A program made the translations under genes and the position numbers. 33,005 nucleotides of DNA from Candidatus Woesebacteria bacterium (GTDB lineage: Bacteria > Patescibacteriota > Microgenomatia > UBA1400 > UBA12108): assembly GCA_018060845.1 (NCBI GenBank), contig JAGOVG010000009.1, positions 1 to 33,005 of the forward strand, read 5' to 3'. The notes under the pieces were generated by a model, which saw only the letters and a list, made by a program, of their open reading frames with translations, had not been told where the DNA came from and searched no databases. Numbering within the stretch: position 1 is the first letter of the stretch; every line of letters starts with the position of its first letter. Positions 1-33,005 of the stretch are shown in pieces.

Positions 1-66
1 TAAACCCTTAGCACGCCCTAGTGCTAACTGTTCCCGCTCATAGAGCGAAAGGTGATAGTGACTCAT
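1..66 (-). mobile_element. IS30-family transposase, N-terminal fragment cut by window edge
   Basis: Read on the minus strand from the ATG at 66, 22 codons stay open to the window edge and encode MSHYHLSLYEREQLALGRAK followed by GL. This matches the usual start of IS30-type DDE transposases, in which a Y-x-L-x-x-x-E-R-x-x-L segment opens the helix-turn-helix that binds the inverted repeats. A strong ribosome binding site (AGGAGG, minus strand, 75-80) lies eight bases upstream of the start. The catalytic domain is outside the window, so I cannot say whether the element is intact. The family assignment rests on the short N-terminus only. Confidence 0.6.
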
Positions 67-100
67 AAACGTACCTCCTAGACGGGCATTTTACCCGCTA

Positions 101-496
101 GTGGTGCGTTTCGTTTGCGAACCTAGGGAAGGTAGTTTCCCAATTTACTGGGAGCCACTACACGGACTTGTGATAGAACTATCGGAAGCTGATATACAAG
201 CATGCTTTGGTTTAGAGCGCATAGTCCTAAGGGAAATGGCTTATCAAGAACGACTTTATCCTATCCTAGGTGCCGACCAAAACTTAGACGCATCTACTTG
301 GGCCGCCAGAAAAATGGCTCATTATAAGGGCATTATTAAGCCATTCAGACTAAATCAAGCATCAGGAGACGAACTACTCAATCTAATGGCAGGAATTAAG
401 GATGTTACTATGATCGGCTATTCAAAAACAGATCATTCATATGTTGTATGGCCGGGACAAGGTGATGTCAAACAGACTTCAAATTTTTATGGTTAA
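101..496 (+). CDS. hypothetical protein, possibly 5'-truncated beside an insertion sequence
   Basis: An open frame of 131 codons starts at GTG 101 and ends at TAA 494-496. I do not recognise the protein; it is mixed alpha/beta-looking with no signal peptide or membrane segment. The frame is open upstream only to the stop at 59-61, inside the start of the divergent transposase, and no ribosome binding site or -10 box precedes the GTG convincingly. The present N-terminus may therefore be partly insertion-sequence DNA, with the original start lost. It could also be a passenger gene of the element. The function is unknown. Confidence 0.5.
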   Translation: MVRFVCEPREGSFPIYWEPLHGLVIELSEADIQACFGLERIVLREMAYQERLYPILGADQNLDASTWAARKMAHYKGIIKPFRLNQASGDELLNLMAGIKDVTMIGYSKTDHSYVVWPGQGDVKQTSNFYG

Positions 497-510
497 GAAA
501 TAGATCTATA

Positions 511-519
511 TGCTAAAAT
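511..519 (+). promoter_or_regulatory. extended -10 promoter of the serS T-box leader
   Basis: TGC followed by TAAAAT forms an extended -10 element. Transcription would begin near 526, just before the structured leader. The same nine bases, TGCTAAAAT, precede the tRNA-Pro gene at 15659-15667, which supports its use as a promoter. No good -35 box is visible. Confidence 0.55.
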
Positions 520-526
520 TAGTTAA

Positions 527-690
527 TCACAATAAATGCGCTTAAGCAGTAGCTTTCCACTATTGCGATGCAGACCGCTCAACACGGTACGGGTAAGCCC
601 GTAATAGCAGTAAATGAGTTAAAAGTCAGGTGGCACCGTCCGAGAGGACCCTTACTATTATATATAGTAGTGGTCGTGGGCGGTTTTTTT
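527..690 (+). promoter_or_regulatory. T-box leader (serine type) with antiterminator and intrinsic terminator
   Basis: This is a transcription-attenuation leader for serS. The antiterminator is clear: AGG (628-630), the seven-base bulge TGGCACC (631-637), helix GTCC (638-641), GAGA loop, GGAC (646-649) and CCT (650-652). The bulge bases TGGC are complementary to the tRNA end GCCA; tRNA-Ser carries discriminator G73, as this requires. The competing terminator uses ACCGTCC (635-641), already part of the antiterminator, paired with GGGCGGT (678-684), with inner arms GACC/GGTC and TACTAT/ATAGTA, then a run of seven T (684-690). Upstream stems include GCAGTAG/CTATTGC, whose seven-base loop contains TCC, a serine codon, and ACGGG/CCCGT. 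I cannot place the specifier with certainty. Confidence 0.8.
635..690 (+). terminator. conditional intrinsic terminator in the serS leader
   Basis: A long hairpin is closed by ACCGTCC (635-641) and GGGCGGT (678-684), with one G-T pair, and is followed directly by T residues to 690. Its 5' arm overlaps the T-box bulge and helix, so terminator and antiterminator exclude each other. Confidence 0.75.
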
Positions 691-722
691 ATACCCCGAT
701 CACGATAACAGGAGCAAATAAT

Positions 723-1982
723 ATGTTAGACATGCAGTATGTTAGAGATAATGCAGCCATAGTTAAGCAGGCCACCCTTGATAAGGGTTTTGATGCCAGT
801 GTCATTGACGAACTATTGGAGGTAGATGCCAAGCATCGCGTATTGATAGGCCAAGTCGAAAATATTAGACGCGAGCGAAACGTCCTTAACGACTCGCTTA
901 AAAAAAATCGCACCGACGAACTAATCGCCCAGTCACGCAAGCTAAAAGCCGAACTAGATAGCAAGGAACCTGAGCTCGAAAAACTCGAATCCCAAGTTAG
1001 GGAGCTAGCGCTAAAAATCCCCAACCCCTCTGCGGCAGATGTCTTGGTTGGCAAAGAAGAAGATAATCAGGTAGTAAGACAGGTCGGGACTATCAAAAAA
1101 TTCGACTTCCCAGTTCGCGACCACCTAGAACTAGGCACACTCACCAAGACTCTAGATCTCCCCGCTGGCACCAAGGTGGCACAGTCTGGTTTTTATTATG
1201 TCAAAGGACTAGGAGCCATGCTCGAGTTTGCTCTCGCTCAGTTTGCCCTCAGCAAATTAGCTAAGCACGGCTTTACCCCAGTTATCACCCCCAACGTAGC
1301 CAACGAACACAGTGTGGTAGGATGTGGGTTTCAGGCTCGCAGCGACAAAGAGCGTCAGATTTATCATCTAGAGGGCGAGGATCTGGATATGATCGGCACA
1401 GCCGAGATCACCCTCGTTGGACAGCACCAAGATGAGACATTTAATGTGTCAGACCTGCCACTCAAATATGCCGGCTATTCCTACTGCTATAGGTACGAAA
1501 AGGGGAGTTACGGCCGTGACGTTCGGGGTATTATCCGCGTACACGAGTTCCGAAAGATCGAGATGGTGGTCTTCTGTCTGCCCGAAGAGAGTGATGCTAT
1601 TCACGAAAAACTACGGGAGATCGAAGAAGAGATCTGGACAGAGTTGGAGGTCCCCTACCAGCTAATCAAAATGGCAACAGGTGATCTCGGTAACGCAGCC
1701 ACTCGCAAATATGACATCGAAGCATGGATGCCCTCACAAAATAAATATCGCGAGGTAACTAGTACCAGTAACACTACCGACTTTCAGGCTAGAAGACTAG
1801 GTATTAAGGTCCGTCGCAATGGTGCCACAGAGTACCTACACACACTCAATGGCACAGCTTTTGCGCTCGGTCGTGCTATGGTCGCAATCTACGAAAACTA
1901 TCAAAACGAAGACGGTAGCATCACAGTGCCTACAGCTCTCCAACCATTTGTAGGAGCAACTGTTATACCTGTTAAAAAATAG
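723..1982 (+). CDS. serS: seryl-tRNA synthetase
   Basis: This class II synthetase charges tRNA-Ser with serine in the cytosol. The N-terminal part (to about residue 100) is the long antiparallel coiled-coil arm that grips the tRNA-Ser variable arm. The catalytic domain has the serine-binding TAE (about 226-228), motif 2 with RYEKGSYGRDVRG and HEFRKIE (about 257-280), and motif 3 NGTAFALGRAMVAIYENYQ near 380-396. I set the start at ATG 723, giving 419 residues, because AGGAG lies about ten bases upstream and the frame upstream to 630 runs through the T-box and terminator. The usual family length is about 425. It is the first gene of a serS-HAD pair and should be induced when uncharged tRNA-Ser accumulates. 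Confidence 0.95.
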   Translation: MLDMQYVRDNAAIVKQATLDKGFDASVIDELLEVDAKHRVLIGQVENIRRERNVLNDSLKKNRTDELIAQSRKLKAELDSKEPELEKLESQVRELALKIPNPSAADVLVGKEEDNQVVRQVGTIKKFDFPVRDHLELGTLTKTLDLPAGTKVAQSGFYYVKGLGAMLEFALAQFALSKLAKHGFTPVITPNVANEHSVVGCGFQARSDKERQIYHLEGEDLDMIGTAEITLVGQHQDETFNVSDLPLKYAGYSYCYRYEKGSYGRDVRGIIRVHEFRKIEMVVFCLPEESDAIHEKLREIEEEIWTELEVPYQLIKMATGDLGNAATRKYDIEAWMPSQNKYREVTSTSNTTDFQARRLGIKVRRNGATEYLHTLNGTAFALGRAMVAIYENYQNEDGSITVPTALQPFVGATVIPVKK

Positions 1983-1983
1983 T

Positions 1984-2610
1984 ATGAGCAAAATATCTTT
2001 TGTATATTTTGATGTCGGTGGAGTCCTGATCAAAGACTTTTCTGCCTCCAATAAATGGCGTCAAATGATGAGTGATATGGGTGTCAAAGAGGCTGACTAC
2101 CCAAAATTTGATTTTATCTATGATGAACATGCTCAGCGCATTAACCTAGCTCTCCCAATTGATAATTTGATTCCGATCTTAGAAAAAGAATTCAAACTAT
2201 CCATACCTTGGGAGCATTCGTGGTTAGATGAGTTTGTAGCACGGTTTGAGACAAATCCAGCGATCAATGAGATCGTTACTCAGGTTAGTAAAAAGGCTCA
2301 CGTCGGACTACTCACCAATATGTGGCCAGGGATGTTAGATAAAATCAAAAACGCAAAGCTGCTACCAGAATCAGCATGGACATCTGTCGTTGATAGTACA
2401 GTGGCCCACCTACAGAAACCAGATAAAGAAATCTATGAGTACGCAAAAGAATTGGCTGGCGTACCCCACAATGAGATATTGTTTGTCGACAATACCGCCA
2501 AACATCTCATAGAGCCGAAAAAATTAGGCTGGCAAACCTTCCTCTACAACTCATCAGATTATGACCAATCCAACCGTGATCTAGCCGATTTTATCAGCCA
2601 CAACCTCTGA
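1984..2610 (+). CDS. HAD-superfamily hydrolase-like protein
   Basis: This is a 208-residue HAD subfamily IA protein of unknown substrate. Motif I is FDVGGVL with the nucleophile Asp10. Motif II is the Thr in LLTNMW, motif III the Lys in LQKPDKEIY, and motif IV the Asp in FVDNT. The second Asp of the usual DxD pair is replaced by Gly (DVG), as in several YihX-like relatives, so I would expect either a modified phosphatase or loss of activity. The ATG follows the serS stop with a single base between them, so the two are probably co-transcribed under T-box control. Nothing in the sequence links it to serine metabolism. Confidence 0.8.
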   Translation: MSKISFVYFDVGGVLIKDFSASNKWRQMMSDMGVKEADYPKFDFIYDEHAQRINLALPIDNLIPILEKEFKLSIPWEHSWLDEFVARFETNPAINEIVTQVSKKAHVGLLTNMWPGMLDKIKNAKLLPESAWTSVVDSTVAHLQKPDKEIYEYAKELAGVPHNEILFVDNTAKHLIEPKKLGWQTFLYNSSDYDQSNRDLADFISHNL

Positions 2611-2616
2611 TTCACA

Positions 2617-2625
2617 TGCTATACT
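2617..2625 (+). promoter_or_regulatory. extended -10 promoter, leaderless secA
   Basis: TGC plus TATACT ends seven bases before the secA ATG at 2633, so the transcript should start at or next to the A of the start codon. No ribosome binding site is present between the two. Confidence 0.65.
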
Positions 2626-2632
2626 TGGTGCC

Positions 2633-5302
2633 ATGTTTAACTTTATAACCGACCTGTTTGATGGTAATGCACGCGAGATTAAAAGACTCTCTCCAATCGT
2701 AGACAAGGTCAACTCTCTCGAGGAAAGTATCAAATCCCTCAAAGACAAAGAATTGCCAGGCAAAACTGCCGAGCTCAAAACAAGGCTAAAAAATGGTGAG
2801 AGTCTAGACGATATCCTACCCGAAGCTCTGGCTACCATTAGGGAGGCCATCCGCCGGGTTACAGGCGAGCGTGCCTACGATGTCCAGCTAATCTCCGCCC
2901 TCTCGCTCTACAACGGCCGGATCAGTGAGCAAAAAACAGGTGAGGGTAAGACTCTCTCTGCTACCCTAGCTTCTTATGTCAGAGCACTCATGGGCCAGGG
3001 AGTCCACGTCGTGACAGTAAACGATTATCTAGCTAGGCGTGATGCCGGCTGGTACGGGCGTGCCCACCTGCTCCTCGGCCTATCTGTAGGCGTCATCTAC
3101 TCCGGTATGGGCGACCAGCCGGGCGAGATCTTAGACCTCAACTATACTAACGAGGCAGAAGAAGAGGAGCGTCTCAAACACTTCCGCCGCGTCCCTCGTC
3201 GTGAGGCTTATGCTGCCGACATTACCTACGGTACCAACAACGAGTTTGGCTTTGATTACCTAAGAGATAACATGGCGATGAAGCTAGAGGACAAGGTGCA
3301 GCGGACCCACTACTTTGCCATAGTCGACGAGGTCGACAGTATCTTAATCGACGAGGCTCGTACCCCCTTGATCATTAGTGCCCCCGACGCCGAGCCCACA
3401 GACAAATACAAAGAGTACGCAGGATTAGTCAAAACACTTATCAGAGACACCGACTACGATGTCGACGAAAAACTAAAGAGCGCGACTCTGACTGATTATG
3501 GTATCAGGCGACTAGAGCAAAGACTAAAGGTCAAAAATCTCTACGAAGAGAGCTACAACACTGTTCACCATATCGAAGCATCACTCAAGGCCGAGACACT
3601 CTTTACCAAAGATAAAGACTACGTTGTCAAAGATGGGCAAGTAATTATCGTCGATGAACACACTGGGCGGCTTATGTATGGACGTCGCTATAGCGATGGG
3701 CTACATCAGGCGATCGAAGCCAAAGAAGGTGTAAACATAGCAGCCGAAAGTAGGACACTAGCCACGATCTCACTCCAAAACTACTTCCGTATGTACACTC
3801 ACCTAGCTGGTATGACCGGTACTGCCAGTACCGAGGGTGAAGAGTTTAAAAAGATTTACAACCTAGATGTCATGGTGATCCCGACTCACCGCCCCGTCGC
3901 CCGTGTGGATCATACAGACCTGATCTATAAGACTGCCCGATCCAAATACAGTGCGATAGTCCGCGACGTCGAGGAGATGCACAAAAAAGGGACCCCGGTG
4001 CTTATCGGTACCAAGAGTATCGACCACAACCAGATCATTAGCAAATACTTAAAGAAAAAGAACCTTCCTCACTTTGTTCTAAACGCCAAGAATCACGCCG
4101 AAGAAGCCAAGATTATTAGTAATGCCGGTGCCTACGGTGCGATCACTGTTGCCACTAACATTGCTGGCCGTGGTGTCGATATCGTCTTGGGTGGCGACAA
4201 AGCACAGTTTGAAAAAGCAGAGTGGAAAAAAGCACACGAAAAAGTAGTGGCCGCAGGCGGGCTGCATGTTATTGGTACCGAGCGGCACGACTCTCGCCGT
4301 ATCGACAACCAGCTACGCGGTCGCTCAGGTCGTCAGGGTGATCCAGGTAGTTCGCGTTTTTATGTTAGTCTCGAAGACGATCTTATGAGGATCTTTGGCG
4401 GCGAGAAGATCGCTGGCATTATGACCATGCTCAAGATCCCCGATGAAGAAGCGATAGAACACCAGATGGTGAGTAAGGCTCTAGAGGGTGCACAGGTTAA
4501 GGTCGAAGGATTCTATTTTGACATGCGTAAACGTGTGGTCGAATATGACGACGTCATGAACAAACACAGGAGCGTCATCTACCAGCTCCGTGACAGGATA
4601 CTCTCCGAGGCTAATACAGAAACAGAGCTCTCTGCTAGGATCAAAGACTTGATCATGAGCGAGCTTGAGCTAATAGTTAACTCGCGTATTACCGAGGGCT
4701 TGTCGGTCAAAGAGATCGACATGATAGTCAAAGAATTTGTGAGTATTATCCCCTTTGACGACAACTCTCAAAAGCAGCTACTCAAAGAGCTTGGCAAGAC
4801 CAAAGATGGCAACGTAATCATAAAATCCCTCCAGGATATCGCTGTCTCTACTTATGACTCCCGTGTCAAAAATATTGGGGTGAGTGTAAGTCGCGAGATC
4901 GAAAAGTATGTCTACCTTACAACACTCGACGAGAAATGGATGGACCACCTGGACGCTATGGAGTCGCTCCGTGACGGTATAGGGCTCCGCGGCTACGCAC
5001 AGCGCGACCCACTGGTAGAGTATCAAAAAGAAGCTTACTCCATGTTTGAGCGATTAGTCGGCGCGATCGAGAGTGATGTGGTCCATAAGATTTATCGACT
5101 TAACCCTGTTGCCGAGCCTCCAGTCGCCTCACCAAAAAAAGCGGTCTTACGTAAAGATGAGGTCGAGGGTGGGGCGGTAAAAGCCAGAGTTGTCAAAGCT
5201 GAGGGAGTCAAGAAATCCACAACTAAAATCGGCAGGAACGATCCCTGTTTCTGCGGTAGCGGCAAAAAATGGAAGAAGTGTCACTATCCTGCTACTGAGT
5301 AG
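2633..5302 (+). CDS. secA: preprotein translocase ATPase SecA
   Basis: SecA drives post-translational export through SecYEG. The protein has 889 residues, the normal size. Visible landmarks are the Walker A region QKTGEGKT (about 103-110), the DEVDSILIDEART Walker B/preprotein cross-link boundary (about 233-245), AGMTGTAS, the helicase motifs TNIAGRGVDI and LRGRSGRQGDPGSSRFY, and at the C-terminus the zinc-binding tail GRNDPCFCGSGKKWKKCH that contacts lipid and SecB or the ribosome in other bacteria. It has its own leaderless promoter. Several secreted proteins in this window are plausible clients. Confidence 0.97.
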   Translation: MFNFITDLFDGNAREIKRLSPIVDKVNSLEESIKSLKDKELPGKTAELKTRLKNGESLDDILPEALATIREAIRRVTGERAYDVQLISALSLYNGRISEQKTGEGKTLSATLASYVRALMGQGVHVVTVNDYLARRDAGWYGRAHLLLGLSVGVIYSGMGDQPGEILDLNYTNEAEEEERLKHFRRVPRREAYAADITYGTNNEFGFDYLRDNMAMKLEDKVQRTHYFAIVDEVDSILIDEARTPLIISAPDAEPTDKYKEYAGLVKTLIRDTDYDVDEKLKSATLTDYGIRRLEQRLKVKNLYEESYNTVHHIEASLKAETLFTKDKDYVVKDGQVIIVDEHTGRLMYGRRYSDGLHQAIEAKEGVNIAAESRTLATISLQNYFRMYTHLAGMTGTASTEGEEFKKIYNLDVMVIPTHRPVARVDHTDLIYKTARSKYSAIVRDVEEMHKKGTPVLIGTKSIDHNQIISKYLKKKNLPHFVLNAKNHAEEAKIISNAGAYGAITVATNIAGRGVDIVLGGDKAQFEKAEWKKAHEKVVAAGGLHVIGTERHDSRRIDNQLRGRSGRQGDPGSSRFYVSLEDDLMRIFGGEKIAGIMTMLKIPDEEAIEHQMVSKALEGAQVKVEGFYFDMRKRVVEYDDVMNKHRSVIYQLRDRILSEANTETELSARIKDLIMSELELIVNSRITEGLSVKEIDMIVKEFVSIIPFDDNSQKQLLKELGKTKDGNVIIKSLQDIAVSTYDSRVKNIGVSVSREIEKYVYLTTLDEKWMDHLDAMESLRDGIGLRGYAQRDPLVEYQKEAYSMFERLVGAIESDVVHKIYRLNPVAEPPVASPKKAVLRKDEVEGGAVKARVVKAEGVKKSTTKIGRNDPCFCGSGKKWKKCHYPATE

Positions 5303-5307
5303 ATTAT

Positions 5308-5316
5308 TGATATAAT
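5308..5316 (+). promoter_or_regulatory. extended -10 promoter, leaderless
   Basis: TGA plus a consensus TATAAT ends six bases before ATG 5323. It is one of the cleanest -10 boxes in the window and sits in front of a gene that is interrupted by a stop codon. Confidence 0.65.
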
Positions 5317-5322
5317 GACTCC

Positions 5323-5661
5323 ATGATCATCAAATCGTTAGAACCTTTTACATCGAAGGAAATTGTAGCTGCAAGTGAGTAGTTTGATAGCTACATCAAG
5401 ACAGTGATCGATCTAGATAAGAAGATATGTATCGCAGGGATGGATCGACACTATGAAGGTGATCAGACACTACTTAGCGATGGATCAAAACAAAGCAACT
5501 TGTGGGGTGGCGGGATAGATCTTGATACTAAAATTATCGACTTTAACTCTTTTATCAATATTCGTCCTAACGACAACAACCCTAGTAACGACATTCTGGA
5601 CCCAGGACTTCGTGTAAAATATGAAGAGTTAACCAAGTACTTTTTTAAAGCAATCTTATGA
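5323..5661 (+). pseudogene. DUF5674-like protein interrupted by an in-frame amber codon
   Basis: Read from ATG 5323, the frame encodes MIIKSLEPFTSKEIVAASE, then TAG at 5380-5382, then continues in the same frame with FDSYIKTVIDLDKKICIAG to TGA 5659-5661. The whole, about 112 residues, follows the pattern I remember for DUF5674, a small CPR-rich family of unknown function: MIIIK start, a V-D-E/D-K-I-A-G stretch, then SKQ-x-x-LWG, IDFNSFINIRP and DPGLR. No good start lies just after the TAG (first GTG at 5404), and the only clear promoter is upstream of 5323. A point mutation, a sequencing error or amber readthrough would all explain this. The downstream gene overlaps its stop as ATGA. Confidence 0.65.
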
Positions 5662-5909
5662 CCGACACTCAACTCAAATCCTTAGCTGCCTTATCTCAGG
5701 ATCTCTTGCGAGTAGCGATGGGTAGATATCGTAATCAGACAAAAATGTCTGAAAGGTTTGTCCTCGAAGCAAAAGCGAGGCTTGACGAAGTTTCAAACTT
5801 TGCACTTCGTGACACTATTATGAGTAGTCTTAACTCAACTCATGAGCGAAGCGCCGAAGATCTTCTAATGTACTCTACTCTTGTAAAAAACCGTGTTTTA
5901 TCATTATAA
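5658..5909 (+). CDS. small hypothetical protein coupled to the DUF5674-like gene
   Basis: An 83-residue, probably all-helical, soluble protein that I do not recognise. Its ATG overlaps the TGA of the preceding gene (ATGA), which suggests translational coupling and a shared role. Its TAA (5907-5909) abuts the stop of the convergent methyltransferase gene; the hexamer TTATAA supplies both stop codons. If the upstream amber codon abolishes translation there, expression of this gene may also fall. No catalytic motif is visible. Confidence 0.6.
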   Translation: MTDTQLKSLAALSQDLLRVAMGRYRNQTKMSERFVLEAKARLDEVSNFALRDTIMSSLNSTHERSAEDLLMYSTLVKNRVLSL

Positions 5910-6860
5910 CTTCCTTAATTTAGCGACAAAGAATCCCTCCATTAGCTCGGTTGGATAGATCCTCATACACTCAGCGACTCGTGGGTCATAGGGTTTGACA
6001 TTACCCCACTGGGTAACACCTGGGTAGCTGACAAGTCCTGGGATCGAGATAGGGACTAGCTCCACATTTTCCTTAGCCAAGATCCAGTCGATGACACCCT
6101 CATTTTCTTCTGGCGCTAGCGTGCAGGTCGAGTATACTATCTCACCACCAGCTTTTGTCGCACTAATGGCCGCTCGCAGTAGGTACCTCTGTCTTTGCGA
6201 CAAATCCTTTATCTTGTGTACGCTCCACATCCCGTACGATTTTGGCCGCTCAGTATATATAGTGCCCTCCAAGCTGCACGGGGCATCAACCAATGCCTTA
6301 TCAAAATAATGTGGGAATCGCTTCCATAAGAACTGTCCCGGCATCCTGTTGGTGGTAGTATGTGTCACGCCTTGTCCTGCGAGGTTAGCTTTTAGTTTGA
6401 ATATTCTGATCGGGGATAGGTCATTCGCAATAATTTCTCCAGTATCATTCATCATCATCGCCATCTGCGTAGTCTTTGACCCCGGCGCAGCCGCAATGTC
6501 TAGGATACGGCTACTTGGCTGAGGGTCCAGTACTAGGGGTGGGATCATGCTCGAGAGATTTTGGACATATATCTCACCGTTTTTGTACATTTCTGTCTCC
6601 ATCACTTGGCCCAGTGTCACAAATGGGTCACCGCTCAGGATAAATGCGTCAGGATACCAACTAGGTGAGTGGTGAGCTAAACCAATATCATCTAGTGTGC
6701 TTGCGACCTGCTCTCTATTTGATTTGAGAGTGTTGACCCGGAGTGTTGTTGGTCGCTTGTGGCAAAAACTCTCTAGTACCTGCTCTAATAGCTCTACTGG
6801 TACCACGCGAGTGGTTCGCTCGATAAATTGTTCTGGTAAACTCTGATAACAGTCGCTCAT
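5904..6860 (-). CDS. RsmB/RsmF-type RNA m5C methyltransferase (NOL1/NOP2/Sun)
   Basis: This is a SAM-dependent cytosine-C5 methyltransferase, most likely acting on 16S rRNA; I cannot tell which position. An N-terminal RNA-binding part (about 1-95) is followed by the Rossmann domain with SAM motif I ILDIAAAPGSKTTQMA, motif IV DAPCSLEGT and motif VI YSTCTLAPEENE. The two catalytic cysteines of m5C enzymes, in DAPC and STC, are both present. The protein is 318 residues and lacks the C-terminal extension of E. coli RsmF. I place the start at 6860, not at the ATG 12 bases upstream, because that ATG overlaps the -10 box. Confidence 0.88.
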   Translation of the reverse strand: MSDCYQSLPEQFIERTTRVVPVELLEQVLESFCHKRPTTLRVNTLKSNREQVASTLDDIGLAHHSPSWYPDAFILSGDPFVTLGQVMETEMYKNGEIYVQNLSSMIPPLVLDPQPSSRILDIAAAPGSKTTQMAMMMNDTGEIIANDLSPIRIFKLKANLAGQGVTHTTTNRMPGQFLWKRFPHYFDKALVDAPCSLEGTIYTERPKSYGMWSVHKIKDLSQRQRYLLRAAISATKAGGEIVYSTCTLAPEENEGVIDWILAKENVELVPISIPGLVSYPGVTQWGNVKPYDPRVAECMRIYPTELMEGFFVAKLRKL

Positions 6861-6867
6861 AGTGTAT

Positions 6868-6876
6868 ATCATACCA
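6868..6876 (-). promoter_or_regulatory. extended -10 promoter, leaderless methyltransferase gene
   Basis: On the minus strand TGG plus TATGAT ends seven bases before the ATG at 6860. It is divergent from the promoter at 6901-6906, and the two share a gap of about 50 bases. Confidence 0.6.
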
Positions 6877-6900
6877 GTGATATCTCAGTCCAAAATAGGG

Positions 6901-6906
6901 TAATAT
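6901..6906 (+). promoter_or_regulatory. -10 box, leaderless small membrane protein
   Basis: TAATAT ends six bases before ATG 6913. No ribosome binding site is seen between them. Confidence 0.5.
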
Positions 6907-6912
6907 ACAGTT

Positions 6913-7131
6913 ATGGAAGCTAAAGCAAAAACAACTCTTAGGACTGCCTTAGGTATTTTCTTAATCATATTTGGACTTGCTGGGATGATACTCCCAATCT
7001 TGCCTGGTTGGTGGGTAGCCCTGATCGGACTCGAGATCTTGGGTTGGAAACTAGTGATAGATCGTCACAAACCTTGGAGCGAGATGGTCAAGCTCAAATA
7101 CAAAAAAAGCGGCTCCGAAAAGACGCTTTAA
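6913..7131 (+). CDS. PGPGW/DUF454-like small membrane protein
   Basis: A 72-residue protein with a hydrophobic hairpin: residues about 11-32 and 32-48 flank the loop PILPGWW, which resembles the PGPGW signature of small transmembrane proteins. The C-terminal tail is basic and probably cytoplasmic. The function of this family is not known. It is transcribed divergently from the rRNA methyltransferase and is followed by about 200 non-coding bases, so it appears monocistronic. A hairpin AAAGCG/CGCTTT overlaps its stop codon but lacks a T run. Confidence 0.65.
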   Translation: MEAKAKTTLRTALGIFLIIFGLAGMILPILPGWWVALIGLEILGWKLVIDRHKPWSEMVKLKYKKSGSEKTL

Positions 7132-7340
7132 TCGTACAATGCTTTTTAACCCCTTCTATACACATTATGTTCGCGCCCGCCTGCAACACTAAGTGTAGCA
7201 ATGTGGGCAGGCCTGACCGCTGGTTGCGAGTGTCAAATATATCACGGACTAACTGTTGACCCAGAGAGGGATTCAGGCAAGTATGTATTATATACTCATC
7301 CTATAAGTATGTCTACCCTAACTTAGGGTACAATATACAA
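7132..7340 (+). other. 209-base intergenic region with a possible small structured RNA
   Basis: A -10-like TACAAT (7135-7140) is followed by a GC-rich foldable stretch: TCGC near 7171 with GCGA near 7226, enclosing GCCTGC/GCAGGC (about 7179-7184 and 7207-7212) and a tight ACACT/AGTGT hairpin. I compared it by eye with the bacterial SRP RNA core and tRNA and found neither. The last part contains the inverted repeat listed separately. No ORF with a credible start is seen. Confidence 0.3.
7314..7334 (+). promoter_or_regulatory. inverted repeat (possible operator) overlapping a leaderless promoter
   Basis: TACCCTAACTTAGGGTA (7314-7330) is a perfect inverted repeat with eight-base arms around one central C. 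Its right edge overlaps the -10 box TACAAT (7329-7334), which ends six bases before ATG 7341. The position suits a repressor operator, but no regulator is encoded next to it. Confidence 0.5.
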
Positions 7341-8096
7341 ATGCAAAAGAACAATACATCCTGGGGTGGGGTCGCACCGTGGTACAACAAAATAGTAGGT
7401 GTTGCCGGCCACTACTATCACGAAAAAGTCATCTTCCCTAACTTAAAAAAACTCTACACGCCAAAAAGTAACGATAATATCTTAGACCTAGGCTGTGGTC
7501 AGGGGGTGTATGCCCGGCTACTACCAAGCTCAGTTAGTTACACGGGTATCGACTTATCCAAAGAGTTGATAGCTCAAGCCAAAAAACTAGATAACAATCG
7601 CGCACACCAATACTATGTCGCAGACGCAACATTACCTCTCCCGGTCCCTGCTAGCACATTTGATGTCGCCATCTCTATCCTCGCTCTACAGAACATAAAA
7701 AATGCCTCGCTCGCGATCTCAAACATGGCTGGTGCTATACGACCTGGTGGCAAAATAATTATGGTACTTAACCACCCAGCATATCGCATCCCTAGGCAGA
7801 GTAGTTGGGAAGTAGATGAAAAAAACCAGCTGGAATACAGGCGGGTTAATCGCTATATGAGTCCTCTAGAGATCCCAATCAATGCACACCCGGGCATCAA
7901 AAATTCCCAGGTCACTTGGACCTACCACAACCCAATTTCATATTTTACAAAAGCACTTGCCGACTCAGGGTGTGTGATAGCTAATATAGAAGAATGGGTC
8001 TCGGACAAAGAGAGTCAGGGCAAAGCAAAAAAGATGGAGAACCGAGCTCGTGCCGAGTTCCCTCTATTCTTAACCATCATAGCGAGTAAAATATGA
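7341..8096 (+). CDS. class I SAM-dependent methyltransferase
   Basis: A 251-residue UbiE/BioC-like methyltransferase of unknown substrate. SAM motif I is ILDLGCGQGVYARLLP (about residues 46-61), the acidic end of beta-2 is TGIDLSKE, motif post-II is VADATLPLP, and motif III region FDVAISILALQNI follows. A post-core extension (about 160-250) probably shapes the acceptor site. The leaderless promoter with an operator-like repeat suggests it is regulated. Its TGA overlaps the ATG of the RdgB gene (ATGA), so both are probably made from one mRNA; I see no functional link between them. Confidence 0.8.
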   Translation: MQKNNTSWGGVAPWYNKIVGVAGHYYHEKVIFPNLKKLYTPKSNDNILDLGCGQGVYARLLPSSVSYTGIDLSKELIAQAKKLDNNRAHQYYVADATLPLPVPASTFDVAISILALQNIKNASLAISNMAGAIRPGGKIIMVLNHPAYRIPRQSSWEVDEKNQLEYRRVNRYMSPLEIPINAHPGIKNSQVTWTYHNPISYFTKALADSGCVIANIEEWVSDKESQGKAKKMENRARAEFPLFLTIIASKI

Positions 8097-8710
8097 CCAT
8101 CCTCTACGCTACCACCAACCCCGGCAAGTTTGTCGAAGCAGCCAAAGCCTTTGCCGCACATGGTCATATCATTAACTCACCCGAAGAGCTGGGACTAAAG
8201 AAAGTAGTCGAAGAAACAGGTGAAACACTAGAAGAGAACGCCATCCTGAAAGCCGAGGCATATCTCCCTCATGTTCCCGCCGGCTCAATCGTAATAGGGG
8301 ATGATACAGGTATTGAAATCGATGCGCTCGGTGGCGAGCCAGGAGTCAAAGTCAGACGTTGGCTGGGGCACAACATGAGCGATCAAGAAATAGTAGACTA
8401 CACGTTAAAGAGATTAAAGAAAGTCACATTACAAAAACGAACTGCTCATTTCCGCACCGTCCTGGCTATTGCGCAGCAGGGTCAGCCTACTGTCACAGTG
8501 GACGGAGTATTATCTGGACAGATATTGACCGCTCCAGTTGGGAGGATGCGCGAGGGTATGCCATTTTGGCAAATCTTTTACATACAAGATCTCAAGATGA
8601 CTCTTGGCCAATTTCACGCAAAGACTATCGAATATCAGCTCGAGCACCCGACTCATCGCGAAAAAGCTATTCAAGCTGCATTAGTTTATCTTGCCAAGAA
8701 TCGCTCATAA
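8093..8710 (+). CDS. rdgB: RdgB/HAM1-type non-canonical purine NTP pyrophosphatase
   Basis: This house-cleaning enzyme hydrolyses ITP, XTP or dITP to the monophosphate and pyrophosphate, keeping deaminated purines out of nucleic acids. The N-terminus YATTNPGKFVEAAKAF matches the family substrate loop (usual form TxNxGK), followed by ETGETLEENAILKAEAY and GDDTGIEIDALGGEPGV with the catalytic acidic residues, and a C-terminal HREKA in place of SHRGKA. The C-terminal third is more divergent than usual (WQIFYIQDLKMTLGQF). The protein is 205 residues, typical for the family. Its 3' end overlaps the convergent truB gene by 44 bases. Confidence 0.85.
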   Translation: MTILYATTNPGKFVEAAKAFAAHGHIINSPEELGLKKVVEETGETLEENAILKAEAYLPHVPAGSIVIGDDTGIEIDALGGEPGVKVRRWLGHNMSDQEIVDYTLKRLKKVTLQKRTAHFRTVLAIAQQGQPTVTVDGVLSGQILTAPVGRMREGMPFWQIFYIQDLKMTLGQFHAKTIEYQLEHPTHREKAIQAALVYLAKNRS

Positions 8711-9341
8711 AATCCTCTATTTTAGTGCACTTTTCTATACTAAAGTCGCCGATTTTGGTTCTGGTTAGTTTTTCTAAGTAACTCTCAACTCCTAGCTTGT
8801 TAAAAATGTCATATGATAGCTGTCTAATATAAGTACCTGACGAAACTGTAGCTTCAAATGTTGCATTGTTGCTTTGAACACTCAAAAATTCTAGTTCATG
8901 AATAGTCACTATCTTAGTCTTACGTTCAGTCACTTCACCTTTTCGGGCCAATAAGTACCTAGGTTTGCCGTGCACTTTTGCTGCTGAGTACTGTGGTATT
9001 TCTTGTTCATATTTACCTACAAAACTATCAGCTATTGTTCTTATTTCTGCCTCACTAGGTATTGGGTGCTCGGCACTTTCTACTATGGTTCCCGTCACAT
9101 CGAGCGTATCCGATCTAGCTCCCAGTACCGCTGTCGCCTGGTAAGTCTTTGGTAGTTCGGAGAGGGTATTCATCATTTTGGTTGCGCGGCCGAGTAGGAG
9201 CAACAATACTCCGTCGGCAAATGGGTCCAGGGTTCCGCCGTGACCTACTTTGAAAGACGGGTGTATGGCGCGTTTAAACGCTCTGATCACGTCAAAGCTA
9301 GATATGCCCACTGGTTTGTACACAGGTAGTACCTTGTCCAT
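8667..9341 (-). CDS. truB: tRNA pseudouridine-55 synthase TruB
   Basis: TruB makes pseudouridine 55 in the T-loop of tRNAs. The N-terminus VYKPVGISSFDVIRAFKR and the catalytic block KVGHGGTLDPFADGVLLLLLG are diagnostic, with the nucleophilic Asp in TLDPFA. Further family blocks are KTYQATAVLG, YSAAKVHGKPRY and SSGTYIRQLSYD. At 224 residues it ends after the catalytic domain and lacks the C-terminal PUA domain found in E. coli TruB, which is common in small genomes. It starts leaderless from the promoter at 9349-9354 and ends inside the convergent rdgB gene. Confidence 0.93.
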   Translation of the reverse strand: MDKVLPVYKPVGISSFDVIRAFKRAIHPSFKVGHGGTLDPFADGVLLLLLGRATKMMNTLSELPKTYQATAVLGARSDTLDVTGTIVESAEHPIPSEAEIRTIADSFVGKYEQEIPQYSAAKVHGKPRYLLARKGEVTERKTKIVTIHELEFLSVQSNNATFEATVSSGTYIRQLSYDIFNKLGVESYLEKLTRTKIGDFSIEKCTKIEDFMSDSWQDKLMQLE

Positions 9342-9347
9342 GCCCTA

Positions 9348-9356
9348 TATGATACT
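9348..9356. promoter_or_regulatory. overlapping divergent -10 boxes (truB minus, Nramp-like plus)
   Basis: On the minus strand TATCAT (9349-9354) ends seven bases before the truB ATG (9341). On the plus strand GATACT (9351-9356) ends eight bases before ATG 9365. Only 23 bases separate the two start codons, so the polymerases would compete for the same DNA. Confidence 0.5.
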
Positions 9357-9364
9357 CTATTACC

Positions 9365-10738
9365 ATGGCAAATAGTCTTAATCTCCCCGAACCAATCAGT
9401 CTCAAAAAAAGCATTGGCCCGTCGATTATCCTGCTTGGCCTAGCTCTCGGCTCTGGCGAGCTAATCATGTGGCCATACTTAGTGTCCCAGTACGGGCTCG
9501 GTATTATCTGGGGTGGACTCTTAGGTATAACATTTCAATATTTCTTAAACACCGAGATCATGCGCTACACCCTCGCACGTGGTGAGAGTGTCTTTGTGGG
9601 TTGGCGTAGGTGGGGCAAGGCAATACCCGTTTGGTTTGTTTTCTCGACCGTCATCCCCTGGGCACTACCCGGATTTGTCCTAGCTTCTGCCACCATGATT
9701 AATCATGTTTTCCCGGCGCTCAAAATCAACGTGACCGCTGCAGTATTAATCCTCGTGACCGGCTTCATTATCTCTTCAGGCAAGACGCTCTACAAAACGA
9801 TGGAGACTGTCCAAAAGACACTCCTCTCTATTGGTGTTCCTTTTGTTACTCTACTCGCACTCTATATGGCGCGTGGTACAGATTGGGCATCTCTTCTACA
9901 GGGGTTTGTCGGGATCGGCGACGGCTATCGTTTTCTGCCCGAGGGTGTGGCAATTGGTGCGTTCCTAGGAGCTTTTGCATACTCTGGTGGTGGCGGCAAC
10001 CTTAATCTCTCGCAGAGCTACTACATCAAAGAAAAAGGTATGGGGATGGGGAGATATGGGGTAGGAATTAAGACTTTACTCTCAGGTTCGAGCGCCCACC
10101 GGATCGATGGACAATTTTTTGCACTAACTGGTAGCAACCTCAGTAAATGGGGTCGCTGGTGGCGACTAGTCACGACCGAACACCTCCTAGTATTCTGGGG
10201 GATCGGTATCTTTACCATTTGCATGTTGGCGATCCTCTCTGCTGCGACCGCCCGCGGTGTCGAGAGCTCGGGTGGTCTCTCATTCTTTTTCCGTCAGTCC
10301 GAGATGATTAGCTCTGCCATCCACCCGATTGTTGGCACTGCCTTTGTCCTAATCGGCGCACTCATGCTCTTTACCACTCAGCTCGGCGTACTCGAAGCCG
10401 CGAGTCGCGTGATATCAGAAAACCTACTCTTGCTTAGGTATAAAGTGACTGATGAGGTTAACGCCTCTAAGATGTTTTATTATGTCCTCTGGACCGAGTT
10501 AGCTTTTAGTGCGATCTTTCTTTTTTCTGGAGCCAGTGAGCCCAGAACCCTCTTAACCCTTGGTGCGATCCTCAATGCCGCAGCCATGATGGTGGCTTTT
10601 GTCCTAATCGGCGCACTCAATACTATCTCGATGCCCAAGCCTATTCGCACTCCGCTCCCCAGACTCTTAGTACTAGCCGCCGCAGCGAGTTTCTTTGCAT
10701 ATTTTGTAATCCAGACATTATTAACTGCCAAATGGTAA
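9365..10738 (+). CDS. Nramp-related membrane transporter lacking the DPGN metal motif
   Basis: A 457-residue, roughly 11-helix membrane protein related to the Nramp (NatRAMP/MntH) fold. The first helix reads GPSIILLGLALGSGELI where true Nramp proteins have the metal-binding DPGN, and helix 6 carries SGGGGNLNLSQSYYIKEKG instead of the MPH metal ligand motif. This resembles the divergent Nramp-like proteins that carry GSGELI, for which the substrate is not established to my knowledge. I therefore do not call it a manganese transporter. It heads a run of four same-strand genes (nuclease, signal peptidase-CAP, MurF-like) with spacings below 20 bases. Confidence 0.75.
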   Translation: MANSLNLPEPISLKKSIGPSIILLGLALGSGELIMWPYLVSQYGLGIIWGGLLGITFQYFLNTEIMRYTLARGESVFVGWRRWGKAIPVWFVFSTVIPWALPGFVLASATMINHVFPALKINVTAAVLILVTGFIISSGKTLYKTMETVQKTLLSIGVPFVTLLALYMARGTDWASLLQGFVGIGDGYRFLPEGVAIGAFLGAFAYSGGGGNLNLSQSYYIKEKGMGMGRYGVGIKTLLSGSSAHRIDGQFFALTGSNLSKWGRWWRLVTTEHLLVFWGIGIFTICMLAILSAATARGVESSGGLSFFFRQSEMISSAIHPIVGTAFVLIGALMLFTTQLGVLEAASRVISENLLLLRYKVTDEVNASKMFYYVLWTELAFSAIFLFSGASEPRTLLTLGAILNAAAMMVAFVLIGALNTISMPKPIRTPLPRLLVLAAAASFFAYFVIQTLLTAKW

Positions 10739-10754
10739 GCGAAAGGCCAAAGTC

Positions 10755-11570
10755 ATGACTACATTTGTTACCAAGTTTGATGGAACCCGTGAAGTTTATA
10801 ACGAAGAAAAGATCAAAAGTTCTGCTACCCGCGTCGGTGTGCCACAAGCGATGCAAGATGAGATGCTCGACGCCATTAGATCACGTTTATTTGACGGTAT
10901 CTCAACGAGTGAGATCTACTCCCTTATCCAAGACTATCTTCATAGTAGTAGTAAGCCGTACCTCGCGATGAAATACAATCTCAAAGCTGCGCTCGCTGAG
11001 CTAGGACCATCCGGCTATCCATTCGAAAAATATGTGGCACTCCTGCTCGCTGAGCTAGGATACGAGACAGTGATTAACCAAATAATCCCGGGCGCCTGCG
11101 TGACTCACGAAGTAGATGTGCTAGCAACTAAGGGTGGCATCACCTACTACATCGAAGCCAAGTTCCATAAGTCACCAAATCAGCGGACAGACGTGCGGGT
11201 CGCACTCTATATTAAGGCTCGCTACGACGATCTCGCAGCTGGTAAGACGCATGAAAACACTAAGCCATGGATTGTTACGAACACTCGCTTCTCAACCGAT
11301 GCCATCAAATACGCCGAGTGTCAGGGGATTAAGCTAACTAGCTGGGGATATCCAAAGAGCGAGGGGATAATGGACCTAATCGAAAAAACTAGGTTACACC
11401 CGCTTACCATGGTCGAGGGTCTAACCAAAGATGACAAAATCAGGCTCATGACAGCGGGAGTTGTGACTGCACGACAGCTCTTAGATCCGAAGTATCGCGA
11501 CCTGCTCCCATCACACTTTGTCAAAAACGAGCTACCACTGGTCGAATCATTATGTCGAGACGTTTCTTAA
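10755..11570 (+). CDS. ATP-cone domain fused to Mrr/PD-(D/E)xK restriction-endonuclease-like domain
   Basis: Residues 1-83 look like an ATP-cone, the nucleotide-sensing domain of NrdR and ribonucleotide reductases: VTKFDGTREVYNEEKIKSSA, then helices ending in AALAELGP. Residues 84-205 are a PD-(D/E)xK nuclease of the Mrr type, with Glu91 in FEKYVALLLAELGY, Asp121 in HEVDVLA and the Glu134-x-Lys136 pair in YYIEAKFH. A C-terminal helical segment (about 220-265) may be a DNA-binding helix-hairpin-helix. It is presumably a nucleotide-regulated DNase; target and role are unknown. No methyltransferase partner lies nearby. Its last 19 bases overlap the next gene. Confidence 0.8.
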   Translation: MTTFVTKFDGTREVYNEEKIKSSATRVGVPQAMQDEMLDAIRSRLFDGISTSEIYSLIQDYLHSSSKPYLAMKYNLKAALAELGPSGYPFEKYVALLLAELGYETVINQIIPGACVTHEVDVLATKGGITYYIEAKFHKSPNQRTDVRVALYIKARYDDLAAGKTHENTKPWIVTNTRFSTDAIKYAECQGIKLTSWGYPKSEGIMDLIEKTRLHPLTMVEGLTKDDKIRLMTAGVVTARQLLDPKYRDLLPSHFVKNELPLVESLCRDVS

Positions 11571-12892
11571 CCATTGCGTTTAACTTATTAATCTCTATCC
11601 TCCTCGTGCCCACTTTCTGGATTAGCTATACCGAGATTAGTAAGATCGTGGGCCGTCGCCCCGAGCCGGTTGAGGTAGTAGGCACTGGCTCAATGTACCC
11701 TTCACTTTACTGGGATGAGGTCTCAGGTGGTCCAGAAAAGTCTAGTACTGAGGGTGTGCTCGAATACCGCAGTAGTCCCAGGATGTATCGCTACTTTGAG
11801 GGGGTAAAGTTTAATAACAAAGAATATCTCAAGCCCGTGCTCGGCTACGGTGACATGGTCGCCTTTAGTAGCACCAAAACCAGAGAAATTCTCGAAAGAG
11901 AGGGTAAAAACGTCAACCTAGGGTTTATTAAACGCGTGATTGCGAAGGCTGGAGACACTATTGAGCTGCGCGACGGCTACGTGTTACGCAATGGAGCAGT
12001 AATCGAGGAGCCATACATTAGAACCGCCCGCTCCACCTATGGCGGCTCTAGCCTAGCTGAATGTGTCAAAGTTACAGTGCCACCAAATTCATATTTTGTC
12101 CTCGGCGATAACCGCAAAGTCTCCTCAGACTCACGCTTTGACCTGTCCTTTGTTGGTGATCAAGATATTCAGTATTATTTGCCACTAAGTGGTCAATCAA
12201 TTTACCATTCTCTATGGCGCGATACCAAAAATGACGCAGATCTCTCAGGCACATCCACTCTAAACTCTGCCGACTTTTACAGCAAACTGCCTAATCTCAA
12301 AAGCAATAAAAAGCTAGAAAAATCTAGTAGTGCTCGCGCAAGTGCGCTCTTAAAGAATGAGAGTACTACATACAAGCTAGAAAATGCTCTCTCAGACGCA
12401 GGGTACAAAAATATAGTTACGGGTGAGTTTGTAATCTATGGTCACTTTACAGCTGATGAGTTGTGGGAAAATATGCAGAATAACTATGAGACCAAGGCTC
12501 AGCTAAATAACCCCGAGTATGACGATATCGGGATCAGTGCCGTCCTAAGAGATGTCGCCGGCTGTCCTACACAGGTGATTGTCGGTCACCTGGGTGGTTA
12601 CGTTCCAGCCACCTACGAAGAATCAATGCGTGAGAGTTGGTCAAATGCCAAAACTAACCTGATAGAAGTTATACCTAGTTGGGAGAAGGCGGTGGGGGTG
12701 ACTGGGGTAGATCAGGATAAGCTGAGCGAACTCTTAAACCTCCTCCGGGCCAAGCAGGCATTGGTTGATGAAGTGCTCGGTGTCATGAGTCGTCGAGAGT
12801 GGATGAGTGATGAACTAGAGAATCGCCTCAGGCAAGATGAAGCTAACTCAAAGAGAGCGAGCGAGTTAGCCAAAGAGCTAAGTGGGGAATAG
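11552..12892 (+). CDS. signal peptidase I fused to a degenerate CAP-like domain
   Basis: An N-terminal membrane anchor (about residues 6-25) precedes a family S26 signal peptidase domain. The catalytic Ser47 lies in GTGSMYPSL, the general base Lys127 in FIKRVIAKAGDTIEL, and the conserved GDNRKVSSDSR box is at 185-195. This enzyme removes signal peptides outside the membrane. Residues about 235-350 look like a CAP/SCP domain (LEKSSSARASALLKN, AGYKN, TADELWENM, NPEYDDIGISAV, QVIVGHLGG), but the usual His and Glu tetrad is missing: GEN is GEF and the SPxHR segment is NNYETKAQ. The C-terminus (390-446) is a charged helix. At 446 residues it is about twice a normal small signal peptidase. Confidence 0.8.
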   Translation: MSRRFLTIAFNLLISILLVPTFWISYTEISKIVGRRPEPVEVVGTGSMYPSLYWDEVSGGPEKSSTEGVLEYRSSPRMYRYFEGVKFNNKEYLKPVLGYGDMVAFSSTKTREILEREGKNVNLGFIKRVIAKAGDTIELRDGYVLRNGAVIEEPYIRTARSTYGGSSLAECVKVTVPPNSYFVLGDNRKVSSDSRFDLSFVGDQDIQYYLPLSGQSIYHSLWRDTKNDADLSGTSTLNSADFYSKLPNLKSNKKLEKSSSARASALLKNESTTYKLENALSDAGYKNIVTGEFVIYGHFTADELWENMQNNYETKAQLNNPEYDDIGISAVLRDVAGCPTQVIVGHLGGYVPATYEESMRESWSNAKTNLIEVIPSWEKAVGVTGVDQDKLSELLNLLRAKQALVDEVLGVMSRREWMSDELENRLRQDEANSKRASELAKELSGE

Positions 12893-12895
12893 AAT

Positions 12896-14230
12896 ATGGG
12901 TATGAAATCTAAGTTATCACTTGTCGTGCTTTCATATCTTCGTTTTTGGGCGCGCCTCATGCTCAAAAAAAATCCACGAGCTATCGTTGTGGGTATAACT
13001 GGTAGCGCCGGCAAAACTAGCACTCGCCTAGCTGTTGTTAAGATACTGAGTACTCGGGGGGTCGTCAAGCACAGTGTCCATGCCAACTCAGAGTCAGGGA
13101 TCCCACTAAACATACTCGGTCTCTTGCTCCATTCTTACTCTGCACTAGACTGGCTACGCGTCGTTATATTGGCACCACTTAGATACTTTTTCTATCATGA
13201 GCACTACGATTTTTATGTCGTTGAGATGGGTATCGACAGCCCATACCCACCCAAAAACATGGGGTATTTGCTCTCAATCATTAAGCCTGATATTGCAGTA
13301 GTTTTGGGGGCTAGCCATGTCCATACAGCTAGCTTTGACTCTATGGTCAAAGACACCAATCCTGTAAGGAGAGCTGCTAAGCTGCTAGAGCTCGTGGCAA
13401 AGGAAAAGATGAAGTTAGCCAAAGCAGTTGGTAGTAATGGAACAGTTGTAGTTAACCTAGATAACGCCGCGCTATTACCTCATATAAATGACGTGAGCGC
13501 ACGTCGCTTAAGTATTGGCAAAGACAAAAAATCTAGTATTAGGATCGTCAAAACTAAGTTGAGCAGTCACGGTTTTAGAGCTACCTATGAATATGATCAT
13601 GTTGAGCACGAACTAACTCTCCCAGACATTTTTGGACCAGAATTTAGTTCTACTTTTGCCGCAGCCCTGGCAGTTGGGGTCTCCCTAGGGATCTCAGTTG
13701 AGCAGGGGATTAAGGCGCTAAGTTCTTATCGTGCACCGGCGGGACGGATGAGGGTATTTAGAGGTATTAAGGGAACTCATATTATTGACAGCAGCTACAA
13801 TGCCTCACCCGACACTGTGGTATCCGCTCTCTCTACGCTAGATTCAGTCTCACCCCGTGGGAGCCATATAGTAGTACTAGGTGACATGCGGGAGCTCGGG
13901 ACCATGAGTAAGCCAGCTCACCAGAAGCTGGCAAAAATACTGGCGACGAGGAGCGATACCTTTATCCTGTATGGAGACATGATGACACGCTACGCCTTTC
14001 CCTACCTAAAAAGGGAGAAAAAAAAGGTCTACAACCCGAGCACTATGGCTGAGCTAATTAGCACCCTAAAAAGTCTACTCAAACCAAATACTTGGATCCT
14101 CTTCAAAGGCTCTCAAAACACCATTTTCTTAGAGCGTGCTGTTGAATCTATTCTGGCTGACAAAGATGATGTTCGCTTACTCCCACGCCGCGGTACCTAC
14201 TGGGACAAAATGCGAAATCTGGCTCGATAA
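12896..14230 (+). CDS. murF: MurF-like Mur ligase with an N-terminal membrane-type helix
   Basis: MurF adds D-Ala-D-Ala to UDP-MurNAc-tripeptide in peptidoglycan precursor synthesis. The ATP loop GITGSAGKTST is at residues about 33-43, followed by YVVEMGIDSP and by IIDSSYNASPDTVVSAL, equivalent to the MurF DAYNANP box, then VVLGDMRELG and the C-terminal FKGSQNTIFLE. Typical MurF has about 100 residues before the ATP loop, forming the UDP-binding domain; here there is only a hydrophobic/basic helix (about 6-25). The CPR MurF annotation often covers such shortened forms, but the substrate could be another Mur-type precursor. It is three bases downstream of the signal peptidase gene. Confidence 0.78.
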   Translation: MGMKSKLSLVVLSYLRFWARLMLKKNPRAIVVGITGSAGKTSTRLAVVKILSTRGVVKHSVHANSESGIPLNILGLLLHSYSALDWLRVVILAPLRYFFYHEHYDFYVVEMGIDSPYPPKNMGYLLSIIKPDIAVVLGASHVHTASFDSMVKDTNPVRRAAKLLELVAKEKMKLAKAVGSNGTVVVNLDNAALLPHINDVSARRLSIGKDKKSSIRIVKTKLSSHGFRATYEYDHVEHELTLPDIFGPEFSSTFAAALAVGVSLGISVEQGIKALSSYRAPAGRMRVFRGIKGTHIIDSSYNASPDTVVSALSTLDSVSPRGSHIVVLGDMRELGTMSKPAHQKLAKILATRSDTFILYGDMMTRYAFPYLKREKKKVYNPSTMAELISTLKSLLKPNTWILFKGSQNTIFLERAVESILADKDDVRLLPRRGTYWDKMRNLAR

Positions 14231-14232
14231 AA

Positions 14233-14973
14233 TTAATTTACAATTTGTTTGATTAGCTCGGCCATCGATAGAGCTGATTTTTCGGCTGCTGCTATAACAT
14301 CTTTGTGGTCATGTTTAACAAATGCGAGATTGGTTACAAATGATAGTCCTAAAATCTCTATCCCCAGCTCTCTCGCTCGGAGTACTTCTGGTACAGTGCT
14401 CATCCCCACACAGTCTGCGCCAAGCAGTGCGAGTGCTCTCTTGTCAGTTGGTGTTTCGTAGTGCGGACCTGGGGCATAAGCATATACCCCTTCTTGAACA
14501 GGTAGATTTAGGGTTTTTAGCGTCTTTATCGTGAGCTCACTCCATTTGGGAGAGAATACCTGCGACATATCAACAAACTTTGGTCCAACTAATGGGTTAG
14601 ATTTAAGAAATAGTGTAAGGAGATCTGTTAGGACCACAAAATCGCCCACTCTATATGTCGGGTTGAGCGCACCTGAGGCAGAGGTCACAAGCATTCGCTT
14701 AACGCCAGCTTTTGCGAGGCTGGCGATCGGCTCAGTTGCCTCTATCCCGCTGTATCCTTCGTAAAGATGGTATCTGCCCGACATAAAGACTACTCGTTTT
14801 TGTCCGATCCGCCCGATTACTAGCTCTCCGGTATGGCCTGGCACACTCGCTGCAGTCCCAAATATATCTTTATAGCTATATCGCTCTTCGACCTCTGTCA
14901 GCTCCAGTGCTTTGTTCCATCCCGAACCGAGGATTACCAGAGTATCAGGACAGTTTTTTATCTCTCTCATCAT
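14233..14973 (-). CDS. punA: purine nucleoside phosphorylase
   Basis: This trimeric-type (class I) phosphorylase splits inosine or guanosine into base and ribose-1-phosphate, serving purine salvage. Conserved blocks are VILGSGWNKALE, the phosphate-site VPGHTGELVIG, MSGRYHLYEGY, LVTSASGALNP, PGPHYETPTDKRAL with the substrate-site Glu, GADCVGMSTVPEV and SFVTNLAF with the base-binding Asn. I place the start at ATG 14973, giving 246 residues, because the ATG at 14991 lies upstream of a good -10 box. It converges with murF, two bases separating the stops. Confidence 0.88.
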   Translation of the reverse strand: MMREIKNCPDTLVILGSGWNKALELTEVEERYSYKDIFGTAASVPGHTGELVIGRIGQKRVVFMSGRYHLYEGYSGIEATEPIASLAKAGVKRMLVTSASGALNPTYRVGDFVVLTDLLTLFLKSNPLVGPKFVDMSQVFSPKWSELTIKTLKTLNLPVQEGVYAYAPGPHYETPTDKRALALLGADCVGMSTVPEVLRARELGIEILGLSFVTNLAFVKHDHKDVIAAAEKSALSMAELIKQIVN

Positions 14974-14979
14974 GCCTCT

Positions 14980-15001
14980 AAGATACCACATGTGGTATAC
15001 T
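14980..15001. promoter_or_regulatory. divergent promoters built on a 16-bp palindrome (PNP and SOD genes)
   Basis: ATACCACATGTGGTAT (14983-14998) is a perfect palindrome. Its left half contains the minus-strand -10 box TATCTT (14980-14985), ending six bases before the phosphorylase ATG. Its right half contains the plus-strand -10 TATACT (14996-15001) for the superoxide dismutase gene. Either two mirror-image promoters or a shared operator for a dimeric regulator would explain it. Confidence 0.5.
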
Positions 15002-15046
15002 ATGCCTATCTAAGTCAGAGTTAGTTAACTTAGTAGAAAGGCATAT
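15002..15046 (+). promoter_or_regulatory. 5' leader of the superoxide dismutase gene
   Basis: Unlike most genes here, this one has a leader, of about 40 bases. It contains CTAAGT (about 15010-15015) and ACTTAG (about 15028-15033), able to form a six-base-pair stem, followed by the ribosome binding site AAAGG (about 15037-15041) before ATG 15047. Confidence 0.4.
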
Positions 15047-15652
15047 ATGACTACTGTGCTCAAACACAAGAGGATTGAACTGCCAGATCTTCCTTACAAA
15101 TACGACGCGCTCGCTCCAGTTATCTCCAAAGAGATTATGATGTTGCATCACACTCGCCATCACTTGGCATATGTGACCGGTGCCAACGCCGCCATGGACA
15201 AGCTCGAAAAAGCTCGTGCAGGTGAGGGTATGGAGATCGATTTCAAAGCTACCATGCGTGACCTCTCATTCCACCTCAATGGCCACAAGCTCCACAGCAT
15301 CTTCTGGTCCAACATGCGGAAGAACAAAAAAGACAATGCTCCCTCTGGCTCACTGCTCGAAAAAATCAACGAACAGTTTGGTAGTTTTGAAGCATTCCAG
15401 ACTGAGTTTGCGGGAGCCGCCAAAGCTGTCGAGGGATCAGGCTGGGCTGCACTCATCGTCTCCGATGGTGATCTGCATGTGATCCAGATCCAAAATCAAA
15501 ATCTCATGATGATTGCTGACTCAACAGTCCTCCTAGTCCTAGATGTCTGGGAGCACGCCTATTACCTAGACTATCAAAACGATAGAGGTAAGTATGTCGA
15601 CTCCTTCTGGGGTCTAGTCAACTGGGACGATGTCGCCGCTCGCTTGAAATAA
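15047..15652 (+). CDS. sodA: iron/manganese superoxide dismutase
   Basis: The enzyme converts superoxide to oxygen and hydrogen peroxide. Metal ligands are visible by family position: His34 in MMLHHTRHH, His83 in GHKLHSIFW, and Asp166 and His170 in DVWEHAYYLDY. Other family blocks are ELPDLPYKYDALAPVIS, GSGWAALIV and VNWDDVAARL at the C-terminus. The protein has 201 residues and no signal peptide, so it is cytosolic. I cannot decide between iron and manganese from sequence alone; the gene symbol is generic. Its neighbours include a VIT-type iron/manganese transporter, which would fit a metal-and-oxygen stress group. Confidence 0.92.
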   Translation: MTTVLKHKRIELPDLPYKYDALAPVISKEIMMLHHTRHHLAYVTGANAAMDKLEKARAGEGMEIDFKATMRDLSFHLNGHKLHSIFWSNMRKNKKDNAPSGSLLEKINEQFGSFEAFQTEFAGAAKAVEGSGWAALIVSDGDLHVIQIQNQNLMMIADSTVLLVLDVWEHAYYLDYQNDRGKYVDSFWGLVNWDDVAARLK

Positions 15653-15658
15653 TTTTCA

Positions 15659-15667
15659 TGCTAAAAT
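15659..15667 (+). promoter_or_regulatory. extended -10 promoter of tRNA-Pro
   Basis: TGC plus TAAAAT, identical to the promoter of the serS leader. Transcription would start near 15674, about 44 bases before the mature tRNA; the precursor leader can form a TCCTA/TAGGA hairpin near 15686-15699. Confidence 0.55.
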
Positions 15668-15717
15668 AATCCAATCGCTTAAGACTCCTATCTTTAGGAT
15701 GTAGCTCTAGGCGTTGT

Positions 15718-15788
15718 CGGGGATTAGTTTAACGGTAGAATTCGCCGATGGGGTCGGTGAGACAGGTGTTCAATTCACCTATCCCCGA
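15718..15788 (+). tRNA. tRNA-Pro (anticodon GGG)
   Basis: A 71-base cloverleaf is complete. The acceptor CGGGGAT pairs with ATCCCCG (15781-15787), and discriminator A is at 15788. U8 and A9 are present. The D-arm GTTT/GAAT has G-U closings and loop G18 G19. The anticodon stem CGCCG/CGGTG has loop ATGGGGT, with T33, anticodon GGG at 15750-15752 and G37. The T-arm AGGTG/CACCT has loop TTCAATT. CCA is not encoded. The weak D-stem is the only unusual part. A T run follows directly after the gene. Confidence 0.9.
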
Positions 15789-15797
15789 CTATTTTTC

Positions 15798-15806
15798 TGT
15801 TATGAT
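15798..15806 (+). promoter_or_regulatory. extended -10 promoter, leaderless VIT1-type gene
   Basis: TGT plus TATGAT ends eight bases before ATG 15815, immediately downstream of tRNA-Pro. Confidence 0.55.
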
Positions 15807-15814
15807 AGTTTGAT

Positions 15815-16339
15815 ATGTCCTCAAATTTAAAACTACGTTTGCCATGGTATAGAGACGAAAATACTTTTCTAAAAAACTTTATTTTTGGTGTCGAAGACTC
15901 GCTCGTTAGCACCGTCGGGCTACTCGCTGGTGTAGCTGCAGCTCAGGCTGGCCGCACCGCAATCATTACCACTGGCTTAGTCTTGATAGTAGTCGAAGGA
16001 TTCTCTATGGGCATCGGTAGTTTTTTGACCGAAGAGACGACCGATGAGATCGCAGGTCGTAAAGACAATGACTTTGAGGCGCTAAAGGGAGGGATCACGA
16101 TGCTGCTCTCATACGTTGGAGCCGGTCTATTGCCTCTTTTTCCTTACTTTATTTGGGACTCCTCTATTGCTATCACAGTGTCTGTTGCCAGTTCGCTCCT
16201 CGGGCTTTTTGGTCTAGGCTTAGGCACAGCCTTATATTTTAATCGTCCGAGACCATTTGTGCGCGCCTTCAAAATGATGTTCTTGGGCGGCTTAGCAGTT
16301 TTTGTGGGAATCGTCATTGGCAAAATCTTCCACCTCTAG
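15815..16339 (+). CDS. VIT1/CCC1-family iron/manganese transporter
   Basis: A 174-residue membrane protein of the vacuolar iron transporter family, which exports or sequesters Fe2+ or Mn2+. The signature first helix reads FGVEDSLVSTVGLLAGVAAA (family form: xDGxxxxxGxxxG), followed by GLVLIVVEGFSMGIGSFLTEETTDE, where the acidic residues line up with the family metal-binding loop, and three further helices to the C-terminus. The family loop of glutamates between helices 2 and 3 is shortened and no ferritin-like domain is fused. In bacteria the protein sits in the cytoplasmic membrane. Confidence 0.85.
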   Translation: MSSNLKLRLPWYRDENTFLKNFIFGVEDSLVSTVGLLAGVAAAQAGRTAIITTGLVLIVVEGFSMGIGSFLTEETTDEIAGRKDNDFEALKGGITMLLSYVGAGLLPLFPYFIWDSSIAITVSVASSLLGLFGLGLGTALYFNRPRPFVRAFKMMFLGGLAVFVGIVIGKIFHL

Positions 16340-16345
16340 TACAAT
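16340..16345 (+). promoter_or_regulatory. -10 box before the MacA-like gene
   Basis: TACAAT overlaps the stop region of the transporter gene and ends eight bases before ATG 16354. AGGA (16346-16349) could also act as a ribosome binding site for a read-through mRNA, so both modes are possible. Confidence 0.45.
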
Positions 16346-16353
16346 AGGACCCT

Positions 16354-17373
16354 ATGCTTAACTGGATCAAATCACACAAACTAACTATTGGCATTGCTGT
16401 CTTGGTTATTGGACTCGGCTTTTACTTTTTTAATGGTCGTGCCAAAACCGAGTACAACGAATACAAAGTCGAATCAGGTAGTATCAGGGAGACTCTCGAG
16501 CTCTCTGGTCGCGTCACCGCCGATGGTATGGCAACCATTCGCTTCCCTGCAGGTGGTCTTATTACCTACCAGGGTGCCAAAGAGGGTGACACAGTCAAAA
16601 AATGGCAGACTCTCGCCAGTGTTGACACCCGCCAGCTCCAAAAGACACTAGAGCAAAAACTTAATCTCTACTCCATACAGCGTGGTACTTTTGAGCAGAC
16701 CGTTGATGACAATGACAACTCCGTTCCCGACAATGACCTAGGCCGCGAACTAAAACGGCTACTTTCGCAGAACCAGTATCAGCTCGAAAACACTGTCAAA
16801 GATGTAGAGTATCTAGATCTATCGCTCAAGCTAACTCGGCTCTCCACACCTATCGCTGGCATCCTGGTCAAGTCTCCTATCAAAACATCTGGTGTCAATG
16901 TCACGGCTACAGACACTTGGATCGTGATCGATCCTACCTCACTCTATTTCTCGGCCGATCTAGATGAGACAGATCTCAAGAGAGTAACAGTCGGGCAAAA
17001 GGTTGAGATCAAACTAGACGCCTATCCTGATAAAACATTTGATAGCGCGATCAGCTCTATTGCCTACACCCCAAAAGAGACGACCAGCGGTACTGTCTAT
17101 GAGATCAAGTTGGCGCTCCCTACCACAGAGCTCTCAACTCTCCGCCTAGGACTCAACGGTAGTGCAACAATAATCCTAAGTGACAAAGGCAATATCCTCC
17201 GTCTGCCCAGTAGCGCCCTGACTTTTGAGGGGACTAAGAGTAGCGTGCTAGTCAAAAATGGTGATAAGTACGAATCAAAAGAAGTAGAAATAGGTATCGA
17301 AAACGATGGTTTCGTCGAAATTACTAAGGGACTAACGCAAAATGACCAAGTCTACAGCCAAAAAAGCCAGTAA
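16354..17373 (+). CDS. MacA/HlyD-type adaptor protein of an ABC export system
   Basis: A 339-residue membrane-fusion-type protein. A single N-terminal helix (about residues 8-26) anchors it outside the membrane. It has the biotinyl-lipoyl-like first half (GSIRETLELSGRVTADGMATIRFPAGGLITY and the KEGDTVKKWQTLASVDT turn), a short helical hairpin (about 92-155), the second lipoyl half (LSTPIAGILVKSPI) and beta-barrel and membrane-proximal domains. The hairpin contains DDNDNSVPDND, which looks like a calcium-loop insertion. It overlaps the ATPase gene by 32 bases. In a cell without an outer membrane, such adaptors probably help the MacB-like permease release its substrate. Confidence 0.85.
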   Translation: MLNWIKSHKLTIGIAVLVIGLGFYFFNGRAKTEYNEYKVESGSIRETLELSGRVTADGMATIRFPAGGLITYQGAKEGDTVKKWQTLASVDTRQLQKTLEQKLNLYSIQRGTFEQTVDDNDNSVPDNDLGRELKRLLSQNQYQLENTVKDVEYLDLSLKLTRLSTPIAGILVKSPIKTSGVNVTATDTWIVIDPTSLYFSADLDETDLKRVTVGQKVEIKLDAYPDKTFDSAISSIAYTPKETTSGTVYEIKLALPTTELSTLRLGLNGSATIILSDKGNILRLPSSALTFEGTKSSVLVKNGDKYESKEVEIGIENDGFVEITKGLTQNDQVYSQKSQ

Positions 17374-18058
17374 GAATAAGACTGTTCTAGAGTTAAAGAA
17401 TGTCTCCAAGATCTACGAACTAGGTGGTCAGGATTTGACCATTCTCAAAAACATCTCAGTATCTATCGACTCGGGTGAGTTGGTAGCAATTGTTGGCCCC
17501 TCAGGTAGTGGCAAAAGCACCCTAATGCACATCATGGGTCTCTTAGACAAACAGACCACAGGTCAAGTAATCTTGGACGGACAAGACGTATCAGGCTTAA
17601 GCGAAGAGGTCCTAGCTAGGATGCGCAATCAATATATTGGCTTTATCTTTCAGCAGTTTAACCTACTTTCTCGCACCACAGCAGTCGAGAATGTGCTCCT
17701 CCCAACACTTTATAGCTCAGATACTACTGACAAAACGAGTAGGGCAAAAGAATTGCTTACCATGCTCGGGCTCGGTGAGCGCTTAAACAACAAACCCAAT
17801 CAGCTCTCTGGTGGTCAGCAACAAAGGGTTGCTATCGCCAGGTCTTTAGTTAATAACCCGAGTGTGATCTTTGCTGATGAGCCAACAGGTAATCTTGATA
17901 GCAAAAGTGGTCACGAAGTAGTCGAAATTTTGAAAAAATTAAATAGCGAAGGACGAACGATTGTTATTGTCACTCATGATCTAGAGCTTGCTAATATTGC
18001 TCACCGCGTAATCAAGATTCTCGATGGCGAGATAGTCTCAGATACGAGGAAAAAATAA
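17342..18058 (+). CDS. MacB/LolD-type ABC transporter ATPase
   Basis: The ATP-hydrolysing subunit of an FtsX-type ABC system. It has Walker A GPSGSGKST, Q-loop FIFQQFNLL, the ABC signature LSGGQQQRVAIARSL, Walker B VIFADEPTGNLDS and the switch histidine in VIVTHDLE. The protein has 238 residues and a basic N-terminal extension of about 14. It lies between adaptor and permease genes; the TAA shares its last base with the permease ATG (TAATG), so the three subunits are translationally coupled. The substrate is unknown; related systems export peptides, siderophores or lipoproteins. Confidence 0.9.
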   Translation: MTKSTAKKASKNKTVLELKNVSKIYELGGQDLTILKNISVSIDSGELVAIVGPSGSGKSTLMHIMGLLDKQTTGQVILDGQDVSGLSEEVLARMRNQYIGFIFQQFNLLSRTTAVENVLLPTLYSSDTTDKTSRAKELLTMLGLGERLNNKPNQLSGGQQQRVAIARSLVNNPSVIFADEPTGNLDSKSGHEVVEILKKLNSEGRTIVIVTHDLELANIAHRVIKILDGEIVSDTRKK

Positions 18059-19272
18059 TGAAAGTCTCAACCCTCGCCAAATCAGCCTTTATCAGTATTG
18101 CCCGCAACAAGCTACGTTCTTTTTTGACCACTCTCGGTGTCGTGATCGGCGTCCTCTCGGTTATCCTCTTAACTAGTATTGGTAACGGTCTAACCGTGTT
18201 TGTCGAAGAGCAATTTGCCAATCTAGGGTCCAACCTTCTCATTGTCTCACCAGGTGAGATCGTGGGGGACGACGGTGGCTTTAACCAAGAAGCAGCTGCT
18301 CTATCTTTGACCACCTCCAAACTCAGTATCATAGATGCTAATGCGCTAGAGCGTGCAGGCTACCCACTAGGCGATGTCTCAGTTGTGATCGAGGGTGGGG
18401 TGGATGTACGTACTCCACAGGGTAAGAGGCAGGGTTTCTCTGTCGCAACCACTCCCGAATACTCGACTCTTCGTAATACCAAGACCACGAGTGGCAGGTT
18501 CTTTAATGAGAGTGATGTTAGTAGTAGTCGCAAAGTCGCCGTGATCGGTAGCAAAATTGCCGAGAAACTCTTTGTGGGAGTCGAGCCAGTTGGTCAAGAA
18601 GTAACCCTAAATAGAGTTAGGTTTGAGGTCATTGGTGTTGCCGAACCCAAGAGTAGTGGTAGCTTTGGTGGACCTGACATTGATAGTTCAGTCTATATCC
18701 CATACACTACAGCTAGGAGTGCCCTAGGCCAAGAAAAGATCTCATATCTCCTCGTTCAGGCAGTAGATAAACAGCAAATAGAACGTGCCAAAGAGAAGAT
18801 CAAAACTATCATGGATAAGCGGCTCAATGAAGAAGATTTTTCTGTGACTGACCAGAGAGAGATCTTAAAAACTATTCAAACCATTCTCGGTACACTGACA
18901 GTCGGGCTTGCTGGCATCGCTGCCATCTCATTGGTGGTCGGAGGTATCGGCATCATGAACATCATGCTAGTCGCGGTCTCAGAGCGTACCAGAGAGATCG
19001 GGCTTCGCAAGGCACTTGGTGCCACACCTAAGAGTATCTTGATCCAGTTTTTGATTGAGTCGGCCGTGCTCTCGACCCTAGGCGGTGTTATTGGTATCAT
19101 TCTAGGTATCCTAGGCGCACTAGCTCTCCGCGCCTTCTTCCCGGCTACACCATCTATTGACTCGATCCTCCTAGCTTTTGGCGTCTCACTCCTCACTGGC
19201 ATTGTCTTTGGCGTATTCCCGGCCCGCAAAGCTGCTCAGCTTAATCCTATCGAAGCACTTCGATACGAATAG
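18058..19272 (+). CDS. MacB-like ABC transporter permease
   Basis: A 404-residue permease with the MacB layout: helix 1 (about residues 20-40), a large extracytoplasmic domain (about 45-270) containing GVDVRTPQGKRQGF and FGGPDIDSSVYIPY, and three C-terminal helices with the FtsX-domain signature RTREIGLRKALGAT. The ATPase is separate rather than fused as in E. coli MacB. Together with the two genes upstream it forms a complete adaptor-ATPase-permease set. No TolC-like outer-membrane partner is seen, as expected if the cell has one membrane. Confidence 0.9.
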   Translation: MKVSTLAKSAFISIARNKLRSFLTTLGVVIGVLSVILLTSIGNGLTVFVEEQFANLGSNLLIVSPGEIVGDDGGFNQEAAALSLTTSKLSIIDANALERAGYPLGDVSVVIEGGVDVRTPQGKRQGFSVATTPEYSTLRNTKTTSGRFFNESDVSSSRKVAVIGSKIAEKLFVGVEPVGQEVTLNRVRFEVIGVAEPKSSGSFGGPDIDSSVYIPYTTARSALGQEKISYLLVQAVDKQQIERAKEKIKTIMDKRLNEEDFSVTDQREILKTIQTILGTLTVGLAGIAAISLVVGGIGIMNIMLVAVSERTREIGLRKALGATPKSILIQFLIESAVLSTLGGVIGIILGILGALALRAFFPATPSIDSILLAFGVSLLTGIVFGVFPARKAAQLNPIEALRYE

Positions 19273-19279
19273 TGTCTGG

Positions 19280-19285
19280 TATCAT
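19280..19285 (+). promoter_or_regulatory. -10 box, leaderless
   Basis: TATCAT ends six bases before ATG 19292, a few bases after the permease stop. It decides the start of the next gene. Confidence 0.5.
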
Positions 19286-19291
19286 GGAGTC

Positions 19292-19669
19292 ATGCGCACT
19301 GTTATAGTTCTCCTCATTACCCTAGGTCTGGCATACGGCGGATACATGTTATGGTCTCAGACTCAAGGGGTCGATACAGCGAACAATCTTGATCCCATTG
19401 GTAGCTTTACTACGCCGAATCTCAGTTTGCAGGACGACAAGTCTGTGCTTGCTAATCTTGAGTCAGTCCTAGGTGCCAGTATTAGTAACGGGGTGGAGGC
19501 GGTGACAGGTGCAATAAATACAGTGACAAATGGAGCTAGTGAGCCAATTATTAATAACGCGATCTCCAATTTTCAAAAAGAGTTGTCCAAACTGCCCGAA
19601 GATCAGGTTAAAAAGATCCAGTATAATTACTGCAAAAGTATAGTCGAGGAATTTGAAAAAACTAATTAA
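19292..19669 (+). CDS. small membrane-anchored hypothetical protein
   Basis: A 125-residue protein with an N-terminal hydrophobic helix (MRTVIVLLITLGLAYGGYML) acting as anchor or uncleaved signal, followed by a polar region with a predicted amphipathic helix near residues 50-75 and a helical C-terminus. I do not recognise the family. I choose ATG 19292 because a -10 box lies immediately upstream; the upstream start 19178 would lie inside the permease gene. It follows the MacAB-like set and may be an accessory subunit, but position is the only evidence. Confidence 0.55.
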   Translation: MRTVIVLLITLGLAYGGYMLWSQTQGVDTANNLDPIGSFTTPNLSLQDDKSVLANLESVLGASISNGVEAVTGAINTVTNGASEPIINNAISNFQKELSKLPEDQVKKIQYNYCKSIVEEFEKTN

Positions 19670-19689
19670 TAACTTACAACTAGGTACTT

Positions 19690-20535
19690 ATGACTAATAT
19701 TCGTCGTGTTGGTGGCCACGTAGGTGGTGGCTTAACCTCTGCTATAGATAATACGCTCGCAATCGGTGGCAACTGTCTACAGATCTTTGCAGGTAGTCCA
19801 CGCATGTGGGCCAGGTCTCTTTGGCCAGACGATGTGACCAATAAATTTAAAGAGTCAGCTGCTAAGCATGATCTCAATACTGTCTATATTCACGCGCTCT
19901 ACCTTACCAATCTAGCGAGCGATAACGATGAACTAGTCGAAAAATCTATTGCCGCATTAGTCATGGACATGAAAAATTCTGCTGCCATTGGCGGAGCTGG
20001 AGTCGTATTGCACATCGGTAGTCACCAGGGTCGAGGGTGGGAAAATGCTCGCTCTTTAGTAATCGAAAGTATTCGCAAAGTCTTAGAGAGTACTCCCACA
20101 AACTCATATCTCCTCCTCGAAAACTCAGCCGGGCAAAAAGGTAAGATCGGCTCACTCACCGAGCTCAGAGATATTCTAGATGCGATCTCCGATCCTCGCC
20201 TCAAGGTCTGTCTAGATACCGCTCACGCCTTTGAAGCTGGCTACAACTTTACGACAGATCAAGGGTTAGGTATGTGGATCAAAGAAATAGAAACAACCAT
20301 CGGGTTCGAAAAAATCGAATTACTCCACCTCAATGATAGCAAGACTCCGCTAGGCAGCGGTCGTGACAATCACCAAAATATTGGTGATGGCTACATTGGT
20401 AGTGATGGTATTAGTCGCCTCATTAACCATCCCAAGCTCTCCCATCTCCCACTAATTCTCGAAGTCCCAGGGTTAGAGGGCATGGGTCCAGACAAAGAGA
20501 ACATCGAACGGGTTAAGAATATAATCAACATCTAG
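19690..20535 (+). CDS. nfo: endonuclease IV (AP endonuclease)
   Basis: Endonuclease IV cuts DNA 5' of abasic sites in base-excision repair. All nine zinc ligands can be placed by family position: His68 (YIHALYL), His108 (VLHIGSH), Glu144 (LLLENSAG), Asp176 and His179 (CLDTAHAF), His213 (LLHLND), Asp226 and His228 (GRDNHQN) and Glu258 (LILEVPG). The protein has 281 residues, close to the E. coli length of 285. TACAAC (about 19676-19681) may be its -10 box, with AGG between it and the ATG; the gene starts 20 bases after the preceding stop. Confidence 0.95.
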   Translation: MTNIRRVGGHVGGGLTSAIDNTLAIGGNCLQIFAGSPRMWARSLWPDDVTNKFKESAAKHDLNTVYIHALYLTNLASDNDELVEKSIAALVMDMKNSAAIGGAGVVLHIGSHQGRGWENARSLVIESIRKVLESTPTNSYLLLENSAGQKGKIGSLTELRDILDAISDPRLKVCLDTAHAFEAGYNFTTDQGLGMWIKEIETTIGFEKIELLHLNDSKTPLGSGRDNHQNIGDGYIGSDGISRLINHPKLSHLPLILEVPGLEGMGPDKENIERVKNIINI

Positions 20536-20615
20536 CCTGCCTGCCCGCCAATCATACCCAGATTCATAAAACGGCAAAATAAGCAGTCTGTATGTTATCT
20601 GGAATGATGGTGGGG

Positions 20616-20621
20616 TAAAAT
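20616..20621 (+). promoter_or_regulatory. -10 box, leaderless release factor gene
   Basis: TAAAAT ends six bases before ATG 20628. The 92 bases upstream to the nfo stop show no other clear signal. Confidence 0.55.
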
Positions 20622-20627
20622 AGCAGC

Positions 20628-21674
20628 ATGTCAGATTACAGATCGCGTCTCGAAGATATTAAATCCAAGCTAAAGTTAGCGGAGCTTGCTGCCGAAAAAG
20701 TAGTCCTCCTCAAAGAAATGGAAGCGGGCGACTTTTGGGACAACAGTGATTTAGCCCAAAAAAAGAGCCAGCGCCTCTCCGAGATTAACTCCCTCTTTGA
20801 TTCTGTCGAGCATGTAGAGAATGCCATTGGTGATGCCGAGACAGCAGCCGAGCTAGGGGATGAAATAAGTAAGTATGAGGGTATAGCCGAGAGCGCACTC
20901 GGCAAGCTGGAGATGAACACCTATCTCTCTGGTCGCTTTGACGGTCTTGATGCCATCCTCAGTATTCACGCCGGCGCCGGTGGTACCGAAGCCATGGATT
21001 GGTCCGAGATGCTCTACCGTATGTATCTGCGCTACGCCGAGCGATCAGGCTGGGGCTACGAAGTCTTAGATGAGACTAGGGGGGACGAAGCCGGGATCAA
21101 ATCAGCCACAGTCAGGTTTAAAGGTAAAAATGCCTATGGTCTACTCAAAAGGGAGCAGGGCACCCACCGCCTAGTCAGACTCTCGCCCTTTAATGCCGAC
21201 AAACTAAGACAGACTAGCTTTAGCTTGGTCGAAGTCTTGCCAGGAGTAGAGGAAGATACGCCCGATGTTGTTGTTAGGGACGAAGACGTAGAGTGGCAGT
21301 TCTTCCGCGCTGGTGGTCACGGCGGCCAGAACGTAAATAAGGTCAGCACAGCAGTCCGCCTGATCCACAAGCCCAGTGGTATCGTGATCGTCTCCACCCA
21401 GGAGAGGTATCAGGAGCGCAATCGTGAGATCTGTATGCGCCAGCTCAAAGCCAAGCTCTGGGAGATCGACGAAGCCAAGAGGAAGGCAGAGATCAGCACC
21501 GCCAAGGGCGAGTACAGAGTAGCCAGTTTTGGTAATCAGATTAGGAGCTATGTCCTGCATCCCTACAAGTTAGTCAAAGATGTACGGACCGAACACGAGA
21601 CCAGTGATGCCGAGGGTGTCTTAGGTGGCGATCTAGACGGCTTTATTCAGGCCGAGCTTAAATTACTCATCTAA
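20628..21674 (+). CDS. prfB: peptide chain release factor 2
   Basis: RF2 reads UGA and UAA stops and triggers peptide release. The stop-reading tripeptide SPF is at residues 186-188 and the catalytic GGQ at 232-234 ([10 protein letters not shown]). The first 100 residues form the usual helical domain ([12 protein letters not shown]). The coding frame is continuous for 348 residues: the programmed +1 frameshift near codon 26 that autoregulates prfB in many bacteria is absent, and the protein starts leaderless about where the downstream frame would begin. Its presence agrees with UGA being a genuine stop here. Confidence 0.95.
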
Positions 21675-21700
21675 TCACTTTTGGATTTATCCAAGATCTC

Positions 21701-21709
21701 TGCTATATT
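21701..21709 (+). promoter_or_regulatory. extended -10 promoter with short leader
   Basis: TGC plus TATATT places the transcription start near 21716. A leader of about 24 bases with a good AGGAG (21730-21734) precedes ATG 21740, one of the few clear Shine-Dalgarno genes in the window. Confidence 0.55.
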
Positions 21710-21739
21710 ACGACTATACAACTTGTATTAGGAGTAATT

Positions 21740-22276
21740 ATGGACGATATAAGGCCGATCAATCTAGATACTAACAATCAACCAGAAGGAATACCTATGC
21801 AGCCAGTTCAAAGCAAAAAGAATCTCATCATGCCTATCCTCTTAATTATTGGTGTGGTTGGTGGGCTATTTCTCGGTTATCAGCTCGCCAAAGATAAGCT
21901 CTTATTAGCTGGTGGCGACGCTACGCCAGGTGCTTCTAAACTAGCCCAGAATCCAGATAGTGCAGCTAGTGTCAAAGCAGGCGATGTCTTTGGAGCAGCT
22001 GACGAGAAAACTTTCCGTGATCAAGCCGAGGGGGTACTCCAGCCAGGTGGTATCGAGGGCGAGGGGAGTCACCATATCGAGCGCGGAGCCAACGCTAGTC
22101 AGTGGGTCTATGTAACTTCGTCAGTCGTTGATCTAGATCTCTTTATTGGTCATCAGGTGACTGTTTGGGGCGAGACCAACTCAGGCAAAAAAGCTGGTTG
22201 GCTCATGGACGTCGGTCGTCTCAAAGTCCAGGAGTTAAACGCCGCCGAGATCAACAATATCGAACCAGCCGAATAA
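21740..22276 (+). CDS. membrane-anchored protein with C-terminal OB-like domain
   Basis: A 178-residue protein with a cytoplasmic N-terminal tail, one transmembrane helix (about residues 28-47) and an extracytoplasmic part. Residues about 100-165 have the pattern EGEGSHHIERG, ASQWVYVTSSVVDLDLFIGHQVTVWGET and KAGWLMDVGRLKV, a small beta-barrel (OB-like) arrangement I associate with CPR membrane proteins of unknown function. It lies immediately upstream of ftsE and on the same strand, so a link with division or wall assembly is possible but unproven. Confidence 0.6.
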   Translation: MDDIRPINLDTNNQPEGIPMQPVQSKKNLIMPILLIIGVVGGLFLGYQLAKDKLLLAGGDATPGASKLAQNPDSAASVKAGDVFGAADEKTFRDQAEGVLQPGGIEGEGSHHIERGANASQWVYVTSSVVDLDLFIGHQVTVWGETNSGKKAGWLMDVGRLKVQELNAAEINNIEPAE

Positions 22277-22316
22277 AAGTAAGTTAGTTTATAACGTTGT
22301 ACTTTAGGACTAAGTA

Positions 22317-23048
22317 ATGATAATTTTCGACTCAGTCAGCAAAGTTTACGGCAATGGTACAGTTGCTCTAGATAATGTCTCGTTTGCCTTAGGCGTTGGT
22401 GATTTTGCAATTATCTCTGGTCCATCTGGGTCTGGCAAAACTACCTTAATGAAATTGATAATCAAAGAGATCACCCCAACCAAAGGTAAGGTAGTAGTCG
22501 ATGGCGATGATACGTCAGATATCCCGTCCAAAAACATCCATCTCTTGCGAAGGAAAGTTGGTGTCATTTTTCAGGATGCCAAGCTACTAGAGGGTAAGAC
22601 CGTGGCCGAGAATATAGATATCGTACTAGAGATCATGGGTTTATCCGAGTCAGAGATTGTCAAAAGACGCAACGACCTACTCGAGCTAACGGGCATTGCT
22701 CATCACAGCGCCGACTTTCCCTCACAGCTCTCAGGTGGTGAGGCTCAGCGCCTAGGTATCGCCCGCGCCCTCTCCACCCAGCCCAAAGTACTCTTTGCCG
22801 ACGAGCCGACAGGCAACCTGGATCCAGCCACCGCCAAAGATATCATTAGCCTCCTACAAGATATTAATACCCAGGGTACTACAGTACTTATGGCGACTCA
22901 TGACCTCGAATACGTCAAACACCTCAAAGCCCATCGCTTAGTCCTTACCAAAGGTGTCTTAACCTCTGACTCTTCTCAAAATCACAAGACCCATCACGAT
23001 ACCAAAGAATCAGAAAAAACCGCACCCGAGCACGACAAAAAAAGCTAA
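22317..23048 (+). CDS. ftsE: cell-division ATPase FtsE
   Basis: FtsE is the ATPase of the FtsEX complex that passes mechanical signals to wall hydrolases at the septum. It has Walker A GPSGSGKTT, Q-loop GVIFQDAKLL, signature LSGGEAQRLGIARAL, Walker B VLFADEPTGNLDP and H-loop MATHDLEYVK. The first residues (MIIFDSVSKVYGNGTVALDNVSF) are typical FtsE. A polar tail rich in His, Lys and Glu (about 220-243) is not typical. AGGA (22306-22309) serves as ribosome binding site. ftsX follows after 18 bases. Confidence 0.92.
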   Translation: MIIFDSVSKVYGNGTVALDNVSFALGVGDFAIISGPSGSGKTTLMKLIIKEITPTKGKVVVDGDDTSDIPSKNIHLLRRKVGVIFQDAKLLEGKTVAENIDIVLEIMGLSESEIVKRRNDLLELTGIAHHSADFPSQLSGGEAQRLGIARALSTQPKVLFADEPTGNLDPATAKDIISLLQDINTQGTTVLMATHDLEYVKHLKAHRLVLTKGVLTSDSSQNHKTHHDTKESEKTAPEHDKKS

Positions 23049-23051
23049 ATC

Positions 23052-23060
23052 TGCTAGAGT
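23052..23060 (+). promoter_or_regulatory. extended -10-like element before ftsX
   Basis: TGC plus TAGAGT ends six bases before ATG 23067. It may give ftsX and the hydrolase gene an additional, leaderless start inside the operon. Confidence 0.4.
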
Positions 23061-23066
23061 GTAACC

Positions 23067-23933
23067 ATGTCCAGAGTTAACAGTATCAGCGCAGCCATTA
23101 GGCGCACTCCCTATCAGTCCCTCTCTGCGATTATTCTAACTACCTTAACTTTTTTCTCACTCAGCATTTTCTCTCTCGTAGTCTTGGGTACCACCCAGAT
23201 GCTAGGTTATTTTGAGTCACGCCCGCAGGTGACAGCTTTTTTCAAAGATGAAGCAACAGCAGCAGATGCAGATAAACTTAAAGAATTGGTCTCAAAGAGT
23301 ACCGAGGTCGAGAGTGCAACATATATCTCCAAAGATGAGGCCCTCGAGCTCTACAGACAACAAAATCAGGATAACCCGCTCCTCCTAGAGATGGTAACCG
23401 CCGATATCCTCCCTGCCTCCCTCGAAGTCTCGGCTAAAAGTGTAGGAGCTCTCGAAACTATTGCAGGTATTATGCAAAAAGATCCGCTAGTCGAAGAGGT
23501 CGGTTTTCAAAAAGATGTGATCGACACGCTCCGCAAATGGCTGGGTGGGATCAGGCTCGCTGGACTTTTCTTAACAGTACTCCTAACTATTGCCTCAGTC
23601 ACTACAATAGTCGTGATTATCGGTCTTAAGTTCCGCAGCAAAAAACCCGAGATGTATACCTTGACTCTCCTAGGTGCCACCAACTGGTATATCAAGCGGC
23701 CCTTCATCATTGAGTCAATGGTCTACGGCTGCGTGGGCGCCATCATCGGCTGGGGCATGAGCTATATTCTCCTGCTTTACCTAACCCCCAATCTAATCGC
23801 ATTCTTAGGCGTGATCAAGTTACTCCCAGTGCCTTACTGGGTTATGTTGGCACTCCTCGGTGCCGAGCTTATAGTGGGAGCGATATTGGGTGGAGTCTCT
23901 TCTCTTATTGCTACCCGTCGTGTGGGTCGATGA
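23067..23933 (+). CDS. ftsX: cell-division permease FtsX
   Basis: A 288-residue membrane protein with the FtsX plan: a cytoplasmic start (RTPYQSLSAIILTTLTFF), helix 1 (about residues 18-43), an extracellular loop (about 45-165) with the family-typical VTAFFKDEATAADADKL and YISKDEALELYRQQNQDNPLL, and three C-terminal helices including KKPEMYTLTLLGATNWYIKRPF. The extracellular loop is where FtsX binds the coiled coil of its hydrolase partner. The hydrolase gene overlaps its stop by four bases. Confidence 0.93.
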   Translation: MSRVNSISAAIRRTPYQSLSAIILTTLTFFSLSIFSLVVLGTTQMLGYFESRPQVTAFFKDEATAADADKLKELVSKSTEVESATYISKDEALELYRQQNQDNPLLLEMVTADILPASLEVSAKSVGALETIAGIMQKDPLVEEVGFQKDVIDTLRKWLGGIRLAGLFLTVLLTIASVTTIVVIIGLKFRSKKPEMYTLTLLGATNWYIKRPFIIESMVYGCVGAIIGWGMSYILLLYLTPNLIAFLGVIKLLPVPYWVMLALLGAELIVGAILGGVSSLIATRRVGR

Positions 23934-25147
23934 AAAAAATATTAATAGCCCTATTCTTCTCACTTTTACCTTTTACCTTTTACCTCAAACCAGTCTCCGC
24001 CGCTGTCTGTGGTGACACAGTCCCAACAGATGAAGGGGAGTTAAAGAACTACGTCGCAGACTGTAGTGCCAAGTTAAAAAATCTCTCAGGTCAAAAAGCC
24101 ACACTCGCACAGGCGCTCGGCGTCTTAACGACTCAGATTAACCTAACTCAGGCTAAGATAGCCGAGCAGACTACTCAGCTTTCCAAACTAGAGATCGAGA
24201 TCACAGATTTATCAGGTAAGATCCAGAGTCTAGACTACTCACTCACTGATCTAACCAAGCTCTTTGTCGCGAGAGTTAAGTATAGCTATATCAATGCCAC
24301 CAATTTTCCCATCTCTCTACTACTCCAGTTCTCAGGCCTTTCTGATTTTGCCAAGTCAGTGCAGTATGTCGAAGCAGTCCGCGATCGGGACCAGAGTCTG
24401 CTCCTCAGCCTCGAAAAGTCACGACTTGATTTTGACCAGCAAAAAACAATCAAGGAAAAGAAACAGGCCGAGATCGAAGCCGTCAAAAAGAATCTAGATA
24501 AAGAAAAAGCTGCCCTCGCCACTCAGGTCGCCGCCAAAAACAAACTGCTTGCTGACACCAAAAATGACGAAGCTCGTTTTCAAAGCTTACTCTCAGCTGC
24601 CCAAGCACAGCTAGCTGCTTTCCGCAGGTTTGCGAGCAATCAGGGTGGAGCCTCAATTATTAGCAACCAGACCAAATGTGACTCCTGGGGTTGCTACTAC
24701 AATCAAAGAGATAGTGCTTGGGGCAACCAAACTATTGGCTTGTCGAATGAAACAATGAAAGAGGTGGGGTGTCTAGTCACTAGTATGGCCATGGTCGCGA
24801 GCCACTATGGCAAAAGTATTAAGCCAGGGGATATCGCCGCCAGTAGTAGTCCATTTTGGAGTAATACTGCATTCATGAATCAAGGTAGTTGGAGTGCAGC
24901 CGGCGTTACCATGACTCGTACTCGTATAGGTAGCTCTACTAGCAAGATTGACGAAGAGCTGGCGGCTGGTCGACCAGTAGTCGTGGGTATTTATGGTGGC
25001 CCGGATCATTTTTTGGTGATCACCAAAAAAGAGGGTGATGACTATATTATGAACGACCCGTTCCCCGAAAACGGGGGAGGTATTAAGTTTACGAGTAAGT
25101 ATCCACTATCAGCTATTTCAGCTGTCGATCGTGTAACTGTTAACTGA
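23930..25147 (+). CDS. secreted coiled-coil protein with C39-like peptidase domain, FtsEX partner
   Basis: A signal peptide (residues 1-24, ending VSAA) precedes a long coiled coil (about 36-232), with a non-polar break around 118-150, as in PcsB and RipC. The C-terminal domain (about 247-405) is a papain-like C39 fold: Gln259 in YYNQRDSAWGN, nucleophile Cys281 in VGCLVTSMAMV, His360 in GPDHFLVIT and Asp376 in MNDPF. In PcsB the equivalent domain is CHAP, in EnvC a degenerate M23, in RipC NlpC/P60. The ATGA overlap with ftsX argues that it is the hydrolase activated by FtsEX, cutting peptidoglycan peptides at the septum. The enzymatic activity is inferred. Confidence 0.82.
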   Translation: MKKILIALFFSLLPFTFYLKPVSAAVCGDTVPTDEGELKNYVADCSAKLKNLSGQKATLAQALGVLTTQINLTQAKIAEQTTQLSKLEIEITDLSGKIQSLDYSLTDLTKLFVARVKYSYINATNFPISLLLQFSGLSDFAKSVQYVEAVRDRDQSLLLSLEKSRLDFDQQKTIKEKKQAEIEAVKKNLDKEKAALATQVAAKNKLLADTKNDEARFQSLLSAAQAQLAAFRRFASNQGGASIISNQTKCDSWGCYYNQRDSAWGNQTIGLSNETMKEVGCLVTSMAMVASHYGKSIKPGDIAASSSPFWSNTAFMNQGSWSAAGVTMTRTRIGSSTSKIDEELAAGRPVVVGIYGGPDHFLVITKKEGDDYIMNDPFPENGGGIKFTSKYPLSAISAVDRVTVN

Positions 25148-25160
25148 TCAAATTCACTTG

Positions 25161-25188
25161 TTGACAACATATCCAAATAGATTACAGT
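25161..25188 (+). promoter_or_regulatory. -35/-10 promoter, leaderless surface-protein gene
   Basis: A perfect TTGACA (25161-25166), a 16-base spacer and TACAGT (25183-25188) end seven bases before ATG 25196. This is the only promoter here with a consensus -35 box. Confidence 0.65.
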
Positions 25189-25195
25189 TATACAT

Positions 25196-25993
25196 ATGGC
25201 CACAAAAATTAAGAAATCTTCAAAGTCATCCAAGCGTGCGCCAGCTAAGAAATCTTTCTTCAAAAATCGCCTAGCCATCATGTTTACACTACTAGTTGTT
25301 CTCGGACTCGTCGCCTGGGGAGTTATGCGCTCTATGGCCGTCCCCTCAGACATCAATCTAGTCGAATCTACCGGTAAGACCACTTCTGCTACAGACCCAC
25401 GCGTCACCAGGATTATTGACGAAAAGGGTTGCTACTATCAGACAGTCCAATGTGTCAAAGCTCCATGTGAGCCGATCCTGGTCTGTCCTGCAGCTACCGC
25501 TCTACCAACTGGCTCCATCCCACTCGGTTGTACTACTTGGTTTGATGGATGTAACACATGCTCAGTAGTAAATGGTGTCGCAACAGGTTGTACCAAAAAA
25601 GGCTGCAAAACTGATGTGTCACGCGCCTACTGTGTAGCCTATGGCCCCGACAAGCCTGAGACTACATCTGTGCCTACACCTACACCCCCACCCGTCGCTG
25701 CATGTACCAAAGATGCTTATGCTTGTCCTGATGGCACCAAGGTAGGTCGCACTGGTCCCAACTGCGAGTTTGTCTGTCCCTCAGCCGCACCGACTTCCAC
25801 ACCTACCCCAAAGCAGGACCAGGTTACTCTGACCAACTTTAGCGCCTCTACTCCCTGCGGTCAGTCACATTTCAAGAATTATCAGTTTAGCTGTAGCTTG
25901 GGTGCCAAGCATACAATAAATAACAACACTTGTATGGATCTAACCGAAGCAGTGTCTAGAGCCAAAGAGCTCTGTCAGACTAATCCAAAATAA
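25196..25993 (+). CDS. anchored cysteine-rich surface protein
   Basis: A basic N-terminus (KKSSKSSKRAPAKK), one transmembrane helix (about residues 26-45) and then an extracellular part of 220 residues with some 20 cysteines. Modules in order: CYYQTVQCVKAPCEPILVCP (79-98); CTTWFDGCNTCSVVNG...C (112-146); a Pro/Thr linker (158-167); CTKDAYACPDGTKVGRTGPNC (170-190), a motif also seen in other CPR secreted proteins; a second linker; and a C-terminal four-Cys module (215-260) that recurs in the next gene. The disulfides probably stabilise small adhesion-like domains. Its role is unknown; host or neighbour contact is a guess. Confidence 0.7.
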   Translation: MATKIKKSSKSSKRAPAKKSFFKNRLAIMFTLLVVLGLVAWGVMRSMAVPSDINLVESTGKTTSATDPRVTRIIDEKGCYYQTVQCVKAPCEPILVCPAATALPTGSIPLGCTTWFDGCNTCSVVNGVATGCTKKGCKTDVSRAYCVAYGPDKPETTSVPTPTPPPVAACTKDAYACPDGTKVGRTGPNCEFVCPSAAPTSTPTPKQDQVTLTNFSASTPCGQSHFKNYQFSCSLGAKHTINNNTCMDLTEAVSRAKELCQTNPK

Positions 25994-26003
25994 ATAGACT
26001 ACT

Positions 26004-27470
26004 ATGATCAAAGCAAAATCCAAATCAAAAAAATCAATATCAAAGAGTACCTATAAATTACTAGGTATTATTGCGCTAGTTGCGCTGGTAGGTCTCTACA
26101 TCAAGAGTATGATCGTCTCCCCTCAGGTTGCTTTAATTGCAGAAAATACTCGACCTGTTTGTCAGACTAACATCAGCTCCATTTCGTTTCATGACGAGTG
26201 TGCCACACCAGGCACATTTAAACGTGTCGTCTATACATGTATTAATGGTTCAACGGCAGATAAGATGGGGAGTCTTAACTGTATCTCTTACGAATCAGTC
26301 CTCAAAGAAGCCCAGAATAATTGTGGTCAGACATGTACAGGTCCTAGTCCAGTTCCATCATGCGTCCCTCATCCTTGTGCCGGTGATGGTCGTGGATGCA
26401 AGTTGATGGCTCTTCCAGCAGGTCAGGTCTACTGTCCAGTCGCCACTACCACTCCATACCCATCAATATCTCCTATCGCGTCTCCATCCCCAACTCGAAC
26501 ACCTTTTCCCAGTCCTACACCAACGCCCGACCCAAGCAAAAGTTTCTTTAAAATTACGAATCACCCTAATCCAGTCAATATAACCTGTACTGAGGGTGAT
26601 ATAAACTGTGGATTTTACTTGCCAGTAATCTATCAAAATATAACTAGTACTGATTTGTATCAAGCCACATACTGGACAGATACACCTGGTGTTAAATTCT
26701 CCAACCAGTATGGGTATTTAACAGACCAAAAAGTAGTTCTAACAAGTCCGATATTCTTTGAACCAGGTCTTGGTCCAAATATTATCGTAGCAACTAAAGT
26801 AACAACCGACATGAAGCCAGGTGTCTACGTTAGACGTGTCTATATGGATGCCAAACAATGTAATCAAATAGGAGATGTATTGGATTGTTACTATGGAGGA
26901 TCTGCTGGTGCAATAACTTTCACTATCAACTTAACAGTTCTACCTAAATCAAATCCTTCACCTTCACCCACCCCTGTACCTACCACTGCACCTGGCTGCT
27001 ATACGGAGCAGAGGTTCTGTATCCAGAGTCTAGTAGGAGGCAAATGTCCAGTAACTACAATCTGTCCTTCCGAGTCACCGGTACCAAAAGTAACTCCTAC
27101 TCCAACACCAGTTCCTACACCAGTCTACTCAACTAAGCCAAGCACCACTCCAACTCCTGCCACATGCGGCACTTCCCTCAACAAATGGCAGTTTAGAGAG
27201 AGTTGCGGAACCAAGATGTATCGCTATATAGACTTTAACTGTAGTGGTACTACCCAAGGTCAGGTCTTTGGTAATCCTAATATCTGCAAATCAGAAGCAG
27301 AATGGGTAGCCGAAGCACGCACCACTTGTATGAATACCAAATGTACGACTCCTACGCCAACTCCTGTTATGTCAACATCGCCTAAGCCAGTTCCTACCGC
27401 GACACCCACGCCTCCCAACTGTCTCAGGATCTTTGGCAGGAACATCTGCTGGCCAACATCAAGAAGGTAA
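26004..27470 (+). CDS. large anchored cysteine-rich surface protein with Pro/Thr stalks
   Basis: Basic N-terminus, one membrane helix (about residues 18-37), then extracellular modules: four-Cys module (53-111), Cys motif CVPHPCAGDGRGC (120-132), Pro/Thr/Ser stalk (149-178), a beta-sandwich-like domain (about 179-313) with few cysteines, a stalk, a CYTEQRFC...CP module (332-355) related to the one in the preceding gene, another stalk, a second four-Cys module (388-447), and a final stalk ending in CLRIFGRNICWPTSRR. It starts ten bases after the preceding stop and is probably co-transcribed. No sorting signal is visible. Binding or adhesion is plausible but not shown. Confidence 0.7.
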   Translation: MIKAKSKSKKSISKSTYKLLGIIALVALVGLYIKSMIVSPQVALIAENTRPVCQTNISSISFHDECATPGTFKRVVYTCINGSTADKMGSLNCISYESVLKEAQNNCGQTCTGPSPVPSCVPHPCAGDGRGCKLMALPAGQVYCPVATTTPYPSISPIASPSPTRTPFPSPTPTPDPSKSFFKITNHPNPVNITCTEGDINCGFYLPVIYQNITSTDLYQATYWTDTPGVKFSNQYGYLTDQKVVLTSPIFFEPGLGPNIIVATKVTTDMKPGVYVRRVYMDAKQCNQIGDVLDCYYGGSAGAITFTINLTVLPKSNPSPSPTPVPTTAPGCYTEQRFCIQSLVGGKCPVTTICPSESPVPKVTPTPTPVPTPVYSTKPSTTPTPATCGTSLNKWQFRESCGTKMYRYIDFNCSGTTQGQVFGNPNICKSEAEWVAEARTTCMNTKCTTPTPTPVMSTSPKPVPTATPTPPNCLRIFGRNICWPTSRR

Positions 27471-27484
27471 AACAGTCATAATCA

Positions 27485-28300
27485 ATGCAACGCCTAATAC
27501 TAGGTGCATTATTAACACTAATATTCTACAAACCAGCCTTTGCAGTTAGCACCTCTATTCTTCAGTACCCGACGACTATCGGAGACGAGTCATTTAGTCT
27601 AACTGTCTCAGTCGAAGGTGCTTCAGCTGGTATTAATTATCTACGTGCTGACCTATATCTAACTGATACAAAAAATTACTTTGGTGAAACAGACAATACT
27701 CAGTATTGGTATGGTGGCAGCGATGGCAAATTTTTCTTCCCGGTGACTATCGAGTCTGGTACACCACTAATTGCTACATTTAGCGCGAGACTTGGCTCGC
27801 CCAGTACTACCGACTACCCAGGTCCTGGTTCATACAAACTAAGGATCCGCCGCTATACGAGTAGTGGGAACCAGGGGAGCGAAGATCCTAAGCCTGTTGA
27901 TATTGCGATTTCCAAAGCGACCCCCACTCCTACTCCCTCACCTATACCTTCGCCCACTCCTACGCCATCTGTCGCGCCATCGCCCACACCTACTCCCATC
28001 CCATCCGTTGCCTCACCAGTCCCATCCAAAGTAGTAGCTACTCCGTCACCAAGTATCGTCCCCACCTTAGCTAGTCCTGACTCAGGGACAGTAAGTGGCG
28101 AATCAACTATTGACCTCTCTAGTTTTGGACTCCACTCGCCAGCTCCGACTGAGAGTACGGCAGCCAGTGCATCATCACCCAGCCTGACTCTCAACAGTTC
28201 GCGTGCTCGCCTGGCGATCATTGTTGGTAGCGGTTTGATCCTGATCTCCACCTCCCTCTATCTTTGGTTTAGGAGGCGTAACCAGGGTATAATTACCTAA
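27485..28300 (+). CDS. stalked surface protein with N-terminal beta-sandwich and C-terminal anchor
   Basis: Signal peptide (residues 1-20, ending AFA), an Ig-like beta domain (about 21-140; contains GINYLRADLYLTDTKNYFGE and SYKLRIRRYTSS), a long Pro/Thr/Ser stalk (about 145-200), and a C-terminal transmembrane helix (about 238-262) followed by RRRNQ, which would hold it in the membrane. This layout resembles exported proteins I associate with Microgenomates-like CPR genomes. The N-terminal domain is of unknown function. The TAA overlaps the next ATG (TAATG). Confidence 0.7.
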   Translation: MQRLILGALLTLIFYKPAFAVSTSILQYPTTIGDESFSLTVSVEGASAGINYLRADLYLTDTKNYFGETDNTQYWYGGSDGKFFFPVTIESGTPLIATFSARLGSPSTTDYPGPGSYKLRIRRYTSSGNQGSEDPKPVDIAISKATPTPTPSPIPSPTPTPSVAPSPTPTPIPSVASPVPSKVVATPSPSIVPTLASPDSGTVSGESTIDLSSFGLHSPAPTESTAASASSPSLTLNSSRARLAIIVGSGLILISTSLYLWFRRRNQGIIT

Positions 28301-28650
28301 TGCAAACCATCATCCTCATCACCGCCAATTTAGCCTGGGCAGGCCTTACGTGGAGCCTAACTACTACTCCCAATCTAGTTATTGCTCCCGAGAATCTCCT
28401 AAATACTCTCATGATGATGGGTGGTCACTTTACATTTTTTGGCGTCCAGGCAGTCTTGCTCAAGCTCAGCTCTCTGAATACTTTGTCATCCGTGATTATC
28501 GCTAGTATCTATGGCCTAATAATAGAGCTAGTACAGCTCAGCGTTCCTGGTCGCTCAGCTGACCCGTTTGACTGGATCCTCGACACGCTCGGCGCCATTA
28601 CCTTTCTTGCTATACTAAAGAGATTAAAACTACGCAACAGGTACAAATAA
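28300..28650 (+). CDS. VanZ-like membrane protein
   Basis: A 116-residue, four-helix membrane protein. VanZ-family features are GGHFTFFGVQAVLL in helix 2, IELVQLSVPGRSADPFDWILDTLGA in helix 3 and loop, and a basic C-terminal tail. VanZ gives low-level teicoplanin resistance in enterococci, but most family members have no known function. Here it overlaps the surface-protein gene and precedes galE, so a role in the cell envelope is likely. Confidence 0.75.
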   Translation: MQTIILITANLAWAGLTWSLTTTPNLVIAPENLLNTLMMMGGHFTFFGVQAVLLKLSSLNTLSSVIIASIYGLIIELVQLSVPGRSADPFDWILDTLGAITFLAILKRLKLRNRYK

Positions 28651-28652
28651 CT

Positions 28653-29618
28653 ATGAAGATATTGTTGACCGGCGGCGCAGGCTATATCGGAGCTGTCACA
28701 ACCAAGGAGCTAGAAAAGCAGGGGTGCGAAGTACTAGTGTATGACCATTTTGTCTCACATAGTCCAACCAAGTTGGGTAGTACTCCTTATGTCCGAGGTG
28801 GGATCTTGGATGTCAAAACACTGGAGAAAACTCTCTCCCAGTTCCACCCCGATGTAGTTATGCATTTTGCAGCTTATATTCAAATGGGTGAGAGCGTGGC
28901 TAACCCACGTAAGTATTACGATAACAATTTTATTGGAACCATGTCACTGGTCGAATCAATGATTAAAGTGGGCTGTCACAAATTAGTCTTTGCAAGCACT
29001 GCGGGGGTGTATGGTAACCCCGAGGTGGTGCCGATCCCCGAGGACCACAAAAAAGAACCTCAAAATCCATATGGAGAGACCAAGCTCGCTGCTGAGCGTC
29101 TACTCGAATGGTATGACCAAGCATATGGTTTTAAATCCATCTCTATTCGCTTTTTTAACGCAGCAGGAGCAACCGATGAGCTCGGCGAGGATCATCATGA
29201 TGAGTCCCACATCATCCCAAACATTATTAATGCACAATTAAATAACAAAGAATTCACACTCTTTGGAGATGACTACCCAACCCCCGATGGGACCTGTGTC
29301 CGCGACTATATTCATGTTCTTGATCTCGCCGAGGCATTCCGGCTCGCTTCCGTTAAGCTAATTTCCGACGGCGCAGTGACTACCGCCTACAACGCCGGCA
29401 CCGGTCACGGCTACTCTAACCTAGAGATTGTTAAGATGGTTGAGTCGGTTTCAGGTAAGCCTGTGGCAGTAAAATTTGAGCCACGCCGACCAGGAGATGC
29501 TAACGAGCTAATCGCCGACTCCTCGCGCCTCAAGTCTGAGCTCGGATGGACCCCATCACACTCAGATCTAGAATCTATAGTAAAATCAGCATATAAGTAT
29601 CACCAAATAACATTATGA
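28653..29618 (+). CDS. galE: UDP-glucose 4-epimerase (GalE-type)
   Basis: An NAD-dependent extended short-chain dehydrogenase that interconverts UDP-glucose and UDP-galactose, or the N-acetyl forms, feeding surface glycan synthesis. The NAD site TGGAGYIGAVTTKEL is at residues 6-20, DVVMHFAAYIQMGESV follows, and the catalytic Ser and Tyr-x-x-x-Lys are in FASTAGVYG and NPYGETK. The specificity block FFNAAGA and DGTCVRDYIHVLDLAEA are typical of GalE. The protein has 321 residues. Its TGA overlaps the ATG of the next ORF. Confidence 0.92.
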   Translation: MKILLTGGAGYIGAVTTKELEKQGCEVLVYDHFVSHSPTKLGSTPYVRGGILDVKTLEKTLSQFHPDVVMHFAAYIQMGESVANPRKYYDNNFIGTMSLVESMIKVGCHKLVFASTAGVYGNPEVVPIPEDHKKEPQNPYGETKLAAERLLEWYDQAYGFKSISIRFFNAAGATDELGEDHHDESHIIPNIINAQLNNKEFTLFGDDYPTPDGTCVRDYIHVLDLAEAFRLASVKLISDGAVTTAYNAGTGHGYSNLEIVKMVESVSGKPVAVKFEPRRPGDANELIADSSRLKSELGWTPSHSDLESIVKSAYKYHQITL

Positions 29619-30547
29619 AAAAAGACGGTGATATTCTACCTAATAAATTTGATCCGATTGACGTAAGCGGAGCAATACTTAGAGCACAAGGGAATAAATC
29701 TATTCTGCCAAATGTGCCGATTAAACCTCCCAACGCCTTGGTTGATTCGCAAGACACTCATGATTTAAAACCATCAGATGTTGTAACTGGGTATGGTGGC
29801 CCATTGATGCCTGAAAGTGCCCAATCAGCTCCTCCCGATTCAGCTGAAACCGAAATAGAAACTGAGAACGATCATCCTGGAATAGGGGAATCGAATATTG
29901 TCCTAGAACTACGCACAGAGGCCTCAAGTGTTGCAGCGAAGATAATCACTGCTCTGTACGGCTATTCTCTTGGTTTGCATGGCCAACTTCCACCAATCTA
30001 TACTCAATATCACTTAACACTCGGTGAAGGAGAAATATCACAAACTCTAGCTATGTCACCTGACAATAATGTACCACCTGAGTTAATAGATAATATGGTA
30101 GATATACTCGATCCACTCTTATTAGAGCAAGATGATGTACAAGTAGAAGATGAAGTAAAATCTATATTTTTGAAAGCTACTCAAAATGCATTCAGGACTA
30201 GTACTGGTTTTAGGGCAAGAGAAATAATTGAGCATTCTCAAATTGCTAACCAACCAGATGTTGATGCTACATCGACAGACAGAGCGCTAAATATACTAGC
30301 CCAGCTAGTAGCTACGGAAGATGTAATTGTTTCAGATTTACGACTCACCAATTCAGATTTATGGGCAATAATTCTAAGAATTCATTGGGCGTCTTCATAT
30401 CAAACAAATACACCCGAATTCCTCTTAATGCTCGGAGAAAATATACGCAAACTTAGATTAGAGTATTCGTCATCATCTCCCAAATTGATCAATATTGAGA
30501 GTGTAATGTTGTGGGCAGAAAAATTATCTTTCCAAAAAAGTGAATAG
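29615..30547 (+). CDS. hypothetical acidic protein
   Basis: A 310-residue protein that I do not recognise. Residues 1-100 are polar, Pro- and Asp/Glu-rich and probably disordered; residues about 105-310 are helical. There is no signal peptide or membrane helix. It overlaps galE by four bases (ATGA) but its DNA is visibly richer in A/T than the upstream genes, and it begins a run of orphan genes that reaches the rRNA locus. No function can be proposed. Confidence 0.6.
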   Translation: MKKDGDILPNKFDPIDVSGAILRAQGNKSILPNVPIKPPNALVDSQDTHDLKPSDVVTGYGGPLMPESAQSAPPDSAETEIETENDHPGIGESNIVLELRTEASSVAAKIITALYGYSLGLHGQLPPIYTQYHLTLGEGEISQTLAMSPDNNVPPELIDNMVDILDPLLLEQDDVQVEDEVKSIFLKATQNAFRTSTGFRAREIIEHSQIANQPDVDATSTDRALNILAQLVATEDVIVSDLRLTNSDLWAIILRIHWASSYQTNTPEFLLMLGENIRKLRLEYSSSSPKLINIESVMLWAEKLSFQKSE

Positions 30548-30583
30548 ATATGCTTAGTTAATTTAAGCGGGATCATGAAAATT

Positions 30584-31105
30584 TTAGAGTGATGATTCTA
30601 TACCGATAGCTTGAATTCTTTTAATCTCTTTCCCCGCTTTCGCCCAAACAGTTACTTCATTAGGGTTATGCGTTAATATTTCCCAGGGCTCTTTAATAAG
30701 CTCACCACCCAAAGATATCCACACCCGATGTCCTAGACCAAATGCAGTGGCTATGTCGGATTCTACTGGGAAAACTGAGGCAAAGCCAACCAATTCCCTA
30801 TCTTCAAGTTTATGCTCAAGTCGCTGCTGATGTAGTGCATGTTCGTATCCTCCACCAAACTCACCTCGATCTAGTTCCACAGCTGCATCGACAAATCTGG
30901 TTGCACCATCTTGTCCGGGAGGTGCCAGTAGCGCTAGTAAATTATTTTCTGCAGTTCCGTAAAATTCTCGTAAACACTCGCCTATTTGATGAGCCAATTC
31001 CAATGGCATCTCTAATCTGGTTAGCTCCGTTAAGTCCTGAAGCGGTTCTATACTCTCAACCTCAACCTTCCATAATTTCTCTTTACGATCGCCTGGTCCA
31101 GTCAT
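30584..31105 (-). CDS. hypothetical protein
   Basis: A 173-residue soluble protein, acidic, of unknown family. The C-terminal half (GHRVWISLGGELIKEPWEILTHNPNEVTVWAK) looks beta-rich. I place the start at ATG 31105 rather than 31150, because a consensus TATAAT (31113-31118, minus strand) ends seven bases before it and the longer frame would run through the promoter. It converges with the acidic hypothetical gene; the 36 bases between them hold only a weak hairpin. Confidence 0.55.
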   Translation of the reverse strand: MTGPGDRKEKLWKVEVESIEPLQDLTELTRLEMPLELAHQIGECLREFYGTAENNLLALLAPPGQDGATRFVDAAVELDRGEFGGGYEHALHQQRLEHKLEDRELVGFASVFPVESDIATAFGLGHRVWISLGGELIKEPWEILTHNPNEVTVWAKAGKEIKRIQAIGIESSL

Positions 31106-31112
31106 AACATTT

Positions 31113-31118
31113 ATTATA
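31113..31118 (-). promoter_or_regulatory. -10 box, leaderless hypothetical gene
   Basis: Consensus TATAAT on the minus strand, seven bases before ATG 31105. It sets the start of that gene. Confidence 0.6.
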
Positions 31119-31199
31119 CTACCAGTTTTGTATGTTGCTAATGACGCCATCAGAAGGAGTTTTCTTATGCGGTCCGCTTATTTGTATCATTTTAAAAAG

Positions 31200-31208
31200 T
31201 GATATATT
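31200..31208 (+). promoter_or_regulatory. extended -10 promoter, leaderless
   Basis: TGA plus TATATT ends six bases before ATG 31215. Confidence 0.55.
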
Positions 31209-31214
31209 AAACAT

Positions 31215-31457
31215 ATGCCAACAACTATTAATCAGGCTCAGATCCAGCAGTTTAAGCAAGCAATGAAAGAAGTCTTAGTTGATGAACTAGGTGAAAACTA
31301 TAAGGATCGTTTCGACCGCATCGAAAATAATACGGACATGGCATGCAAGATAGCCAAAGATACCCAGGACAAACACACAATAACACAATCAAAAGTCGAT
31401 CGTCACGACCATGAGATTAAAAAGCTACAAACCTTTGTTGGTTTTGCAGTGGCTTAG
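31215..31457 (+). CDS. small coiled-coil hypothetical protein
   Basis: An 80-residue, charged, helical protein. Residues about 30-72 have heptad character (DRFDRIENN...KVDRHDHEIKKLQTF), similar to short coiled-coil proteins common next to mobile or orphan genes in CPR genomes. The family function is unknown. It is the first gene of a likely two-gene unit with the HEPN-like protein, whose ribosome binding site overlaps its stop codon. The pair recalls the size of toxin-antitoxin modules, but no active-site motif supports that. Confidence 0.6.
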   Translation: MPTTINQAQIQQFKQAMKEVLVDELGENYKDRFDRIENNTDMACKIAKDTQDKHTITQSKVDRHDHEIKKLQTFVGFAVA

Positions 31458-31466
31458 GAATTAGCC

Positions 31467-31934
31467 TTGAAAAATAGTCCCAATCAAGATGAATGTACTC
31501 CCATCGATTGGTATATGAGATCACAATGGTTTATTGGTGCGGCCAAGCTAATTACAGAAAAAAATTCAGATTCTAGCGACGGACACGCCTTAGATGACAA
31601 CCTCATATTGTGTATAGACGCTTACAATGCCGTACCATGGCTATCATTTATGGCAATTGAATGTGTCTTAAAAGGTCTATTGATCTATAAGAAAATAGAT
31701 ATAAAAAATTTGTACGAACACAATATACTCAAACAGTACACGCTTGCTAAGCAGTACTACCCAGATATTTCCAAAATTGACGACTTAGATTTTTTTGTCA
31801 CCAAATATAGTGATTTAGTATTTAGTAAATCTGGAGGAAATCGCTATCCTGATAAGCCCTATGTCCCCATTTTTAGTCACTACTGGGAAGTGGCGGAAAA
31901 TCTACGTAGGTTCGCAAAGTCACAGAAAAACTAA
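31467..31934 (+). CDS. HEPN-like domain protein
   Basis: A 155-residue helical protein whose core (about residues 45-105: LCIDAYNAVPWLSFMAIECV, LKGLLIYKKI, LYEHNILKQY) resembles HEPN domains, helical bundles often found in RNases and nucleotidyltransferase partners. The catalytic RxxxxH motif of HEPN RNases is not visible, so activity is doubtful. The start is TTG 31467, with AGGAA (31456-31460) six bases upstream; an in-frame ATG at 31515 is the alternative. It shares a unit with the coiled-coil protein. Confidence 0.5.
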   Translation: MKNSPNQDECTPIDWYMRSQWFIGAAKLITEKNSDSSDGHALDDNLILCIDAYNAVPWLSFMAIECVLKGLLIYKKIDIKNLYEHNILKQYTLAKQYYPDISKIDDLDFFVTKYSDLVFSKSGGNRYPDKPYVPIFSHYWEVAENLRRFAKSQKN

Positions 31935-31940
31935 GCAATA

Positions 31941-32462
31941 TTAGTTAACTAAACTATATACATTCCCATCTTTTTTTAAAACGAAATCTAATTCATTAGA
32001 ATTAATCTCATTGGGAATAGTTGCGTACCCATGAATCGGTTGGTATACACAAAAACTATGATACAAAATACTCTCAGCTTCTATCCCACCACCTATTTTA
32101 GTTAAATTTAACCTCTTCTGTTCAGCAATATTAACTAGTTCTCTCTTCCATTCACTACTACCTGACACTAGCCAATCATATCTATTTGCATCTGCGACGT
32201 ACAAGTATCCAGTGCTTGGTATAACCAAGCCCTCTTGGTTATCTGCGAAAAAGACTCCATAAGTTCCATATTGACCTGGCTGAGGTTTTAGAACGGTGTC
32301 AGGCTTGTTAGATTGTTTACCTCTAATAATCCATCTTCCAGGACCGTTCTGGTTACCTTTTCTCAGTTCGATACCTAAGCTGCTCAAACTTTCACGAAGG
32401 CTAGAGCCAACAATTTTTCCATCTCCTCTAGATTCGTGATCAAACCCTCTAAACCAATTCAT
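31941..32462 (-). CDS. hypothetical protein
   Basis: A 173-residue protein of unknown family with a conserved-looking N-terminus (RGFDHESRGDGKIVGSS) and many Gly/Trp/Tyr residues. No membrane helix is seen. The frame is open upstream to 32591, but that extension would translate a terminator hairpin; TACAAT (32472-32477, minus strand) ends nine bases before ATG 32462 and fixes the start there. It is divergent from the attenuator-like RNA and converges with the HEPN-like gene. Confidence 0.5.
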   Translation of the reverse strand: MNWFRGFDHESRGDGKIVGSSLRESLSSLGIELRKGNQNGPGRWIIRGKQSNKPDTVLKPQPGQYGTYGVFFADNQEGLVIPSTGYLYVADANRYDWLVSGSSEWKRELVNIAEQKRLNLTKIGGGIEAESILYHSFCVYQPIHGYATIPNEINSNELDFVLKKDGNVYSLVN

Positions 32463-32471
32463 ACGAGAGGT

Positions 32472-32477
32472 ATTGTA
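32472..32477 (-). promoter_or_regulatory. -10 box of the minus-strand hypothetical gene
   Basis: TACAAT on the minus strand, nine bases before ATG 32462; divergent from the plus-strand promoter at 32492-32500. Confidence 0.45.
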
Positions 32478-32491
32478 CAACACAGTTTTTC

Positions 32492-32500
32492 TGTTACAAT
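32492..32500 (+). promoter_or_regulatory. extended -10 promoter of the attenuator-like RNA
   Basis: TGT plus TACAAT forms an extended -10 box. Transcription should start near 32507, at the first base of the CCTAC stem described in the next entry. Confidence 0.55.
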
Positions 32501-32506
32501 AACCTC

Positions 32507-32574
32507 CTACATATGTGAATACACCTTGCCGGTCGTAGGATAAGGGCTTAAAACCCTCCTCGGCGGGTTTTTTT
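32507..32574 (+). ncRNA. attenuator-like leader or small RNA upstream of 16S rRNA
   Basis: A short transcript can be drawn from 32507 to a strong terminator. Two exclusive folds are visible. In one, CCTAC (32506-32510) pairs with GTAGG (32535-32539) and the terminator AAACCC/GGGTTT forms. In the other, GCCG (32528-32531), AGG (32537-32539) and AGGG (32543-32546) pair with CGGC (32561-32564), CCT (32558-32560) and CCCT (32554-32557), which destroys the terminator. This is the logic of a riboswitch or attenuator. I do not recognise the class. It could also be a stand-alone small RNA. Confidence 0.45.
32551..32574 (+). terminator. intrinsic terminator
   Basis: AAACCC (32551-32556) pairs with GGGTTT (32565-32570), with an inner C-G pair and a short loop, and is followed by T residues to 32574. 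On the other strand the same hairpin is followed by only four T. Confidence 0.75.
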
Positions 32575-32690
32575 GTGTCTACATATAACAAATCTAGAAC
32601 ATTAAAAATAGAATAACTACTAATCTAATTTGTAAAGAGATGGTAGTACCGTTTTTTTCTTTTTGAGTAAATCTTTTTAGGATTTTAAAC
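32575..32690 (+). other. A/T-rich leader before 16S rRNA
   Basis: The stretch contains a possible -10 box TAGAAT (about 32609-32614) without a good -35 box, and a T-rich run near 32652-32664. These may belong to the rRNA promoter and precursor, but the processing-stem partner would lie beyond the window. No ORF is credible. Confidence 0.35.

Positions 32691-33005
<315 letters not shown>

Follow-up and report, generated by a model that had tools for sequence, protein, structure and literature searches.

The window, that is, the whole stretch of 33,005 nt analyzed here, is an entire contig of a Microgenomates (Patescibacteria) genome of about 0.98 Mb, and its end (33005) falls inside a 16S rRNA gene. 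The features found at this end of the contig are listed below, each with the evidence that defines it.

32473–32500, plus strand: predicted rRNA leader promoter (sequence; spacing and extended -10 the same in G001–G004)
32513–32518, plus strand: start-stop mini-ORF, ATG TGA (sequence; enrichment across the class; test for an in-frame stop)
32528–32540, plus strand: putative antiterminator strand U1, GCC.GTCG.AGGA (fold; cognate versus swapped complementarity; bistability)
32544–32546, plus strand: GGG, which in the antiterminator fold faces CCC (32554–32556) on the 5′ side of the terminator stem (fold)
32550–32574, plus strand: intrinsic-terminator-like hairpin, AAAACCC-TCCTCGGC-GGGTTTT, and T tract (sequence, fold, class-wide pattern)
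32598–32609, plus strand: boxA-like sequence, AACATTAAAAAT (comparison; class-wide position; 3′ of the terminator)
32634–32651, plus strand: family-invariant AAAGAGATGGTAGTACCG, AAGTGGTAGGAA-like elsewhere, probably a pre-16S processing stem (comparison)
32691–33005, plus strand: 16S rRNA gene, truncated where the contig stops (Rfam RF00177, 246 bits)

The promoter combines an extended -10 (TGTTACAAT, 32492–32500) with a -35-like TTGTAC (32473–32478) across a spacer of 16 nt. In relatives the -35-like element reads TTGCAC or TTGCGT, and both the promoter and the 5′ segment are kept within the family of the window. Transcript starts were taken as 7 nt past the -10 box, which would place this one at about 32507. 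An initial annotation of this DNA had reported the extended -10, the terminator, and a competing fold, all of which we found in the places it gave; it did not contain the mini-ORF ATG TGA or the boxA-like sequence between the terminator and 16S. It also had the transcript begin at a first stem, CCTAC/GTAGG; the predicted start may lie inside this stem. The stem itself is partly supported: G004 retains it, G002 has a shorter version, G003 carries changes in both arms (TTTAC/GTAAA), and in the congener G001 it is broken.

A divergent minus-strand promoter (TTGTAA-16-TACAAT, 32472–32499) overlaps the rRNA promoter. The gene on that strand has its ATG at about 32462, just 9 nt after its own -10, so the mRNA made from this promoter is probably leaderless. 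About 2.9 kb of the window (29619–32485) are missing from G001, where a galE-like gene stands directly before the rRNA promoter; this stretch holds a weak HEPN-like ORF (31467–31934, E 0.05) and genes without a Pfam match.

The hairpin, which ends in a T tract here as in all leaders used, would terminate transcription. In the competing fold, 32528–32546 pairs with 32554–32568, and U1, which begins at +16 of the ATG, has the terminator loop and the start of the 3′ arm as its partners: GCC (32528–32530) with GGT (32566–32568), GTCG (32532–32535) with CGGC (32561–32564), and AGGA (32537–32540) with TCCT (32557–32560). The GGG at 32544–32546 pairs with the CCC listed above. This competing fold is the predicted minimum free energy structure of the 68-nt RNA (-18.6 kcal/mol), 2.7 kcal/mol better than the best terminator-containing fold of the window leader (L001, -15.9). 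Such an energy is not unusual (z -1.38, with 21/200 shuffles equally good), so the case beyond chance rests on comparison and not on energy.

We compared the 16S upstream regions of 171 distinct loci of the Microgenomates class. A first set of 111 loci was exploratory, and a second set of 60 was gathered after the mini-ORF idea arose and scored with a detector fixed before its sequences were read. The detector, which is blind to the mini-ORF and to U1, calls a leader when a promoter with a score of at least 9 is followed 30–95 nt downstream by a hairpin and a T tract. This arrangement was present in 43/111 regions of set 1 and 33/60 of set 2, against 0–2 in shuffled whole regions; these leader counts, like the shuffle and swap counts given below, ignore kinship and tree structure, and a single family (f29) makes up 20 of the 60 set 2 regions. 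At 53 loci drawn from other classes in the phylum, promoter and mini-ORF occurred together once versus 1.7 expected, showing no enrichment. As far as these sequences indicate, the arrangement looks confined to, yet widespread within, the Microgenomates class, with families f10, f11, f16, f19, and f25 either lacking the mini-ORF type or having other leaders.

Other leader elements were also observed in the class. In family f10, of the same order as the window, the rRNA transcript opens with a different leader RNA, AAGATNAAGTCC-loop-GGGATACTNATCTT, at 10 loci (L016, L021, L059, L060, L067, L078, L080, L087, L089, and L197) and at none outside the class; in some loci it is followed by a hairpin with a T tract and then boxA (L060, and L061/L074 with a variant). 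Family f30 has the motif GTTAACTTCCC-loop-GGGTAACAAC in its 16S leaders (L098, L104, L105, L166, L167, and L176), which in L098, L166, L167, and L176 lies 3′ of the mini-ORF attenuator. Family f11 (L017, L027, L030, L031, L052, and L077) shows a different, two-promoter layout, with a tiny hairpin and T tract (ACCGATTTGG..TTTCGGT) just after one promoter and a second extended -10 (TGTTAAAAT) immediately 5′ of boxA.

The ATG of the window mini-ORF lies 12 nt after the -10 hexamer, at the 5′ end of the transcript. With a mini-ORF defined as an ATG 6–16 nt past the -10 and an in-frame stop within 6 codons, we detected one in 33/43 leaders of set 1 (2.8 expected from dinucleotide shuffles) and in 28/33 of set 2 (3.2 expected). 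In 56 of these 61, the ATG stands 9–12 nt past the -10, within a few bases of where transcription is predicted to begin. Among 62 first ATGs scored for a stop within 6 codons, the stop was in frame in 61, compared with 9 for the +1 frame and 21 for the +2 frame. The mini-ORFs themselves read ATG TGA in the family of the window, ATG TAA/TGA/TAG in f29, ATG ACA TAA in f8, f5, and f14, ATG AGT GAC TAA/TAG/TGA in f21, and ATG AGA AAA GAC TAG in f30, and ATG AAT TGA is another variant among the families. This pattern indicates that selection acts on the reading frame of the mini-ORF, not on one motif. We found no regulatory codons for an operon product: 25 of the 61 mini-ORFs have no sense codon past the start, and the others, with one (17), two (11), three (6), or four (2), differ from each other. 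Since sense codons are absent or few and not conserved, such an ORF should report ribosome initiation or termination and not one amino acid.

Most mini-ORFs have no Shine-Dalgarno sequence, and their AUG is nearly at the transcript start. Across 40 genes of the window family, a -10-like box lies 6–14 nt before the first ATG in 11, against 6 at a control distance, and a Shine-Dalgarno-like site precedes 8, which hints weakly that leaderless initiation occurs in this family. In f36 the ATG is not at its usual place; by eye, L107 has AAAGGAG and then GTG AAT TAA farther downstream. In another member of the window family (L034, from G003), ATG TGA is replaced by CTG TGA and the terminator is weak, its stem being down to about 3 pairs, possibly a joint decay of mini-ORF and terminator.

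The pairing of U1 was analyzed in 65 leaders from 16 families by taking the stretch from about +13 to +26, counted from the A of AUG. This stretch pairs with its own terminator loop, extended by three bases into the 3′ arm, at -6.2 kcal/mol, versus -3.9 with the loops of other families (Wilcoxon, p = 1.9e-8). Swaps within families agree (p = 4.7e-5), and windows outside about +13 to +26 of the same 65 leaders showed no cognate preference. Examples of U1 and loop are ACCAGTTT/AAACTGGT (L022), TGGCCAAGG/CCTTGGTC (L008), CGTCATTG/CAATGGCG (L114), GACCATTg/GAATGGTC (L142), TGTCTC/GAGACA (L006), and CTTGATCAAG/CTTGGTCGA (L026). In the 52 leaders with a clear duplex, the first paired nucleotide of U1 has a median position of +17 (IQR 15–19), close to the expected edge of a ribosome placed on the AUG. 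By eye, the GGG-like segment also seemed to pair convincingly with the 5′ arm of the terminator, yet this pairing had no cognate specificity and a small effect, and it is not counted as covarying.

We then expressed the balance of the two folds as dE, the antiterminator minus the terminator energy. Its median over the 65 leaders is +1.5 kcal/mol, against +5.8 with shuffled spacers, and 25/65 leaders have a dE of zero or less, compared with 6% of shuffles. Shuffling U1 only removes nearly all of this bistability (mean 5.1), while shuffling the segment next to the hairpin has little effect (2.3). As the terminator is the slightly more stable fold in most leaders, antitermination would rest on cotranscriptional kinetics. 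This comparison gives good support to the proposal of the initial annotation that two exclusive folds attenuate an rRNA operon. The alternative pairing holds up in relatives, where U1 covaries with the loop and bistability exceeds that of shuffles.

The effect of a ribosome was modeled crudely by keeping the RNA unpaired as far as position +16 or +19, counted from the AUG. This raised the median dE of the 65 leaders to +3.6 and +5.5, respectively, so in the model a bound ribosome would favor termination. The modeled shift is largest for L008, L131, L154, and L157. For the window, dE is -2.7 when free, -4.5 with the block to +16, and -2.2 with the block to +19. The modeled effect is small because most of the window's U1 lies beyond +19, and it is the main weakness of the argument for this copy.

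The boxA-like sequence reads TTCTTTAACAAC in G002 and TACTTTAACAAT in G003. Such a sequence follows the terminator in 54/65 leaders, directly after the T tract in L008 and L029, and precedes it in 5/65; of the genomes tested, 20/20 have nusB. A promoter-like site lies between terminator and 16S in 5/65 leaders, no excess over the 3.1 expected, and the downstream candidate that the scan gave for the window (32585–32614) is not kept in G002 or G004. Because boxA follows the terminator and no promoter excess precedes 16S, transcription of the rRNA most likely begins at the promoter 5′ of the terminator and has to get past the latter to reach boxA.

From the anatomy and its conservation, the selection for an in-frame stop, the covariation of U1 with the loop, the near-isoenergetic folds, the position before boxA, and the absence of an excess of other promoters, we propose that the primary rRNA transcript carries a transcription attenuator read by the ribosome, a reading to which we give a probability of about 0.55. 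RNA polymerase would start a few bases 5′ of the AUG, with the stop codon following almost immediately, and a ribosome, probably a 70S as on leaderless mRNAs, would load on the nascent leader and occupy the mini-ORF. Its leading edge would reach U1, which begins about 15–19 nt past the A of AUG. Once masked, U1 would be unavailable to the loop and 3′ arm of the terminator, so the terminator would form and transcription would end after about 60–70 nt, before boxA and 16S, with little rRNA made. When free ribosomes are scarce, U1 would pair and block the terminator, and RNA polymerase would read through; boxA would then be transcribed, a Nus complex may load, and rRNA would be made.

The same leader could be an rRNA attenuator on which another signal decides, such as a protein (a ribosomal protein or Nus factor), the NTP level, the speed of RNA polymerase, or temperature, with the mini-ORF serving, for example, RNA stability or clearing of the 5′ end. 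The two folds exist without a ribosome, the modeled ribosome effect in the window is small, and f10 has a different front element before its hairpins, all of which fit this idea; it nevertheless leaves the strong selection for an in-frame stop and the fixed spacing between AUG and U1 unexplained, and we consider it rather unlikely. The sign of control could also be opposite, the ribosome on the mini-ORF aiding read-through, for example by coupling to RNA polymerase or, in the window family, by blocking an anti-antiterminator fold formed by CCTAC/GTAGG. The compensatory changes of this stem in G003 are consistent with that, as is the block to +16, which favors the antiterminator in L001, L004, L114, and L026. 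Over all 65 leaders, however, the block shifts the balance to the terminator (from 1.5 to 3.6 and 5.5), and no 5′ stem is common to the families, which makes the opposite sign decidedly unlikely.

Promoter, RNA of about 68 nt, and terminator do form a complete unit, and f11 has a second promoter-like box right before boxA, as would be expected if a separate small-RNA gene preceded, by chance or as insulation, an rRNA operon with its own downstream promoter. Against this, the leaders show no excess of such promoters, the candidate in the window is not conserved, boxA directly follows the T tract in several genomes, and a stand-alone terminator has no need of a competing strand; a separate gene is very unlikely. 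We give almost no credence to the idea that the hairpin is not a terminator but serves as a leader helix in the processing or assembly of pre-16S rRNA: the E. coli rRNA leader helices hA/hB do have assembly roles (PMC10250234), but the T tract after the hairpin in all leaders used, the position before boxA, and the competing strand speak against it.

The genes relA/spoT were found in 2/20 genomes, being missing from that of the window and from 17/19 relatives, and in 98/372 genomes class-wide. Mini-ORF leaders are commoner without relA/spoT (53/112 versus 8/41 genomes; Fisher p = 0.003, ignoring kinship). A clean mutual exclusion is ruled out by the 8/41 relA+ genomes that carry a mini-ORF. 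That the class as a whole, with its genomes largely without relA/spoT, uses a ribosome-read start-stop pair at the 5′ end of pre-rRNA, through which free ribosomes attenuate rRNA, and that f10-type leaders substitute for it in sister families, is a tentative extension whose chances we put slightly below even.

How bacteria match rRNA synthesis to ribosome number is an old question. Outside E. coli this feedback is said to be still unexplained (PMC8388888). Regulation in Patescibacteria is little known, and translation is expected to play a part in it (PMC11665869). If our reading is true, the ribosome would be the sensor and rRNA transcription the output, giving a very short feedback loop in about 70 bases and a compact part for sensing free ribosomes.

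The initial annotation had called the logic riboswitch-like. A ligand aptamer is not borne out: beyond mini-ORF, U1, and hairpin, we found no core common to the families, and the conserved upstream element is the start-stop mini-ORF. Rfam gave no riboswitch or other family match at gathering level, just chance matches at lax thresholds, and for seven relatives the sole non-rRNA match was to Phe_leader and fell below threshold (L022, 25.8 of 55 bits, E 0.88). In the open literature searched, no rRNA operon under a leader-ORF or start-stop attenuator was found, and a start-stop site joined to a terminator on pre-rRNA appears to be new.

Like the trp/his/phe leader-peptide attenuators, this leader has, by sequence, a promoter-proximal intrinsic terminator within the operon, an exclusive antiterminator, and a short ORF placed so that its ribosome would mask the antiterminator, though weakly in the window copy. 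Unlike them, it belongs to an rRNA operon, its ORF is a start-stop or 2–5 codons without regulatory codons, and its AUG stands almost at the transcript start, mostly without Shine-Dalgarno. As in rRNA leaders with boxA/NusB-S10 antitermination, a boxA-like sequence lies 5′ of 16S and nusB is present. The E. coli rrnB "tL" leader hairpin, once termed an attenuator, sits after boxA. In E. coli, start-stop sites, an AUG followed by a stop, are reported to have a potential regulatory function (cited in PMC11955535). Short uORFs on which ribosomes are held at the start codon are known from resistance genes, and a four-codon uORF acts in one for tetracycline resistance, in line with stalling at the start codon (cited in PMC12121999). 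Such start-stop and very short uORFs share the AUG and immediate stop with our leaders, whereas here the pair is carried by pre-rRNA and combined with a transcription terminator, in an arrangement conserved class-wide. Ribosome feedback in E. coli, which is promoter-based (ppGpp, NTPs), serves the same physiological task; the control proposed here would act instead on elongation, through the nascent leader.
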